From Verrucomicrobium sp. BvORR106 (lineage in GTDB: Bacteria; Verrucomicrobiota; Verrucomicrobiia; Verrucomicrobiales; Verrucomicrobiaceae): a stretch of 64,000 bases of DNA. Of the stretch, positions 1 through 64,000 are shown in pieces. The stretch lies in contig NZ_BATR01000114.1 in the NCBI RefSeq assembly GCF_000739655.1, positions 62,001-126,000 of the forward strand. Reading direction: 5' to 3'. The translations under genes and the position numbers were made by a program. The first letter of the stretch is position 1; each line of letters begins with the position of its first letter. Below the pieces are notes generated by a model, which saw nothing but the letters and a program-made list of their open reading frames with translations, made no database searches and was not told the DNA's origin.

Positions 1-175
1 CTCGGCCACTCCGAGGAAGCCGATCCCGGTTTCTAACCCAGTTTTTCCTTGAGGCATCCCGCCTTTCTGTATAAAAACGCGGCTGCTTTGGCCGTTCTCT
101 GGGTTCGCGCGGGCTCCCTCCCGCCAAACTCACCTCACTCACCAGACAGACATCAACCAAATACATAATACACAC

Positions 176-1759
176 ATGAGTAGCAACGCGGGCATAGCGC
201 CCAATGCAAATCGCCTCCTTTGGGCAGGCTTTATGGCCATTCTGGCCGCCGGCGTCGGATTCTCCGTTCGCGGCGGGATCCTGGGCCAGTGGTCCCATCA
301 GTTCGGATTCACCATGACGGAACTGGGTACCATCACAGGGGGCGGACTTACCGGGTTCGGCGTTGTGATTATATTGACAAGTCTTTTTGCCGACAAGATC
401 GGCTATGGAAAGCTGATGATCGCGGCATTCCTGCTGCATTTCGTTTCAGCCGTGCTCACGCTGGCGACACCGGCCTTCTTTGCATCCGGTGGTAAAGAGG
501 CTGCCTACTGGTGTCTCTTCTCCGCCATGTTCATCTTCGCCATCGGCAACGGTGTTTGCGAAGCTGTGGTGAACCCGCTTACCGCGACTTTGTTCCCCTC
601 GAACAAGACCCACTACCTCAACATTCTTCATGCGGGTTGGCCTGCGGGTTTGGTGCTTGGTACCCTTGCGGCGACTCTCATGTCCGCCAAAACCGACGCT
701 GCTGGCAACGTGATTGCTGCAGCAGTGGACTGGAAGATTCAGATGTCCCTGTTCCTCATCCCGGTTGTAATTTACGGGGTGATGCTCATTGGTCAGAAAT
801 TCCCGAAGTCCGAGGTGGAATCCGCCGGCGTGACGATCGGCGAAATGGTCAAGTCCGTCATCACTCCTCTATTCATCGTCCTCATCGTGCTGCATGCCTT
901 GGTGGGCTATGTTGAGCTGGGTACGGATTCCTGGATCGCCAAGATCACTGGCAACATCATGGCCAGCCCCGCCAACGGGCTGAAGCTCATGATGTATACC
1001 TCCCTGTTGATGTTTGCCCTGCGCTTTGTGGCAGGTCCGATCGTTCACCGCATCTCTCCTCTGGGTCTGCTCTTCGTCAGCGGCATCCTGGGCTGCATCG
1101 GCCTCACTCTGCTTGGCAATGCCACGAGCATCGTTATGTGCGTAGTGGCTGCGACAGTTTACGCCTGCGGCAAGACCTTCCTCTGGCCGACCATGCTGGC
1201 AGTTGCTTCCGAGCGTTTCCCCAAAGGTGGCGCTGTGGCCATCGGCCTTATCGGCGGTGTGGGTATGCTCTCTGCAGGTTCGCTGGGTGGTCCTGCCATC
1301 GGTTACAAGCAGGACTACTTCGCAACGAAGCAGCTTGAGGTGAAGGCTCCTGAGACCTATGGCCGCTACTCTGTTGCTGAACCCAAGGGTTTCTTCTTCC
1401 TTCCGAAGATCAAGGGCCTTGACGGCGCCAAGGTGGGTGTTCTTGAAGACAAGGGTAAAGAGCTCGCCAATGTCGGTGCAGCTCTTGCCAAGGATGGCAA
1501 GCAGGACAAGAACCACGAAGCTCTGGCCGCCTGGTGGGAAGCTTCCAAAGCTTCTGCTGATGCTGATGCCCAGCCGGTGAAAGATGCCACGCTTGAAGGC
1601 AGCCGCATGGCCCTTAAAGTGACAGCAGCCGTTCCTGCCATCATGGCGGTGCTCTACCTGCTCCTTATCCTGTACTTCAAGGCCACAGGCGGCTACAAGG
1701 CCCTGCAGGTGACGGGTGAACAGATCGCTGGCGGCGTGCAAGGCCCCGGCGAAGGCTGA
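176..1759 (+). CDS. MFS transporter, sugar-permease-like
   Basis: Predicted inner-membrane major facilitator superfamily transporter of 527 residues. Hydrophobic segments run from about residue 13 to 375, with one more at about 477-503, which fits an MFS fold. The substrate is unknown; the overall look resembles FucP-like sugar/H+ symporters, but this is a weak inference. A hydrophilic stretch of roughly 100 residues (about 378-475, rich in Ala, Lys and Asp) interrupts the protein before the last membrane helix, which makes it longer than the usual 400-450 residues. The ATG at 176 follows an A/C-rich leader with no Shine-Dalgarno. A strong terminator lies just after the stop, so the gene is probably transcribed alone. 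Confidence 0.85.
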   Translation: MSSNAGIAPNANRLLWAGFMAILAAGVGFSVRGGILGQWSHQFGFTMTELGTITGGGLTGFGVVIILTSLFADKIGYGKLMIAAFLLHFVSAVLTLATPAFFASGGKEAAYWCLFSAMFIFAIGNGVCEAVVNPLTATLFPSNKTHYLNILHAGWPAGLVLGTLAATLMSAKTDAAGNVIAAAVDWKIQMSLFLIPVVIYGVMLIGQKFPKSEVESAGVTIGEMVKSVITPLFIVLIVLHALVGYVELGTDSWIAKITGNIMASPANGLKLMMYTSLLMFALRFVAGPIVHRISPLGLLFVSGILGCIGLTLLGNATSIVMCVVAATVYACGKTFLWPTMLAVASERFPKGGAVAIGLIGGVGMLSAGSLGGPAIGYKQDYFATKQLEVKAPETYGRYSVAEPKGFFFLPKIKGLDGAKVGVLEDKGKELANVGAALAKDGKQDKNHEALAAWWEASKASADADAQPVKDATLEGSRMALKVTAAVPAIMAVLYLLLILYFKATGGYKALQVTGEQIAGGVQGPGEG

Positions 1760-1793
1760 GACGGCGATCCTCGCTGAACTCGGATAAACGTTT

Positions 1794-1829
1794 ATGGGAC
1801 GAGGCTTGTGCCTCGTCCCATTTCTTTTG
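1794..1829 (+). terminator. rho-independent terminator after MFS gene
   Basis: A perfect 11-bp inverted repeat (tgggacgaggc / gcctcgtccca) with a ttgt loop is followed by tttctttt. It lies 35 bases after the MFS stop. It also excludes the longest possible start of the next gene, which would fall inside the hairpin. Confidence 0.9.
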
Positions 1830-1877
1830 GAGGCAGGCCCGACGCTCGAACTGCTTGCCCCAGCAGGAATGGCCTGC

Positions 1878-2591
1878 ATGGTATTCGGCATGAGGATTCG
1901 AGAAACGTGGTGTCTGGCAGTTGCGGCAGCCGCGCTGATTGCAGCCCCGGCTGGTTTCGCGGCCACTCCCGAAGAAGCCCGAGCTTCCTTGGAGAAGTGG
2001 CTGGTTTCGGCCTCCAAGGTGAGCTCAGTCCAAGCCAAGTTTGACCAGCTTCGTCAGCTCAAGAGTGTGCGCAAGCCACTCAAGCGGGAGGGCCAGCTCT
2101 GGATGGAAAAGCCCGGCGGGTTTCGCTGGCAAATCGGGCAGGCTCCAGATCTGTTGGTGCAAAAGGGCCCGGATGGCTCGCTGTGGGTGCTGGATGGCAA
2201 GGACAAGAAGGCCCGGGTGTGGAGCAAGGAGGCGCTCGATGCCCAGGAGAAGGATGGCAAAGGGCAGGGGTTCGCCATGATCCAGTCCATGCAGGCGATC
2301 TCCTTGAAGGAGTTCGAGGAGCAATTCAAGATTCGCGGAGGGGAGCCGGATGCAGGCAATGCAGACGTCTGGGCCTTTGAGCTGGGCTTGAAGGACAACA
2401 AGGCGGCCCTGTTCGTGATCAAGGTCACGCTCAAGGGGAACATCAAGGAAGGCTCCCTGCATGCGCTCACCATCCACATGAGGGATGGTTCGAGCATGAC
2501 CACCGCCATCACGGAGTACCGATTGAATGGAGCGATTCCGGACAGTGTTTTCAAGGTGGACACGGCCGGGTACGAGGTGGAGAAGGAGTGA
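1878..2591 (+). CDS. LolA-like outer-membrane lipoprotein carrier protein
   Basis: Exported protein of about 237 residues resembling LolA, the periplasmic chaperone that carries lipoproteins from the Lol ABC transporter to the outer membrane. After a signal peptide (hydrophobic core LAVAAAALIAAPAGFA) come features typical of the family: an early KVSSVQAKFDQLRQLKS stretch, a GQLWMEKPGGFRW segment (compare the G.l.l.rPg.frW of LolA) and alternating beta strands to the end. The frame is open from 1794, but that start lies in a terminator hairpin. ATG 1878 has AGGA nine bases upstream and is preferred; ATG 1890 is also possible and gives a cleaner signal peptide. The next gene is a FabZ-like dehydratase. 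LolA-like and FabZ-like genes are often neighbours in aryl-polyene-type clusters, but no other member of such a cluster is present here. Confidence 0.8.
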   Translation: MVFGMRIRETWCLAVAAAALIAAPAGFAATPEEARASLEKWLVSASKVSSVQAKFDQLRQLKSVRKPLKREGQLWMEKPGGFRWQIGQAPDLLVQKGPDGSLWVLDGKDKKARVWSKEALDAQEKDGKGQGFAMIQSMQAISLKEFEEQFKIRGGEPDAGNADVWAFELGLKDNKAALFVIKVTLKGNIKEGSLHALTIHMRDGSSMTTAITEYRLNGAIPDSVFKVDTAGYEVEKE

Positions 2592-2730
2592 GGAGTGCAA
2601 GCCTCAAGCTTCAAAAATCAAACCTCAAGAGCTCAGCCTCCCCGTGATCATGTAGGCCATGGCCTCTGACGAAAAGCGCAGGGCTGTACTTTGCCATTGA
2701 TCCCTTCCCATTCAGCATCATTGCTGGATC

Positions 2731-3165
2731 ATGGATTTTGATGCAGCACTGCGAGCCTTGCCTCATGGGCCGGAATTCCGATTTGTGGACGCTCTCGTCT
2801 CACTGGAGCCCGGGAAAGCCGCGGCCGGGAGCTATCTGCTCCGGGGGGATGAGAACTTCCTCATCGGGCACTTTCCTGGCCAGCCGCTGATGCCAGCGGT
2901 GTTGATGGTGGAGGCGATCGCTCAGGTCGCGGGGGTGGCGGCCCAGTCGGATCCCGTGATCCCACCGCTGGCCGATCTCCGATTGACGGCGATCCGCTCC
3001 GTGAAGGTGTTTGGCGCGGCCTTCCCTGGCGATCAACTGCTCGTGGAGGCAGAGGTGCAGGGGCGCATGGGAAACCTGCTTTTGGCGACCGGGCGGGTAA
3101 AGCTGGGGGACAAGGTCTTGGCAGAAGGGCAGGTCACTCTGAGCGGCGAACCAGCCCCGGCTTGA
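2731..3165 (+). CDS. FabZ-like 3-hydroxyacyl-ACP dehydratase
   Basis: Hot-dog-fold protein of 144 residues, the usual FabZ length. The active-site motif HFPGQPLMPAVLMVEAIAQ (about residues 47-65) supplies the catalytic His and Glu of FabZ, which dehydrates beta-hydroxyacyl-ACP to trans-2-enoyl-ACP in the cytoplasm. The motif has PAV where housekeeping FabZ usually has PGV. The start ATG has no Shine-Dalgarno. It follows the LolA-like gene by 139 bases and precedes the FmdB-like gene by 29 bases, so co-transcription is plausible. Without lpxD or fabF-type neighbours it may be a paralogue for a special acyl chain and not the housekeeping enzyme. Confidence 0.85.
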   Translation: MDFDAALRALPHGPEFRFVDALVSLEPGKAAAGSYLLRGDENFLIGHFPGQPLMPAVLMVEAIAQVAGVAAQSDPVIPPLADLRLTAIRSVKVFGAAFPGDQLLVEAEVQGRMGNLLLATGRVKLGDKVLAEGQVTLSGEPAPA

Positions 3166-3194
3166 ATTCAGAGAGGTGCGTGGTATCTCACCCT

Positions 3195-3422
3195 ATGGCG
3201 ACATACACCTACGAAACCATCCCGCAGACCGAAGGCGAGACCCCTAAGCGCTTTGAGATCAAGCAGAGCATGCGTGACGCCGCCCTGACGCTCCATCCTG
3301 AGACAGGGGAACCTGTTCGTCGAGTTATCACGGGCGGTGCTGGACTGATGGGCGTGGGCCAGACGGCGACCGTTTCTTCCGGCGGCGGTGGCCATTGCGG
3401 TACCGGTTGCGGCTGCCATTGA
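3195..3422 (+). CDS. FmdB-like small protein lacking zinc-ribbon cysteines
   Basis: Small protein of 75 residues. Its layout follows the FmdB family: MATYTYE start, a middle FEIKQSMRDAAL, then HPETGEPVRRVITGGAG and a Gly/Cys/His tail ending CGTGCGCH. In normal FmdB proteins the start and middle carry two CxxC pairs that bind zinc (CEACG and CPECG types). Here those positions read as an acidic/Thr stretch and HPETG, so the ribbon probably cannot bind zinc in the usual way. The only cysteines are the three at the C-terminus. The frame opens at a TTG at 3162 that overlaps the previous stop; ATG 3195 is preferred because it aligns with the family start. Function is unknown. Confidence 0.65.
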   Translation: MATYTYETIPQTEGETPKRFEIKQSMRDAALTLHPETGEPVRRVITGGAGLMGVGQTATVSSGGGGHCGTGCGCH

Positions 3423-3503
3423 AAATCAGTTCATTAGAAGTGCAAAAAAGACTTGCGGGAATGCGGAATCTACGCAAACTGCGCGTCCTCAAATGAATTC
3501 CAA

Positions 3504-3593
3504 GGACAGGTGCCAGAGTGGTCGAACGGGCACGATTGGAAATCGTGTGTACTAGTGATAGTACCGAGGGTTCGAATCCCTCCCTGTCCGCCA
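3504..3593 (+). tRNA. tRNA-Ser (anticodon GGA)
   Basis: Full class II tRNA with encoded CCA. The acceptor stem ggacagg pairs with cctgtcc, discriminator G at 3590, CCA at 3591-3593. The anticodon arm cacga-ttggaaa-tcgtg shows anticodon GGA, reading UCC and UCU serine codons. A long variable arm (gtactagtgatagtac region) and a T arm with gttcgaatc follow. No duplicated 3' end was seen nearby, so there is no sign of an integrated element using this tRNA. Confidence 0.95.
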
Positions 3594-3765
3594 TTCATCG
3601 CCAAGAGTTCTCTATGGTGATGAAAAGCAATCCAACAAGATTGCCCCAACCACGTAACGGTGAACAACCCCTTGCTTTGGCGAAGGGGCTGGTCTGTTAA
3701 AAGAGGTCCAAATTTCGGGCCACGTTCCGTTGAATACTTTTCCGCAGAGGGGCTCGTCTTGTGAC

Positions 3766-4341
3766 CTAGCTCAATATGCCTGGCATGGTCATCTGTGGTG
3801 GCGAAGAACGGACCAGGTGACCATAGGCATCGCACAGGAGGTCAGCCCCGTTGTTTTCGGTGACGGCTTGTTTATTGCAGCGGAAACGAGCCAGCTTGAT
3901 CAGCAACTGGTTTGCAGTTTTTTCCTCTGAGAGAAGTTCTTGCAGGAGGCCAGTCGCTTCCTCGTTCCTCAGATGTGAGGACCATTCGTGCAAGCAACCG
4001 TACGAGGCGATTTCGAGGTGTTCTATCTTCTGAGCGGCCCCCACGAGGGCAGCGTTGATGGCGGGTGAGTTGCCGAACGCATGGATCATGCGATGACACT
4101 CTTGAATGAGTTTGGCTGTCACTTCGCACTTGGTGGCGATGACTGGCTGGCGGAAGGCCTGGAAGACGTGAGTCAGTTTCTCGACCTGACGCACCGTTTC
4201 ATGATGGTGAGCCAACATCAGGCTCTGCAGCGTAGAGGCAGTTGCCTCCTCGAGGACGAAGGGCATTGCGCGTACCTGCTGCATTTCCGAACTGAGCCTG
4301 CTACTGAGTTGGTGGAGGAACAGATCTTTGAGGGATTTCAT
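3766..4341 (-). CDS. YciE/YciF-type (DUF892) ferritin-like protein
   Basis: All-helical cytoplasmic protein of 191 residues matching the DUF892 family, which has a ferritin-like four-helix fold and is linked in other bacteria to stress responses; no enzymatic activity is firmly assigned. Family features: an N-terminal LKDLFLHQL helix, [16 protein letters not shown], then [29 protein letters not shown] and a final helix with [13 protein letters not shown]. Glu and His residues in these helices are candidate metal ligands. The gene points toward the tRNA. No Shine-Dalgarno precedes the ATG. A possible small gene lies upstream on the same strand. Confidence 0.85.
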
Positions 4342-4464
4342 GGTGTGTTGACGACCGGCGGTACGCCATTGCTGTTGTCGGATGAATGGGGAGACTCTGA
4401 GGGCGCGAGAAAGCGCAAAGAGCCCTGCGTTCGTCGTGATGCATTTTTTGGACTAGCGAAGCGT

Positions 4465-4737
4465 CTAGCCAGCATCCGTTTGCTCAGAGGTGGAATCGTC
4501 TGCTGTGCGAATCGGAGGTGGGACGAAGATGGAAGAACCAGTCAGATCATTGAGTGTCTGGCTGCTGGGTGATTGCTGTTGGCTTGGGATGGGCTCTTTG
4601 TTTTGGGTGTCTTTGTCCAGTGGTTCTATAGGTGGCAATGCTGGTGACGTGATTCCCATTCCGGGACGATATTCAGTGACGTTGTATTTGTGGTGAGAAC
4701 TCATATGAGGGGTAGTTGGCGGTGATCTTTGCTGCAT
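4465..4737 (-). CDS. possible small Pro/Ser-rich protein
   Basis: An open frame of 90 codons, upstream of and co-directional with the DUF892 gene. The product would be hydrophilic and disordered, rich in Pro, Ser, Thr and Gln, with no signal peptide or known motif. An internal ATG at 4704 gives a 79-residue version starting MSSHHKYN. Small disordered proteins beside stress-type ferritin-like genes are common, but coding status is unproven. Confidence 0.35.
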   Translation of the reverse strand: MQQRSPPTTPHMSSHHKYNVTEYRPGMGITSPALPPIEPLDKDTQNKEPIPSQQQSPSSQTLNDLTGSSIFVPPPIRTADDSTSEQTDAG

Positions 4738-4934
4738 ACTCTCGAAGCATTGGCTGAAATTGTATATGGGGTGAACGCCCCATCATTTCTGCGAGGGGTT
4801 AGGGACAAGACATGGCTCGAGAATCGCCCGCATTTGCGTGCAGGGGACTTTGGAATAGGGGTTTTCTAGTGGACGAAATTATTGTGGGTACTTAGTATTC
4901 ACCAGTCGGAATATTCCCATTCCGACAAATTCCT

Positions 4935-7900
4935 ATGAAGGTTTTCGTTGTTCTCGCTTCGTTTCTTACTGTTGCTCAACTACTTGTGCTGCCGCTGCAC
5001 TCGCAGTCGGTGTTGTACTGGGATCTCAATGGTAACGTGGCTGGGTCGGGTGGAGGGAGTGGTCCCTCAGGAGTGTGGAACTCAACTGCGGCCAACTGGA
5101 ACCCTCAGGCTGACGGCACGGGTGTTCCTTCCACGTGGACAGCCGGGCAGATTGCGGCCTTTGCGGCGGGTAACAATGCCAAAGGCGCGTACCAAGTGAT
5201 TCTTGCGGGTACTCAGATCGCGGCCGGGGTGACGTTGGAGGAGGGCACGCTGACGCTCGCGGGCGGGTCCCTTTCCTCTGGTGCCTCATCTCTCGCCGTG
5301 CAGGTGGCGACGGGCACCCGACTCAATCTCAATTCGGTGCTGGCCGGGACGGTGACCGCGGGCTCGAACGGCATGGCGATCAGCGGTGGCGGTACCGTCA
5401 GACTCATGGCGGCCACGAACACCTTCACCGGGGACATCTCCGTCAACGCTTCGCGATTGGAGGTCCTCACCGGCACCACCGATTTGCTGTCCTTGGGAGC
5501 AGGCACCAAGGCCATCACGCTCACCAACGGTGCCGTCGTCGCTCCGGTGAACTCCGCGAACCCAGCCTCCACCAGTGGCAAGTCGTTCGTTATCGGCACG
5601 GGCGGTGGCACCTTCAACGTGGTCAACGGAGTGAGCCTGACGCTGGATGACGCGGGGCAGTTCAGTGGGACTGGCAACTTGACCATCACGGGTTCCGGCA
5701 CGGGTACCGTGATCTTGGGAAACACAAGTGTGGCCCATACCTTCACGGGCAGTGTGAATGTCCAGTCCGGAACACTTCGGGTTCAGAACGCGGGGGCGGT
5801 CGGTGCGGTGGCAGGTGGCAAGACGATTACCGTGGCTGATGGAGCTTCTCTTGACATCCGGGCGGCGCTGAATGCCATTCCCATCACAGTGCAGGGGAGC
5901 GGGGTGAACAACACGGGGGCACTGACCAACTCCACGACCACGGCGGGAAGCAGTGCTTCGGCCATCACGCTGGCTGGTCATGCCAGCATGGGGGTGACCA
6001 ATACGGCCGCGTTGACCATCTCTGGGGTTATTTCCGGAAGCGGCATGAATCTGACCAAGGTGGGTGCGGGAGCGGGTACGCTGGTGCTGAGCGGGCTGAA
6101 TACCTACACAGGCAACACGATCGTGAATGGCGGCACGCTGGTGGCTAGTGCTGCGACGAATGCAGCCCCCATCAACAGTGCCTCCGGCCTGGTGCTGAGC
6201 GGGACGGGTACGTTCCAATATTTGGGACGATCCGGTGCCTCGGTCACCATGGTATTGAATGGCCTGGAGCTGGCGGGAGGGGCGGGCACGGTTGATGTCA
6301 ACAACGCCGGCACCATCACCACCCTGGATCTGCGGGGCACCGGCGGCACCTTGGGGATCACACGAACGACGAGGGGTGGTACGGTGGACTTCAAAGCGAC
6401 CACGGGCACCTTGGGGACCACCGCAGTGATTCTGACCAATCAGGCCAATGATGCCTCTGGAATCCTCGGGGCCTGGGCCACCGTGAACGGTGGGGCCAGC
6501 TTTGCCATGAATGACGGCACTGGCAAGGTGGTGGCCTACGGCACCTTCACCGACATTGCGGCCCTGGGGGCATCCATCGCCAACGGTGTGAACACCAATG
6601 TCAGGATCAATTCGGCGGGATCGGGGGCCAACATGGCCCTGGCCGCAGGCACCACCAGCATCAACACCCTGACGCAAAACAGCACTACCGCAGTCATCGT
6701 TGATACGGCGGGCAAGATTTTGCGATTTGGCGCAGCCGGTGGGTTGCTCATCACTCCTACGGCATCCACCACAGGCTCGTTGACCATTGGCACGGCGGCC
6801 AACTCTGGCACCGTCACCGCCGGAGGATCAGACAACACGGCAGGGGAATTGATTCTCTCCGCCTACTCCGGAGCAGCCCTGACCGTGAACTCCGTGATCG
6901 CCGACAACGGGACAGGAGTTGTCTCTGTGAACCGATCCGGGACTGGTGCAGGCTTGGTCACGCTGGCGGGCACGAACACTTACACGGGCTCTACCACCCT
7001 GGCGGCGGGCATCACCAATGTGACCGTACTGGCGAATGTGAACATCGCCAGCAGCATCGGTCAAGGATCATCCGCAGGCTCGGCAGCAGATCTGGTGCTG
7101 AACGGCGGTACGCTGCAGTTCACCGGGGCGGCCGCAGCCAGCACGGATCGACTCTTCAGTATTGGGCTGGGCGGCGGAGCAATAGATTCCTCCAGTGCTA
7201 CTGCAGCCGCGGTGGTGAACTTTAGCGGGACCGGTGCCATCGGTTTTAATGGCCAGAGCGGTGCCCGCAGTTTCACGCTCACGGGCACGAATACGGGGGC
7301 CAACATTCTGGCTGGGGTCCTGGGTGACAACGGCGGATCAACCACTCTGACCAAGAGCGGAGCGGGCCTGTGGGTGCTGACGGGTGAGAACACCTACAGC
7401 GGGATGACCACCATCACCGCCGGTACGCTTCGTGTGGGCAATGGGGGGACAACGGGCTCCTTGGGGACGGGTGCTGTTAACTTGACGGGCACGCTGATCT
7501 TCAATCGCAGTGACAACTACACGGTGAACAATGCTATTTTCGGCACCAGTGGATCTGTGATCACCCAGGCGTCTGCCAATGTCCTGACTCTGGCTGGCGC
7601 GGGGATCAACACCGGTGGCCTTCGCTTTACCGTGGATGGTGGGACGATCGACATCACCGGGAACGATGTGATCCTCACTGGGAGCTCAGCCCTGGTCACC
7701 ACCAACAGCGGTACCATCAATGGTACGGGAGGAGGACGCATCCTCCTGGGTGCGGCCAATGGCGACTATGGTGCAGCGAGCGGCAAGACACTGGTGATCA
7801 ACACGGTGATCGCGGATGGCACAGCTACGACGATTGATTTTCATGGGGGCACGAACAGCACGGGGGTCACGTTCCTCACGGCCGACAACATCTTCACAGG

Positions 7901-10900
7901 GACGGCCAACATCCAGGGGCAGGCGGTCTCTGTGACCAAGATCGGCAATGCGGGGACGGCGGGCAACCTCGGGGTGAACTCGGTCATCAATATCGGTACC
8001 GGTGCAACCACGACTTCTCGATTGATCTACACAGGCGCGGGCGAAACGACGGACAGGACGATCAACTTGTCTGCGTCCACAGGGGTTGCCATCATCGACC
8101 AGTCAGGCACTGGTCTGCTGGAGTTCACGAGTGCGGTCACGGCGGCGGCCGGTGTCAAGTCGCTGACCTTGCAAGGTTCGACCGCTGGGGTGGGGCGCAT
8201 GAGTGGGAACATTGCCAACGGAACGGATCCTGTGGGCATCATCAAGTCAGGAACGGGAACCTGGACGCTTGCGGGAAACAATGCCTACTCCGGCGCCACC
8301 GCTGTGAACGGGGGGCTGCTTTACGCTGGCTCAACCAGCGCCTTTGGCAACGGGTCCGCCATGACTGTGGCTGCGGCTGGTACGGTCAGGCTGGACGGCT
8401 TCAGCAATTCTTTGGGTTCACTTGCCGGAGCGGGCTTGATGGAGAACGCGAATGGCTCTGCGGTGACTCTTACCCTGGGCACTGACGGAACCTCCACGAT
8501 ATTTAGCGGCACTCTGCGGGATGGCACTGGCGGTGGAGCCTTGTCGCTGGTCAAGACTGGTGCGGGAGCGCAAACCCTGGGAGGTGCAGAGATTTCCTAT
8601 ACCGGAAGCACGGTGATCGGCGCTGGCACAGTGCATCTCACGGGATCGCAGGGTGCGGTGCTTGCCACTAGCAGCATCACGGTGGCAGGAGGAGGGACTT
8701 TGAATCTGAACAATCAGACGGCTCAGCTTTATTCCTTTTCATCGGGAACGCTGAGTTTTGGCACCGGGACGGGTACGGCGACGCTGGGGTTGGAACTGGG
8801 CGCGAACACGGCTGCTTCTGACCGCTATGTTAGCAGCGGGTCGATCGTCACCGCCAACAACATCGCCTTCAACATCTTTGCTCTCAGCGGTTTTGGGCAG
8901 TCCTTGAGCTATGACCTGCTCACTGCTGGGAGTGGACTGAGCGGAGCGACCTACTCTTTGTCATCCGTGGCAGGTGGTTACACCTACAACCTCGTCACCA
9001 GTGACACCAAGGTAACGTTGCAGCTCGCTGCCATGGCGGCGGGAGATCTCTATTGGCGGGGAGCCCTGAACAATAGCTGGTCCGCCTACAATGCCGGGGT
9101 CACCAACTGGACCACCGACGCAGCGGGCACGCTCAATGCCGGAGGTAATCCTGGCGCTTCAAACTCGGTGATCTTCAGTGCCAGCCCAGTCGCCGGACCT
9201 GCCGTCACTACCACCTTGGATGGCAACTACGTCATTCGTGATCTCACCTTCACCGCAGTGCCCAATGGCGTCACTTCTGTCGCCATTGCTCCTGGAATCA
9301 ACTCCACCAACTCGCTGACGCTGGCTCCTATCACTGATACGACTGGGATTCTCGTACAGGACAATGCTGGCAGTGTGACCATCTCAGCACCCCTCGTTCT
9401 CGGGGCCGCTCAGACCTGGAACGTAGTGGGTACGGGCGCGAACGGTTCCTCGTTGACCGTGTCTGGAGGAATCTCTGGTTCGGGGAATCTCACGAAGTCG
9501 GGGACTGGCACCTTGTCCATCAACGGCGTTTCCACGAACTCGGGAACGACCACGATCTCCGGAGGAACGGTGGTGGGTGGGGTAGCATCGGCCTTCAGTG
9601 GTAGTTCGGCGTATACAGTGAACAGTCCTGCCATCGTGCGGCTCAATGGTTTTGCCAATGCCATGGGATCGCTGGCGGGATCCGGCATTGTCGAAAACAA
9701 CCATGCCAGCACGGCCGCGACCCTCACGGTAGGAGCGAACAATCTCAGCACGCTGTTCAGTGGGATCCTGCGGAACAACAGCGGAGCGGGTACCGGCACG
9801 CTCTCCCTGGTGAAGACGGGCACAGGCACCATGACCCTGACTGGGGCCAATACTTTCACGGGCACCGCGACGGTCAGTGCAGGGACACTGACGGTGGGGA
9901 ATGGCACGAGTGGGAGCATCACCACGACCTCAAACGTCATTGTGGGGAATACGGCCGGCAATGCCGTGCTGAACGTGACAACAGGCGGTTCGATCTCCAG
10001 CGCGCTTCTAGTGGTGGGCAACGCCAATGGGGCGTCAGGAGCGGTCAATATCAGTGGCGGTTCTTACACTGCGACGACGGCTGAGACCCAGGACACGATC
10101 CCGGCTTTCGGCGCGGCCAATGGAGGCTACGGCAGTCTTGTCATGTCGGGTGGCACGTTGAACCTAGCCAGGTTCCAGTTCGGCGGGGTTCAGGGAGCCA
10201 ATACCACTGGTGGCATTGGGGTGGGCCTGATCACGGGCGGTACAGTGAACAACACTGGATTCCTGCTGCTGGCCCGTCATGGCGCGTCCATCGGGGTGCT
10301 CACGGTGGCCGGGGGTACGCTCAATCACAATGCTGCCGGGCAGAACATTGCCCTGGGCTGGCAGGGTACGGGGCGCGCTGAGCTGAATCTCACGGGCGGC
10401 ATGCTGGACAACACGGGACGCAGTGTGCAGTTTGGCGGGGGCACCTGGACGGGCACCGCCATCGTCAATCTCAACGCTGGCACTCTCGTGACCAACTCAT
10501 TCACCCGCACTTCGGGGACGAGCTACATCAACTTTAGCGGCGGCACTCTGCGTGCGGGAGCGGCGAGCACCACCTTTATTCCCACTACGGTAAACCGGGT
10601 TACGGTGAACGGGGCCTTTGGGGCCTTTGCAGGTGGGGCTGTGATTGATACCAACACCTTCGATCTCACCATTGGTGCGAACATGCTTGCAGCCACGGGC
10701 GACGGTGTGTCCACCATCCAGGTGATTGACGGCGGTTCAGGCTACATCGGGGCTCCAGCGGTCACCATCAGTGGCCTTGGCGTCGGTGCGACCGCGATTG
10801 CCAACATGGTGGATGACGGCACGGGCATTGGCACCCTGAAGGTGGCTAGCATCACCATCACCAATCCCGGTGTGGACTACACAGGAACTCCTACAGTGAC

Positions 10901-13900
10901 GCTCGCCGGAGGCGGCGCGGCTACGGCTGCCACGATCGGTACGGTCAGCCTGGCCGCCAACACTTCTGGTGGACTCACCAAGTCAGGGGCCGGGGTGCTG
11001 ACGTTGAGCGGTACCAACACCTTCGCGGGAGCCGTCAGCGTCACCGGCGGAGCTTTGGCATTCTCGGCGAGTGAGAATCTGGGTGATGCTTCGGCCGCTA
11101 CGAACACGCTTGGCCTCAGCAACGGTGCGGTGTTGCGATACACAGGGGCGGGTGCTCTCGATTTGGGGGCAAATCGTTCCTTGGCCCTGGGAACGGGTGG
11201 GGGGAGCGTGGACGCCAATACTGCCACCGGGGTGCTCACGTCTGGCGGTGGGATCTCAGGCACTGGTGCGACTTTCACGAAGACCGGTACTGGGGCTCTC
11301 ATTGTCAATGGAGCGGCGACCCACACCGGGGCGACCAATGCGTCCGCTGGCATCCTGACTATTACTGGGAGCCTGAATGGGACGAATGCTCTCAACGTCA
11401 GCACTGGGGCCACGATGAATCTTACGGGGTCGCTGCTGGCTCCAGCCTCCATTCAGACCATTGCCGTTGCGGGTGGCGGTTACTTGAATCTCGCGAACGG
11501 TACGGGGGTGCCGCTCTCGAATGTTGGCACCTTGAACCTCGGGGCGGGCACGGGGACGGCGAGACTGGGGCTGGAGCTGGGCACCACCTCGGATTTGATC
11601 ACTTCTTCAGGTCTGGCCGTCACGGCCAATTCGGTCCGATTCGAATTGAGCAAGCTGGCAGGCTTTGGGGTGGGCAGCTACAACCTACTCACTGCGACGG
11701 GTGGTTTGGGCAGTGCCAGCTACACGGCCCATCTCACGGGGTACGCGTACAGTCTCACCTCATCTGCCACTTCGGTGCAGTTGAATGTGTTGTCTGCCTT
11801 GATTGGGGACGTGTATTGGCGTGGTGATCTGGGGAACAGCTGGGCCAGCTACGCCCTTGGCTCTACCAACTGGGCCTCCAATGCGGCGGGGACGGTCGAT
11901 GCTGCGGCGTTGCCGGGGATTGCCAATGGCGTGATTTTCAGTTCCAGCGCTACGACGGGGCCGACTATTTCCACCACGTTGGATGGGGATTTTGCCATTG
12001 GCAGCCTCAGATTCACCAATGCGCCAGCCGGTGTCACGAGCGTGACCATCGCTCAGGGTACTTCTGGCACGCTGACGCTGGCTCCTGCGGTTTCAACCAG
12101 CGGCCTCACGGTCGATGACAACGCTGGCAACATCACCATCTCCGCTCCTGTTGCTCTGGGGGCAGATCAGACCTGGACCATGAGCGCCACCGGCGCAACT
12201 CTCACTATCAGTGGCCCCATCACGGGGACTGGCATGCTGACCAAGGCGGGTGCGGGTACCGTGACCTTGTCCGGCAACAGCACCTATTCAGGAGCCACGG
12301 TGGTCTCCACCGGAGTGCTGCAGGCGGGTTCTGCGACGGGATTCAGTGCCAATTCTGCCTACACGGTCAATGGTACAGCAATCCTCCGGCTCAACGGCAA
12401 CAATGCCAACGTGGGCTCCCTTTCAGGCACTGGTTTTGTTGAGAACAACCATTCGGCCAATGCCTCCATTCTCACGGTGGGAGCTTTGAATAGCAGCACC
12501 GCCTTTGGTGGGGTGATCCGGAACGGTGCAGCGGGCACCATGGGACTGACCAAGGTGGGAATCGGGACATTGAGTCTCGGCGGGGTCAATACTTACACAG
12601 GGGCCACGTTGATTACCGGGGGGACACTGCAACTCGCCACGGGTGGAAACTTGACCGGAAACAGCGCGTTGACGATCACCGCTGCTGCGGGAGTAACGGC
12701 CTCATTCGATGTGAATGGCGGCACTCCAACGCTCGCCTCCATTACCTTGGGCGGCGCTTCGGCGACCTCTACCGCGAATGTCCTCGATACGGCGGGCACT
12801 GGGGTGATCAATCTGGGGGGCAATATCACCTATAACGGCACCAACAATCCCTTGGGCTCGACCTTCAATGCGGGATTGCTGTACACCAATCCGGGAGGAA
12901 GCAGAACCATCACGGCGAACACCTCGACCAGTGCATTGGTGGAACTGACCTTCAACGGGGCCATCAATGGAACAGGATTCGTGACTGACAACAGGGTGAT
13001 CTTCTCCGGAACGGGAGACATCACCCTCAACAACACCGTGACGGTTGCCGGTTCAGGTTCTGATCTGCAGAAGAACAGCACCGGGATACTGAACATCAAC
13101 GCTGCCACCACCGTGACCGATGACTGGGTGATCGACGCGGGCATCGTGAATGCCAACGTGAGCAATGCGCTCAATGCCACCGACGATATCGTCATCGATG
13201 GTACGAGCGTCCAGGACTCTGCCGTGGTGAACGTTGGGGGAACGGCGGGAACTTCAGGAGTGCATCAGGGGGACGACATCTTCATTCGCAACGGCGGCCG
13301 GGTGAATGTGCTGGTAAACAACGGCATCAGCCTGGGCACGGACATGATCCTCGTCGGCGATTCCTCGTCGGCCTCCGCGGCGGCGGCCGGGCGGCTGGAT
13401 CTCGCAGCGGACATTTCGATTGGCGCCAATGGCCTGCAGGTGGGCAACGGTACCAACATTGGCAATGTCACCGGTACGGGCACCATCACCACGGCCGGGA
13501 CCTTCTCCCTGCGGAATGGCACGGTGGAGAGTGGCATCACTCTGGCAGGCGCAGGTGCCATCACGAAGGTGAGCAACGCCACGTTTGTCTTCTCCGGATC
13601 TCGCACTGCGACAGGAGCGACCAACATCCAAGAGGGCACCTTGGTCCTTGACTACACGACCAACAACGCCAGCAAGATCGGCGGGGTGCTTACCCTCGGC
13701 TCGCTCATCCCAGCCGCGGCCAATCCGGTGCTGACCATCAACGGCAATGCCTCGGCCGCGACCAATCAGGTGGTGGCCAGCACCACCCTGATTCTGGGCA
13801 CTAGCAGAGTGAATGTGAATGCCGGCACCGGACAGCAGGCATCGCTCAGTCTCGGCGCCGTCACAAGGACAGTGGGCGGTTCCACCCTGGTCTTCACCTA

Positions 13901-16900
13901 CAACAATGGCAGTGCCAACGTGAAGACGGACCATCTGAGCTCGTTGTTGCCCTATGCCACACTGACGACAGGCGGCATCACGCGTTTGGCCGCCACTGAC
14001 GGCTCAGGTAACGTGGTGCACGCCACGGGGGCAAACAAGAATGACGTCACCGCTTGGTGGGGAACGGACAATGTCACCAATACAGGAGCGTTCTCAGGAA
14101 CTATCGGCACACAGTCATCGGCGGCGTCCACCTTGAGTTTTGTGGCTGCAGGCTCGGCGTCTTCCGTGAACGTGGGAGCGGAGAGCCGCTTCACTCTGCG
14201 CAATGGCGCTGTCTACGTGGATGCTGGGGTAGGGGCCAATGCGACTTCCATCGTGGGAGGTCAGCTGGCAGGGGCGACCTCTGGCGTCACCGGGGAAATC
14301 ATCGTTCATCAGTACAACACGTTGTCCGCGTTTGAGATCGGCTCACGACTCTTCGGGACCACCACCCTTACCAAGAGTGGCGCGGGAGCGTTGGTGCTTT
14401 CAGGAGACAACTATTTCGCGACCAGCCTCAACAACGGCGCGGCCAGCTTTGTGGCCCTGAATGAAGGCACTTTGGTCCTCCGCGGTGGCAACGCGATCGG
14501 GGATGCGACCAGTGTGCATATGAAGACGGGGACCACCCTGGAACTGGCGGCGGGGGCGTCCGAAACGATCGGTAGGTTGGGCATCGATACCACCAACATT
14601 TCCAGCGGAACCATCTCACTCGGCGCAGGCAGCGCCCTCACGATCAACCAGACTGGCAGTGCCACCTACAGCGGTGTCTTTACCGGGAGCGGCACCATCA
14701 CCAAGGTGGGCAATGGCAACCTCCAGTTGACGGGGAACACTGCAGCAGCGTTTACGGGGGCGCTAAATGTGAATGGAGGCATGCTCTACATCTCAGGCTC
14801 GGCTGGTCATCTGAGTGGAAGCGTTGAGATCAACCTCAATGCTGGAAGCTCGTTCTTGATCGACAACGACGACGATTCCTCCAACACCACGCGCATCTCG
14901 GACGCCGCGGTGATCACGCTCAATTCGGTCAATGCTCCCTGGGCGGGTGAAACCCGGGCCAGAGGGCTGTCTGTACGCACGGACAACAACAGCAACATGA
15001 CGGAAACCGTAGGATCGCTGGTCCTGGCCAGTGGTGCCAACTACGCCGGTCTGGAAGCTGCGGGTGGCACCAGTTCTGTCGCGGGCATCATTGCGGCCAA
15101 TGGCATCACGCGAAATGTCGGTACGACGTTCAACATCCGGGGTGCAGCTCTCGGAGCCACAACGGGGCAGCGCTCCGTGCTCAAGATTGCGGATGCCAAT
15201 GATGCGGCATTCATGACCTCGAATCTCGTCGGTGGTGGCGCTGCGACCGGTGCTTCAAACAAGAACGTCAGCATCGTGCCGTGGGCGATCGGAGAGACGA
15301 TCTTGGATGATCTCTCTGACAGCAACATGGGAAACAGCTTTGTGACCTATGTGGACAACAGAGGCTTTGTGGTGCTGGATCTCACGACAGAGTTCCGCAC
15401 CTTCGCTGCGGGTGGTACCGCTCAGGACAACATCCGGGAGTCTCTGTCTGCGAATCTGACCGGACTCGGCGCGCAGACGATCAACTCTCTGATCCTGCAT
15501 GATGCCACCGTCGCTGCGGGAAGTCTGACCGTGTCGGGTTCCGGCTTGCTGACCAACACCAGCGGTGCCTTCCTCTTCACGCTCAACACAGCCGCCACTG
15601 CCTCCAGTGCTCATGGGATCCTGCTCAATGGTTTCAGCGGCATTCAGGTAGGAAGCACCAATGAGTATATCATCCAGGTGGTGAATCCGGTCTCCACGGC
15701 TACCACTCCTGCATTGACGGTGGAGATCGCGTCGAATCTCACCAGCACTGGGGCCTCCCTCACCAAATCGGGGCGCGGCACCCTGATCCTTTCCGGATCC
15801 AACAGCTACGGCGGTGGCACTTACTTGAACGAAGGCATTTTGCAGGTGGCTGGTCTGGCAAACCTCGGCTCTGGCGGTCTGAGGTTCAATGGAGGCACGC
15901 TCCGTCTGGGCGCTGGTTTTTCGGATGACCTCAGTTCCCGCGCGATGACGATCTCGAATGCAGGTGGGATCCTGGATACGAATGGCATCAGCTACGTGTG
16001 GCAGAACGGGCTGGATATGACCGGGCCTGGAAACTTCATCAAGTCCGGGTCGGGACTGTTGACGATTCAGGGAGCATCGAGCTTTACGGGTACGTTTGTG
16101 GTAGGACACACATCGAACATCACAGGCGCGACTGCTGGGGTTTCGCAGGGCGTGCTGTTTAACGGAGTGACCAATCAGGCTGTCACTGGGAATCTGCAGA
16201 TTGGTTCAGTCGGTACTCCGGCAAGTGGCATTGCGGGTGCGGCATTAGGGGCGGACGAGCAGATCGCGGACACGGCGACCATTGTCTTCAATGGTGTCGC
16301 TGCCAGCAGCCGGTGGGCTTACTTCAAACTGTTGGGACATACTGAAACGGTGGCGGGTATCTCTGACGTGACGGGGGCAGGCGTCATTGAAAACCGCGAG
16401 GGTGACACCGTCACTTCAGCCGGTGCGTTGATCCTGAACAGTGATCGTGACTTTACCTACAATGGCTACCTGCGGGACAACAGTTCCGGCAGCGCAGATG
16501 CCAACCCGCTCAGTCTGACCAAACTCGGGTCGGGCATGCAGATCCTGTCTGGCACGCAGATCCGGTACACGGGGGGAACCACGGTGAATGGCGGGACACT
16601 GTACCTTCTTAACACCAACAACTTCGCCAGCAGCATCGTCAACAATGCCCTGGTGGTGTTTGACTATACCAATGCCTCTGCCCTTACGCTCACCAAAGAC
16701 CTGTCCGGCAGTGGCAAGTATGTGAAGCGGGGAACGGGAACTCTGGCCTTGAATGGGAACAACACGTTCTCCGGAGCGCTGGTGATTGAAGAGGGGGGAG
16801 TCAGCTTTAGCAACAGTCTTGGCAACAACGCCGTGGGGAATACCATCTCCATCCTGGAGAACGCCACGCTCACCAGCACCGGCCTCGCGGCGGTCCTGGG

Positions 16901-19900
16901 AAATAATCAACACGTCACCCTGGGAGGTGAGGTTGCCAACATCGAGGTGACGGGGGCTGCCAACACGCTGACGGTGGCTGGCTCTCTCTCTGGCGGGGCG
17001 TTGACCCGGTTTGAAAAGGAAGGCGCAGGAACGCTGATCCTGACGGGGGCGTCCACCTTTGCGGGTACCACGCAGGTGAACGCAGGACGTTTGGAAGTGC
17101 GCCACGCAGCAGGCCTGGCGGCCAGCTCTGGCATCACGGTGGCCAATGGGGCCGGACTGGTGCTCAATGTGGCATCCACTGGCAGCGGAGCCAGCCATAG
17201 CCTTATGGGAACGGGCAACCTGCTGACGCTGGGTAGCACAGGAGGATCTACCGTGCTTGGTTTCGGGATCAACGGGGTCGCGAATGACAAGCTGGTTCTC
17301 GGTGCAGGTCAGTTCATCAATGTCGCTGCCACCACGGTGTTCACGGACCTGTACGTTTCCGGAACTCCGTTGTCTTCCAGCTATGTCTTGATCCAGAGTG
17401 CGAACGCTACGAACTACGGTGCCTTCACTCTGGGGTCCATATTTAATGGAGGGGCTTATATCTACACCCTGGACAATACCCAAGGTAACAACCTGGTGCT
17501 CAATGTCACTGCTGCCTCCCAGCCGAGTCCGCCGCAAGCCTACTGGAAGGGAGACTTGACGGGGACGGGAACCGGAGTTTGGAATGCAGCCCAACTCAAT
17601 GGCAATACCAACTGGGCGACGGCAGCCGATGGTGCCACCGACACGCAAGTGGGGCCCGATGCAGGGACGGATGTGTTCTTCAGTGCCACTGGTGCTCAGA
17701 ACTTCACCACGACGCTGGGAGCAGATCTCGCTGTGAAAAGCGTGACGTTCCTTGCCGGTTCAGGTACTGGCGGCAGCAATACGGTGGTTACAGGAGGCAA
17801 CACACTGACCTTGGGTGCAGGAGGCTTCAGCCTTTTCACTGGTTCGGGCAGCATCAGCTTCAGCCCGAATGTGATTTTGCAGGGCAGTCAGACCTGGACT
17901 GTGGCCGATGCGGCAGCCGTCCTGACGGTGTCTGGCTCCGTTTCAGGTGCGGCGGATCTGATCAAGGCAGGCTCCGGCGTCGTGGTGCTGTCAGGTGCCA
18001 ACACTTACACGGGGAAAACGATTGTGAACGGAGGCGCTGTCCAGATCACGGCGGAAACCGGGCTGGGTGGCAATCCTACGGGCGGATTCCAGGCAGACCA
18101 ACTCACTCTCAATGGGGGCGCATTGGTCGTCACAGCGAGCATGCTCCTGGATGACGTCAATCGAGGGATCACACTCGGTGCTTTGGGCGGGACATTTACC
18201 GTGAATACGGGTGCGACGTTGACGGTGGCCAACGCGATTGGCGGCGCTGGCGCCTTCATCAAGAGTGGAGATGGGACGATGGTGGCCAATGGGGCGAACA
18301 ACTTTAGCAGTTCGGTTCAGGTGAACGCTGGTACACTCACCTTTGGGAATCAGGTTTCATTGACCACGGCAACCGTCACCGCCGGGACCATGAATCTGGG
18401 TGGGGCGACCAACAGCTTCTCTGGTACGCTGCAGGTGGGAACCTTGGGAACGGGCAGCCTGAACTACGCGGTCGCGGGAGGAAGTCTGACGGTGGGCAGT
18501 GGCTCCGGAAGCAACCTCGACATCGGGGTGATCAATGATGCCTCAACGACTGCCCGAAAGGGGACGGTGGATCTGAGAGGGACGGCCAATTTCACTGCCA
18601 ACGTAGGCATGGTGCGCCTCGGCGTGTACGTCAGCGGTGGCAACGTGGCATTGGAAGGGGACCTCTTCCTGGCGACCAACAATACCATCACGGCTTCCAC
18701 GAGCTTTGTGGTGGCAAGCAGCAGTACGCCGGGGGTGTCTGGGGTGAACACCGTGGCGTTTGGCAGTGGCACCAACGTGGTGAATACGCCGTTGCTGACG
18801 ATTGGTGGCTTTAAAGGCAGTGGGGAGGCGACTCTGGCCAGCGGCGGTACGTTGACGGTACAAGGCCTCAGCGGAGGCTCCACCACGCTCAACATTGGGC
18901 GGAACCCAGGCAATACGGGAACCCTGACCACAAGTACATTCGACATGACGGCGGGCACGTTCATCGCGAATCTCGGAGCGGTGGTCATTGGGGAAAAGAC
19001 CGGAGGCGGCGTAGGTACGGCGACGGCGACCATGAGTCTCGGGACTTCCAGCGCCAACAGCGTAACGGCTGCATCGTTGGTACTGGGCAACTACTCCTCA
19101 GGTACCGGCAGCACTACGGCGTCCTTTGCCACGGCGAATCTGAACATGGGGGGCGGCACCTTTGATGTGACGGGGGATGTCACGATGGCTGCACACAACA
19201 ACGGAACGGGGCTCGCCACTGCAAACCTCAATCTGACAGGCGGCACTTTCACCATCGGCGGGAATGTCACCAAAGGGGCCAGTGCTTCTGCCACGGCGAC
19301 GATCACGCTAAATGGCGGGACCCTGGATATGACGGGAGGCACGATTGGATCGGCAGCGGCGAATGCTCTGGTAAACTTCGTGGCCCAACAAGGGCGCATA
19401 CGGAACCTGCAGGAGCTGAATGGTGGAGGGGCATTTACGAAGACGACAGCTGGGACGCTGATCGCATCCGGAGTGAACGGGTACACTGGAGCCACCACCG
19501 TGCAGGCGGGTGTGTTCCAGGTGGGGGAAGGACAGGCGGGTTCCATCAGCAGTGCCACCACCGTCCAAGCAACCGGAACCCTGGCGGGCACGGGCGTGAT
19601 CAACAATCAGGTCGTGATTCAAAATGATGCTTTCCTGAAACCGGGGGATCTCGCCGGGGCAGGAAAAGGGCGCCTTTCCATGGGAAGCCTCACCGTGGCC
19701 ACGGGCGGACAGATCCAGCTGCAATTGACCTCCGCCACCATCCCCCTGGACTCAGCACTCTACGGAGCCATCACAGGTGGAAGCTGGGTGGATGCCCAGA
19801 CGTACTACTCGGCGAACAGTCCTGCCTGGAACGTGCCTGCCAGCACCCTGACCAATCATGATGCGGTGGCCATGACGGGAACGCTCACACTGGGGACTCG

Positions 19901-20216
19901 GGAGTCGGTCACCTATGGGAGCGGGACGATTCTTCTGATCAACGATGGTTATGCGGCCCGCACGGGCGATGTGTTCAATCTCGTGGACTGGGTGGGGCTC
20001 ATTCAGGGAGGTTTCACCGTGACCAGCGGGCAGTTTGCAGGTCTCACTTCTGCAGGAGATCTGGATCTGCCAGATCTGGCGGTGGGTTACTACTGGGATA
20101 CGAGCGCATTCATGTCTCAAGGGGTTCTGGTGGTGGTGCCGGAGCCCTCTCGCGGAGTGATGCTGCTGCTTGCGGCGACGCTTCTGACCTTGCGGCGTCG
20201 TCGCCGCCTGGTCTGA
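4935..20216 (+). CDS. giant autotransporter-associated beta-strand repeat protein with PEP-CTERM anchor
   Basis: Single uninterrupted frame of 5093 residues. It has a signal peptide (hydrophobic core up to about residue 24). The body is rich in Gly, Thr, Ser, Asn and Ala and made of dozens of passenger-type repeats of the form LTKsGaGtLvLsGaNtYtGaT-tvnaGtL (the autotransporter-associated beta-strand repeat, TIGR02601 type), predicting a long beta-solenoid. The C-terminus is a PEP-CTERM signal (VVPEPS, hydrophobic helix, then RRRRR), so it is probably processed by an exosortase-type system; no autotransporter beta-barrel is present. At a larger scale it is four units in tandem: YWxG..W modules start at about residues 28, 1368, 2290 and 4200. 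The last three are each preceded by a related module of about 110 residues. Likely a surface fibre or adhesin (inference). Confidence 0.9.
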   Translation: MKVFVVLASFLTVAQLLVLPLHSQSVLYWDLNGNVAGSGGGSGPSGVWNSTAANWNPQADGTGVPSTWTAGQIAAFAAGNNAKGAYQVILAGTQIAAGVTLEEGTLTLAGGSLSSGASSLAVQVATGTRLNLNSVLAGTVTAGSNGMAISGGGTVRLMAATNTFTGDISVNASRLEVLTGTTDLLSLGAGTKAITLTNGAVVAPVNSANPASTSGKSFVIGTGGGTFNVVNGVSLTLDDAGQFSGTGNLTITGSGTGTVILGNTSVAHTFTGSVNVQSGTLRVQNAGAVGAVAGGKTITVADGASLDIRAALNAIPITVQGSGVNNTGALTNSTTTAGSSASAITLAGHASMGVTNTAALTISGVISGSGMNLTKVGAGAGTLVLSGLNTYTGNTIVNGGTLVASAATNAAPINSASGLVLSGTGTFQYLGRSGASVTMVLNGLELAGGAGTVDVNNAGTITTLDLRGTGGTLGITRTTRGGTVDFKATTGTLGTTAVILTNQANDASGILGAWATVNGGASFAMNDGTGKVVAYGTFTDIAALGASIANGVNTNVRINSAGSGANMALAAGTTSINTLTQNSTTAVIVDTAGKILRFGAAGGLLITPTASTTGSLTIGTAANSGTVTAGGSDNTAGELILSAYSGAALTVNSVIADNGTGVVSVNRSGTGAGLVTLAGTNTYTGSTTLAAGITNVTVLANVNIASSIGQGSSAGSAADLVLNGGTLQFTGAAAASTDRLFSIGLGGGAIDSSSATAAAVVNFSGTGAIGFNGQSGARSFTLTGTNTGANILAGVLGDNGGSTTLTKSGAGLWVLTGENTYSGMTTITAGTLRVGNGGTTGSLGTGAVNLTGTLIFNRSDNYTVNNAIFGTSGSVITQASANVLTLAGAGINTGGLRFTVDGGTIDITGNDVILTGSSALVTTNSGTINGTGGGRILLGAANGDYGAASGKTLVINTVIADGTATTIDFHGGTNSTGVTFLTADNIFTGTANIQGQAVSVTKIGNAGTAGNLGVNSVINIGTGATTTSRLIYTGAGETTDRTINLSASTGVAIIDQSGTGLLEFTSAVTAAAGVKSLTLQGSTAGVGRMSGNIANGTDPVGIIKSGTGTWTLAGNNAYSGATAVNGGLLYAGSTSAFGNGSAMTVAAAGTVRLDGFSNSLGSLAGAGLMENANGSAVTLTLGTDGTSTIFSGTLRDGTGGGALSLVKTGAGAQTLGGAEISYTGSTVIGAGTVHLTGSQGAVLATSSITVAGGGTLNLNNQTAQLYSFSSGTLSFGTGTGTATLGLELGANTAASDRYVSSGSIVTANNIAFNIFALSGFGQSLSYDLLTAGSGLSGATYSLSSVAGGYTYNLVTSDTKVTLQLAAMAAGDLYWRGALNNSWSAYNAGVTNWTTDAAGTLNAGGNPGASNSVIFSASPVAGPAVTTTLDGNYVIRDLTFTAVPNGVTSVAIAPGINSTNSLTLAPITDTTGILVQDNAGSVTISAPLVLGAAQTWNVVGTGANGSSLTVSGGISGSGNLTKSGTGTLSINGVSTNSGTTTISGGTVVGGVASAFSGSSAYTVNSPAIVRLNGFANAMGSLAGSGIVENNHASTAATLTVGANNLSTLFSGILRNNSGAGTGTLSLVKTGTGTMTLTGANTFTGTATVSAGTLTVGNGTSGSITTTSNVIVGNTAGNAVLNVTTGGSISSALLVVGNANGASGAVNISGGSYTATTAETQDTIPAFGAANGGYGSLVMSGGTLNLARFQFGGVQGANTTGGIGVGLITGGTVNNTGFLLLARHGASIGVLTVAGGTLNHNAAGQNIALGWQGTGRAELNLTGGMLDNTGRSVQFGGGTWTGTAIVNLNAGTLVTNSFTRTSGTSYINFSGGTLRAGAASTTFIPTTVNRVTVNGAFGAFAGGAVIDTNTFDLTIGANMLAATGDGVSTIQVIDGGSGYIGAPAVTISGLGVGATAIANMVDDGTGIGTLKVASITITNPGVDYTGTPTVTLAGGGAATAATIGTVSLAANTSGGLTKSGAGVLTLSGTNTFAGAVSVTGGALAFSASENLGDASAATNTLGLSNGAVLRYTGAGALDLGANRSLALGTGGGSVDANTATGVLTSGGGISGTGATFTKTGTGALIVNGAATHTGATNASAGILTITGSLNGTNALNVSTGATMNLTGSLLAPASIQTIAVAGGGYLNLANGTGVPLSNVGTLNLGAGTGTARLGLELGTTSDLITSSGLAVTANSVRFELSKLAGFGVGSYNLLTATGGLGSASYTAHLTGYAYSLTSSATSVQLNVLSALIGDVYWRGDLGNSWASYALGSTNWASNAAGTVDAAALPGIANGVIFSSSATTGPTISTTLDGDFAIGSLRFTNAPAGVTSVTIAQGTSGTLTLAPAVSTSGLTVDDNAGNITISAPVALGADQTWTMSATGATLTISGPITGTGMLTKAGAGTVTLSGNSTYSGATVVSTGVLQAGSATGFSANSAYTVNGTAILRLNGNNANVGSLSGTGFVENNHSANASILTVGALNSSTAFGGVIRNGAAGTMGLTKVGIGTLSLGGVNTYTGATLITGGTLQLATGGNLTGNSALTITAAAGVTASFDVNGGTPTLASITLGGASATSTANVLDTAGTGVINLGGNITYNGTNNPLGSTFNAGLLYTNPGGSRTITANTSTSALVELTFNGAINGTGFVTDNRVIFSGTGDITLNNTVTVAGSGSDLQKNSTGILNINAATTVTDDWVIDAGIVNANVSNALNATDDIVIDGTSVQDSAVVNVGGTAGTSGVHQGDDIFIRNGGRVNVLVNNGISLGTDMILVGDSSSASAAAAGRLDLAADISIGANGLQVGNGTNIGNVTGTGTITTAGTFSLRNGTVESGITLAGAGAITKVSNATFVFSGSRTATGATNIQEGTLVLDYTTNNASKIGGVLTLGSLIPAAANPVLTINGNASAATNQVVASTTLILGTSRVNVNAGTGQQASLSLGAVTRTVGGSTLVFTYNNGSANVKTDHLSSLLPYATLTTGGITRLAATDGSGNVVHATGANKNDVTAWWGTDNVTNTGAFSGTIGTQSSAASTLSFVAAGSASSVNVGAESRFTLRNGAVYVDAGVGANATSIVGGQLAGATSGVTGEIIVHQYNTLSAFEIGSRLFGTTTLTKSGAGALVLSGDNYFATSLNNGAASFVALNEGTLVLRGGNAIGDATSVHMKTGTTLELAAGASETIGRLGIDTTNISSGTISLGAGSALTINQTGSATYSGVFTGSGTITKVGNGNLQLTGNTAAAFTGALNVNGGMLYISGSAGHLSGSVEINLNAGSSFLIDNDDDSSNTTRISDAAVITLNSVNAPWAGETRARGLSVRTDNNSNMTETVGSLVLASGANYAGLEAAGGTSSVAGIIAANGITRNVGTTFNIRGAALGATTGQRSVLKIADANDAAFMTSNLVGGGAATGASNKNVSIVPWAIGETILDDLSDSNMGNSFVTYVDNRGFVVLDLTTEFRTFAAGGTAQDNIRESLSANLTGLGAQTINSLILHDATVAAGSLTVSGSGLLTNTSGAFLFTLNTAATASSAHGILLNGFSGIQVGSTNEYIIQVVNPVSTATTPALTVEIASNLTSTGASLTKSGRGTLILSGSNSYGGGTYLNEGILQVAGLANLGSGGLRFNGGTLRLGAGFSDDLSSRAMTISNAGGILDTNGISYVWQNGLDMTGPGNFIKSGSGLLTIQGASSFTGTFVVGHTSNITGATAGVSQGVLFNGVTNQAVTGNLQIGSVGTPASGIAGAALGADEQIADTATIVFNGVAASSRWAYFKLLGHTETVAGISDVTGAGVIENREGDTVTSAGALILNSDRDFTYNGYLRDNSSGSADANPLSLTKLGSGMQILSGTQIRYTGGTTVNGGTLYLLNTNNFASSIVNNALVVFDYTNASALTLTKDLSGSGKYVKRGTGTLALNGNNTFSGALVIEEGGVSFSNSLGNNAVGNTISILENATLTSTGLAAVLGNNQHVTLGGEVANIEVTGAANTLTVAGSLSGGALTRFEKEGAGTLILTGASTFAGTTQVNAGRLEVRHAAGLAASSGITVANGAGLVLNVASTGSGASHSLMGTGNLLTLGSTGGSTVLGFGINGVANDKLVLGAGQFINVAATTVFTDLYVSGTPLSSSYVLIQSANATNYGAFTLGSIFNGGAYIYTLDNTQGNNLVLNVTAASQPSPPQAYWKGDLTGTGTGVWNAAQLNGNTNWATAADGATDTQVGPDAGTDVFFSATGAQNFTTTLGADLAVKSVTFLAGSGTGGSNTVVTGGNTLTLGAGGFSLFTGSGSISFSPNVILQGSQTWTVADAAAVLTVSGSVSGAADLIKAGSGVVVLSGANTYTGKTIVNGGAVQITAETGLGGNPTGGFQADQLTLNGGALVVTASMLLDDVNRGITLGALGGTFTVNTGATLTVANAIGGAGAFIKSGDGTMVANGANNFSSSVQVNAGTLTFGNQVSLTTATVTAGTMNLGGATNSFSGTLQVGTLGTGSLNYAVAGGSLTVGSGSGSNLDIGVINDASTTARKGTVDLRGTANFTANVGMVRLGVYVSGGNVALEGDLFLATNNTITASTSFVVASSSTPGVSGVNTVAFGSGTNVVNTPLLTIGGFKGSGEATLASGGTLTVQGLSGGSTTLNIGRNPGNTGTLTTSTFDMTAGTFIANLGAVVIGEKTGGGVGTATATMSLGTSSANSVTAASLVLGNYSSGTGSTTASFATANLNMGGGTFDVTGDVTMAAHNNGTGLATANLNLTGGTFTIGGNVTKGASASATATITLNGGTLDMTGGTIGSAAANALVNFVAQQGRIRNLQELNGGGAFTKTTAGTLIASGVNGYTGATTVQAGVFQVGEGQAGSISSATTVQATGTLAGTGVINNQVVIQNDAFLKPGDLAGAGKGRLSMGSLTVATGGQIQLQLTSATIPLDSALYGAITGGSWVDAQTYYSANSPAWNVPASTLTNHDAVAMTGTLTLGTRESVTYGSGTILLINDGYAARTGDVFNLVDWVGLIQGGFTVTSGQFAGLTSAGDLDLPDLAVGYYWDTSAFMSQGVLVVVPEPSRGVMLLLAATLLTLRRRRRLV

Positions 20217-20265
20217 CGGGTTTGTGTTTGCCCGAATGCATCTCAACGTGTCATGATGGGCGGCT

Positions 20266-22278
20266 ATGTCGGAAAATTTCCAGTCGAAATGGTCGTCGTG
20301 GAAACGACTGGGTTCGTGGCTCATCACGGGGTTGTTACTGGGAGCGGCAGCAGGGGCGGATGCTGATTCCAAAGTCGCGGCTGAGGTGGCGTCCATGGCC
20401 CGATGGTCGGATCCGGTGAACGGGCTGACGGCGAGGGTGGACTATGTGAATCCTGCGGGACCTGCGGGATTTGTCGTGCTGGTGCAGCTGCGGAACGTCA
20501 GTTCATCTCCCTTGAGGGTGCCGATGGGGAATTCGCCGGATTCTCGGCCGGCCCGGTTGTATGAATTGCACAAACGTGACCGGAAAGGGGAATGGCACCG
20601 TGCACCTTGGTTGCCGGGAGAGCATCTGGAGGGTGATGGTCCCGTGGCGGACAGAGGAGGCGTGTTGCACGCGGGATTTTTGGTTGGGCAAGACATCGAG
20701 CGCCCCCCTGTCGTGTTGCAACCGGGGGAAGGGGCTCTGGTCTATCTCTGGGGAAATAAGCCCGGAGGGGATGATCGTAGCCTTCCCCTTGATTTGAAGG
20801 TCGTGCTCCGTCTCAAAGCAGGACAGATCCAAACTGTGGCAAAGGGGCTCGCCAACGCAAAGGGGGGACCTGCTACTGCAGAGCAAGGAGACGGATCCTT
20901 GGCGTCTTGGACAGGAGTTCTGGAGACGCCCGCCTTTCCAACCCATCGTGCTAGCAAGTTGCACAGGCAACGACGGGGGCAGTTGGAATGTACCGAGTAT
21001 CTGCCACCATTTAGGTTGTTCATAGGCAATCCGCTGCTCCGGGACATGTCGGAGCACCAGTTTGATGGCATTTGCGATTCCAATTTTGCACTGAATGCCG
21101 CCGTCGAGCTCTACAGGGGGGGGCCCATGCGCAGCATCTTGGAGAAAAGAATGGCGAATGCTACCTCGCCACTTTTGAGGTTGATGATCGCCATGCTGGC
21201 CGTTCGAATGGACAGCGAGGCTGCGATGAACCACATAAGAAGTTGCTCCCAGACCGTTGAGTGGAGCGAAGTCAGAGAATTTCATAGTGCATTGACTCAT
21301 CTGTTGCGTGAGTATGGGAGTGAAACGCCACCCTGGTTGCTGGTCCTCGTGGAAAAGGTATTGACTGATGACCGAGCGCTGAGCGTTGCCAGGTCGTCAA
21401 CCAATGGATCCATCGTTCCGTCCAATGTGCTTGAGAACGCCACGAAACGGGAGACGCTTCCCCTGACGCTTGCGTACGCAAAGTGTCCAGGTGCTTTTTC
21501 TGTATTGGAAGCAAACTTCAAAAAGTACCCAAGCAATGAAGGTCTGTGGGGACTGCGAGAATTGCGAGATGTGCGTGCGGCACCCTTGTTGTGGCAGGCT
21601 CTACGTAGCAAATTGGCTGATCCCAAAGGTCAGAATCCCGCCGCAGCCAGACTTGACGAGGAAAGTCTCGCCAGTGCAGTGGCAGCTGCTCGTATGACCG
21701 ATGCAGCGCCTCTTCTCATGCAATTGCCTGAATCGAGTCAGATGCTGATGGCATTGGGCTCCCTGGGCGATCTACGTGCTCGAGACTACCTGCAGCAGAT
21801 GTCGGAAAATGGAATCGTCGAGGGGAAAGCCCGACCCGACCTGGCTTTTTGGGCCAGCATTGCCCTTGCTGCTCTAGAGCCAGAAAAGCGCACCATCCGG
21901 TTCGAGGAGCTTTTGGGTGCCCTTTCTAATGATGAACGGCAGATGATCAGTGTGGTGAGTTCGATGGGCGCCCTTGAGGACCCACGATTGATCCCGCTGT
22001 TCTCGAGCCTGGCTGCAAACTGTAGCAACAAGTACGTCGTGCGCGACTCAGTGATGCACCTTGGGACACTGAAAGCGCGTCAGTCCGTGCCGACTTTGTT
22101 GGGCATATTTGATCGACAGTTTGATCCTCCCACGACAGGCAGCCTACCTCCGTACACAACAGCCGATCACCAAGTAAACATCATCCGTTCTCTGGAGTTG
22201 ATATCTGGAAAGGACTTTGGCATGGACCGCACGAAGTGGTTGCAATGGTGGACTGAACAGTCAGGATCCAGGCAATGA
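20266..22278 (+). CDS. secreted two-domain protein, HEAT-like C-terminus (paralogue 1)
   Basis: Protein of 670 residues with an N-terminal hydrophobic segment (GSWLITGLLLGAAAG) fitting a signal peptide. Residues about 35-200 look like a beta-sandwich with GFVVLVQLRNVSSSPLRVPMG, a pattern seen in domains that compare ordinary and adjusted substrates, but I cannot name it. From about 290 on the chain is helical, with HEAT-like pairs such as DVRAAPLLWQAL, DLRARDYLQQM and KARQSVPTLLGIF. It begins 50 bases after the giant repeat protein, so it may share its transcript. The following gene is a clear paralogue in the same order of domains. Function unknown. Confidence 0.75.
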   Translation: MSENFQSKWSSWKRLGSWLITGLLLGAAAGADADSKVAAEVASMARWSDPVNGLTARVDYVNPAGPAGFVVLVQLRNVSSSPLRVPMGNSPDSRPARLYELHKRDRKGEWHRAPWLPGEHLEGDGPVADRGGVLHAGFLVGQDIERPPVVLQPGEGALVYLWGNKPGGDDRSLPLDLKVVLRLKAGQIQTVAKGLANAKGGPATAEQGDGSLASWTGVLETPAFPTHRASKLHRQRRGQLECTEYLPPFRLFIGNPLLRDMSEHQFDGICDSNFALNAAVELYRGGPMRSILEKRMANATSPLLRLMIAMLAVRMDSEAAMNHIRSCSQTVEWSEVREFHSALTHLLREYGSETPPWLLVLVEKVLTDDRALSVARSSTNGSIVPSNVLENATKRETLPLTLAYAKCPGAFSVLEANFKKYPSNEGLWGLRELRDVRAAPLLWQALRSKLADPKGQNPAAARLDEESLASAVAAARMTDAAPLLMQLPESSQMLMALGSLGDLRARDYLQQMSENGIVEGKARPDLAFWASIALAALEPEKRTIRFEELLGALSNDERQMISVVSSMGALEDPRLIPLFSSLAANCSNKYVVRDSVMHLGTLKARQSVPTLLGIFDRQFDPPTTGSLPPYTTADHQVNIIRSLELISGKDFGMDRTKWLQWWTEQSGSRQ

Positions 22279-22394
22279 TGATGGATGCCACGGAGCAGCC
22301 TTTTCGATGAGGTTGGCGCACTACTGCGGGAACTGGTCGTTCTTGGAGTCGTTTGTATTGCCTAGATTGCCGCCTTTGCTCATAGTCGGTGGTG

Positions 22395-24437
22395 ATGTTG
22401 CGCAAAACCCATCGATTGGGCTTGTCTTTGATCTTAGGTTGGGTCTTTGACGGCTCATCATTCACGGCTCTGGCTCAAGCAACAGAGACGGATGCCAAGA
22501 TCGCAGCCGAGGTGTCAGCCCTGGCGCAGTGGTCTGCACCAGTGAACGGATTGGTGGCGCGGGTGGATTTCGTGGATACCTGGAGGTATACGGGATATGT
22601 GGTGTTGGTGCAGTTGCGGAACGTGGGTGCGACTCCATTGCGGGTACCCATGGGGAATTCACCCGATTCGCGGCTTGCCCGTCTCTTTGAGCTGCACAAA
22701 CTCCACCAGAAGGGAGAGTGGCAACGCGTGCCGTGGATGCCCGGCGAACATTTGGATGGCGATGGGCCCGAGGTGAATCGGGGAGGAGTGCTCTATGGAG
22801 GCATCGCGAGTGGGCAGGATTTCGAGAGGACTCCGGTGGTGCTACAGCCTGGGGAAGGGGCGCAAGTTTACCTGTGGGGAGATCGTGCTACGGCAGATGG
22901 AGGGGGATTCACCGAGCAGCTGAGGATTAGATTGCTTCTCTCGGACAAGCAGCTCACCCAGCTGGCTACGGGCGAAAACGGGGCGACTCCGAGCAAAGGC
23001 AAGGTGAGTTCATCGAAAGGTGGGAGCCGCCTCGCATCGGTGCCAGATTGGACCGGCGAGATACAGACCCCTGCCTTCCCCGTGCGCAAGGCTACCAGGC
23101 TCCACGAGTATCGACGTGGGAGCCTGGAATGCCCGACGGTTGTGGCTCCCTTCAGCTACTCCCTTGGCAGCCCGCTTAATCGCGACTTTTGGGGACCTCA
23201 GCTTCCTGCCCTGGAGCGGTGCAATGCCGCTCTCAATGAGGCGATCAATCTCTATGAGCCGACCCAGATGCGACGTATTCTGGAGAGCCGGACGACAGAG
23301 AACGCCTCACCACTCGCCCGGCTCATGATTGCCTCACTGGTGGCACCGCTGGGTAGCGAGAGTGCAAAAGCCTTTCTCCAATCCCGCGCCGATGCGACCG
23401 ACTTTGAGGAGGTCAGAGAATTTCACGAGGCGTTGTCAACGCTTCTGCACGGGTACGGCAAGGATGCTCCAACTTGGGCGCTGGTGCTCATGGAGAAAGT
23501 CCTCACAGACGAGCGCAAGTTGACTTTCAATGCCGAACGGGGGCCGGCTTCAGGCTTAACCTCCGCGTCAAGAGTGCTGGAGCATGCGACGAAAGATGGG
23601 CGGCTCGCGGTGGCGTTGGCGCGGACCCAATGCGCTGGCGCCTTTTCCGTCCTTGAAGCGAACTTCAAGAGGTATCCCACACACGAGGGGGCTTTGGCTC
23701 TAGGCCTGCTCAGTGACCTTCGGGCAGGTCCATTGTTAATGGATCAGCTGCTTCGCCGCATCCAGAGTGCCCAGCCCAGAGGTTCGCTGGCCAAGCTCGA
23801 GCTAGACTGGTTGGCCAGTGCGTTGGCGGACCTCCACATCAAAGACGCGGCTCCACTACTGATGCAATTGCGTCCGACTCCCGTCGTGATCATCGCCGTA
23901 GGGCAGTTGGGGGATCTGAAGGCTCGCGACTGGCTCCAAAAGTTGATGGAAGGTGAAGAGGCCTCCTCTAGTGAGAGGAGAAGCTCCTCTCAAGAGGTGA
24001 AGAGCGCGGCCAAAATCGCGCTGGCAGCCCTTGAGCCAGAGCACCGGGTCACGAGGTTCGAGGAACTGCTCAAAGGTCCGTTTGCCGATAAATGGAAGGA
24101 GGTGAATGTGGTCAGAGAAATGGCTGCACTGGAGGATTCACAATTGGTTCCGCTGTTTCTGACCCTGGCTGCGACCAGCCAAAACAAGCATGTCGTAAGA
24201 ACATCAGTAGAACACCTGGGAGAAATGCGGGCGCGACAAGCGGTGCCGGTGTTGCTCGAAATTGTGAACCGGTCGTTCGATCCAGATAGTGAAACGTTCA
24301 TCACCTCGTACACTGGCGCCAAACATCGGAGCAACGTCTATCGAGCACTTGAGACGATATCGGGACAGGACTTTGGAGACGACTGGGCTCAGTGGGAAAA
24401 CTGGTGGAAGGGCCAGCCTGAGTCGGCGGCCCGTTGA
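22395..24437 (+). CDS. secreted two-domain protein, HEAT-like C-terminus (paralogue 2)
   Basis: Protein of 680 residues, a tandem paralogue of the preceding gene. Shared landmarks include APVNGLVARVDFVD, LRNVGATPLRVPMGNSPDSR, the PGEHLDGDGP turn, VVLQPGEGAQVYLWG, the stretch CAGAFSVLEANFKRYP and the last segment ending DWAQWENWW. The signal peptide is LGLSLILGWVFDGSSFTALA. ATG 22395 is taken as start; two GTG codons directly upstream are in frame. A Ser-rich insertion around residue 525 is absent from paralogue 1. The gene pair marks a recent-to-moderate duplication; the role is unknown. Confidence 0.75.
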   Translation: MLRKTHRLGLSLILGWVFDGSSFTALAQATETDAKIAAEVSALAQWSAPVNGLVARVDFVDTWRYTGYVVLVQLRNVGATPLRVPMGNSPDSRLARLFELHKLHQKGEWQRVPWMPGEHLDGDGPEVNRGGVLYGGIASGQDFERTPVVLQPGEGAQVYLWGDRATADGGGFTEQLRIRLLLSDKQLTQLATGENGATPSKGKVSSSKGGSRLASVPDWTGEIQTPAFPVRKATRLHEYRRGSLECPTVVAPFSYSLGSPLNRDFWGPQLPALERCNAALNEAINLYEPTQMRRILESRTTENASPLARLMIASLVAPLGSESAKAFLQSRADATDFEEVREFHEALSTLLHGYGKDAPTWALVLMEKVLTDERKLTFNAERGPASGLTSASRVLEHATKDGRLAVALARTQCAGAFSVLEANFKRYPTHEGALALGLLSDLRAGPLLMDQLLRRIQSAQPRGSLAKLELDWLASALADLHIKDAAPLLMQLRPTPVVIIAVGQLGDLKARDWLQKLMEGEEASSSERRSSSQEVKSAAKIALAALEPEHRVTRFEELLKGPFADKWKEVNVVREMAALEDSQLVPLFLTLAATSQNKHVVRTSVEHLGEMRARQAVPVLLEIVNRSFDPDSETFITSYTGAKHRSNVYRALETISGQDFGDDWAQWENWWKGQPESAAR

Positions 24438-24592
24438 GCAAAAGCTGGGCAGGTTGATCATCAGTGCCGCTTCTTGATAGGAGGAAGCGGTCGGCGAATT
24501 GAACTTGGACTACTGCCAGGTTCCGGCTCGTAGCGGGAAAACTCAACCTGCTCACGGGTGAGCCCAACAAACGCCGGGCTTTCTCGCGCACC

Positions 24593-25291
24593 TCAATCTC
24601 TCGCCGGAGAAGGCGTCAACGCGTCTGAGGATTGACGGAAACCCCGTGCAATCAAATAGACCGCCAAGATGAGCTCTAAAAGGGCTGAAGGCACGTTTAA
24701 CGCCAAATAGGTGGTCGTCACCACTTGGATCCGATCAAGCATGTAGAGAAGCGTCGCGAGAAGCGTCAATGCCGTGCCAATCAATCCCCAGACTGACATC
24801 CAGCGCGGAATCATTCTGGTTCTGAATAATGCCCGATAGAGGAAGATGCTGCCGACGCTCCAGGGAAGGATCATGCCGATGTGATTCAGCCAGTCCCGAG
24901 TTTGGCGGAGCAACGCTCCGATCACCTCAAGTTCTGCACCGTTGGGATTGCGGGCCGGCGCAAACCGGCGGCTCAGATCAAGCAAGAGCAGAAGCGTAAC
25001 GATCCCTACAAAAAGGAATACTGCGCCAATGGTGCGAAACGCGAAGTAGGCGAGGGCACTGGTCCGACTGTCCATCGCAACGATCGGGTACATGATGACC
25101 GCGATGGTGACGTAGATGATGGCCATCATAGCCTGAAAGAACACGGCCACAAACACTCTGGATTCAGATGAATGCAGTTTTGTCAGGTAGTCAGCCTCTT
25201 CGATTGCCGGAACTGAACTCAGAATCCCGCAGGCGATAGCGGCAATCAACAACACCCCAAAGGCAATGGCAGTTCGCCTGTTTTTGTTCAT
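24593..25291 (-). CDS. DUF4386 family membrane protein
   Basis: Integral membrane protein of 232 residues with about six hydrophobic helices and the pattern of DUF4386: an RRTAIAFGVLLIAAIACGI first helix, a Gly/Ala-rich middle, RTRMIPRWMSVWGLIG and a last helix before the tail. No function is established for the family. The start at 25291 has AAGGAG seven bases upstream. This clear Shine-Dalgarno is unusual in this window, where most genes lack one, and could hint at a different origin. An upstream in-frame start at 25339 lacks such a signal. Confidence 0.8.
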   Translation of the reverse strand: MNKNRRTAIAFGVLLIAAIACGILSSVPAIEEADYLTKLHSSESRVFVAVFFQAMMAIIYVTIAVIMYPIVAMDSRTSALAYFAFRTIGAVFLFVGIVTLLLLLDLSRRFAPARNPNGAELEVIGALLRQTRDWLNHIGMILPWSVGSIFLYRALFRTRMIPRWMSVWGLIGTALTLLATLLYMLDRIQVVTTTYLALNVPSALLELILAVYLIARGFRQSSDALTPSPARD

Positions 25292-25484
25292 AGGGATCTC
25301 CTTTTCGCGATGGCGTCCTTGTGTCAGCGATGCCAGCAAAGGGGGCGTCTGATTTTGACAGGGGCGATGTCGCGCTTACTGGAAGTTGCTTCTTTTGTGT
25401 CGTCTGGCGTGCGGTTCAAGAAGTTTGGTCGGTAATTTCTTCCCGGACTTCGCCTAACCTACATCTCACTGCTGGACGATTCGT

Positions 25485-25955
25485 TCATTTGGACGGCGCC
25501 AACGGAAGGCGGATGACGAAGCCTCCCGAAGCGAAGCAAATTTTCATCATGGCTTCATCCAGTGGGCCAAAGGTGACATTCTTTGGGGCAGGATTAAAAT
25601 GAGTCTTTGGATCGCCGACACGTGCCACAAGCTCTATGCATTGAAGGGTTTTCCCGGCCTTGATGCCACCGATTGATTGGGCGTCACCCCCCAACTCGGT
25701 GCCGCTAGCGATGCCAGTGGGAAAGCACCCCAACGCTCCATGGGCGAATGAGCCATCCGTGAAAATTAGCCGCATCATGGGATAGAACTGGATGCCAGGT
25801 GCTGCGCTACTATCCACCTTCACCGTTAGCAAGAATCTGAGACATGACTCTGTCGTCAACACGGGGCGCGCCGTTCCGTGTGCGAGCGGGGCGGCTGAGA
25901 GTTCCGCTGAGTGGAGGAAGGAGATAATGCCGACAAAGGTAAGAAATAGTTTCAT
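25485..25955 (-). CDS. small secreted hypothetical protein
   Basis: 156 residues with a signal peptide (LFLTFVGIISFLHSAELSAA). The mature part has Cys at about positions 38, 77, 105 and 139, which could form disulfides. I do not recognise a family. It is the first of three small secreted genes in a row on this strand, all starting with MKL plus a signal peptide, separated by 102-125 bases. Confidence 0.6.
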   Translation of the reverse strand: MKLFLTFVGIISFLHSAELSAAPLAHGTARPVLTTESCLRFLLTVKVDSSAAPGIQFYPMMRLIFTDGSFAHGALGCFPTGIASGTELGGDAQSIGGIKAGKTLQCIELVARVGDPKTHFNPAPKNVTFGPLDEAMMKICFASGGFVIRLPLAPSK

Positions 25956-26080
25956 ACTATAGAAAAAATGGGGCTGGTTGACCTCGGTAAACGGATCCGA
26001 GACGTAGCTAAGTTTTTAGAATGCGAGGGAGACCTCAATGCGTTTCTCCCGTCGTCTATGTTATTGTTCCAGCCTGTAGT

Positions 26081-26536
26081 TCACTTCCGCTTCGGATACA
26101 GGTAGCCAACCCCAACGATGGAATCAATCATGTTGCCCTTAATGACGATGTCGGGGGCGTAGAAGCCGATATGCCCTACCTCCTTGCCGTCTTGCAGGTC
26201 CTTGGCCGTCTTCAAGGATTCCTGCCACACCTTTGCCAGAACGCCGCCTGGCGCGGCTTCTTTACCCCTCTTGATCGTGAACGTGGCCTTTTCTGAGATG
26301 ACTTGAACTCTTGTGACCGGCATTCCCAGCCACCTGTCCCCGGAGTAGTTGGGATCGTGGGTGGCACTGACTAACGTGATGCGAGTCGTCGCCTCGGTGA
26401 CGGTGATGGTGATCACCTCTTCTTCAATGACGACCTTTGCTACCTTCACGAGTGTGACATCGGCATCGGACGCGGCACGCGCCGAAGCCGTCAGAGAGCA
26501 AAAAAGCACCACGATGGAGGCGAGTAGGAGTTTCAT
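26081..26536 (-). CDS. small secreted hypothetical protein
   Basis: 151 residues. A signal peptide (LLLASIVVLFCSLTASARA) is followed by a Val/Thr-rich beta region (VITITVTEATTRITLVSA) and a Lys-rich C-terminal half. No recognised family. Second of the three small secreted genes; the leader has no Shine-Dalgarno. Confidence 0.6.
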   Translation of the reverse strand: MKLLLASIVVLFCSLTASARAASDADVTLVKVAKVVIEEEVITITVTEATTRITLVSATHDPNYSGDRWLGMPVTRVQVISEKATFTIKRGKEAAPGGVLAKVWQESLKTAKDLQDGKEVGHIGFYAPDIVIKGNMIDSIVGVGYLYPKRK

Positions 26537-26638
26537 GGCGAATAGTCTGCTCCAAGCTGCGGGAAACTTTGTCAGAAGTGTGTCAGGCGTTTGTAAGTTG
26601 TTCGTTCCCCCAAGCGGCGCATTGAGGTGGCCGGTGGG

Positions 26639-27058
26639 TCATTCGATCGTCTTAGCCTGGAGAAGGTAAATCGTGTAGGCTTCGTAGCATTCGCCGACGA
26701 TGATGCCTTCAATACGAAGTCGTTCACCCTTCTTGAGCGATGACGCTTCGGTTGTAGCGCTGATTAGGTGAGCGTGGAAGACTCCCGTTCCCTGGGCAGA
26801 GTCACCTGTGGGTTCTTTTGGGGACATGACCTCCACCAGCGGAACTTCCCGTTCGACGGTGACGACGACATTGAGCAGTACAAATTGTCCGATGATCTTG
26901 TCTTTTGCGTTCGGAGTGCCGCCAAGTTGATGCAGTTGGGATGCCGTCAGGTGGTTCTGCGAGGGAAACTGAATATCAAGCTTATTGGATGTAGGATCCC
27001 CGAATGCGCGGATGAGGGGGGCGATCAGAACAAGAGAAAGGACTAGCAGCAGTTTCAT
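26639..27058 (-). CDS. small secreted protein, possible OB-fold (tRNA_anti-like)
   Basis: 139 residues with signal peptide LLLVLSLVLIAPLIRAFG. The mature part ends LKKGERLRIEGIIVGECYEAYTIYLLQAKTIE in pattern, which matches the last strands of OB-fold domains of the tRNA_anti-like type found in exported bacterial proteins (hydrophobic strand, KG-x-v-x-v-x-G turn, strand). That assignment is an inference from pattern. Third and most upstream of the three small secreted genes. Confidence 0.6.
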   Translation of the reverse strand: MKLLLVLSLVLIAPLIRAFGDPTSNKLDIQFPSQNHLTASQLHQLGGTPNAKDKIIGQFVLLNVVVTVEREVPLVEVMSPKEPTGDSAQGTGVFHAHLISATTEASSLKKGERLRIEGIIVGECYEAYTIYLLQAKTIE

Positions 27059-27248
27059 GGCGGCAGTGCAGGATTCGAACCACTGGCAGGTTTGACGCCG
27101 TAGGAGGTATAACCCCAGGCAAATCGAACCGGTATTTGCGACGCGGGCTCACGGAGCAAACTTCTCCATCACCAGCTGCAAATGTTCGCCGTGATGGCCC
27201 GGTTGCACCACAAGCCATCCTTCACCCAATTTTCTATTGGGCGCTGGA

Positions 27249-28793
27249 TCAGAGCTGTCCTTCGATGGGCAGAAGGCCCAGTGCATTGACCTTGAACCGC
27301 TGCCAGGCACTGGTGCCAGGTTCCTTCTCAAAGCGGACCATCTTTCCCTGCTCGTTGGCAATCCAGACGGGGTTGCCATTCTCAAGGACCAGGCGATAGG
27401 CCGTGCTGTCCAGGTTTCTCAGAAGAGGCCGCGTGAGACTGCTGGCGAGTTCACGAGACTCCACCATGATGCCGATCTCGGTGTTGAGCTTGATGGAGCG
27501 CGGATCGAGGTTCATGGAGCCAATGAACACCTTTCGATCGTCGAATGAAAAGGTCTTGGCATGAAGGCTTGCCGAGCTGGAGCCACCGGGGTGGCGTTTT
27601 TTTGAAGCAGCAACGGCACTGCCCGCAGTGGGCTTGAGTTCGTAGAGTTCGACTCCGGCTTCGAGCAACGGTTTGCGGTACTTTTTGTAGCCAGCGTGCA
27701 CCATGGGCACATCGGTCGAGGCCAGGGCGTTGGTCAGGATGGTGACGCGTACACCCCGTTTGCGCAAGCCCGCCAGCATGGCCACGCCGTCTTCTCCTGG
27801 GACAAAGTAGGGAGACACGATGAACAGATGCTTGGTGGTTGCTTCCACCGTTGACCAGAGCTGGGGTGCGAGGTGGGTGGCCTTGTCATCCGGGGCAGTG
27901 TCCACCTTGTCTGGAGCGTCGTAGAGCGCCCACGCTTTGCACGGCCGAAGCTGGAGTTTTGCCGCGCTGAACCCGCTTAGAATTGGGGAAGCTGACGGAG
28001 GGCTGGTTGCTGAAGAACTCCCGATTCGCGCATCCAGAGCCTGGCGTTGAGCTGAGGTGAGACTCTGTTGCTTGTTGCCAGAGAGGTCCATGATGTCCAC
28101 GGCATAGGGACTGTTCCAGTACTGATCAAATTGCGATGACACTTCCGCAACCACGGGCCCAACGGCGAGGACATCCAGATCGGCAAAGTTCACGCTTTTA
28201 TCCGCATCGAAGTATTCGTTCCCGATATTGCGCCCGCCCAGGATGACCGCTTCGTCGTCGGCAATGAAGGCCTTGTTGTGCATCCGGCGATTGGCGCGGC
28301 TGAAATTGAAGAGGAACCCCAGCATCTGGGCAGAACGAAGGGAGACGGGGTTGAACAATCTCACCTCCACATTGTGGTGCGCGGCGAGGGCGAGCAGATT
28401 CTGGTCAGAAGCGCTCACGCCGATGTCATCCAGCAGCACTCTCACCCGAACCCCACGGTCTGCGGCCTGCAGGAGAGCCTTCACCATACGCGCGCCCGAT
28501 GAGTCACCATGCCAGATGTAGTACTGCGCATCGAGCGTGCGACTCGCCATGCTGGCGAGGGCGAGGCGGGCATCCAGTGATTGGTCGCCGCGGGGGAGGA
28601 GTTGGGCCCCGCTCTGGCCCGGGTGTTTGTGCGTGAACTTCTTTGATTCCTTTACGATGCGGGAGTCACGCGCGGCGGAGCTGGCGGCAGAGGGAGGCTG
28701 GGTGTCTTTCCGGGTGGCTCGGGGAGAGGAGCAGCTTCCGAGCAGGCAGACGACGATGGCAATCGAAAGAGGGAGGCGCTGCGTGAGGTTCAT
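27249..28793 (-). CDS. phospholipase D family lipoprotein, cardiolipin synthase-like
   Basis: 514 residues with two HxK(x4)D motifs of the phospholipase D superfamily: MHNKAFIADDEAVILGGRN (about residue 170) and LHAKTFSFDDRKVFIGSMN (about residue 410). Two motifs in one chain form one active site. Known relatives such as ClsC make cardiolipin or transfer phosphatidyl groups. The start at 28793 gives a lipoprotein signal with lipobox LLGSC (Cys21), so the enzyme is likely anchored in a membrane and faces the periplasm. The frame stays open 22 codons further upstream to an ATG at 28859, which would bury the lipoprotein signal; I prefer 28793. No Shine-Dalgarno. It is the first of three lipoprotein genes on this strand (with those at 29008 and 29872). 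Confidence 0.85.
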   Translation of the reverse strand: MNLTQRLPLSIAIVVCLLGSCSSPRATRKDTQPPSAASSAARDSRIVKESKKFTHKHPGQSGAQLLPRGDQSLDARLALASMASRTLDAQYYIWHGDSSGARMVKALLQAADRGVRVRVLLDDIGVSASDQNLLALAAHHNVEVRLFNPVSLRSAQMLGFLFNFSRANRRMHNKAFIADDEAVILGGRNIGNEYFDADKSVNFADLDVLAVGPVVAEVSSQFDQYWNSPYAVDIMDLSGNKQQSLTSAQRQALDARIGSSSATSPPSASPILSGFSAAKLQLRPCKAWALYDAPDKVDTAPDDKATHLAPQLWSTVEATTKHLFIVSPYFVPGEDGVAMLAGLRKRGVRVTILTNALASTDVPMVHAGYKKYRKPLLEAGVELYELKPTAGSAVAASKKRHPGGSSSASLHAKTFSFDDRKVFIGSMNLDPRSIKLNTEIGIMVESRELASSLTRPLLRNLDSTAYRLVLENGNPVWIANEQGKMVRFEKEPGTSAWQRFKVNALGLLPIEGQL

Positions 28794-29007
28794 GGAAACA
28801 CATTGGTTGAACCCATTGCTTAGGGGCGGTTCCCCGCCCAGAGCCGCGACTCTCTTCATTGCCAGACTGATTGGTATCAGCCTGTCCGAAGATTCGACAT
28901 TGTCGGGTCATGGCGTGTCCTCATCCAGCCAGTTTCTGGAGGCGCACGCTATCAGACCTTGGTCGTATCCAGTCCTCGCTGTTGGATCGGGGACTTTGCG
29001 CCCGTGG

Positions 29008-29745
29008 TCACTGGGGAGCCTCGGCTTGAGGAGCTGGCTTGTCGGCATGTCCGGGAGCCCGCGTGATGTCATACTCGCGCCAGGCCACCTGATGCTTGTC
29101 CGTGAGGGGGAAACACTTGCTGCCGGGGGTGGTGGGCTTCGCACCATCGGCAAGGATCCCGGCTTTGGTGAGGGCATCACGTTGATCCACGCCCCAATCC
29201 AGCTTCAGATCGGCGATGGGTTGATGCGAGAGGATGGCAAAGACGATCTCGCGGCTCTTGTCCACGCCTTCGGGGAGTGCGGTGTTGATGTCCCACATCT
29301 CTTCAGCGCGTAGCCCCGACTCCGGCGGAAGCTTGATGGTGCGGTCCTTGAACACCTTGCCGCTGGGCTGGGAGGGATTGGGATAATAAAGGAGCACGCC
29401 TCCGTCTGCGTTGATCGCCCCCACATAGAGCCAGCCACTTTCGGGGGTGCGGACGCTCACGCGCTGGCGGTCACCAGTCTGGTAGGAGGATTGGTTAGTC
29501 GTGATCTGGAAAGGCCCTTCCGAGGCGCCTGCGGGATGGAGATTTGCGGTTTCGGCGGCCGTCGGGACAGCGCTGGCGGAGGGCTTGTCTGTCGGGGTGG
29601 CCGCTTCGGCTGCCGGTGTAGCGGTTGACTGGGTGGGCGGGGTGGCGGGGGCTTCCTTCTTGCACCCGGCGGTCAATGTGACGACAGCCACTGCGGTGGC
29701 AGCACAGGCAATACGGGCGGCGGAGGAGAGGGAGGGGCGGACCAT
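29008..29745 (-). CDS. DUF4384-domain lipoprotein
   Basis: 245 residues. Lipobox TLTAGC (Cys28) follows a hydrophobic stretch, then comes a low-complexity Ala/Pro/Thr linker to about residue 75. The domain that follows has SYQTGDRQRVSVRTPESGWL, GVLLYYPNPSQPSG and a PPESG segment, the plan of DUF4384, a sandwich domain found with caspase-like and protein-kinase proteins and in envelope proteins. In this window it sits between two other lipoprotein genes. ATG 29745 is used; a TTG two codons upstream is in frame. Confidence 0.75.
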   Translation of the reverse strand: MVRPSLSSAARIACAATAVAVVTLTAGCKKEAPATPPTQSTATPAAEAATPTDKPSASAVPTAAETANLHPAGASEGPFQITTNQSSYQTGDRQRVSVRTPESGWLYVGAINADGGVLLYYPNPSQPSGKVFKDRTIKLPPESGLRAEEMWDINTALPEGVDKSREIVFAILSHQPIADLKLDWGVDQRDALTKAGILADGAKPTTPGSKCFPLTDKHQVAWREYDITRAPGHADKPAPQAEAPQ

Positions 29746-29871
29746 GATCAAAGGTGGACGACAGCTTCTATTCCGGAGGTGGGCGCATCAACAGACTGGG
29801 CCCGGAACCTACTACTGGGACGGTCCCGGCGAGGCGTCAAGCTGAGCGTGGTTGCGCTGACGGTTCCGGCG

Positions 29872-31371
29872 TCAATTTCTCCGTGACATCTGGTTCACCG
29901 TCATCTCCCGTGCCTCGATGAGCCGGGTGATGAAGATCCGGAAGCGTTCATTCCAGATGTCCCCGTGGCCATCGATGACCGCCTTGTCCGCCTGGGCAAC
30001 CATGAAGGGGCCAATACTGCTGGCGTCATCCACCACACCTTGGGACTGGAAAGGGGACATAAAGGATCGCCCATGCTCATTCGCGGAGAGCGGCTTCATT
30101 GCGCCCAGGCCGGATTTCCCTTCTGCCAGGGGAATGGCCCGGAGCATGGCAGGGCAGTTGGAATTATCACTCTTCACCAAGTCATGCGTCGCAAAGGGGC
30201 GATAGGCTCCCAATGCCGTGCGCAGACGTCCTCGCTGCTCGATCCATGGCGTCTTCTGCGTGGAGGTGGTGAGATTGCCAAGGGTCTGGCCAATCGGGAA
30301 CAGCGTCTTGTTGGGGACATCTGTGTTCGATCCGACGACGATCATCCGTGGCAGGTAGATGTAGGGGACTCGTTGGGATTCGGCCAGACTCGCCAGACGC
30401 TGGTCTCGACTGTAGCGGGCGATGGTGACGTAGCGCAGGGCCTCAAATGCCGGGTTCACCAGCACCACCAGGTCCCAGTTCCGATGCACCCAGGGGCGTT
30501 TTTTGCGGCGTTCGTGATCGTACACCAACTCCATCAGATCATCCTCATAGGAGCGTGAGACCGAGGAGAACACTGCGGCGGCGCCGAAGCTGTGCCCGAC
30601 GATGATGGCCCGGGAGTTCTTGTCGGCGTCACTGCGGGGTTCCACTTCCTCGAACCGCCGGCGGATCAGGGAGATGCGTTTCAGGCTTTCCGCCATGGCG
30701 CGGTAGCCAATCTCCTCGGCCGTGCCCTTGCGATTCCAGAAGCTGAAGTAGTGGGGAACATTGGCGATGAAGCTGGCACCTTTGACGTTCTCGATCCCCA
30801 GGGTGGTGGCGTTCGGGATCACGCGTCCCCGCCAGCTCAGGTAGATGGCGATGACGGGGCGTTTGAGGGCTCCTGGCTTGGTGTTCTCATCCTTCCAGAC
30901 TTCATAAGCTGCATGCCGGAAGTTCTTCAGGTTGTCATTCTTCTCTTGGGCGTTGTTGTTCCAGCCGTGGGCAAAGGCCAGGATGATCACGCCATTGCGG
31001 TAGCGGGCGCGGTTCTTCGCGAGATCGGCCTCCAGGGTCTCTTCCATGAACTCAATCTGGTTGCGACCTCGTCCGGGCCGGATGCCGGAGACGGACTCGA
31101 CGTTGTCTGGTGTGGTCTCCCAATAGCTGCCCTGATCATCACATTCGATGTGGGCGAGCTTGAAGGTGTCGCCGTACACTTCGAAGACGCGGTGCTCGCG
31201 GCTCTTGGAAGAAACACTGGCCGGGTCCACAACGGGGTGGGGGCTCGCCAACGATTTTGGCGGCTGTCGCAGCTGCTCGGTGGAGTAGTCTGAGCGATAC
31301 TGCTTGTGGGCAACACAGCTCGTGGCCGCGAGAAGCAGCGTTCCCCAAGCAAAACACAGTCCCATTTTCAT
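29872..31371 (-). CDS. alpha/beta-hydrolase lipoprotein
   Basis: 499 residues starting with a lipoprotein signal (GTLLLAATSC, Cys19). A strand-turn AFAHGWNNNA (about residue 134) gives the oxyanion region, and VGHSFGAAAV (about 258-267) the GxSxG nucleophile elbow of alpha/beta hydrolases; a HDLV near residue 395 is a candidate for the catalytic His region. Substrate unknown; esterase or lipase activity is possible. The gene is followed downstream by the DUF4384 lipoprotein gene. Its upstream side is the repeat region at 31.4-31.9 kb. No Shine-Dalgarno precedes the ATG. Confidence 0.75.
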   Translation of the reverse strand: MKMGLCFAWGTLLLAATSCVAHKQYRSDYSTEQLRQPPKSLASPHPVVDPASVSSKSREHRVFEVYGDTFKLAHIECDDQGSYWETTPDNVESVSGIRPGRGRNQIEFMEETLEADLAKNRARYRNGVIILAFAHGWNNNAQEKNDNLKNFRHAAYEVWKDENTKPGALKRPVIAIYLSWRGRVIPNATTLGIENVKGASFIANVPHYFSFWNRKGTAEEIGYRAMAESLKRISLIRRRFEEVEPRSDADKNSRAIIVGHSFGAAAVFSSVSRSYEDDLMELVYDHERRKKRPWVHRNWDLVVLVNPAFEALRYVTIARYSRDQRLASLAESQRVPYIYLPRMIVVGSNTDVPNKTLFPIGQTLGNLTTSTQKTPWIEQRGRLRTALGAYRPFATHDLVKSDNSNCPAMLRAIPLAEGKSGLGAMKPLSANEHGRSFMSPFQSQGVVDDASSIGPFMVAQADKAVIDGHGDIWNERFRIFITRLIEAREMTVNQMSRRN

Positions 31372-31488
31372 TAGGACAGGTTATTGCTCGATATGGGTAT
31401 GTAAAGAAAAAACCTGCCAGGGAACCTTGGGTGCGGAAGGCAGTCAGACCGCCGCAACTCCTTCGGAGTAGCAACCGTCTGTCGCCTG

Positions 31489-31863
31489 TTCCCAACGTAG
31501 ACTCGCTGGAAGCGCGCCAACCTTGGGCTTGTCGCCGCATCCTCTTCGAGGAAGAACTTCGACTGAGCGCGTGGAAGACGTCGGATCCTTGGTGGTTACC
31601 CCAAACGCGCACGGTTTGTCGGTTCTGCCAAGGTACCTTGGGGGCGGATATGGAGGTGTTGCTGGCGGTGGGGAGGAAGCGGATGCTGTCGGCCTTCCCA
31701 CCTGATCGTCTCCTGCGGCGTTTCCCAAGGTTGACTCGCTTAGGGCTCGTCCAACCTTGGGCTGTGCTACAGATCCCATACTGGGATCAACTTCGGTCTG
31801 TGTCGGGCATTTCCAGATGGTTCCTGGCGGCCACCTGGAATACGCGCGGTTGGTCGATTCCCC
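31489..31863. repeat. pair of diverged direct repeats of about 140 bases in a 492-base gene-free gap
   Basis: Between 31372 and 31863 no gene is credible. Two related copies occur, about 31489-31625 and 31722-31863, offset by 233 bases. Shared blocks in order: TTCCCAAsGTwGACTCGCT, CCAACCTTGGGCT, a small palindrome (cctcttcgagg in the first, gatcccatactgggatc in the second), AACTTCG, then a cgcgc-ggtt-gtcg block. Copy two runs up to the histidine kinase stop codon at 31864. Both look like members of a dispersed intergenic repeat family. Confidence 0.7.
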
Positions 31864-33255
31864 TCAGGCCGTTCGCGACCACGGCACCCGGATGGTCAAG
31901 ATTCCGCCAGGCTGCAAATCTACTGTTGCCTCCGTGCCCAGCAAGCGGGCATAGATGGCCACGAGGGAGAGCCCGAGTCCCGAGTGGCTGATGATTTCCT
32001 CGCCCTCGGCGTGCCGGGGTGTCTTCTTCCAGAATCGTTCCATCATGTGAGGCAGATCAGCAATGGTGAGTCCAGGTGCGGGATTGGAAACAGCCAGCTG
32101 ATTAGGGGTGGACTCGATGGTGATGGTGGCACCCCCAGGGGCGTGGGAGACAGCGTTCTCCAGCAGGTTGTTGGCGATCGCATCCCAGATCACAGGATCC
32201 GACTGCAGAGCTCCCGCCCCCGATTTTAAGACGAGGGTGAGCTCGCGTGCTTCAGCCGCAGCGCGAAAGCGTTCCACCGCTTCCTCACCGAGCGCGGTGG
32301 GATCTACCGTTTCCAGATGCACCGGCTGCCGACCCGCCTCAGCCCGGGACAGGAGGGTGAGTTTTTGCAGCAACTGCTCGAGGCTCCGCAGCACTTTCTG
32401 GGCCTCGTCAAACTGTTCGGGCGTCCGCTCCTCCGGCCAGCTGGCCAGGAGTTCAAGGATGGCCCGCAGTTCTGCGAGAGGGGTGCGCAACTCATGGGCC
32501 GCATGGCTGCTGAAACGGCGCTCGCGTTCAATCGCCTCGCGAGCACGGACGAGCAGATCATTCACCCTCCGGCCCACGGGAGCCAGCTCAGCCGGCAGAG
32601 TGGTGGCATCCAGAGTGCGGGCCGGGTCATCGACCGGTATTTCCTGAACCTCCCTGGCAAGATCTGAAACGGGCCGCAGACTTCTCCGCACCACGCTGCG
32701 CAGCACCATCAGCCCCACGAGCATTCCCGCGGCGGCAGTGCCTGCTACGACCAGCGCGAGAGTGTGCAAAGTCTCGCCCAGGGCGGTGCTGTCACTGGCC
32801 ACTCCCAGTTCTACCAGACTGGCCCCGTCGGGCTGATCTCGGGACTTTACGGGGACGGCAAGCCAGAGGGCCCGACCGGGGCGTCCATCGGGGAGAGTGA
32901 GGTATCCATTCAGTGGTTTGCGCGTGAGGGGCCCGGGCAGCGAAGGCAGGCGGTCCCGACGCAGGGAAGGGGAGCGCGCCAGCAGATTGCCGGCAGGAGT
33001 GCGAAATTCGAAGTAGTCACCGCCGGCAGCGGAGCCAAAGCCAGCGAACTCCTGTACTTCCAGGTCGATCTCCAGCCTGCCACGCTCCATCTCAGACGTC
33101 GTGACCAGCGCATCCGCCTTGGCGGCAAGGACAGCATCAAAGTTGCGCAAGAGCAGCCGCTCGGCGGTGAAGTAGATGAGACACCCTCCCGCTGGCAGGA
33201 GGACGGCGGCCGCAACGCAGAGAGCCAGCGTGAGGCGCGTGAGAAGCGAGGTCAT
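31864..33255 (-). CDS. two-component sensor histidine kinase
   Basis: 463 residues of the QseC/PmrB type. Transmembrane helix at about 5-27, a periplasmic sensor of about 130 residues, a second helix at about 165-188, a HAMP-like linker, then the H-box HAAHELRTPL with phospho-acceptor His254, a hydrophobic dimerisation helix, N-box NNLLENAVSHAP and a C-terminal ATP lid with GLGLSLV. Where most kinases have DxGxG the sequence reads NPAPGL. The start codon overlaps the response regulator stop by ATGA, so the two are translationally coupled. The signal is unknown; a PepSY-like exported protein is encoded first in the operon. Confidence 0.9.
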   Translation of the reverse strand: MTSLLTRLTLALCVAAAVLLPAGGCLIYFTAERLLLRNFDAVLAAKADALVTTSEMERGRLEIDLEVQEFAGFGSAAGGDYFEFRTPAGNLLARSPSLRRDRLPSLPGPLTRKPLNGYLTLPDGRPGRALWLAVPVKSRDQPDGASLVELGVASDSTALGETLHTLALVVAGTAAAGMLVGLMVLRSVVRRSLRPVSDLAREVQEIPVDDPARTLDATTLPAELAPVGRRVNDLLVRAREAIERERRFSSHAAHELRTPLAELRAILELLASWPEERTPEQFDEAQKVLRSLEQLLQKLTLLSRAEAGRQPVHLETVDPTALGEEAVERFRAAAEARELTLVLKSGAGALQSDPVIWDAIANNLLENAVSHAPGGATITIESTPNQLAVSNPAPGLTIADLPHMMERFWKKTPRHAEGEEIISHSGLGLSLVAIYARLLGTEATVDLQPGGILTIRVPWSRTA

Positions 33256-33947
33256 GATGACGAGGACGGAGAGGAGGCATCAGGATCCAGCACGTAGCCG
33301 AGACCCCTGCGGGTGTGGATGAGAGCGGGTGTTCCGGGCGGAGAGAGCTTCTTCCGTAGGGAATACACGGCTGCATCCACTGCGTTGCTCAGAGGGCTGT
33401 CCGTTTCACTGTAGAGGCGGGCTTCGATCTGTTCACGACTGAAGATCTGTCCCGGATGTCGGGCGAGGCATTCCAGAAGAGCGAACTCACGCGCGGTTAG
33501 TGTGATCGGATTGCCCAAGCGGCTCACGGAGCGGGCGGCGAAGTCGATTTCCAACGGACCGACCTGGAGCCGGGAGTCAGGCTTGCCATGACGACGTCTC
33601 ACGAGGGCTTCAAGGCGCGCTGCCAGCTCGACGATGGCGAAGGGTTTGATGAGATAATCATCCGCTCCCGTGACCAGACCTCGCACCCGGTCCTCCACGC
33701 TGTCCAGCGCGGTCAGCAAGAGCACGGGTGTCTCCACCTGCTGACGGCGCCATGTGGCCAGGAGTTCCAGGCCGGACTGACCGGGCAGCATGATGTCCAG
33801 GATCACGGCATCATACGCTGCCAGTTCTGCCAGTTGAGCACCTTCCTCCGCGGAGGAGGCTTCATCAACAGCATGGCCCAGGCGGGTGAGCGCCCGGGCC
33901 ACGGTCTTGCGCAATCGGATGGCGTCTTCAATGAAGAGCAGTCGCAT
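33252..33947 (-). CDS. OmpR/PhoB-type response regulator
   Basis: 231 residues. The receiver domain has acidic pocket residues in FIED (about 5-8), phospho-acceptor Asp51 (DAVILDIMLPGQSG), Thr in LLLTALD and Lys in LIKPF. The C-terminal half is an OmpR-type winged helix with LTAREFALLECLARHPGQI and HTRRGLGYVL. It works with the kinase whose start overlaps its stop. The frame opens further upstream at 34058 but that part has no receiver-like sequence; ATG 33947 starts directly with MRLLFIED. Confidence 0.93.
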   Translation of the reverse strand: MRLLFIEDAIRLRKTVARALTRLGHAVDEASSAEEGAQLAELAAYDAVILDIMLPGQSGLELLATWRRQQVETPVLLLTALDSVEDRVRGLVTGADDYLIKPFAIVELAARLEALVRRRHGKPDSRLQVGPLEIDFAARSVSRLGNPITLTAREFALLECLARHPGQIFSREQIEARLYSETDSPLSNAVDAAVYSLRKKLSPPGTPALIHTRRGLGYVLDPDASSPSSSS

Positions 33948-33966
33948 CGGGCAAGTAAGGTGAGGA

Positions 33967-34455
33967 TCAGTCCGCTTTCTGGGTGATGATGCTGCCGTCC
34001 GCGTTGAAGACAGCCTTGATGTCGCCGCCGTCCTTGTCCTGGCGGTCAATTTCCACACGGTACGTCACCTTGTCGCCTGCGGTTTCTTTTTCCACGTCAT
34101 CGACCCGGCCGGTGGTGCTGGCCAGTTTTTTGGCGGCGTCCTGTACGGCGGCGGGAGCGTCGCTCAGGGCGATGTCATCACGCACCTTGATCACGGTGCC
34201 GCTCGCGTTCAGGTAGAGTTTGCGCTCGCGCTGGGCAGTGGGGAGTTTCACCTCGGCCACATACAGGCTCTGACCCTGAATGCTGACGAGATCCACCTCA
34301 TCCAACGTGCCACCGGCAAGGTTCTGATTGATCGCCTGCTGCACGGAAGCTGGGCACTCAGCCAGCGTGATGTCCTTGGCGGAGAGGGCTGGGGCAAAGG
34401 TCAGGGCGGCGAGGAGAGCGGCGGCAGGAACGAAGAGGAAGGTTTTGGTTTTCAT
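33967..34455 (-). CDS. exported PepSY-like protein
   Basis: 162 residues with a signal peptide (VPAAALLAALTFAPALSA). Two related units of about 65 residues follow. Each starts with a helix of the type CPASVQQAINQNL / APAAVQDAAKKLA, followed by strands ending in charged turns (VYVAEVKLP-like; VTYRVEIDRQDKDGG), and an FNADGSII end. This is the pattern of PepSY and PepSY-like domains. It ends 19 bases before the response regulator gene and is the first gene of the operon, so it may be a target or modulator of the sensor kinase (inference). Confidence 0.8.
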   Translation of the reverse strand: MKTKTFLFVPAAALLAALTFAPALSAKDITLAECPASVQQAINQNLAGGTLDEVDLVSIQGQSLYVAEVKLPTAQRERKLYLNASGTVIKVRDDIALSDAPAAVQDAAKKLASTTGRVDDVEKETAGDKVTYRVEIDRQDKDGGDIKAVFNADGSIITQKAD

Positions 34456-34568
34456 AGTCGGATGTTTTTATGGGTTTGCTTTGGGGGTGGCCCCATCAGT
34501 GGTGACCACGCGACATCCTGCCATGCGAACATGACGCGAAGATGATGACACAGAGATTTTCGAATCTC

Positions 34569-35279
34569 TCAATGGGCCTGCGTGGCGCGGTCCGGCACAA
34601 TTTCAGAAAGAGGACAGAGCTGCCGGCCTTGGGCGTCGAAGTTCTCTGGGGCCAGCCACTTGTCGAAGCGTGCCCGCAGGTGTGGCCACTCTCCATCGAT
34701 CACGGAGAACCATGCGGTATCGCGATTGCGCCCCTTCACGACAACAGCCTGCCGGAAGATGCCCTCAAACTGGAAACCCAGACGTAACGCTGCGCGGCGG
34801 GAGGGAGCATTGAGCGAGTCGCACTTCCACTCGTACCGCCGGTACCCGAGCTCGAAGGCGTGGCGCATCATGAGGTACATGGCCTCCGTGGCCGCGGTGG
34901 TGCCCTGGAGGGCGGGGCTGAAGTAGAGATGCCCCACCTCGATCACCCCGTTCGTGGGATCGATCCTCAGAAAGCTCGCTACACCCACAGCACGGCCGGT
35001 ATCGGCCTCCAGAATGGCGAAGAAAAGGGGATCCGTGCTTGCGGCGCGATCGGCGATCCAGGTGGTGTATTCCGCCTGGGTGTTGAAGGGCCCGTAGTGC
35101 AGGTAGGTCCAGGAGTGTCCGTCGGTGTCTGCTGCAGCCGCCTCGTACAGCTCTGCTGCATGGGCTTCGGTGAGCGGCTCCAGCCGACAATGCCGGCCCT
35201 GCATGGGAGAGCGTGCGGGGCGTGGAGGAGGGCACCAGTCTGGGAGTGGGGTGCCGGTGGGAGGAGCGGGGGTGATCAT
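34569..35279 (-). CDS. GNAT family acetyltransferase, RimJ/RimL-like
   Basis: 236 residues. Motifs: GRHCRLEPLTEAHAAELYEA at the start of the fold, then AVGVASFLRIDPTNGVIEVGHLYFSP, the acetyl-CoA loop around LQGTTAATEAMYLMMRHAFE, and NAPSRRAALRLGFQFEG, all as in Acetyltransf_3 (RimJ/RimL/MarR-type N-acetyltransferases). Substrate unknown. The gene is divergent from sulfatase 1 across a 90-base gap and transcribed toward the PepSY/two-component operon. Confidence 0.88.
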   Translation of the reverse strand: MITPAPPTGTPLPDWCPPPRPARSPMQGRHCRLEPLTEAHAAELYEAAAADTDGHSWTYLHYGPFNTQAEYTTWIADRAASTDPLFFAILEADTGRAVGVASFLRIDPTNGVIEVGHLYFSPALQGTTAATEAMYLMMRHAFELGYRRYEWKCDSLNAPSRRAALRLGFQFEGIFRQAVVVKGRNRDTAWFSVIDGEWPHLRARFDKWLAPENFDAQGRQLCPLSEIVPDRATQAH

Positions 35280-35369
35280 GGGCAGGGGAATTAATTACCT
35301 GTTTTCCCGGCCTGGCAATCTCTTGAGAGACTGGGCGGTTCTGCGCGTTTCACCGCGCCTCTCTGACTT

Positions 35370-36845
35370 ATGAAAAAACTCCTCGTTCATGCAGCGGCGC
35401 TGGTGCTAGGCACGGTGGCCGCATCTTCGTCTGGCCTTCATGCTGAAACTACGGCCCGTCCCAACATCATCTTCATCCTCGCAGATGACCTGGGGTACAC
35501 CGACGTGGCCACCTTCGGCAGCAAGTACAATGAGACGCCCCACATCGACCAGATGGCGGCCCAAGGCGTGAAGTTCACGCAGGGATACTCCTGCGGGCCC
35601 AACTGCCAGCCCACCCGGGCCGCCCTGATGAGTGGGCAATACGGCCCCCGCACCGGCGTGTACACCGTGGGCGGCATCGACCGGTTCCCCTGGCAGACTC
35701 GCCCCTTGCGCCCGGTGGACAATGTGGTGAATCTCCCGCTGGAAAAGGTGACGTTGGCCCAGACGCTCAAGAATGCAGGCTATGCCACGGCGATGTTTGG
35801 CAAATGGCACCTGGGCAACGGGGAGGCCTATCATCCCTCCAAGCGCGGCTTCGACGAGGCGATCGTCTCCAACGGACGCCACATCAACTTCGACACCAAT
35901 CCGAAGGTGGACGTGCCCAAAGATGCCTACCTGGCGGACTTCCTCACGGATCGTGCGACAGATTTCATCCAGCGCAAGAAGGATGGGCCGTTCTTCCTCT
36001 ACCTGCCGCACTTTGGCGTGCACTCACCGTATGAGGCCAAGCCGGAGCTGATCGCCCGGTTCAAGGACAAACCGGCTGCTGGCGGCCACCACAGTCCCGT
36101 CTATGCTGCCATGCTGGCCAGTGTGGATGAGAGCGTGGGCCGCATCTTGAAGCTGCTGGATGACCTGAAGCTTGCGGAGAACACCCTGGTGGTCTTCTCC
36201 AGTGACAACGGCGGGGTGGGCGGCTACGAGCGGGAAGGGATCGATGGAAAAGGCATCACCGACAACGCCCCGCTCCGCGGTGGCAAGGGCATGCTCTATG
36301 AAGGGGGCGTGCGGGTGCCCTACGTGTTCCAGTGGAAGGGGCACATCAAGCCGGGGCAGGTCAACACCAGCGTGATCAATTCCGTGGATCTGTATCCAAC
36401 CCTCGTGGAGTTGGCTGGCGCGAAGGCTCCTGCCGTGGCCGATCAGCCGCTCGATGGGACCAGCTACGTGAGCGAGTTGCTTCATCCTGGTGAGAAGCCT
36501 TCCGGCCGGGACGCGATCTTCTGGCATTTTCCCGGTTACCTGGGGGCAGGCGGGGATACCTGGCGCACCACCCCCGGCGGTTCGATCCGTCAGGGCGACT
36601 GGAAACTGATCGAGTTCTTCGAAGACGGACGTCGCGAACTCTACAACCTGCAAGCGGACCCTGGTGAGAAGAACAATCTGGCCGCTCAAGAACCCGACCG
36701 CGTCAAGGCGCTGCATGAGCGGCTCGAAGTCTGGCGGAAGGAAGTGAAGGCGCCACTGCCTACGGCCAACAAGCCCCAGGACGCGAAGGCTGGCGGCAAA
36801 AAAGGTGGAAAAAAGAAGGCCAAAGGCGATGCCGACGCTGACTGA
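35370..36845 (+). CDS. secreted sulfatase (Cys-type)
   Basis: 491 residues. Signal peptide (LLVHAAALVLGTVAASSSGLHA), then PNIIFILADDLGYTD with metal-binding Asp39/Asp40 and the sulfatase signature CQPTRAALMSG, whose Cys79 would be converted to formylglycine. A second Asp-Asn pair for calcium lies in VVFSSDNGG (about 275). It hydrolyses sulfate esters, probably of carbohydrate or polysaccharide, in the periplasm or outside. The tail is Lys/Gly-rich (GGKKGGKKKAKG). No formylglycine-generating enzyme is in the window. Followed by a second sulfatase after 48 bases, probably one transcript. Confidence 0.93.
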   Translation: MKKLLVHAAALVLGTVAASSSGLHAETTARPNIIFILADDLGYTDVATFGSKYNETPHIDQMAAQGVKFTQGYSCGPNCQPTRAALMSGQYGPRTGVYTVGGIDRFPWQTRPLRPVDNVVNLPLEKVTLAQTLKNAGYATAMFGKWHLGNGEAYHPSKRGFDEAIVSNGRHINFDTNPKVDVPKDAYLADFLTDRATDFIQRKKDGPFFLYLPHFGVHSPYEAKPELIARFKDKPAAGGHHSPVYAAMLASVDESVGRILKLLDDLKLAENTLVVFSSDNGGVGGYEREGIDGKGITDNAPLRGGKGMLYEGGVRVPYVFQWKGHIKPGQVNTSVINSVDLYPTLVELAGAKAPAVADQPLDGTSYVSELLHPGEKPSGRDAIFWHFPGYLGAGGDTWRTTPGGSIRQGDWKLIEFFEDGRRELYNLQADPGEKNNLAAQEPDRVKALHERLEVWRKEVKAPLPTANKPQDAKAGGKKGGKKKAKGDADAD

Positions 36846-36893
36846 GCGACATTAGCCAGATAATATTCCTCACCCTCACCTCAAGTCTCCGCT

Positions 36894-38369
36894 ATGAAAC
36901 TACTCTTTGGATCGATCCGATATGCCGCCGCCCTGGCAGGTGCATGGTGCAGCATTCATGGGGCCACGGCCACCGCCGCTGCTCCTGGATCGCCCAATAT
37001 TGTCGTGATCTTCGCGGATGACTTGGGGTATGGTGACTTGAGCTGCTTTGGGGCCAAAGGGCAGACAACGCCGAACTTGGATCGCATGGCGGCTGAGGGC
37101 GTGAAGTTTGAACGCTTCTACGTCGCGCAGCCCGTTTGCTCTGCATCACGCATGGGGCTCATGACAGGATGTTACCCCAACCGTGTGGGGATCAAAGGGG
37201 CGCTGGGGCCGGGTGCCAAGGTAGGCATCAGCAAGGAGGAAATGACCCTGGCGGAAGTGGTCAAGCAGCAGGGCTACGCCACGGCCGCGTTCGGCAAGTG
37301 GCACCTGGGGGATTCTCCCCAGTTTCTGCCCGTTCATCATGGGTTCGATGAATATCTCGGCCTGCCGTACTCCAACGACATGTGGCCGTACCACCCGGAG
37401 TTGGTGAACCTGAACCCAGAGCAGCGCAAGAAGCGTCGCGACTTCCCTGTGCTGCCGCTGGTGGATGGGGACCGGATCGTCCTGCCGGAGGTGACTGCGG
37501 CGGAGCAGCCCCGACTGACGACTTGGTACACCCAGCGGGCGGTGAAGTTCATCACCACCAACAAGGACAAGCCGTTCTTCCTCTACCTGGCGCACAGCAT
37601 GCCGCACGTGCCGCTCTTTGTGAGCGACAAGTACAAGGGCAAGTCGGCAAATGGCGTTTATGGCGACGTGATCGAAGAGATCGACTGGTCGGTAGGCGAG
37701 GTGCTGAAGGCCCTGAAGGACAATGGGTTGGATGAAAACACCCTGGTGCTCTTCACTTCCGACAACGGTCCATGGCTCAGCTATGGTACGCATTCGGGCT
37801 CAGCCGGTCCTCTGAGAGAAGGCAAGGGCACCGTCTGGGAAGGTGGGGTGAGGGAGCCCTTCGTCGCACGCTGGCCGGGCAAGATCCCTGCTGGCAAGGT
37901 CGTGACGGAGCCCGCCATGACCATCGACATCCTCCCTACCGTCGCGGCTCTGACAGGGAGCAAGCTGCCTGAGCACAAGATCGACGGGCGTGACATCTGG
38001 CCGCTGCTCGCCGCCGCAGACGGGGCGAAGAATCCGCATGAAGCCTACTACTTCTATTACAACGACAACGAACTCCAGGCCGTGATGAAGGGGCGCTGGA
38101 AGCTCTACCTGCCGCACAGCTACCGCACGCTGAATGGTCGGCCCGGTGGCACGGAAGGAGTGCCGGCAAACTACGAACAGCGCAAGCTGGAGAAGGCTGA
38201 GCTGTATGATGTGGTGGCGGATATTGGCGAGCGAACCGATGTGGCGGCGACCCATCCTGAGGTGGTGGCGGAGCTGGAAAAGCTCGCGGAGGGCATGAGG
38301 GCGGATCTAGGGGACTCCCTCACGAAGCGGTCTCCCACCGGCAACCGGCCTGGGGGGAAGGTGGAGTGA
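36894..38369 (+). CDS. secreted sulfatase (Cys-type), second copy
   Basis: 491 residues, same length as its neighbour but clearly different in sequence. Signal peptide (about residues 5-30), [17 protein letters not shown] with the metal-binding Asp pair at about 42-43, signature [11 protein letters not shown] with Cys82 as formylglycine precursor, and [13 protein letters not shown] for the second Asp-Asn pair. This pattern is like arylsulfatase A-type enzymes. The pair suggests use of sulfated polysaccharide as nutrient, typical for Planctomycetota and Verrucomicrobiota. Confidence 0.93.
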
Positions 38370-38513
38370 CGGCGGTACTCTGACATAAATCTGTCAGAAC
38401 TGTCACAAACTGCCACGGATCAAAAAGCACAGGTAGGTACAATAGACGATGGCGTAAAGGCTGCTGCCCACCGCGCCATCCCTGTTGTGCTCCCAGTCCA
38501 ATCTGATCCCAAT

Positions 38514-39227
38514 ATGAAAATTCATCGTGCTCTTTTCGCCGCCGCCTTGCTTGGCAGTGGGGCGCTTGCAACGTCCGCGTTTACTGCTGATCAAGCGCCT
38601 GCCAAGACAGACGCTGCGGCTCACGCTCCAGATGAATCCCAGCCCACTCCTGAGCAGGCATTGCAGCGCCTGAAGGACGGCAACAATCACTTTGTGGCCA
38701 ACAAGCCGGAGCATCCCCACCTGACGCCAAAGTGGCGCACACAGTTGGCGACTGGGCAGCATCCCTTCGCCATTGTGTTGGGCTGCGCGGACTCCCGCAC
38801 CGCTCCTGAGGTGGTGTTCGATCAGGGGCTTGGGGATCTGTTCGTGGTCCGTGTTGCGGGCAATGTGCTGAACGACGAGCTTCTGGGCAGCATCGAGTAC
38901 GGTGTGGAGCACTTGGGCAGCCCGTTGATCGTAGTGCTTGGCCATGAGCGTTGCGGAGCCGTGAAGGCTGCGCGTGAGACGGTGGCCGCCAAGGGGGAAG
39001 CTCCGGGGCATGTGCAGTCTCTGGTGAAAGCGATTGAGCCAGCGGTCATCGCCACGGCCAACGCCGATGCGGAAACGACCGCGAAAGCCAATGTTCTGAA
39101 CGTCGTGAAGGCTCTGGAAAACTCCGGACCGATCTTGAAAGAGAAAGTCGCGGCAGGGAAGGTGAAGGTGGTGGGCGCTCACTACGACCTGGACACCGGT
39201 GCCGTGGAGTTCCTCTCCGCGAAGTAA
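38514..39227 (+). CDS. exported beta-class carbonic anhydrase
   Basis: 237 residues. A signal-peptide-like N-terminus (LFAAALLGSGALATSAFTA) is followed by a beta-carbonic anhydrase domain: CADSR (Cys91, Asp93, Arg95) and HERC (His144, Cys147) provide the zinc site and the Asp-Arg dyad, with VVRVAGNVLNDELLGSIEYG in between. The enzyme interconverts CO2 and bicarbonate, here probably in the periplasm. The start at 38514 was chosen because it opens the signal peptide; a GTG at 38487 is also in frame. A bidirectional terminator follows. Confidence 0.92.
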   Translation: MKIHRALFAAALLGSGALATSAFTADQAPAKTDAAAHAPDESQPTPEQALQRLKDGNNHFVANKPEHPHLTPKWRTQLATGQHPFAIVLGCADSRTAPEVVFDQGLGDLFVVRVAGNVLNDELLGSIEYGVEHLGSPLIVVLGHERCGAVKAARETVAAKGEAPGHVQSLVKAIEPAVIATANADAETTAKANVLNVVKALENSGPILKEKVAAGKVKVVGAHYDLDTGAVEFLSAK

Positions 39228-39283
39228 CCGCGCCTATCCGCGCTTACCATCTCGATCAATCGACCGAGTTGAATGCCGACACG

Positions 39284-39313
39284 AAAAAAGCGGAGCGTGA
39301 GCTCCGCTTTTTT
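39284..39313. terminator. bidirectional terminator
   Basis: The stem gcggagc-gtga-gctccgc is flanked by aaaaaa on one side and tttttt on the other, so it works in both directions. It lies between the converging carbonic anhydrase gene and the MarR gene. Confidence 0.92.
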
Positions 39314-39368
39314 TACAGGGTTGTGGTAAACAACCTTTGTTCGAGTCATGCACCAGCCAGCCAGAGGA

Positions 39369-39821
39369 CTAGCGGGCCTGGGCCGTTTCCGCGCCGCTGA
39401 TCGTGCCCACGAAGGAACTCATGTCAGGGCTGTTGGAGATGGTCATGGCCTCGGCCACACGATCCTGCAGGGCGCCACGAAGCTTGCCCACGAGATCCAC
39501 GCCCTTTTGAGTGATGCGAACGAGCACCTTGCGACGGTCGTCAGCAGCATGCATGCGTTCCACGTAGCCGAGCTTCTCCAGACGGTCGACAAGACCGGTG
39601 GCAGCGGCGGTGGAGTGGCCCATCTTGCGGGCGATGTCGGTCATGGTCAGTTCCTTGGATGTGCTGAGGTAGCTCATCAGGTAGAACTGGGCGAAAGATA
39701 CATTGCCGCGGCTGAGATCCTTGGAGAGGTTCAGCAGGAATTCCCGCTGACTAAAAAGGATGAAGTCCGCGAGTTTGCCAGGATCGCTAAGGTTGGCTGC
39801 TTTGGATACGGGAGTTGCCAT
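39369..39821 (-). CDS. MarR family transcriptional regulator
   Basis: 150 residues. The winged-helix part shows SFAQFYLMSYLSTSKELTMTDIARKMGHSTAAATGLVDRLEKLGYVER and then DDRRKVLVRITQKG, the MarR DNA-binding and wing pattern. MarR dimers repress genes and respond to small ligands; the target is not visible. The gene points toward the carbonic anhydrase gene and is separated from it by a terminator. ATG 39821 is used; a TTG nine codons upstream is in frame. Upstream is an AT-rich gap that could hold its own promoter or operator. Confidence 0.9.
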   Translation of the reverse strand: MATPVSKAANLSDPGKLADFILFSQREFLLNLSKDLSRGNVSFAQFYLMSYLSTSKELTMTDIARKMGHSTAAATGLVDRLEKLGYVERMHAADDRRKVLVRITQKGVDLVGKLRGALQDRVAEAMTISNSPDMSSFVGTISGAETAQAR

Positions 39822-40426
39822 GAGTGATGAGGAATTAAAGGTTTGCAAAGCCTGAACGTCGTGGTGTTGAGATTACTATACCTTCTAAGTACATAGAATT
39901 ACAAGATATTTTTCTAAAAACCACACTGGTAATTCCCCCTGTTTGTTGAGGGCACACGCCATTTTATAGTCAATGGCTGCAAAATATCAAGCAAAAACGC
40001 GACCTTTTTCAAAAAATATACTGCAAATCCAATAATTTTCAAAATCCGGTCCTGAGAGTATGAAGTTTCAATATTGAGTGGACCTCATTTTCCGAACCGG
40101 ATCGTCTTTAAAAAATTTGTCCCAGAGCCCGAAAAATCAGGGCTTGGCGTGGAATCCCGGCCGGTGAGAGTTTCATTGGATCCGCCTTTCAAAAATGAAA
40201 GGGTGGAATCAGGGCAGGGGAGACCCAAAAAAGTGAAATTTTTGGGTCTCGGTAATTTCGGGAGGCAACGCAGAGGATTTCCGACGGATCGGCCGAGAAT
40301 TTGGACCTGACCTGATCTTGAAGATGGTCGGCGTCGAGCGCCAGGATTGAGCGGGGCACGTGACACCGCGATTGTCTATTCCCTATCTATATAGGGAGGG
40401 GGTGACCATGCGGGAGCAGGCGGCCG
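39822..40426. other. 605-base gap, AT-rich then hairpin-rich
   Basis: No gene is supported here. The part at about 39860-40080 is far more AT-rich than the rest of the window (tata and aaaa runs). The part at about 40120-40330 holds three inverted repeats in a row: agccc/gggct (40126-40144), cctttc/gaaagg (40185-40202) and a perfect 12-bp stem gagacccaaaaa/tttttgggtctc (40220-40250), each with an A-rich loop. This could be a structured RNA, an operator region or terminators for the genes on either side. Confidence 0.6.
40220..40250. other. perfect 12-bp hairpin
   Basis: Inverted repeat gagacccaaaaa, loop agtgaaa, tttttgggtctc. The A/T pairs at the loop end are unlike a normal terminator, where the T-run follows the stem. 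Role unknown; it may be an RNA stem or a protein site. Confidence 0.6.
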
Positions 40427-41275
40427 CTATTCCCAGATGGCTTCCACTTCCTGATGCCTCGCACAGAAGGCCGTGGTCTCCTGGCGGGTCATCACAGCAA
40501 AGGCGGTCGATAGCGCATCCGACAGTGCTGCGGTGGGGGCGCTCGCCCAGACGCGCTCTTTCCGCACGGGCATGGGGAGGTACGTGCGGGGATTCATGAT
40601 GTGGTTGCCCTTCACCTGAAAGCCACTGCCACTCACGGCGCGATCCGTGAGCCGAAGGGGGATCTTGTTCTCCCCACCCACGCTGACGACCCAGCCCACA
40701 TCCCCAGGGGGGGCACCTATCGCCAGGATGCTGCTGTCACCTGCGTTCAGCAGCACGTTCTGAATGCTCCAGTCTTCCAGCACAGTCACCACTTGGTCTA
40801 GGGCATAGCCTTTACCCACGGCACCCAGATCCAGGAGAGGATAGTCCACGTGGGAGGTGACGAAGCCGGCCTCATCGAGGTCGAAGACATGGATGCCCAC
40901 CCGCTGCCGGGCGAACTCCACTTCCTCTTCGGAGGGCGTCCGCGGGGTGCCGTCGCCGTTGCGGAAGATCTTCATCAGCGGTCCGATCGTGATATCGAAG
41001 GCACCGTTGGTCTCGGCATGCACTGCTTTGGCCAGAGCCAGGCAGTCTGAGGCAGCAAGCCCGACGGGGGCCCGCTCGCCCTTCCGGAGGTGGTTCACCC
41101 GCCAGATGTCACTCATGGGGCGGAAGCGACTCAGTTCATCCTCCAGCCGGTCGATCTCCGCGAAGACCGCATCCGCCACATTGCCAGCATAAGCCGCATC
41201 AACGTCGTCCTGGGCGATGATGATTTCGAATTCAGTGGCCATCGCCTCATGGCGGGCGCGGTAGAGGGGCGTCAT
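40427..41275 (-). CDS. apbE: FAD:protein FMN transferase (ApbE family)
   Basis: 282 residues. ApbE-family motifs: FEIIIAQ near the start, LSRFRPMSDIWRVN, DLGAVGKGYALDQV, LLNAGDSSILAIG, and ALSDALSTAFAVM with the Asp that binds Mg. The enzyme attaches FMN covalently to a Thr in proteins such as NqrB/C or RnfG. Usually ApbE carries a signal peptide or lipoprotein signal; none is visible here, so it may act in the cytoplasm or the start may be different. Its ATG overlaps the upstream glycosyltransferase stop by 4 bases. No flavinylated partner gene is in the window. Confidence 0.9.
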   Translation of the reverse strand: MTPLYRARHEAMATEFEIIIAQDDVDAAYAGNVADAVFAEIDRLEDELSRFRPMSDIWRVNHLRKGERAPVGLAASDCLALAKAVHAETNGAFDITIGPLMKIFRNGDGTPRTPSEEEVEFARQRVGIHVFDLDEAGFVTSHVDYPLLDLGAVGKGYALDQVVTVLEDWSIQNVLLNAGDSSILAIGAPPGDVGWVVSVGGENKIPLRLTDRAVSGSGFQVKGNHIMNPRTYLPMPVRKERVWASAPTAALSDALSTAFAVMTRQETTAFCARHQEVEAIWE

Positions 41276-43215
41276 TGACGGGATCTTTTGGAGCGCTTGG
41301 GCTTGGGGGCGGCTTCGCCTTCCGGGGGAATCTCAGGTACGGGTTCGGCCTTGCGCACCAGGCCATCACCTAGGGCGGGCTGAGTCGGCGTCGCGAGAGC
41401 CGGGGAGAGGGCCACAGGCAGAGGGCCGGTCCGCCCGGTGGGTACAGGAAGGGGGCGGAGTGTGGCCTCAGGGGTGCTGGGGGCCGCGAGGTGAGTGCTG
41501 TCGGAGGCTTCGCCGGGCGGAAGGACGGGCAGAGAGGCTGGCGCGGGAGGCGCGGTCTGCTCATCCTCTACAAGCTCCGCTTTGGACGGGGGAACTGCTG
41601 GGAGATCAGGATTCAGGTAGGCTTCCCAAAGGTGCTTTTCCACCAGGAGCGTCAGCATCACTCCCGGGCGCAGTCCATAGTCGCTGGCGTTGTATTCGCC
41701 TTGAAGGTGCCCCCGGACCTCATCGCCCCGCTCTTTGTCAGTGACGATGATGGGTGCTTCCAACTTGGCTGGGATCTGGTCTTGGTAGCCGACTTGGGTG
41801 AGATCACGCAGGTACCAAGGGAGGGGCCAGCCGTGTTCCGCCTGAATGATCTGCACAGGAGTGGATTTCCCTGCAGGATGGCGGGCGGCCAGTTCATGAA
41901 TGCGCTTGGAGAGCGCCAGCAAGTTCGTCGTGGTGTGGGAATAGACGTAGGGGTTCCGGCTATCCGCCGCATAGCGGGTGGCACCGGGGAAGGCGTAGTC
42001 CGTGGCGAGGTTCGTCTGACTGCACAGGTGGTAGATACCGGCACCGAAAAGGATGACCAGCACGGTCTTGAACAAGGGGACCTGCACTGCGCGGAAGATC
42101 CGACGCATGCCCAACCCCGCCAGGAGGACGAAGGTGTACTGAACCGCCATCACCGACCACGGCGTCTTGTAGGGGATGATGGAGTAGATCGCGAGCAGGA
42201 TGAGCGCGTAGAGCGAGAGGAAAACCAGGAAAGCGCGGACATTGTTGTTCCGCCGCTTGTCCAGCAGGGCATCCAGAATACCCACCAAGCCCAGGGCCGG
42301 AATGAGTGCTTCTGACCACACGAAGCCGTCCTTCCGCCAAGTCATGAGCTGAATGTAATAGTGCCAGGGCTTTTCATGCCCGCTGCCTCCGGAGCGCCGC
42401 AGGTAGCTGTCGTAGGTGGCGATGCTGTCGTGCACTCCCTGCCATTCGCGGAATCCGTTTGAGAACATCCAGAGGGAGGTAACCCCTGCGACTGCGGCCA
42501 CAATCAGCCAGGCCAGCCAGTCTGGAATGGTGGGGCGGGCTCCAGCGTATGAAAGGCGGGCGTTCCGCGGCTCAAAGGAACCGATGCGGATGGACACCAA
42601 GCCCCATGCGGCTGCCATGGCTGCCAGGTTCAGGACGAAGGTCTCCTTCGTGGCGTGCATGAACCCGAGGCAGAGTCCAGCCAGCAGCAGCCAAAGCACG
42701 TTTCGCTTTTGCGACCATCGCCAGAGGGAGGCGATGAAGAGGGCCGTCTGGACGACGAACGGCACCTCCATAATATAGTAGCGGCTGTAGTAGTTCAGCA
42801 TCGGCGAGACCGCCGCCAGCAGGGCTGCGACGACGGCTCCCGTACGGCCCAGGCTGTCGATCATCAGCAGGGGGACAAGCACCAAGGCCAGGCCGAACAC
42901 GGCGACCACCCAGCGGAGCTCTCCCTCCTCCATCGTCGTGGGATCCCATCCCCGCCAGCGACCGACCAGATCTGCGGCGTGATGCAAAAAGGGACCGTGG
43001 TAGTCCTTGGGATCGTACTCAAAGGTGCGGCTCTGGGCGTACTCGTGCGTCTTTAGCGCCAGAATCGCCTCATCCGTATGCATGGGCTTCTTCGCCAGAT
43101 CGGTGAAACGATACAGAGACCCGAGCCCCAAGGCGAGGGTGAGCAGAAGGATAAAGCTTTTCCAGTTCAGCGGAGCAGGTTCGCGCGCCATGGGGCGGCA
43201 AGGTTTAGACAGCAT
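41272..43215 (-). CDS. GT39-type membrane glycosyltransferase, Agl23-like (TIGR03663)
   Basis: 647 residues. About ten to eleven membrane helices fill residues 18-395. The first extracellular loop carries PMHTDEAILALKTHEYA, like the DEA-type catalytic loop of GT39/PMT-type enzymes that use lipid-linked sugars. The layout (TKETF, HPFHY-like segments, and a soluble C-terminal half) matches the TIGR03663 group, described as flippase-associated Agl23. A Pro/Ala-rich tail (about 560-647) ends in KPKRSKRSRQ. Starts at 43215 and 43191 are both possible; neither has a Shine-Dalgarno. It is co-transcribed with apbE, which suggests no obvious joint pathway. Confidence 0.8.
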   Translation of the reverse strand: MLSKPCRPMAREPAPLNWKSFILLLTLALGLGSLYRFTDLAKKPMHTDEAILALKTHEYAQSRTFEYDPKDYHGPFLHHAADLVGRWRGWDPTTMEEGELRWVVAVFGLALVLVPLLMIDSLGRTGAVVAALLAAVSPMLNYYSRYYIMEVPFVVQTALFIASLWRWSQKRNVLWLLLAGLCLGFMHATKETFVLNLAAMAAAWGLVSIRIGSFEPRNARLSYAGARPTIPDWLAWLIVAAVAGVTSLWMFSNGFREWQGVHDSIATYDSYLRRSGGSGHEKPWHYYIQLMTWRKDGFVWSEALIPALGLVGILDALLDKRRNNNVRAFLVFLSLYALILLAIYSIIPYKTPWSVMAVQYTFVLLAGLGMRRIFRAVQVPLFKTVLVILFGAGIYHLCSQTNLATDYAFPGATRYAADSRNPYVYSHTTTNLLALSKRIHELAARHPAGKSTPVQIIQAEHGWPLPWYLRDLTQVGYQDQIPAKLEAPIIVTDKERGDEVRGHLQGEYNASDYGLRPGVMLTLLVEKHLWEAYLNPDLPAVPPSKAELVEDEQTAPPAPASLPVLPPGEASDSTHLAAPSTPEATLRPLPVPTGRTGPLPVALSPALATPTQPALGDGLVRKAEPVPEIPPEGEAAPKPKRSKRSRQ

Positions 43216-43290
43216 CGGTCACCCGTCAATGCAAGCGCACGGAAAACCGCATGGACTGGGCGAATTCCTCGTGTCAGACTATAGGTACTC

Positions 43291-43983
43291 ATGCGCACTT
43301 CCCTCCGCCTCTTTTTACTGACTGTCCTCGCCTCGGCCCGGCTACAGGCCGGTTTGGTGGTGGACAACGAGCCCATCGAGCTCAAACCTCGCCCTGAGGA
43401 TGATGAAGTGGAGCAGACCTTCACGTTTAAGAACACGGGCAGCAAACCGCTCACCATCGTGCGGCTGGAGAGCACCTGCTCCTGTCTGGAAGCGAGCTTG
43501 GACAAGCGGGTATATGCTCCCGGGGAGAAGGGCAAAGGGAAGGCGAAGTTCAAGGTGAGCAGCTTCACAGGGCGTCATGAGAAGTCGCTGCGCCTGCACA
43601 CGGATGACGACCAGGAGCCAGAGAAGGTGGTGAACTTCGTGCTGGATGTCCCTGAAGTGATCAGCATTGAGCCCAAGCTTCTGGAGTGGACCGTCGGCGA
43701 AAAACCCGAGCCCAAGACGTTCGTGGTGAAAATGACGGGCACTGATCCGATGAAGATCACCAAGCTGTCCGCCACCCGGGAGAATGTGACCTTTGAGTCC
43801 AAAGAAGTCACGCCAGGTCGCGAATACGTCATCACCATGAAGCCTGCTTCGACCAACGATGTGACCATCGGTGCATTGAAGATCGAGACCGACAGCAAGA
43901 TCCCCAAGTACAGCCGTCAGATGGCGTTCTTCAATATTGTGCGTCCAGAACTGGCAGAGAAGAAGAAGGCCGCAGCGAAGTAA
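43291..43983 (+). CDS. secreted DUF1573 protein
   Basis: 230 residues with a signal peptide (LRLFLLTVLASARLQA). The DUF1573 domain is seen in EQTFTFKNTGSKPLTIVRLESTCSCLEA, followed by Pro-Gly-Glu-Lys and Lys-rich strands; the two Cys in CSC are typical. A second domain of similar Ig-like type covers about 120-220. DUF1573 proteins are exported sandwich domains of unknown role, common in Bacteroidota and Verrucomicrobiota. A rhodanese gene follows closely, and both may form an operon. Confidence 0.85.
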   Translation: MRTSLRLFLLTVLASARLQAGLVVDNEPIELKPRPEDDEVEQTFTFKNTGSKPLTIVRLESTCSCLEASLDKRVYAPGEKGKGKAKFKVSSFTGRHEKSLRLHTDDDQEPEKVVNFVLDVPEVISIEPKLLEWTVGEKPEPKTFVVKMTGTDPMKITKLSATRENVTFESKEVTPGREYVITMKPASTNDVTIGALKIETDSKIPKYSRQMAFFNIVRPELAEKKKAAAK

Positions 43984-43993
43984 CCGGGTACAG

Positions 43994-44440
43994 ATGATGA
44001 AGGTGATCACCCAAGCAATCGTCATCCTGGCTCTGACGCTGGCGGCTGCTGCCGCCACCCAGCGATGGCATCCCCGCGCCCCGGCCTGGTATGTGGCGGA
44101 AGAGCGGCTGGCGGATGATGAGGTGACCCTGGCGCTCGTGCAGGAGAAGTGGAAGGGGGAGGTGCTGTGGATTGATGCCCGGCCGAGAACCGACTACGAA
44201 GCAGGCCACGTCCCAGGTGCGGTGTTGCTCAATGAACAGGAAGCAGACAGCCTCATGTTTGATTTGTTTGAGAAGCTGCAGGACAACGCCAAACCGATCG
44301 TGGTGTACTGTAGTGGCGAGGCTTGCCAGGCGAGTCGCAAGATTCGCCAATACCTGAAAGAGCGAGTGGGCTCGCAGGACATCTACGTTCTGCGGGGCGG
44401 TTGGAAAGAGGCCCAGACTTTGGGCTCTGCACAAAAGTAG
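43994..44440 (+). CDS. membrane-anchored rhodanese-like protein
   Basis: 148 residues. An N-terminal hydrophobic helix (AIVILALTLAAAAA) is followed by a single rhodanese domain with WIDARPRTDYEAGHVPGAVLLNE and the active loop VVYCSGEACQAS, whose first Cys can carry a persulfide. Sulfurtransferase activity is possible; acceptor unknown. It starts 10 bases after the DUF1573 gene, with ATGATG doublet. Likely co-transcribed with it. Confidence 0.85.
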   Translation: MMKVITQAIVILALTLAAAAATQRWHPRAPAWYVAEERLADDEVTLALVQEKWKGEVLWIDARPRTDYEAGHVPGAVLLNEQEADSLMFDLFEKLQDNAKPIVVYCSGEACQASRKIRQYLKERVGSQDIYVLRGGWKEAQTLGSAQK

Positions 44441-44452
44441 GGGAAGGGACGT

Positions 44453-44830
44453 TTAGCTCGGGAGTCTGTGGCAGATCTCGAGCCGATTGCCGCACGGATC
44501 CTCAAAGAAGATCGCGTAGTAGTGCAGTGCCTCGTAGCCGGGACCTTCTACGTGAGTGGCCCCTGCTGCCGCGGCGATCGCGCCCAGCCGGTCCACCTCT
44601 GCAGGTGACTCCGCCCAAAACGCGATGCGGTTCTCATTGGGCTGGTGATTCGGAGATTCGGTAACGCCAAAGAATTCGGTCACTGGACCCTCTGGGGCTT
44701 CAAACTGGAGCCAGTCTTCAATCTGCGCGTCGCGGGTGAAGCCAAGAGCTGGGAGCAGCGTCTCATAAAAGGGCTGCACCTTGGCCAGATTGGATACTCG
44801 GAGGTCAACGTGATCAAAGCGACGGGGCAT
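44453..44830 (-). CDS. VOC-fold protein (glyoxalase/bleomycin resistance superfamily)
   Basis: 125 residues, the typical length of a single VOC protein. Start FDHVDLRVSNLAKVQPFYETLLPALGF gives the first metal-binding His; RIAFWAESPAEVDRL and the end FFEDPCGNRLEICHR give the Phe-Asp-Pro-Asp-Gly-like and final Glu positions. The reaction is unknown. The frame is open for about 260 codons upstream, but that part is antisense to another gene; ATG 44830 begins with the fold. It converges on the rhodanese gene. Confidence 0.85.
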   Translation of the reverse strand: MPRRFDHVDLRVSNLAKVQPFYETLLPALGFTRDAQIEDWLQFEAPEGPVTEFFGVTESPNHQPNENRIAFWAESPAEVDRLGAIAAAAGATHVEGPGYEALHYYAIFFEDPCGNRLEICHRLPS

Positions 44831-44899
44831 GAGTCGGAAGGGGAAAAGGGCGAAGGCCGATTTGAGCGAAGAGGGGGCACCAGTGTCGAATCTGGTGCC

Positions 44900-45265
44900 A
44901 TGGAGACAAACTCTCAACGTGTCCGGCTTGGCCGGTGGATGCTTGTGGGCGCGGGTTTGGGAGTGAGTTTGCTCCTTCCTATCGCGCTGTTGCTGTTTTT
45001 TGTGCCGCTGCGGCAGGTCTTCTGGGGCTTTGACGATCAGCCACTGCCGGATGTCTTTTTCTGGTTTGTGGTTGGGATCGCGGCGGCGATCATGCTCTTC
45101 GCTCTGGCTTGTTCGTTGTCTCGGGATGGCGAGAGACGGACGGCTCGGAATCTGTTGGTGGCAGTGGCGGTGTTTGAGTTGCTGGCCTGGCCGTGTGGCG
45201 TGCTCATGACCCACTATGTCGAGCGGGTAAAAGTTCACGGGATCTTGTACTCGGCTCCGGAGTGA
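44900..45265 (+). CDS. small membrane protein, three helices
   Basis: 121 residues with three hydrophobic helices (about 14-38, 50-72, 84-103) and short polar loops. No known family. ATG 44900 was chosen; the open frame extends upstream to 44645 but that part is antisense to the VOC gene. It is divergent from the VOC gene across 70 bases. Confidence 0.55.
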   Translation: METNSQRVRLGRWMLVGAGLGVSLLLPIALLLFFVPLRQVFWGFDDQPLPDVFFWFVVGIAAAIMLFALACSLSRDGERRTARNLLVAVAVFELLAWPCGVLMTHYVERVKVHGILYSAPE

Positions 45266-45606
45266 TGCTGGGGGTTGAGAGATAGATGGTCTCGATAGAC
45301 CGGCCCTGCTCGGCTTTTGTCGTGGTGGTGTCTTGCAAACTCCGAAAAAGCGGCGGTTGCCGCGCCCACTGGCAAAGCGTTGCGCGCTTAGGCGGAGGAG
45401 ATGTCCTGGTGATGGTACGCAGCATCGCCTCCGATGTTGGAAGCCGAATCTCGTCCAAGATGAATGTACGGCCATCACCTGGATGCGCAGCATCTTTGGA
45501 GTGCGCGCGGGAACCGCCGCTTTGGTGGATCGGCGAAGCTTCCTCGAACCTGAGTGAGGGTAGCAGGGTGTGGATAGCTCCTGGGGGACTCGTCTCCTGA
45601 CCGCAT
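45266..45606. repeat. gene-free stretch with 24-bp imperfect inverted repeat
   Basis: No credible gene. A 24-base element at 45347-45370 (aaagcggcggttgccgcgcccact) matches the reverse complement of 45500-45523 at 22 of 24 positions. The two ends enclose about 130 bases. The arrangement resembles a small palindromic intergenic repeat or remnant element. Together with the terminator at 45607 and the following sequence to 45818 this gap is 553 bases long. Confidence 0.55.
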
Positions 45607-45660
45607 AAAAGCGGAACTCCAACCCTGCTGGCGGAACGGAGAGGGTTGAGTTCCGCTTTT
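45607..45660. terminator. long hairpin, probable terminator
   Basis: Stem aaaagcggaactc-caaccct pairs with agggttg-agttccgctttt with one bulged C, loop of about 13 bases. It ends in tttt on the plus side and starts with aaaa, so it may stop transcription from either side. It lies 159 bases beyond the stop of the PEP-CTERM gene on the minus strand. From 45661 to 45818 I see no gene. Confidence 0.7.
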
Positions 45661-45818
45661 AAGCGGTGGAGGTGCGTATGTGCTCCAGAGATAGGTGACC
45701 CAGCAGCGAATGATGCGAACGACTAATCGGCAGGCGAAAGCAGCGATTCACGCACCCACTCGACAGCGACTTCGTCGCCAAGCGTTGGGCGTCTACTTTG
45801 GACTGACGCCCGCCTCGC

Positions 45819-46526
45819 CTATCTCCGTGGCCGCTGACGCCGCATGATCGCGGCAATGCCCGTGAACAAGAGCAGCAGGCTACCGGGTTCCGGCACAGGA
45901 GCGACGGCCAAGTTGATTTTGGTGAGAGAGGCGCTTTGGCCAAGAGCTCCGACCAGGGTGCCGCCTGCGATCTGGACGTTGACGGGTTGGACATTGTCCA
46001 CGTCACCCGTTGTGAAACTGAAGACAAAGGACTCCGTGGCAGTCTGGTCCAAGAGTCCAAGCAGGGTGCTGGTCGGGGTTTGGTAGACGACACCTCCATT
46101 CACCAGAATATTGACGTTCAGTGCGCTGAGGATGGCGACCGTAGACGACGAGTTGCCGCTGATGGTGAGATTGTAAGTGGTGTTATCCAGCAGGGTGATT
46201 CCCGTAAAGGCTTTGGTGGCTGAGAAGCTCCCTGCGACCCCCGCCACCCCGGCCTGGGCAATCTGAAACAGTCCTCCGGAGTCATTTGCAATCCCCGGGT
46301 TCATCGTAAGCGTCTGGCTGGACGCGACTCCGACGAAGGTGTTGGAGGCAGTCCATCCAGCGCCCAGATTGGCGCTGTTGGTGGTGCCCACTGTTGCGAC
46401 CAGAGTCGTCTGAGTGACCGTCTCCGAGGGAGTTCGGTCCAGGGCGTTCGCAATGAGCACCTGGGCCGATACCGAGGAAGTACCGATCCAGAGCCCTGCC
46501 GCCAGGATGATTAGCAGGGGTTTCAT
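45819..46526 (-). CDS. small PEP-CTERM exported protein
   Basis: 235 residues. Signal peptide (LLIILAAGLWIGTSSVSA), a Thr/Ser/Ala-rich beta-type body, and a C-terminal PEP-CTERM signal: VPEPGS, hydrophobic helix LLLLFTGIAAIM, then RRQRPRR. Such proteins are sorted by an exosortase/archaeosortase-like system to the cell surface. The body has no known domain; it has a TTLVATVGTTNSANLGAGW type start. No exosortase is encoded in this window. It is the second PEP-CTERM protein here after the giant repeat protein. Confidence 0.85.
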   Translation of the reverse strand: MKPLLIILAAGLWIGTSSVSAQVLIANALDRTPSETVTQTTLVATVGTTNSANLGAGWTASNTFVGVASSQTLTMNPGIANDSGGLFQIAQAGVAGVAGSFSATKAFTGITLLDNTTYNLTISGNSSSTVAILSALNVNILVNGGVVYQTPTSTLLGLLDQTATESFVFSFTTGDVDNVQPVNVQIAGGTLVGALGQSASLTKINLAVAPVPEPGSLLLLFTGIAAIMRRQRPRR

Positions 46527-46601
46527 GAGTCGCCATAAAGATAAGAAAAAATAATGCTAATGGCAACATCTATTTATTAGGAGGGCTACTGCACAATGAA
46601 A

Positions 46602-46634
46602 AACCCGTCTCCGGCGGTGTTCCGGAGACGGGTT
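46602..46634 (-). terminator. terminator of the type VII-like operon
   Basis: Perfect 13-bp stem (aacccgtctccgg / ccggagacgggtt) with a 7-base loop, located 28-60 bases after the stop of the FtsK-like gene; on the minus strand it is followed by tttttc. It closes the operon. Confidence 0.9.
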
Positions 46635-46661
46635 CTAATGGTTCCTTGGCAGCAGGGAAGA

Positions 46662-49600
46662 CTACTTCATCTTCTGCCCAGCCTCTTCGATCCAGCCCGC
46701 GTCAGGCATGGCGTAGGGGCGGAAGGTCTCCAGCGTGCCTTCGTGTTCATTGTAGAACAGCGCGCGGTGCAGGCCCAGGTTGCTGGCTTTAGGGGAGTCG
46801 ATGAGGCTGGCGGAGTCATTGGCGCTCATCTGGAAGACCACGCGCATCTCAAACTCGCTCAGCGCCTTGCGGCTCAGCGAGCGGTTGACGTTGTTGAACG
46901 TGTCCACGGTAGTCAGGACGTGCATGCCCAACGGACTGCCCTCCGTGATAAGATCCACAAACTGGGTGCCGGGGTTTCCGCCGCCTTCGTCGTCGCTGCT
47001 CATGGAGAAGCTGAAGTCATCCTCCTGGCGCAGCTTCTTGTACTTGTGCAGGCCATGGATGAGCAGGAAGACAGCCGGAGCGCGGGAGGCTTCGACTTCA
47101 CCACTGGTGCGGGCCTTCATCTCGGCAGACAGTTCCGACATGATGACGCCGATATCCTGACCGCGGGAGACGGTGATCTCATGGGGGACCGCCGCAATGG
47201 CCCGCTCGATGAAGTCGGACTCGGTTGTGCCTGGGGTGCAGCCGTGGAGGACCACGAACTTGGCCCCACCCACTGGGTACTGGGCGGCGAGTGAAAGCAG
47301 GGAGGTGCCCAGCAGGGTGAGGGCTGCCTCGTCCCGCTGTCCGACGATGAGCAGGTGGTTCCCACTCTGACGGTGGAAGGCGGCCTCCGTGGGGCCCTTG
47401 ATGGAATTGGGGGCACCCATCCAGGCCTTGCCAGCCAGGGGCTGATTGGCAGGCTTGGTGTCCAGTGCAAAACGAAGCAGTTGGTTCTCGCGGAGATCGG
47501 CGGGAGCATTGCCTTCGAAGACAATCGGGGAGGTGTACTCGTGCCCACGTTCCACGGCCAGATCGTGGACCTTGTCGAGCCACTCGTCGCGTTCATCATC
47601 TCCCAACCACACGACTTGGAACGGACTGTTCCCTTCCATGGCCCCAGCGGCGTCATTGTAGATGCCTTCACCGGGCCGGGTGAGGAGGCGCGGAGCCGCA
47701 TTGTTCTCATCCATGATGAGATAGGCATCCGCCTCGTTGCACTGCAGGGCTACGCGAATGACCATCTGACCCAGGGTGGCGCGGGCCAGCGAATAGGCCC
47801 CGCCAAGGGTCTGGGAGCCTAGCAGCACATGAATGCCGAAGGCACGGCCCTGACGGACGATGCGGTCAAAGAGCAGAGAGGCGGTCTGGGCGATGGTGTC
47901 ATCGTCCACGAAGAACTCCTGGAACTCATCGATGAGCAACAGGGAGCGCGGCATGGGCTCGGTGCCGCCGGCGCGCTTGTAGCCGGCGACGTCCTGCACG
48001 CCCAGTTTCCGGAACATATCACCGCGGCGTTTCAGCTCGCCGTCCACGCGCTGGAGCACGCTCAAGGCAAACTCGCGATCACTCTCAATGGCGACGACCT
48101 TCGCGTGGGGAAGCTTCTTCGAAGCGTAGCACTTGAACTCCACGCCCTTTTTGAAGTCGATGAGATAGAACTCGACCTCCTCCGGGCTACAGGTGAGCGC
48201 GAGGTTGGTGATGATGACATGGAAGAGGGTTGATTTCCCTGAACCCGTCTTGCCGGCGAAGAGGGCGTGCTGCCGGGTGCCTTTGCCGATGGCCAGGTAC
48301 TGGAGCTTGGTGGCTCCGGTACGCCCGATGGCGATACGAAGCTCGTTGGTGGTTTCACCCGCCCACAGCTCACCCGGAGGCGGTGCGATCTGGGAGAACG
48401 GCACCTGAACGATGTTGGAGTCGATGCTGCTCTTCCCGATGCGATGCACGAGCTGGACGGCCAGATCGGGATTCGGAGGAGCGTCGAACACAAGGGTGGC
48501 TCCCGACTTCTTCACGACGTCATTCGCCAGCACAAACCCGTTCCGCTCCTTGCGGAGGCAGATGCTGTTCTGCCGCAGTTCATCTGGCGTGAAGCCATCG
48601 GGCAGAGGATGGCGTTGGTCCCAATGAATGAGCGTATAGATACCGCAGCGTGGGCCGCTGGTGGCGATGCTCTGGAGGCGCTTGGCTGCTGTCTCGCTGA
48701 AGTTCACCGGGAAGTCCGCGATGACGAGGAAGTGGTACTTCTCGGCCACGCTGCCAGCTTGCTCGTTGTACTCCGTGATGGTGGCGTACTCGTTGCGAAG
48801 GTACATCTGGATGACCTTCTCAATGTGCTCGCTCAATTCCGCGAGGCGCTCCTCGATCTGATCGCGCTGGGTCCAGATGCGTCGGTTGATGAGCGTTTCC
48901 TCGTAGTCGGAGAGGTGCATCAGGCCAGCAAAGCTCTGGCCCAGTCCCACAGGATCAATGATCGTGAAGCTGAGTTTGCCGGGTGGGGTGGTGGCGAGGA
49001 GGCGGAGGATGATGTTGTTCAGCGCATCGATCGCGGTGGTGCCTCCCGGTTCGTTGGTTTCAAACAGGAGGGAGCCTTGATAGGGGAAGGAAAGCGAGAG
49101 CGGGATGGAAAGCTTCGACGGCCCGGGAAGGGCGAGTCTTGGATCCTTTGGCAGCGTCGCGGTCGGACGCGTCAGATCGACCTCCAGCTGGGCAAATCGC
49201 GTGGCCGGGGTGAAATCCGTCGGAGGCTTCCAGCCTTCCGCATAGCCCGGGTGCCACTGGGGGAACCGGGCGGCGGTCGCCGAGTTCATCTGGCTGATGG
49301 CGTCATAGATCGGCGTGATTTCGCTCTTCCATTCGGCCTCGATCTGGTGCCAGCGCGCATTTTCCCCAGCCTCCAGGGAGGCGACATCGGCCTGCTGGGC
49401 TCCGCGCAGCTGGGAGATGTTGGCGGAGTCCGTATGCGTGACGGAATCAATGCGGTGGGACTGCTCTGACTCAACCCGTGCCAGACGTGAGGCAAGGGTG
49501 AGGTCAATCTTTTCCAGCAGACGGGGATATTGGGCGGCGAGTTTGGCCTTGGTGCGCTCCTCGAACTCCAGGGCCACATCGTCCGCACGCAGCTTCTGCT

Positions 49601-50552
49601 CTTCGATCTCCGCCACCTCACGGTCAAACGCGTCTTGCAGGGCTCCGCGCCCCTGCTGGGTATGCGAGTCCACGGTGGCCCGGCAGCTGTCCTGCAGGAA
49701 GCGGGCTTCTTTGATGGATGCGGCCAGCTCCCGGGCGAGAGGCTTCACCTTGGACATGCCGATGAGGTGAATGATCCAGACGGAGGCAAACGCCACGGCG
49801 CAGCCGGTCGCGACGACGCTGTAGTCTTTGGGGTGGAGCCCCATGCCGTACAGGGCAGCCAAGCCAATCAGGATGATGCCGAGGGCAAAGAAGGTGAGGG
49901 GAATCTTTGCGAAAAGCTTGGGCAGAGGAAACTGCTTGAACTCATCGAGCTGTTTCTCACCTGCCGCCAGATGTGCCTGAAGGTTGTTGAGCCACTCGGC
50001 TTCTTCGCCGGCGGGAACGGGGCCCGGCAGCGGGGCTTTACGACGCACGCGGATCAGGTTGATGAACGAGCTGGATCCCGCAAAGGCATCCCGCGTGCTG
50101 TGCAGAAGATCTGTGAACTGGGACTGGTAGGTGGCCAGGCGTCGCGTGAACTCCGGGTTCACCACGCCGGACGATTCCAGCTGGCGCTCCAGGCGGAAGC
50201 GGCGCATTTGCAGCTCCCCCAGCCAGCTCTCCCGCACCTCCCGCACGCGGCGGGGCAGATGCCGGGTGAGGACGAGATGAGAGCGTTCCACTCGGGCGCG
50301 ACGACGTTCATAGACGCGTTTGAGCCGGGAGGACTCTGCCTCCAGATGGGCCTGGGCTTCGGCGACTTCCTGATCCAGCCGGCTTTGCGCCTGATCGATG
50401 GTGACCTGATGTTTCTGTGTGACAGTGTTGCGCTGCGTGCGCAGCTCTTTTTGCAACTGCTCCTCGCGTTTCGCGAAGTCCGCCACCTTGCTCTCCAGGG
50501 CGTCGAGCAATTCGACGCTCCGGCTGGCTCTGAGATCCAACCCGTTACTCAC
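46662..50552 (-). CDS. EssC/EccC-like FtsK/SpoIIIE ATPase with coiled-coil N-terminus
   Basis: 1296 residues. Residues 18-130 are charged coiled coil; two membrane helices at about 217-238 and 245-266; more coiled coil to about 410. Then come three ATPase-type domains as in EssC/EccC, the motor of type VII secretion. The first (from about 480) has a degenerate P-loop region (TNEPGGTTAIDA). The second has a canonical Walker A GKTGSGKS (Lys773) and Walker B LLLIDEFQEF (about 871-880). The third has a degenerate site, VGQRDEAAL (about 1065). FHA domains of EssC are absent. GTG start; its first 8 bases overlap the upstream WXG-like gene, so they are coupled. It is followed by a strong terminator. 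Most likely drives export of the small proteins encoded upstream; a DNA-translocase role is the alternative. Confidence 0.85.
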   Translation of the reverse strand: MSNGLDLRASRSVELLDALESKVADFAKREEQLQKELRTQRNTVTQKHQVTIDQAQSRLDQEVAEAQAHLEAESSRLKRVYERRRARVERSHLVLTRHLPRRVREVRESWLGELQMRRFRLERQLESSGVVNPEFTRRLATYQSQFTDLLHSTRDAFAGSSSFINLIRVRRKAPLPGPVPAGEEAEWLNNLQAHLAAGEKQLDEFKQFPLPKLFAKIPLTFFALGIILIGLAALYGMGLHPKDYSVVATGCAVAFASVWIIHLIGMSKVKPLARELAASIKEARFLQDSCRATVDSHTQQGRGALQDAFDREVAEIEEQKLRADDVALEFEERTKAKLAAQYPRLLEKIDLTLASRLARVESEQSHRIDSVTHTDSANISQLRGAQQADVASLEAGENARWHQIEAEWKSEITPIYDAISQMNSATAARFPQWHPGYAEGWKPPTDFTPATRFAQLEVDLTRPTATLPKDPRLALPGPSKLSIPLSLSFPYQGSLLFETNEPGGTTAIDALNNIILRLLATTPPGKLSFTIIDPVGLGQSFAGLMHLSDYEETLINRRIWTQRDQIEERLAELSEHIEKVIQMYLRNEYATITEYNEQAGSVAEKYHFLVIADFPVNFSETAAKRLQSIATSGPRCGIYTLIHWDQRHPLPDGFTPDELRQNSICLRKERNGFVLANDVVKKSGATLVFDAPPNPDLAVQLVHRIGKSSIDSNIVQVPFSQIAPPPGELWAGETTNELRIAIGRTGATKLQYLAIGKGTRQHALFAGKTGSGKSTLFHVIITNLALTCSPEEVEFYLIDFKKGVEFKCYASKKLPHAKVVAIESDREFALSVLQRVDGELKRRGDMFRKLGVQDVAGYKRAGGTEPMPRSLLLIDEFQEFFVDDDTIAQTASLLFDRIVRQGRAFGIHVLLGSQTLGGAYSLARATLGQMVIRVALQCNEADAYLIMDENNAAPRLLTRPGEGIYNDAAGAMEGNSPFQVVWLGDDERDEWLDKVHDLAVERGHEYTSPIVFEGNAPADLRENQLLRFALDTKPANQPLAGKAWMGAPNSIKGPTEAAFHRQSGNHLLIVGQRDEAALTLLGTSLLSLAAQYPVGGAKFVVLHGCTPGTTESDFIERAIAAVPHEITVSRGQDIGVIMSELSAEMKARTSGEVEASRAPAVFLLIHGLHKYKKLRQEDDFSFSMSSDDEGGGNPGTQFVDLITEGSPLGMHVLTTVDTFNNVNRSLSRKALSEFEMRVVFQMSANDSASLIDSPKASNLGLHRALFYNEHEGTLETFRPYAMPDAGWIEEAGQKMK

Positions 50553-50757
50553 AGTCGTTTTTCACCTTTCTAAGCAAATTGTCCATCTCCTCCATGACAT
50601 TCCGCGCATGGGTCACCAGATGCGGAAGTTTTTCCAGGTAGTGTTCTTGAAATTCGAGGGCCTTTTGGTCCCGCCAACTGGACCGGGTTTGCTGCCACTC
50701 CACCGTCAATTCACGGAGGGCTTGGGCGAGGTTGGAGGCGCTGACGCGGGTGCTCAT
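50545..50757 (-). CDS. WXG100-like small protein 2
   Basis: 70 residues, two helices around a turn with SSWRDQKALEF (Trp28-Arg-Asp30). This fits the helix-turn-helix hairpin of WXG100 proteins, with Asp in place of Gly. The same pattern W-x-D-Q-x4-F is in the other small protein of the operon. The last codons overlap the GTG of the ATPase gene (GTGAGTAA). No YxxxD/E secretion motif is seen at the C-terminus. WXG100 proteins are secreted as dimers by type VII systems; here the two could pair. Confidence 0.75.
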   Translation of the reverse strand: MSTRVSASNLAQALRELTVEWQQTRSSWRDQKALEFQEHYLEKLPHLVTHARNVMEEMDNLLRKVKNDCE

Positions 50758-50830
50758 GCGATAGGAAATAAAAGCGGCTGGAAAGAATCAAAAACGCCAG
50801 ATGGGACGAGGCGTCTTAAGGGACAAAACC

Positions 50831-51367
50831 TCAGGAGGGTTGTTCAGATTCCGTTGAACTCGGCAGGGCGGGTCCCGGCCCGGAGGGGGCGGGGCCACCC
50901 ATCTGATGGTAGGACTCCAGAATCTTCTGAACCTGATCCAGGTAGGCGACGGCTTTGGGCAGGTCGTGATCCACATAGTCCCGCAGCATTTCCATCTTCC
51001 GGACATGCGGATCGAAGGTGCTGTCGAAGTTCCGGTTCCATGCCTTGACCCGGTCCAGTTTCTGCTCGGCCTCAGCAACGGCAGCCTTGGCTTTCCGGAC
51101 TGCGGCTTGTTGCTGGGAAGGGGAGTCCACGAACTCAGACATGCGGGCAGTCATGAGTTCGCCTTCCGCCTGCTCCAGCATGCGTCGGCGTCGACGGATC
51201 TGCCCCTCCCAATGCGTGCGCTGTTCCGTCTGCACCCAGGCCCGGGCACGGCGGACTTCATCGCCAGACTGGTCGAGTGAGCGCCGGGCCTTCGTGATGA
51301 AGATGACGAGGTGCGCCCGGAAGCTCTGGAGGGCGTCGAGTGAGGTGATTTTTGCCTGATCAGCCAT
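50831..51367 (-). CDS. coiled-coil protein of the type VII-like operon
   Basis: 178 residues, almost all helical and highly charged up to about 152, then a Pro/Gly/Ser tail. Between two helices it has THWEGQ (Trp53-Glu-Gly55), a genuine W-x-G, so it may be an enlarged WXG-type protein. No signal peptide. It is placed between the two short WXG-like genes, 18 bases after the first and 73 bases before the second. No known family; partner, substrate or chaperone of the ATPase are options. Confidence 0.65.
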   Translation of the reverse strand: MADQAKITSLDALQSFRAHLVIFITKARRSLDQSGDEVRRARAWVQTEQRTHWEGQIRRRRRMLEQAEGELMTARMSEFVDSPSQQQAAVRKAKAAVAEAEQKLDRVKAWNRNFDSTFDPHVRKMEMLRDYVDHDLPKAVAYLDQVQKILESYHQMGGPAPSGPGPALPSSTESEQPS

Positions 51368-51385
51368 GATGAGTCAGACAGCAGC

Positions 51386-51658
51386 CTAACGTTGATCGAG
51401 GTATTGTTCGATGCGTTGTGCCTTCCGCAGGAGGAACGGTGTGTGTTTCTCGGAGATCTCCACGAACTTTTTGAGCGCCTTCATCGTGGTGATGAATTCC
51501 TCGGCGAACTTCTCATGCTCCTGATCCTGCCAGGTACCGCTCAGGGCGGTAAAACGGGCATTCAGAGCCGAGGCCTTGGTCTGCACGTCGTCATTGAAGC
51601 GCTTGAGCTCCTTCGCGAAGCGCCGCACCTCCTCTGGATCCATGATTGCCTGTGCCAT
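51386..51658 (-). CDS. WXG100-like small protein 1
   Basis: 90 residues, close to the usual 100, two amphipathic helices joined at SGTWQDQEHEKF (Trp43-Gln-Asp45). WXG100 proteins carry W-x-G in this turn; the Asp variant occurs in many systems outside Actinobacteria. First gene of an operon of four. No Shine-Dalgarno. Likely a substrate or a structural part of the secretion complex (inference). Confidence 0.82.
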   Translation of the reverse strand: MAQAIMDPEEVRRFAKELKRFNDDVQTKASALNARFTALSGTWQDQEHEKFAEEFITTMKALKKFVEISEKHTPFLLRKAQRIEQYLDQR

Positions 51659-51830
51659 ATGTGGGAAAAGTACGTCTGTGACTGGTCGCGGACCCCGATA
51701 GAACCGTCGGAATTCGCGTTTGGTTGTATCATTAATGCATATTCGAGGGAGACGGGGCGAGGCAAAAATCCCAGCGCGCCGGGAAAAGCGCAGCGCATGG
51801 GAAAGCGTTGCTGCCGCGGCTCGGTGCCAA

Positions 51831-51867
51831 AAATAAACCCTCCTGCCGATGAAGCGGACAGGAGGGT
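51831..51867 (-). terminator. pyrG terminator
   Basis: Stem accctcctg/caggagggt with an inner ccg/cgg extension; on the minus strand it is followed by tttattttt. It lies 36-72 bases past the pyrG stop. The part between it and the WXG gene (51659-51830) probably holds the operon promoter, but I cannot point to clear boxes. Confidence 0.88.
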
Positions 51868-51902
51868 GGATGGATTCAAGATCTGCCGAGGGAGATCTGG
51901 CC

Positions 51903-54342
<2,440 letters not shown>

Positions 54343-54425
54343 TTTCCGCACCTTCCTCCCCGTGCCAATTCGGGGTGGACGGACATCCTGCTTGCGGGGA
54401 ACGGTTTCCCCGGCAAACTCAGCGC

Positions 54426-54566
54426 ATGTTTCGTGCGTGGCCTTGGTGGATCTCCCTCATTCTGATTGCGGTCAGCCTGGGATGGTTCTGGCTGCTCAGC
54501 CTTGATCTGCGGTTCGTCAGGGTGGAGCCTGATGTGCGCCCCGCGACCGCTGAGGCGAAAAAGTAA
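54426..54566 (+). CDS. tiny single-helix membrane protein
   Basis: 46 residues: Trp-rich helix WPWWISLILIAVSLGWFWLL followed by a polar tail. It is divergent from kdsB and upstream of the topoisomerase genes. The frame is open further upstream but antisense to kdsB. Coding is plausible because of the clean membrane helix, but not proven. Confidence 0.4.
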   Translation: MFRAWPWWISLILIAVSLGWFWLLSLDLRFVRVEPDVRPATAEAKK

Positions 54567-54681
54567 TGGCTCTGTCAGCCCGGCTCTCCCTACTGGTCAA
54601 ATGAATACCATTGCTTGACGTCGGGGGGAATCGGGTTAACGAAATGTTTAACCCCTCCCACTTTCCCCCCCTCCTTCTCTC

Positions 54682-56598
54682 ATGGCTGACCACGGATATA
54701 CCGAAGACTCCATTCGTTCACTCGACTGGCGGGAGCACATTCGTCTGCGCCCCGGCATGTACATCGGCAAGTTGGGTGACGGTTCCGCACCGGAAGACGG
54801 CATCTACGTGCTGCTCAAGGAGGTGATCGACAACACCATCGACGAGCACGTCATGGGTTACGGGAAGGAAGTTGAGATCACCATTGAGGACAACGTCTGC
54901 ACCATCCGCGACTACGGCCGTGGGGTTCCGCTGGGCAAGTTGATGGAGTGCGCCGCGCAGATCAACACGGGTGCCAAGTACGACAGCGAAGTCTTCAAGC
55001 GGAGCGTGGGTCTGAACGGGGTGGGTATCAAGGCGGTGAACGCCTTGTCTGACCGCTTTGACATCCAGGCCTTCCGCGAAGGCAAGACTCGGGCCATCGA
55101 GTTCTCCCAGGGGCTGGTGGTGAAGGAGATGAAGAACCCGGTGGCCTCCACGGATCGTGACGGTACGAAGATCACGTTTCACCCGGACCCGACTTCATTC
55201 GCTGGCGACTATGCCTTCCGGCTGGATTTCATCCGGGAGATGCTGCGTTTCTATGCCTGGCTGAACCCGGGGCTTACGCTGACGCTCAATGGGGAGAAGT
55301 TCCGGAGCAAGGATGGTCTCATCGACCTGCTCAATGCCAAGCTGACGGAAGAGCCGCAGTATCCCATTATCTATCTCTCCTCGAAAGAGGTCGAGGTGGC
55401 CTTCACCCATGGCGTGGGCTACGGGGAAGAGTGCTACAGCTTCGTGAACGGTCAGCACACCACCCAGGGGGGCACGCACTTGGCGGCCTTCCGCGAAGCG
55501 CTGGTGGCGGAGGCCCGGGAGTTCTTCAAGAAGCAGTTCGATCCCAATGACGTGCGCGGCAGCCTGGTGGCGGCCGTCAGTGTGAAGGTGCAGGAACCGG
55601 TGTTTGAGTCTCAGACGAAGACCAAGTTGGGCAGCACCAGCATGGAGCCGAACGGTCGCAGCCTGCGCACCACGATCGTCAACTTCGTCACTTCGCAGCT
55701 GGACAATTACCTGCACAAGCACGGTGATGTGGCCAAAGCGATGCTGGAGAAGATCCAAGCCAACGAGAAGGAGCGCAAGGAGATCAGCGGCATCCAGAAA
55801 ATTGCCCGCGAGAGCGCCCGCAAGGCCAAGGTGCACAACAAGAAGCTGCGCGACTGCCGCGTGCATCTGGACACCAAGCATGCCGACCGCGCAAAAAGCA
55901 CCCTCTTCATCACGGAAGGGGACTCCGCGAGCGGCAGCATCACCAAGAGCCGGGATGTGAACTTCCAGGCTGTGTTCAGCCTGCGGGGCAAACCGCTCAA
56001 CTGCTTCGGGCTTACCCGCAAAGTCTGCTATGAGAACGAGGAGTTCAACCTCCTGCAGAATGCCCTGAACATCGAGGAGGATCTTGAGGAGCTGCGCTAT
56101 CAGAATGTGGTGATGGCCACCGATGCGGACGTGGACGGCATGCACATCCGGTTGCTCATGATCACCTTCTTCCTGCAGTTTTACCCGGAACTGATCCGGC
56201 GAGGGCACCTGTACATCCTGCAGACACCGCTGTTCCGCGTGCGCAACAAGAAGGAGACCTTCTACTGCTATAGCGACGAAGAGCGCTTCAAGGCGATCGC
56301 GAAGTGTGGCAAGGCCGCTGAGATCACCCGGTTCAAAGGTCTGGGCGAAATCTCGCCGGACGAGTTCAAGCATTTCATCGGTCCCAAGATGCGGCTGGAG
56401 CCCGTGCTGATGCCGGAGCACAAGAGCATCAAGGAGCTGCTGACCTTCTACATGGGGAAAAACACGCCTGACCGCCAGGAGTATATCGTGAAGAACCTGC
56501 GGGTGGAGCACGACATCGAGTTGGAAGACAAGGCTCGTGATGAGGAAGAGCGCAAGAAGAAGCAGAAGCAGGTAATCTCCCTGGAGGCTCCCTTTTGA
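54682..56598 (+). CDS. type IIA topoisomerase ATPase subunit, ParE/GyrB-like
   Basis: 638 residues. GHKL ATPase: [11 protein letters not shown] with Glu47 and Asn51, DYGRGVPLG with Asp77, and [14 protein letters not shown] as the Gly-rich lid. After a transducer domain the Toprim part has [12 protein letters not shown] (about 410) and [12 protein letters not shown]. It uses ATP to drive DNA strand passage with the ParC-like subunit encoded next. Length and absence of the gyrase insert fit topoisomerase IV or the combined type found in this phylum; the exact assignment needs a tree. No Shine-Dalgarno; the leader is a C/T-rich tract. Confidence 0.93.
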
Positions 56599-56671
56599 TC
56601 CTCGTTCTCCCCTTCATGCTGAAGTTTGCCCGTTGAGTATTGATTTTTGATTTCTGCCTTCTGTTCCGAGC

Positions 56672-58708
56672 GTGACTCCTGACTCCCTTCCTCCCACCTC
56701 CGGCCCCACCCATCCCGGAGAACTGCATACCAAGCTCGTGGATGAGCTCTACGGTGACTGGTTCCTGGACTACGCCTCGTACGTGATCCTGGAGCGCGCC
56801 GTGCCGCACATCAACGATGGGTTGAAGCCGGTGCAGCGCCGCATCCTGCACTCCATGCGTGAGCTGGAAGACGGCCGTTACAACAAGGTGGCGAACGTGG
56901 TGGGGAACACCATGAAGTACCACCCGCATGGTGATGCATCGATCGGGGATGCCATGGTCCAGCTGGGCCAGAAGGAACTGCTGGTGGACACGCAGGGGAA
57001 CTGGGGGAACATCCTCACCGGCGACGGCGCGGCTGCCTCGCGTTACATTGAATCCAGGTTGACCAAGTTCGCGCTGGATGTGGTCTTCAGCCCCAAGGTC
57101 ACAGACTGGGCTTCCAGTTATGACGGACGCAACAAGGAGCCGGTGACACTGCCCGTGAAGTTCCCGCTACTGCTGGCGCAGGGCGTGGAAGGCATCGCGG
57201 TGGGGCTCTCCTGCCGGGTGCTCCCGCATAATTTCAATGAACTGTGCGATGCCTGCATTGCGTCACTGCGTGGTGAACCGTTCCAGATCTTCCCGGACTT
57301 TCCCCAGGGCGGTACCATGGACGCGGCTGACTACAATGACGGTCAGCGCGGCGGCAAGGTGCGGGTGCGGGCGACGATCGAGACGGTGCCCAAGCGCAAC
57401 ATGGTGAGGATCACGGAGATTCCGTTTGGAACGACGGCGGGCAGCATCCAGGAGTCCATTGTTGCTGCCAACGAAAAGGGCAAGATCAAGATCCAGAAGG
57501 TGGAGGACAACACGGCGGAGTTCGTGGAAATCCTGGTGCACCTGCCCAGCGGCACCGATCCTGATCAGGCCATCCAGGCGCTCTATGCCTTCACGGATTG
57601 TGAAGTCAGCATCTCAGTCAATGCGGTGGTCATCAAGGATGACAAACCTCATTTCCTCTCGGTCACAGACATCCTCAAGGCCAATGCGGAGCACACCCGC
57701 GAGGTGCTCAAACGGGAGTTGGAGATCGAGCTCGGGGAACTGGAGGAGAAATGGCACTTCAGCTCGCTGGAGAAGATCTTTATCGAGAAGCGCATCTACC
57801 GCGACATTGAAGAGTGCACCACCTGGGATGGGGTGATCGGAGCAATCTGGAAAGGGTTGAATCCGTACTTGGGCCTGCTGAGGCGCGAGATCACGGAGGA
57901 TGACATCACCAAGCTCACCGAGATCAAGATCAAGCGTATTTCCAAGTTCAACTCCTTCGAGGCGGACGAGATGATTCGCGAGCTGGAGAACGACATCGAC
58001 CAGGTCCAGCGCTATCTCAAGGGGCTGACCAAGTATGCCACGGACTACTTCAAGAAGATCAGGGATACCTACGGCAAGGAGAAGAAGCGTCGCACTGTGA
58101 ACACGGGCTTTGACCGGGTCGCGGCTTCTGATGTGGCCATTGCCAACGAGACGCTTTACCTTGATGCGAAGGAAGGCTTCGCTGGTTACGGTTTGAAGAA
58201 GGAAGGCGAGCCGGTGGGCAAGTGCTCTACCATGGACGAAGTGCTCTTCATCACCCGAGAGGGCGCGATGTGCGTCGTCAAAGTGGCCCCCAAGTTCCAC
58301 GTGGGCAAGAACCCGGTCTATCTCGCGATCTTCAAGCGAGACGAGCAGGCGGTGTACTCCCTCATCTACCGCGATGGCAAGCAGGGGCGTGTGTACGCGA
58401 AAAGGTTCCGCGTGGGCGGCATCACCCGCGACAAGGAGTACCCACTCACGCAGGAGTCGCCGGGTACGAAAGTCATGTTCTTCTCCCGCCATGAGACGGA
58501 AGAGGAAAGCAATGCCCAGATTCTGAACATCAAGCTCAAGCACGAGCTTCGCATGCGGGTGGACGCCTTTCCCTACAAGTTTGGAGACCTCGCCATCAAG
58601 GGACGTGACTCCAAGGGCAATCTCGTTACCGAGAAGTCAGTGGAGAAGATCACCAGATTGCGCAAGAGCGCCACAGGGGAAGCGGAGGAAGAGGAAGTGG
58701 TGGAGTAG
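56672..58708 (+). CDS. type IIA topoisomerase cleavage subunit, ParC/GyrA-like
   Basis: 678 residues. Winged-helix region with DGLKPVQRRIL, HPHGDASIGDAMVQLGQ, and AAASRYIESRL with catalytic Tyr125. A helical coiled-coil gate follows, then about 180 residues of C-terminal domain, shorter than the six-bladed pinwheel of GyrA, and an acidic end. It cuts and rejoins DNA together with the ParE-like subunit. GTG start at 56672, 73 bases after the previous stop. The gyrase GyrA-box (QRRGGKG) was not seen, supporting a decatenase role. Confidence 0.92.
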   Translation: MTPDSLPPTSGPTHPGELHTKLVDELYGDWFLDYASYVILERAVPHINDGLKPVQRRILHSMRELEDGRYNKVANVVGNTMKYHPHGDASIGDAMVQLGQKELLVDTQGNWGNILTGDGAAASRYIESRLTKFALDVVFSPKVTDWASSYDGRNKEPVTLPVKFPLLLAQGVEGIAVGLSCRVLPHNFNELCDACIASLRGEPFQIFPDFPQGGTMDAADYNDGQRGGKVRVRATIETVPKRNMVRITEIPFGTTAGSIQESIVAANEKGKIKIQKVEDNTAEFVEILVHLPSGTDPDQAIQALYAFTDCEVSISVNAVVIKDDKPHFLSVTDILKANAEHTREVLKRELEIELGELEEKWHFSSLEKIFIEKRIYRDIEECTTWDGVIGAIWKGLNPYLGLLRREITEDDITKLTEIKIKRISKFNSFEADEMIRELENDIDQVQRYLKGLTKYATDYFKKIRDTYGKEKKRRTVNTGFDRVAASDVAIANETLYLDAKEGFAGYGLKKEGEPVGKCSTMDEVLFITREGAMCVVKVAPKFHVGKNPVYLAIFKRDEQAVYSLIYRDGKQGRVYAKRFRVGGITRDKEYPLTQESPGTKVMFFSRHETEEESNAQILNIKLKHELRMRVDAFPYKFGDLAIKGRDSKGNLVTEKSVEKITRLRKSATGEAEEEEVVE

Positions 58709-58745
58709 GATTTTGGGTGGGGTGCCTGCGGGTGAGATATCTCTG

Positions 58746-58841
58746 GCACCCTTTCAGGGTGCAAAATTTCCTATACCTTCCAGGGGCAGGGCTCGTTTAA
58801 CTCGCCCGGCCCCTGGCTACCTTCTGAGATGCCTTCGGCAT
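58746..58841 (+). repeat. 96-bp intergenic repeat, copy 1
   Basis: Begins with the palindrome gcaccctttcagggtgc and ends with atgccttcggcat; the middle has a stem of ccaggggcagggctcg / ctcgcccggcccctgg type. Copy 2 lies at 59240-59335 in inverted orientation. Confidence 0.85.
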
Positions 58842-58952
58842 GGCTGGGTGCTGGTAGGTGGCGCGAAATTGGTGGGCCGGGCAATCGCCTTGGCCGTGAT
58901 GGCTCGCGGTAGCTTCCCACACGCGTCGAAGTTCCATTCCGTGGATGAGTTC

Positions 58953-59190
58953 ACCTTAAGGTGGTCAGGGGGCGTGGTTCGGCCGGTGCGTGGGAAGTGA
59001 AGTGGGGAGGCCATTTGGGCGCTTTCGCGTTTTGACAAACGCAGCCACGACTGAGGGGGGGACTGCGTTTGTGGGAACGAGGTTAGGGGCCTGGTTTGGT
59101 CGGAGCGTGGGAAGTGGAGCGTGCTGGCCATTTGGGCGCTTCCGCGTTTTGACAAACGCAGCCACAACTGAGGGAGACAGGGTGTGTGAT
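58953..59190. repeat. two tandem units of about 117 bp
   Basis: Direct repeat with period 117. The best conserved core of about 72 bases (58988-59060 and 59105-59176) includes gcgtgggaagtg, ggccatttgggcgctt, cgcgttttgacaaacgcagc and actgaggg. On the minus strand one frame reads VVAAFVKTRKRPNG twice, but other frames are open as well. The repeats lie within the two inverted 96-bp copies. The gap 58709-59390 (682 bases) has no other content. Confidence 0.8.
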
Positions 59191-59239
59191 TGAGGCGACG
59201 GCCCTTCTGCATTCGACGAATTCAAACACGTCCGTCTCT

Positions 59240-59335
59240 ATGCCGAAGGCATTTCAGAGGGTAGCCAGGAGTGGGCGAGTTCTGCGAGCCCTACCCCTGG
59301 ATGGCAAAGGAAATGTATGCATCCTGAAGGGATGC
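59240..59335 (-). repeat. 96-bp intergenic repeat, copy 2 (inverted)
   Basis: Aligns end to end with the reverse complement of 58746-58841, same length, about 80 percent identity by eye. It starts atgccgaaggcat and ends with the palindrome gcatcctgaagggatgc. Base changes in the terminal palindrome are compensatory (gcaccc/gggtgc against gcatcc/ggatgc), which suggests the fold is kept. Confidence 0.85.
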
Positions 59336-59390
59336 CAGGATGGTTGTTTCCTCTTTGGAAATGCAACCACGGCATTGGCTCTCGACTCAT

Positions 59391-59792
59391 CTACCCTTTG
59401 CTGGATCCAGTTTCCGGCCCTGCCCTGAATTCCAAAGACAACGAATTCACGCAGTACCTCAATCCGGTGGGTTTAGGGCCATCGGGGAAAACGTGTCCCA
59501 GGTGAGCGCCGCACTTCCCGCAGACGATCTCGGTGCGGCTCATGCCGTGGCTTTCGTCCTCGTGCATGGAGACAGCTTCTTGGTTCACCTGACTCCAAAA
59601 GCTGGGCCAGCCGGAGCCTGAGTCGTACTTGGTCTCGGAGTCGAACAGGTCTTCACCACAACAGACGCAGATGTAGGTACCGTCTGCCTTGTGATTGCAG
59701 TATTTGCCGGTGAAGGGGTATTCGGTCCCTTGTTCCTGAGTCACGCGCCATTGTTCTGGGGAGAGGCGCTCTTGGAGATCAGCTTTGTTCAT
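59391..59792 (-). CDS. msrB: peptide-methionine (R)-S-oxide reductase
   Basis: 133 residues. Zinc-binding CxxC pairs CVCC (42-45) and CGKC (91-94), SGWPSF substrate loop, [10 protein letters not shown], and [11 protein letters not shown] with catalytic Cys114. Repairs methionine-R-sulfoxide in proteins, in the cytoplasm since no signal peptide is seen. Single MsrB, not fused to MsrA. It is downstream of the S4 protein gene by 90 bases. Confidence 0.96.
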
Positions 59793-59882
59793 GCTGAAGG
59801 ATACGAAGAAATCAGAAGGTTCAACGAAGCGACTTCTACTTCGTCAACTCGGGGTGCATTGGCTCGAGAAGGAGGCCTGGCA

Positions 59883-60260
59883 TTACGCCTGGTTGCGTTC
59901 CATCAGCTCGCGAATCATGCGCAGCTGTTTCTTGTCGGGCTTGGCGGCCGCCGCGTGCGGTGTGAGCATGACTTTGTCCCGGCGCGCCTCGGCTGCCTTC
60001 TGGTAGTTTTGCACGGGTGTGAGGTCCTCCATATAGAGCTTCACCAGCGGTGCGCTTACGCGTGTGGCAGGGAAATCGAGCACGCGGACGACCAGGCTCA
60101 AATCGCCGCGCTGGATATCGAGGACTTCGCCCAGTTTCAGCTCGCGGGCCGGCTTCATGGGCTGGCCACCAATTTGCACCAAGCTACGAGTGCAAGCCTG
60201 CGTGGCGAGGGAGCGGGTCTTGAAGATGCGAACGTGGTGCAGGTAGAGATCGGCGCGCAT
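59883..60260 (-). CDS. S4-domain RNA-binding protein, Hsp15-like
   Basis: 125 residues. The S4 fold is seen in MRADLYLHHVRIFKTRSLATQACTRSLVQIGGQPMKPARELKLGEVLDI; the rest is basic. Hsp15 (HslR) binds stalled 50S subunits carrying a peptidyl-tRNA; this protein may do the same. It follows rsmB by 60 bases; a stem (aggcggag/ctccgcct) lies in that gap before its start. Confidence 0.85.
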   Translation of the reverse strand: MRADLYLHHVRIFKTRSLATQACTRSLVQIGGQPMKPARELKLGEVLDIQRGDLSLVVRVLDFPATRVSAPLVKLYMEDLTPVQNYQKAAEARRDKVMLTPHAAAAKPDKKQLRMIRELMERNQA

Positions 60261-60320
60261 GAAGGGGGAATTCAGGCGGAGAGAGAAGCTCCGCCTGATC
60301 CTATTCTACGTCAAACCGCC

Positions 60321-61565
60321 TCAACTTTTCAACAAAAGCGCTGCAAACGCGCCGTCGAATCCATCGCGCCAAGGCAGAGAACTCCGCGTTTCCACGAGTT
60401 TGAAATCCGGATGCTTAACCAAGAAGGCCGCAATGATGTCCTCGTTCTCCTCACGATCCAGGCTGCAAGTGCTGTAGACCAAGCTTCCTCCGGGTCTCAA
60501 AAGCGGGGCAAGGGTTGAAAGGATCTGGGTCTGTAACTGGGCCATCTCGACGAAGACCTCAGGATCGAGGCGCCAGCGGACGTCCACGCGGCGACGCATC
60601 ACTCCCGTATTGCTACAGGGGGCATCGAGGAGGATGCGATCGACCTGGGTCTTGTTCCAAATCGACGGCAGGGGCTTGGTCCAATCCACCTGCCGGTTCT
60701 CGGCGATGGTCACGTTCAGGCGCTCCAGATTCTGCTGCATGCGCTGGAGGCGCCGTGCCACGGAGTCACAGGTCAGGATGCGACCCTGATTCTGCATCTT
60801 TTGCGCCAGATAGGCGGCCTTGCCTCCTGGAGCGGCGCAAGCATCAAGGATAGTCTCACCCGGCTGAGGAGCGAGGAGATCACAGGCGACTGCGGTGCTG
60901 GGATCCTGGGCGTAGCACCGGCCGCTGGCCAGCCACTCGCGCGGGAGGGTGTCGGCACGGTAGAACCCTGGGAAAGAGATGGGATCCAGGGGGAGCACCT
61001 CTTCAGGCTTGAGCGGCTGCGGGTGCAGCTGATTCACTCGCACATAGGTGGAAGCCGGTTGCTGGTCCCAGTCGCAAAGTGACTCGGCGGCAGACTTCCC
61101 GAATTGCTTGGTCCATCTGTCCACGAGCCACGCCGGGTGTGAGGTGCGCTCGGCAGGGGTGAGGCGATCCATGCGGGCGAGGAGCGGGATTCGCTCCCGG
61201 TCCACCCGGCGAAGCACCGCGTTAACGAGTCCTCGGGCTTTGCCGGCCTGGTTCACCGTCTCGTTGACCACTGCATGAGCTGGCATCTCCAGCAGCAGAA
61301 GCTGCGCGATGCCCAACCGGAGCAACCAATGGACGCCGGTCTCAAGGTGCCGGTTGTCGCAAACGCGCTCCAGCAAGATGTCCAGCAGGTCAATGTTGCG
61401 AAGCGTGCCCAGCACCAAAGTTTGGAGAAGGGCGGTGTCGCGATGATCGAGCCGGTGCGTGGCAGCGGCCTTTTCAATCAGCTCCGCTGCATAGACTTCA
61501 CTGCGCTCCCAATCGACGAGGATCTGAAGCGCGAGTTGCCTGGAATTAAGGGCGATCACACTCAT
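60321..61565 (-). CDS. rsmB: 16S rRNA (cytosine-967-C5)-methyltransferase
   Basis: 414 residues. NusB-like N-terminal domain (about 1-140), then a Rossmann methyltransferase: SAM loop DACAAPGGKA (241-250), DAPCSNTG with Cys317 and YSTCSLD with Cys367, the two catalytic cysteines of m5C RNA methyltransferases. The ATG overlaps the ugd stop (ATGA), so both are in one operon with the S4 protein and maybe msrB. The product modifies C967 in 16S rRNA. Confidence 0.95.
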   Translation of the reverse strand: MSVIALNSRQLALQILVDWERSEVYAAELIEKAAATHRLDHRDTALLQTLVLGTLRNIDLLDILLERVCDNRHLETGVHWLLRLGIAQLLLLEMPAHAVVNETVNQAGKARGLVNAVLRRVDRERIPLLARMDRLTPAERTSHPAWLVDRWTKQFGKSAAESLCDWDQQPASTYVRVNQLHPQPLKPEEVLPLDPISFPGFYRADTLPREWLASGRCYAQDPSTAVACDLLAPQPGETILDACAAPGGKAAYLAQKMQNQGRILTCDSVARRLQRMQQNLERLNVTIAENRQVDWTKPLPSIWNKTQVDRILLDAPCSNTGVMRRRVDVRWRLDPEVFVEMAQLQTQILSTLAPLLRPGGSLVYSTCSLDREENEDIIAAFLVKHPDFKLVETRSSLPWRDGFDGAFAALLLKS

Positions 61566-62875
61566 TCTGCTGCAAGGGTGCCGCGGCCGATACCACGATA
61601 CTGGAAGCCATAGCTGGCTGCCGCGGTGGGGTCGAGCAGATTGCGGCCGTCAAAGATGAGCGGGGTGCGCATGGCGTCCCGAAGCTCCTGGAGATCTACC
61701 GTGGCGAATTCCGGCCATTCGGTGGCCACAATCAAGGCCTCGGCGTCACGAGCGGCTTCGATGGGGTTGTCGGTGAGCGTCACCTTGCTGGCGATGGGCA
61801 GTTCCCGGAACTTGTCCATGGCCTTTGGATCGTAGGCCGTGACTTCCGCGCCTTCTTTGACCAGAGTCTCCACCAGGTTGATGGCCACACTGGAGCGAAC
61901 GTCGTCGGTGTTGGGCTTGAAGCTCAGGCCCCACACGGCAATCTTCTTGTCCTTCAGCACCCAGAGCGCTTCACGCACGCTGTCCAGGAACCGGTTAAGC
62001 TGGCGCGCATTGATCTTCTGAACCTCTTTGAGGAGATCAAAAGGGGTGCCAAGCTGATCTGCGATGGCGATGAAGGCGGCGATGTCCTTGGGGAAGCAGG
62101 AGCCGCCATAACCCAGACCGGCATTGAGGAAGCTGCGGCCGATGCGCTTGTCCATGCCAATGCCTTCGGCAACCTTCTCCACGTCTGCACCGCTGACTTC
62201 GCAGAGTTCAGACAGAGCGTTCACATAGGAGATCTTCAGGGCCAGGAAACTGTTCGCGGCGTGTTTGATGAGCTCGGCGCTGTTGATGTCGGTGACGAGC
62301 ACGGGAGCAACAAAGGGCTCATAGACCTTCTGCATGACCGCCAGGGCGCGGTCGCTGTTGCCGCCGATGACAATGCGGTCGGGGCTCATCAGGTCCTCCA
62401 CGGCGCTGCCTTCACGCAGGAACTCAGGATTGCTGACGACATCGAACTCGACGCCAGGCTTGGCATAACGGCGGATGGTCTGGGCGACGCGCTCTCCAGT
62501 CTTCACGGGCACCGTGCTCTTGTCCACGATCACCCGGTAACTGCCGAGGCAAACGGCGATTTCCCGGGCGACCTTCTCAATGAAGCTGAGATCCACGCTG
62601 CCATCAGCCTGAGGCGGGGTGGGGACGGCGATGAAGATCACTTCACCGTGATCCACGCCTTCTTCGGTGTTGGTCGTAAACTGCAAACGCTTGGAGACAA
62701 CGTTCTTGCGGACGATCGTTTCCAGGCCGGGCTCATAGATCGGAATCTTGCCTTCCAGCAGGCTCTTGATTTTGCGTTCGTCATTGTCCACGCAAACAAC
62801 GTGGTGGCCCACTTCTGCGAAGCAGGCGCCTGTGGTGAGTCCAACGTAACCGGAACCAATGATCGTGAGTTTCAT
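61562..62875 (-). CDS. ugd: UDP-glucose 6-dehydrogenase
   Basis: 437 residues. NAD-binding start MKLTIIGSGYVGLTTGACFA, then IFIAVPTPP, DKSTVPVKTGERV, NPEFLREGSAVEDLM and the active-site GYGGSCFPKD with Cys260. It oxidises UDP-glucose to UDP-glucuronate with two NAD+, for capsule, exopolysaccharide or LPS sugars. The frame opens at 62896; start 62875 begins exactly at the Rossmann strand. Coupled to rsmB through an overlap. Confidence 0.96.
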   Translation of the reverse strand: MKLTIIGSGYVGLTTGACFAEVGHHVVCVDNDERKIKSLLEGKIPIYEPGLETIVRKNVVSKRLQFTTNTEEGVDHGEVIFIAVPTPPQADGSVDLSFIEKVAREIAVCLGSYRVIVDKSTVPVKTGERVAQTIRRYAKPGVEFDVVSNPEFLREGSAVEDLMSPDRIVIGGNSDRALAVMQKVYEPFVAPVLVTDINSAELIKHAANSFLALKISYVNALSELCEVSGADVEKVAEGIGMDKRIGRSFLNAGLGYGGSCFPKDIAAFIAIADQLGTPFDLLKEVQKINARQLNRFLDSVREALWVLKDKKIAVWGLSFKPNTDDVRSSVAINLVETLVKEGAEVTAYDPKAMDKFRELPIASKVTLTDNPIEAARDAEALIVATEWPEFATVDLQELRDAMRTPLIFDGRNLLDPTAAASYGFQYRGIGRGTLAAE

Positions 62876-63171
62876 GCAAAGAGTGGGAAAATGCATCCGG
62901 CCTTGGCCCGGAGCAGGACGGGACTAATGCGGAGGTTGGGAGAGGGCACAAGCGCGAAGGACGGGAGAAAAGATACCAAAACACGGTGCGGATGTCTGAA
63001 TATCACAAATTGGCGGGGATTGCAGCGGTGCGATGATGTCATTTTTGCCGGAGGTTTCGCCCTGCCAAGGGTTCGAGCCGTGTGGACGAATGCGTGGGTG
63101 ATTCGGTGAAGGGCGGCAAATGTATGAGCGGCGGGTTGATTTGAGTAAGCTACTGAATAGAAGCCAACAAA
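62876..63171. other. gap upstream of ugd, no gene seen
   Basis: Together with the terminator and its flank the gene-free stretch is 355 bases. It likely carries the ugd operon promoter, but I see no clear boxes, repeat or small gene. Confidence 0.5.
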
Positions 63172-63199
63172 AAACCCGGCATCCGAAGATGCCGGGTTT
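63172..63199 (-). terminator. lptD terminator
   Basis: Perfect 12-bp stem aaacccggcatc/gatgccgggttt with a cgaa loop; on the minus strand a run of T follows. It lies 32-59 bases past the lptD stop. Confidence 0.92.
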
Positions 63200-63230
63200 G
63201 TAAGGTATTCGGTGTCAGGCAGCGGTTGGC

Positions 63231-64000
63231 CTATTCGCGTCCGCCTTGACCGGTCGGATTCGGGTCGAGGTCAAGCGGGATGCTGACCTGGGGGAAATCC
63301 TTGAGGGTGAGGGAGAGTACCAAGCCGTACTCGTTGTCCTTGCCGTTCTTCTGGCCGCGGTTTTCGCGGATCAGGCCGCCCAGAGACATCGTCCAGCTCG
63401 CAAGGTCGCGGTGGATGCTGTAGCTCTGGTACTGAAGCGTGCTGTCCTCCATCTCGTAGATGTGGTTCATGGAGAAGCCCCAGTTGGAGTTGATCTTGGT
63501 GTAGATGCGGGAGTAGATCAGGCTGCTGTCCACGAAGATCGGGTTGTCGGTCAGCAACTGGTGACCCAAAGACCAAGAGAAGTTCTTGGTGGGCATCCAG
63601 GTGATGTTCGAGTTGACCTCGGTGAAGTTGTAGTCGCTGCTGCCGATGGGGAGCTGGCTGTCGATCGAGAGGGCCAACCAAGGGAGGGGAGCCCAGAAGA
63701 TATCGTTGTAAAGGTTGGATACATCACGATCAAACTCGGGGTCCTCAAGGAAGAGGTCCAGGTAGGTGTTGATGCCAGCGTAGTTGTGGGTGCCGCCGTC
63801 GCGCTTGGTCTGGAAGAGGTTGCGCACACCGATACGGGCGATGTTCCAGCTCTTCAGGTCGTCGATAGCGGTGAAGAAGGGAACGTCGATCGGACGGGGG
63901 CGGGTGGACGGGGTGAGGCGATCGATGGTGCCGAGGCCTTCGATGGAGTCAGCCTCAACATAGGAGTAGTTGAGGTAAGGCTGAATGATGTGACGGAGTC
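63231..64000 (-). CDS. lptD: LPS-assembly protein LptD, C-terminal part (runs off the window)
   Basis: The last 256 codons of a gene that begins beyond 64000. The reading frame enters as LRHIIQPYLNYSYVEADS, the typical LptD turn where the barrel strands repeat (compare RxxxPxLxYxYxP). Then come beta-barrel strands with alternating aromatic and polar residues (YNFTEVNSNITWMPTKNFSW, WGFSMNHIYEMED). The end is a proline-rich PLDLDPNPTGQGGRE tail; a typical barrel ends on an aromatic residue, so here the tail follows the last strand. LptD inserts LPS into the outer membrane together with LptE. N-terminal OstA domain is outside the window. Confidence 0.8.
   Translation of the reverse strand, partial: LRHIIQPYLNYSYVEADSIEGLGTIDRLTPSTRPRPIDVPFFTAIDDLKSWNIARIGVRNLFQTKRDGGTHNYAGINTYLDLFLEDPEFDRDVSNLYNDIFWAPLPWLALSIDSQLPIGSSDYNFTEVNSNITWMPTKNFSWSLGHQLLTDNPIFVDSSLIYSRIYTKINSNWGFSMNHIYEMEDSTLQYQSYSIHRDLASWTMSLGGLIRENRGQKNGKDNEYGLVLSLTLKDFPQVSIPLDLDPNPTGQGGRE

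What the first reader, a model, noticed from the sequence alone, without database searches (positions are those of the whole stretch)
46602..51658. Compact type VII secretion-like operon in a Gram-negative Verrucomicrobiota-type genome
Four co-directional genes, with overlap between the last two and a terminator at the end: two WXG100-like proteins (W-Q-D, W-R-D), a 178-residue coiled-coil protein with a real W-E-G, and an EssC/EccC-like ATPase with two membrane helices and three ATPase-type domains. No EccB/D/E, mycosin, EsaA/EssA/EssB or YukD is seen near. A two-membrane cell would need some way across the outer membrane. This may be a minimal type VII-like system that has its own architecture.
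Basis: partly seen in the sequence, partly recalled or inferred. Interest (0 to 1): 0.82.

Follow-up and report, generated by a model that had tools for sequence, protein, structure and literature searches.

The report
Stand-alone WXG100–EssC-like four-gene cassette
Verrucomicrobium carries a compact, strongly conserved four-gene unit built around an ATPase like the motor of type VII protein secretion, but several relatives keep the unit after losing its only membrane-spanning part, so it may do something other than export proteins.

Summary
The four genes are real and co-directional on the minus strand. They are W90 (WXG100), C178 (predicted as one long helical hairpin), S70 (short, only weakly WXG100-like) and a 1296-residue EccC/EssC-type ATPase, closed by a terminator-like hairpin. 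The same unit recurs in Verrucomicrobiota: complete in 77 of 81 loci whose upstream DNA is not cut. It is under strong purifying selection and has no recurrent neighbour.

It fails tested features of type VII secretion. The ATPase has a DUF domain plus two FtsK-like domains, with one Walker A motif. W90 has W-x-D in 96 of 96 rows and YxxxD/E in none. YukD and YukC were not found in the genome. The class is already in print: "solo WXG" with a three-domain, middle-active YueA-like ATPase, naming verrucomicrobia.

New here:
- the fixed four-gene make-up with a nuclease-free hairpin protein, where some relatives carry nuclease toxins;
- the membrane hairpin of the ATPase, missing in 11 of 107 full-length orthologs, probably through four losses;
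- W90 kept as an unlinked single copy in several genomes.

I read it as an ATPase machine optionally tethered to the inner membrane, not a proven secretion channel.

The parts
51386..51658 (-). W90: 90-residue WXG100 protein with W-Q-D at residues 43-45
   Evidence: Pfam PF06013 40.7 bits over cut-off; W-x-D in 96 of 96 ortholog rows; nearest solved chains are 3fx7 and 2gts (HP0062) and EsxB
50831..51367 (-). C178: 178-residue protein predicted as one long helical hairpin (residues 2-76 and 84-155) with a low-confidence proline-rich tail
   Evidence: AlphaFold2 mean pLDDT 89.9, pTM 0.68; no PDB match with E<=0.001; conserved in the cassette
50545..50757 (-). S70: 70-residue protein with W-x-D, marginally WXG100-like; overlaps the ATPase start by 8 bases
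   Evidence: TIGR03930 E 0.004, below cut-off; W21, W28 and D30 invariant in 19 aligned rows
46662..50552 (-). EccC/EssC-like ATPase, 1296 residues, GTG start
   Evidence: FtsK_SpoIIIE E 4.9e-32; TIGR03924 EccCa E 1.9e-35, under its cut-off; PDB best 4nh0 E 7.3e-34, identified as EccC
49761..49904 (-). transmembrane hairpin of the ATPase, about residues 217-264
   Evidence: Kyte-Doolittle segments 217-235 and 246-264; no such segment in 11 of 107 full-length cassette orthologs
48420..49292 (-). DUF (D0) domain of the ATPase, about residues 421-711, preceded by a long helical stalk
   Evidence: VIA-align to EccC5 DUF domain 8rin: Z 15.2, rmsd 4.2, 230 aligned
48228..48254 (-). Walker A of the only active-looking ATPase domain (GKTGSGKST, residues 767-775)
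   Evidence: all nine residues invariant in the 58-row alignment; exactly one Walker A pattern in 114 of 116 orthologs, more than one in 2
46701..47528 (-). C-terminal FtsK-like domain without Walker A, about residues 1009-1284 (its N-terminal border is not sharp)
   Evidence: VIA-align to ATPase domains 6j17 Z 17.8 and 6tv1 (EssC D3) Z 14.9
46601..46635 (-). terminator-like hairpin closing the unit
   Evidence: 14-bp stem followed by U's; the 71-nt stretch folds at -31.1 kcal/mol, z -5.35

Best explanation
This is a stand-alone WXG100/EssC-like cassette, the Verrucomicrobiota branch of the 'solo WXG plus three-domain YueA-like ATPase' class. Shown by sequence and structure prediction: one EccC/EssC-type motor with a single active-looking FtsK domain, one WXG100 protein (W90), one short partner (S70) and one long helical hairpin (C178), kept together as a unit. 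Inferred: the ATPase forms a ring. W90 docks on its degenerate domains through its very conserved C-terminal tail. S70 and C178 join W90 as partner and rod-like co-substrate. ATP turnover in the middle domain moves or takes apart this complex at the inner face of the cytoplasmic membrane. The membrane hairpin acts as a tether that can be dispensed with, so the cassette alone is not a secretion pore. Any passage across a membrane would need another, unidentified channel.
For: (1) Four-gene unit conserved: of 20 family loci all 20 have C178, S70 and ATPase, and 19 have W90. Of 81 further cassette-type loci whose upstream DNA is not cut, 77 have all four genes. (2) No other gene family recurs beside it in more than 7 of 104 loci (6 of 97). 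(3) W90 and ATPase co-occur: both in 43 of 68 genomes of the family, ATPase alone in 2 draft genomes, W90 alone in 0. W90 is kept even where it sits away from the ATPase. (4) dN/dS 0.00-0.05. (5) DUF, middle and last domain by fold. The middle domain is closest to EccC D1 (91, 84 and 79 bits against 42, 32 and 26 for D2). (6) No TM segment in 11 of 107 full-length orthologs; the tree of 103 rows needs 5 changes. (7) No TM segment by hydropathy in the W90, C178 and S70 rows examined (18, 19 and 19 rows).
Against: 96 of 107 full-length orthologs do carry at least one predicted membrane segment. The stalk and DUF part resembles EccC in the ESX-5 pore (7np7 Z 15.2, aligned from residue 349 on, so the membrane hairpin itself is not in the match). 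WXG100 proteins elsewhere are secreted. TM calls rest on Kyte-Doolittle hydropathy alone. Three of the four TM-less lineages (L148, L166, L170) rest on one metagenome-assembled genome each. In L170 the small genes were not found near the ATPase. By fold alone the middle domain matches FtsK as well as EccC (Z 23.0 and 22.7). Ring assembly, docking and partner roles were not tested.
Confidence: 0.5

Rival explanations
1. A minimal type VII-like secretion system: the ATPase ring and its membrane hairpins form the inner-membrane exporter, W90 and S70 (perhaps with C178) are secreted substrates, and the outer membrane is crossed by an unlinked porin-type channel.
For: EccC-like sequence and domains; the order membrane hairpin, stalk, DUF, ATPase domains; a predicted membrane segment in 96 of 107 full-length orthologs; WXG100 family membership.
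Against: TM hairpin deleted in one genus and three single lineages; no YxxxD/E near the C-terminus of W90 (0 of 96) or S70 (0 of 102); hydrophobic-D/E C-terminal pattern in 4 of 96 W90, below the shuffled mean of 15.8; no YukD or YukC match in the genome; no effector gene recurs beside the unit; W90 is the most conserved of the four proteins (mean column identity 86%, ATPase 64%, S70 60%, C178 55%), unlike a surface-exposed effector.
Confidence: 0.3
2. A conflict (defence or toxin) module of the CoCoNuT/TerY-P-associated kind, whose nuclease effector has been lost or is encoded elsewhere, so that C178 is what remains of the effector carrier.
For: In relatives another protein stands between WXG100 and ATPase: on a Helicobacter sp. 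plasmid a long protein ending in an HNH nuclease (WHH, Colicin-DNase), followed by a SUKH immunity protein (L187); in L186 and L093 a 436-442 residue protein that I read by eye as coiled coil plus restriction-endonuclease-like end (no Pfam hit), as PMC11090510 describes for CoCoNuT loci. L093 and L186 lie with vWA, CARF, PP2C and kinase genes. The W90 model hits the WXG100s of L186 and L093 at 1.1e-22 and 6.5e-21.
Against: The C178 model does not hit those long proteins significantly; no neighbour family recurs beside the unit, although surroundings were not screened gene by gene for defence or mobile genes; the viral-contig scan gave no relative; no second C178 or W90 in the genome; PADLOC hits of the four proteins are FtsK/HerA-type or weak coiled-coil ones.
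Confidence: 0.15
3. The ATPase is a DNA translocase (FtsK paralog) and the small genes are its DNA-segregation accessories.
For: The middle domain aligns with FtsK motor structures at Z up to 23.0, as well as with EccC domains.
Against: By sequence the middle domain is closer to EccC D1 (91, 84, 79 bits) than to the genome's own FtsK (47 plus 18 bits in two pieces), the genome has a separate FtsK, and the DUF domain is an EccC/EssC feature.
Confidence: 0.05

Closest known systems
'Solo WXG' systems with a YueA-like ATPase of three HerA/FtsK domains, only the middle active (PMC3482391, table footnote; passage read)
   Same: Phylum named (verrucomicrobia), solo WXG protein, three FtsK-type domains with one active
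   Different: Called apparently mobile there; here a four-gene unit without recurrent neighbours, with a long hairpin protein and, in most members, a membrane hairpin
[quoted passage not shown]
   Same: Three-domain EssC-like ATPase with only the central domain active, two WXG100-type proteins and a coiled-coil protein
   Different: There the coiled-coil protein is fused to a nuclease and the ATPase lacks TM helices; here no nuclease was found and the window's ATPase has a TM hairpin; recurrent vWA and kinase neighbours are missing here
Helicobacter pylori WXG100 unit (HP0062, HP0066; PMC4978471, passages)
   Same: HP0062 (2gts) and 3fx7 are the best PDB matches of W90; the paper calls WxG plus FtsK a minimal T7SS set and HP0062/HP0066 their paralogs
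   Different: An HNH nuclease is listed with an FtsK cluster there; its proteins were not compared here apart from HP0062
Canonical T7SSa/T7SSb and T7SSc-j (PMC11217815, abstract and Discussion read)
   Same: WXG100 protein and FtsK-type ATPase with TM hairpin and DUF domain
   Different: Four NTPase domains there, three here; no YukD or YukC/EssB match here (EccB untested in effect); W-x-D instead of W-x-G; Gram-negative

Membership tests
Type VII secretion system | WXG100-family protein encoded with the ATPase | tested here: met
   W90 PF06013 40.7 bits, cut-off 27.3
Type VII secretion system | W-x-G motif in the hairpin turn | tested here: not met
   W-x-D in 96 of 96 W90 ortholog rows
Type VII secretion system | EccC/EssC ATPase by curated model | tested here: inconclusive
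   Best families are TIGR03924/03925/03928 but 122.8, 101 and 86.9 bits against cut-offs 509, 347 and 778
Type VII secretion system | ATPase anchored by transmembrane helices | tested here: met
   Two hydrophobic segments at 217-264 in the window protein; but none in 11 of 107 orthologs
Type VII secretion system | Four C-terminal NTPase-type domains (DUF, D1, D2, D3) | tested here: not met
   The model of residues 200-1296 holds a DUF domain and two FtsK-like domains
Type VII secretion system | YukD/EsaB-type ubiquitin-like component | tested here: not met
   No PF08817 match in the genome; control rang in Bacillus subtilis
Type VII secretion system | EssB/YukC membrane component (T7SSb) | tested here: not met
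   No PF10140 match in the genome; control rang in four genomes with Bacillus subtilis among them, over the cut-off in one
Type VII secretion system | EccB membrane component (T7SSa) | tested here: inconclusive
   No match, but the control rang in no genome
Type VII secretion system | C-terminal YxxxD/E secretion signal on a substrate | tested here: not met
   0 of 96 W90, 0 of 102 S70, 2 of 100 C178 rows in the last 25 residues
Type VII secretion system | Demonstrated export of WXG100 proteins | not testable with these tools
   needs experiment
Solo-WXG / three-domain YueA-like ATPase class (PMC3482391) | Solo WXG protein with an FtsK-type ATPase of three domains, only the middle one active | tested here: met
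   exactly one Walker A in 114 of 116 orthologs
Solo-WXG / three-domain YueA-like ATPase class (PMC3482391) | Mobile behaviour | tested here: inconclusive
   No recurrent neighbour family in 104 loci and no relative in the viral-contig scan, but patchy distribution (25 of 48 genomes of genus g9); gene trees were not held against species trees
CoCoNuT/TerY-P-associated EssC-like operon (PMC11090510) | Coiled-coil protein fused to a nuclease domain | tested here: not met
   C178 ends after the hairpin in a low-confidence tail; no nuclease family hit
CoCoNuT/TerY-P-associated EssC-like operon (PMC11090510) | ATPase without TM helices | tested here: not met
   TM hairpin present in the window protein
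CoCoNuT/TerY-P-associated EssC-like operon (PMC11090510) | Long N-terminal coiled coil on the ATPase | tested here: inconclusive
   Long helices are predicted after the hairpin; residues 1-199 were not modelled
LXG effector with Lap partners (T7SSb) | LXG domain in the long helical protein | tested here: not met
   C178 has no LXG hit in Pfam at E<=1

The most novel reading that the evidence does not exclude
A WXG100/EssC-type machine that does its work without carrying proteins across a membrane. The membrane hairpin is an optional tether, and WXG100 hairpins are internal, recycled parts of an ATP-driven complex rather than cargo. If so, the 'Gram-negative T7SS' label for this whole class is wrong, and the class shows what the EssC motor can do apart from secretion.
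Probability: 0.35. Interest if true: 0.8.

Novelty: new variant of a known kind. Interest (0 to 1): 0.5.

Why it matters
Whether the WXG100/FtsK pairs of Gram-negative bacteria are secretion systems is stated to be unconfirmed (PMC10765036, passage read). Close relatives with and without the membrane hairpin, and with W90 linked or unlinked, offer a natural experiment. If the TM-less cassettes work, WXG100 and EssC-like motors have a non-secretory use. If TM-bearing ones export W90, a minimal diderm type VII exporter exists. Either answer could be tested in cultured Verrucomicrobium and Prosthecobacter.

Tried and rejected
Considered and rejected: chromosomal FtsK (separate gene, weaker sequence match); C178 as a true W-E-G protein (G in 30 of 98 rows); C178 as an LXG protein (no Pfam hit); phage origin (pattern-based viral scan without a relative; 122 phage records match but none covers 80% of the query); further W90- or C178-type genes in the own genome (one each).

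Led nowhere: Foldseek of C178 gave only generic coiled coils, none at E<=0.001. The tree of the middle domain is unresolved at depth, has long branches and was rooted on FtsK by me. The two longer gaps (L119, L167) held no convincing cargo gene. EccB control empty. The C178 model had a weak hit (E 0.004) on a WXG100 of L186, not followed up. I first read the 'HxxxD/ExxhxxxH' pattern with H as histidine; the paper means hydrophobic, so I redid it and use only that result.

Literature: searches showed no title or abstract about this Verrucomicrobiota unit or its TM losses, but the lists of 83, 98 and 105 show only 20 of 96, 10 of 57 and 8 of 4,530 papers. Passages of PMC7159879 added nothing. 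Sutcliffe 2011, Anantharaman 2012 and Unnikrishnan 2017 were not seen, only cited in passages read. The roles of EccC in ESX pores are recalled except where one search is cited.

Rows dropped: 9 of 124 ATPases with N-termini cut by contig ends were left out of the TM count. Seven of its 107 ortholog rows repeat a sequence; of 100 distinct ones 11 lack the segment. L153 was left out of the change count, although its hairpin also looks deleted and it may be a fifth loss. L185, L187, L188, L189 and L096 were left out of the ortholog tree and L184 out of its change count. In one search I left out 13 loci by hand, not all of them repeats; redid it with repeats removed by sequence. The 103-row tree was a quick search without the mixture model. 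W90 rows were trimmed to the start codon nearest the model start, so their common length of 90 is partly my doing at the N-terminus.

Full report
What is there. On the minus strand lie four genes in order: W90 (51386-51658), C178 (50831-51367), S70 (50545-50757) and the ATPase (46662-50552, GTG start, overlapping S70 by 8 bases). A 14-bp hairpin followed by U's closes the unit at 46601-46635. The gene before it, which I recognise as a CTP synthase (not searched), ends 244 bases upstream, so the four genes can be one transcript. W90 passes the Pfam WXG100 cut-off. S70 is a marginal WXG100 relative. C178 has no family. The ATPase carries an FtsK_SpoIIIE domain and is closest to T7SS ATPases, though far under their curated cut-offs.

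Source. The window is contig C96, bases 62001-126000, of an 8.69-Mb genome. The nearest named record found is Verrucomicrobium sp. BvORR034, with a 96% identical ATPase.

Conservation. The ATPase is in 45 of 68 genomes of the family. In a sample of 387 genomes of the phylum 23 match at E<=1e-30; three of these 23 (G118, G259, G381) show only short matches by distant relatives. A pattern-based scan of named species genomes found 257 relatives, of which the best 80 were kept: 77 are labelled Verrucomicrobiota, 1 Bacteroidota and 2 without a phylum. In 20 family loci C178, S70 and ATPase are present in all 20 and W90 in 19. Of 100 further loci (L077-L176), 77 have all four genes. Of the other 23, 14 are cut within 1.3 kb upstream by the contig end, 4 are distant relatives, 1 has no complete ATPase, and 4 (L089, L105, L170, L174) have enough DNA but lack small genes; for L174 the genome keeps W90 and C178 on another contig. 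No other gene family recurs beside the unit in more than 7 of 104 loci. W90 is the most conserved of the four proteins (mean column identity 86%, against 64% for the ATPase, 60% for S70 and 55% for C178). dN/dS against two congeners is 0.009 and 0.016 for W90, 0.031 and 0.050 for C178, 0 for S70, and 0.026 and 0.029 for the ATPase.

W90 belongs to the machine even when unlinked. In the family, W90 and ATPase occur together in 43 genomes, the ATPase alone in 2 draft genomes (G022, G064), and W90 alone in none of 68. In G024, G026, G028 and G051 the single W90 lies in other surroundings than the ATPase, and in G023 W90 and C178 lie together on another contig. Some of these are draft assemblies, but G024, in about 6 contigs, has W90 and ATPase each far inside a different contig.

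Architecture of the ATPase. The model of residues 200-1296 (mean pLDDT 78, pTM 0.55) shows a short helix pair at the membrane hairpin, then a helix of 99 residues that starts with the second membrane helix and a returning helix of 81 residues, which make a long stalk. The tip of the stalk is modelled with low confidence. A DUF domain like that of EccC5 follows (8rin Z 15.2, rmsd 4.2, 230 aligned), then a middle FtsK-like domain (Z about 20-23 with FtsK, EccC and TcpA chains) and a last domain like EccC/EssC C-terminal ATPase domains (6j17 Z 17.8; 6tv1 Z 14.9). This is one NTPase domain fewer than the four described for T7SS ATPases (PMC11217815, Discussion read). The middle domain is nearest by sequence to EccC D1 (91, 84 and 79 bits in three EccCs, against 42, 32 and 26 for D2). 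Exactly one Walker A pattern is present in 114 of 116 orthologs and more than one in 2.

The membrane hairpin is optional. Of 124 ATPases, 115 had complete N-termini: 97 with a predicted membrane segment, 18 without. Eight of the 115 are relatives outside the cassette clade: seven without a segment, and L184 with a single weak one. Of the 107 cassette orthologs 11 have none. All 11 distinct g9 genomes among L021-L031 and a twelfth, L051, lack it, by a clean deletion that leaves the flanking regions; 25 of 48 g9 genomes have the ATPase, so 13 were not looked at. L148, L166 and L170 lack the hairpin too. On a 103-row quick tree the state needs 5 changes, all forced by starred branches. I read these as four losses within the clade plus one change at its base, of unknown direction. 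L148 and L166 keep all three small genes; L170 shows none nearby. None of the W90, C178 and S70 rows examined has a TM segment.

No export signal. The YxxxD/E motif is absent from the C-termini of W90 (0 of 96) and S70 (0 of 102). The wider hydrophobic-D/E pattern of PMC3935865 (passages) occurs in 4 of 96 W90 and 2 of 102 S70, fewer than in shuffled tails (15.8 and 32.0). The genome has no YukD or YukC match, with controls that rang.

Wider kin. In the plasmid collection 33 records match the ATPase, none over 80% of its length. A Caballeronia plasmid (L186) has vWA, WXG100, a 436-residue protein, two small genes, an ATPase without TM segment, a CARF protein, vWA, PP2C and a kinase. A Helicobacter sp. 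plasmid (L187) has a WXG100-like gene, a long protein ending in an HNH nuclease (WHH, Colicin-DNase), a SUKH immunity protein, a 77-residue protein and the ATPase. The W90 model hits these WXG100s at 1.1e-22 and 1.4e-13; the C178 model does not hit the long proteins significantly. So in these relatives another protein, in L187 a nuclease toxin, occupies the place of C178, but common descent of C178 with those proteins is not shown. C178 itself is predicted as a single long hairpin.

Prior knowledge. PMC3482391 has a table footnote that lineages of beta-, epsilon- and gamma-proteobacteria, planctomycetes, verrucomicrobia and others have solo WXG domains with a distinct YueA-like ATPase of three FtsK domains, only the middle active, apparently mobile versions of T7SS (passage read). 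PMC11090510 describes the CoCoNuT-associated form, notes that TM domains are lacking and that a different mechanism appears likely, and cites an earlier paper for stand-alone forms (passages). PMC4978471 calls WxG plus FtsK a minimal T7SS set, with HP0062 and HP0066 of H. pylori as paralogs (passages). PMC10765036 says such Gram-negative pairs are not confirmed as secretion systems (passage). The kind is therefore known. The fixed four-gene Verrucomicrobiota unit, its nuclease-free hairpin, the presence and repeated absence of the membrane hairpin, and the retention of unlinked W90 are what I add.

Verdict. The parts are T7SS-like and the unit is real and conserved, but membership in the T7SS fails on tested features: domain number, W-x-G, YukD and YukC, and the signal motif. 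It may still work like an EssC motor. I favour an ATP-driven WXG100 machine, optionally tethered to the inner membrane (0.5), over secretion (0.3) and a toxin-less conflict module (0.15).

Noticed in passing
L093 (G274:C1:1717000-1734000): A second, distant WXG100/FtsK locus in one genome, with vWA, Card1-like CARF nuclease, PP2C and a weak kinase match beside it, much like the Caballeronia plasmid locus L186.
   Followed up: partly
L096 (G118:C12, about 4668-12800 of the locus): In a genome of the same order: an FtsK-type ATPase, two 97-residue WXG100-like proteins, a Sel1-repeat protein and an FRG-domain protein beside RloB-like and AAA_21 genes. It looks like a defence or toxin neighbourhood.
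   Followed up: partly
L189 (MT836827.1, human gut 'bacteriophage' record): A ThiF-family protein, a 1423-residue FtsK-type ATPase without TM segment and a 349-residue protein with a WXG-like N-terminus and an HELGH motif, near a recombinase-like ORF; possibly an integrative element rather than a phage (motif, WXG-like part and recombinase read by eye).
   Followed up: no
L194, L196, L197, L199 (G024, G026, G028, G051): W90 stands alone, away from the ATPase cassette, in some genus-g9 genomes, next to unrelated genes.
   Followed up: partly
window 45819-46526: The gene just downstream (235 aa, same strand) ends in a PEP-CTERM-like tail (read by eye); a similar gene follows the unit in the congeners L032 and L033.
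   Followed up: no
L170, L089: Cassette-type ATPases with over 6 kb of upstream DNA but none of the three small genes found in the locus.
   Followed up: no
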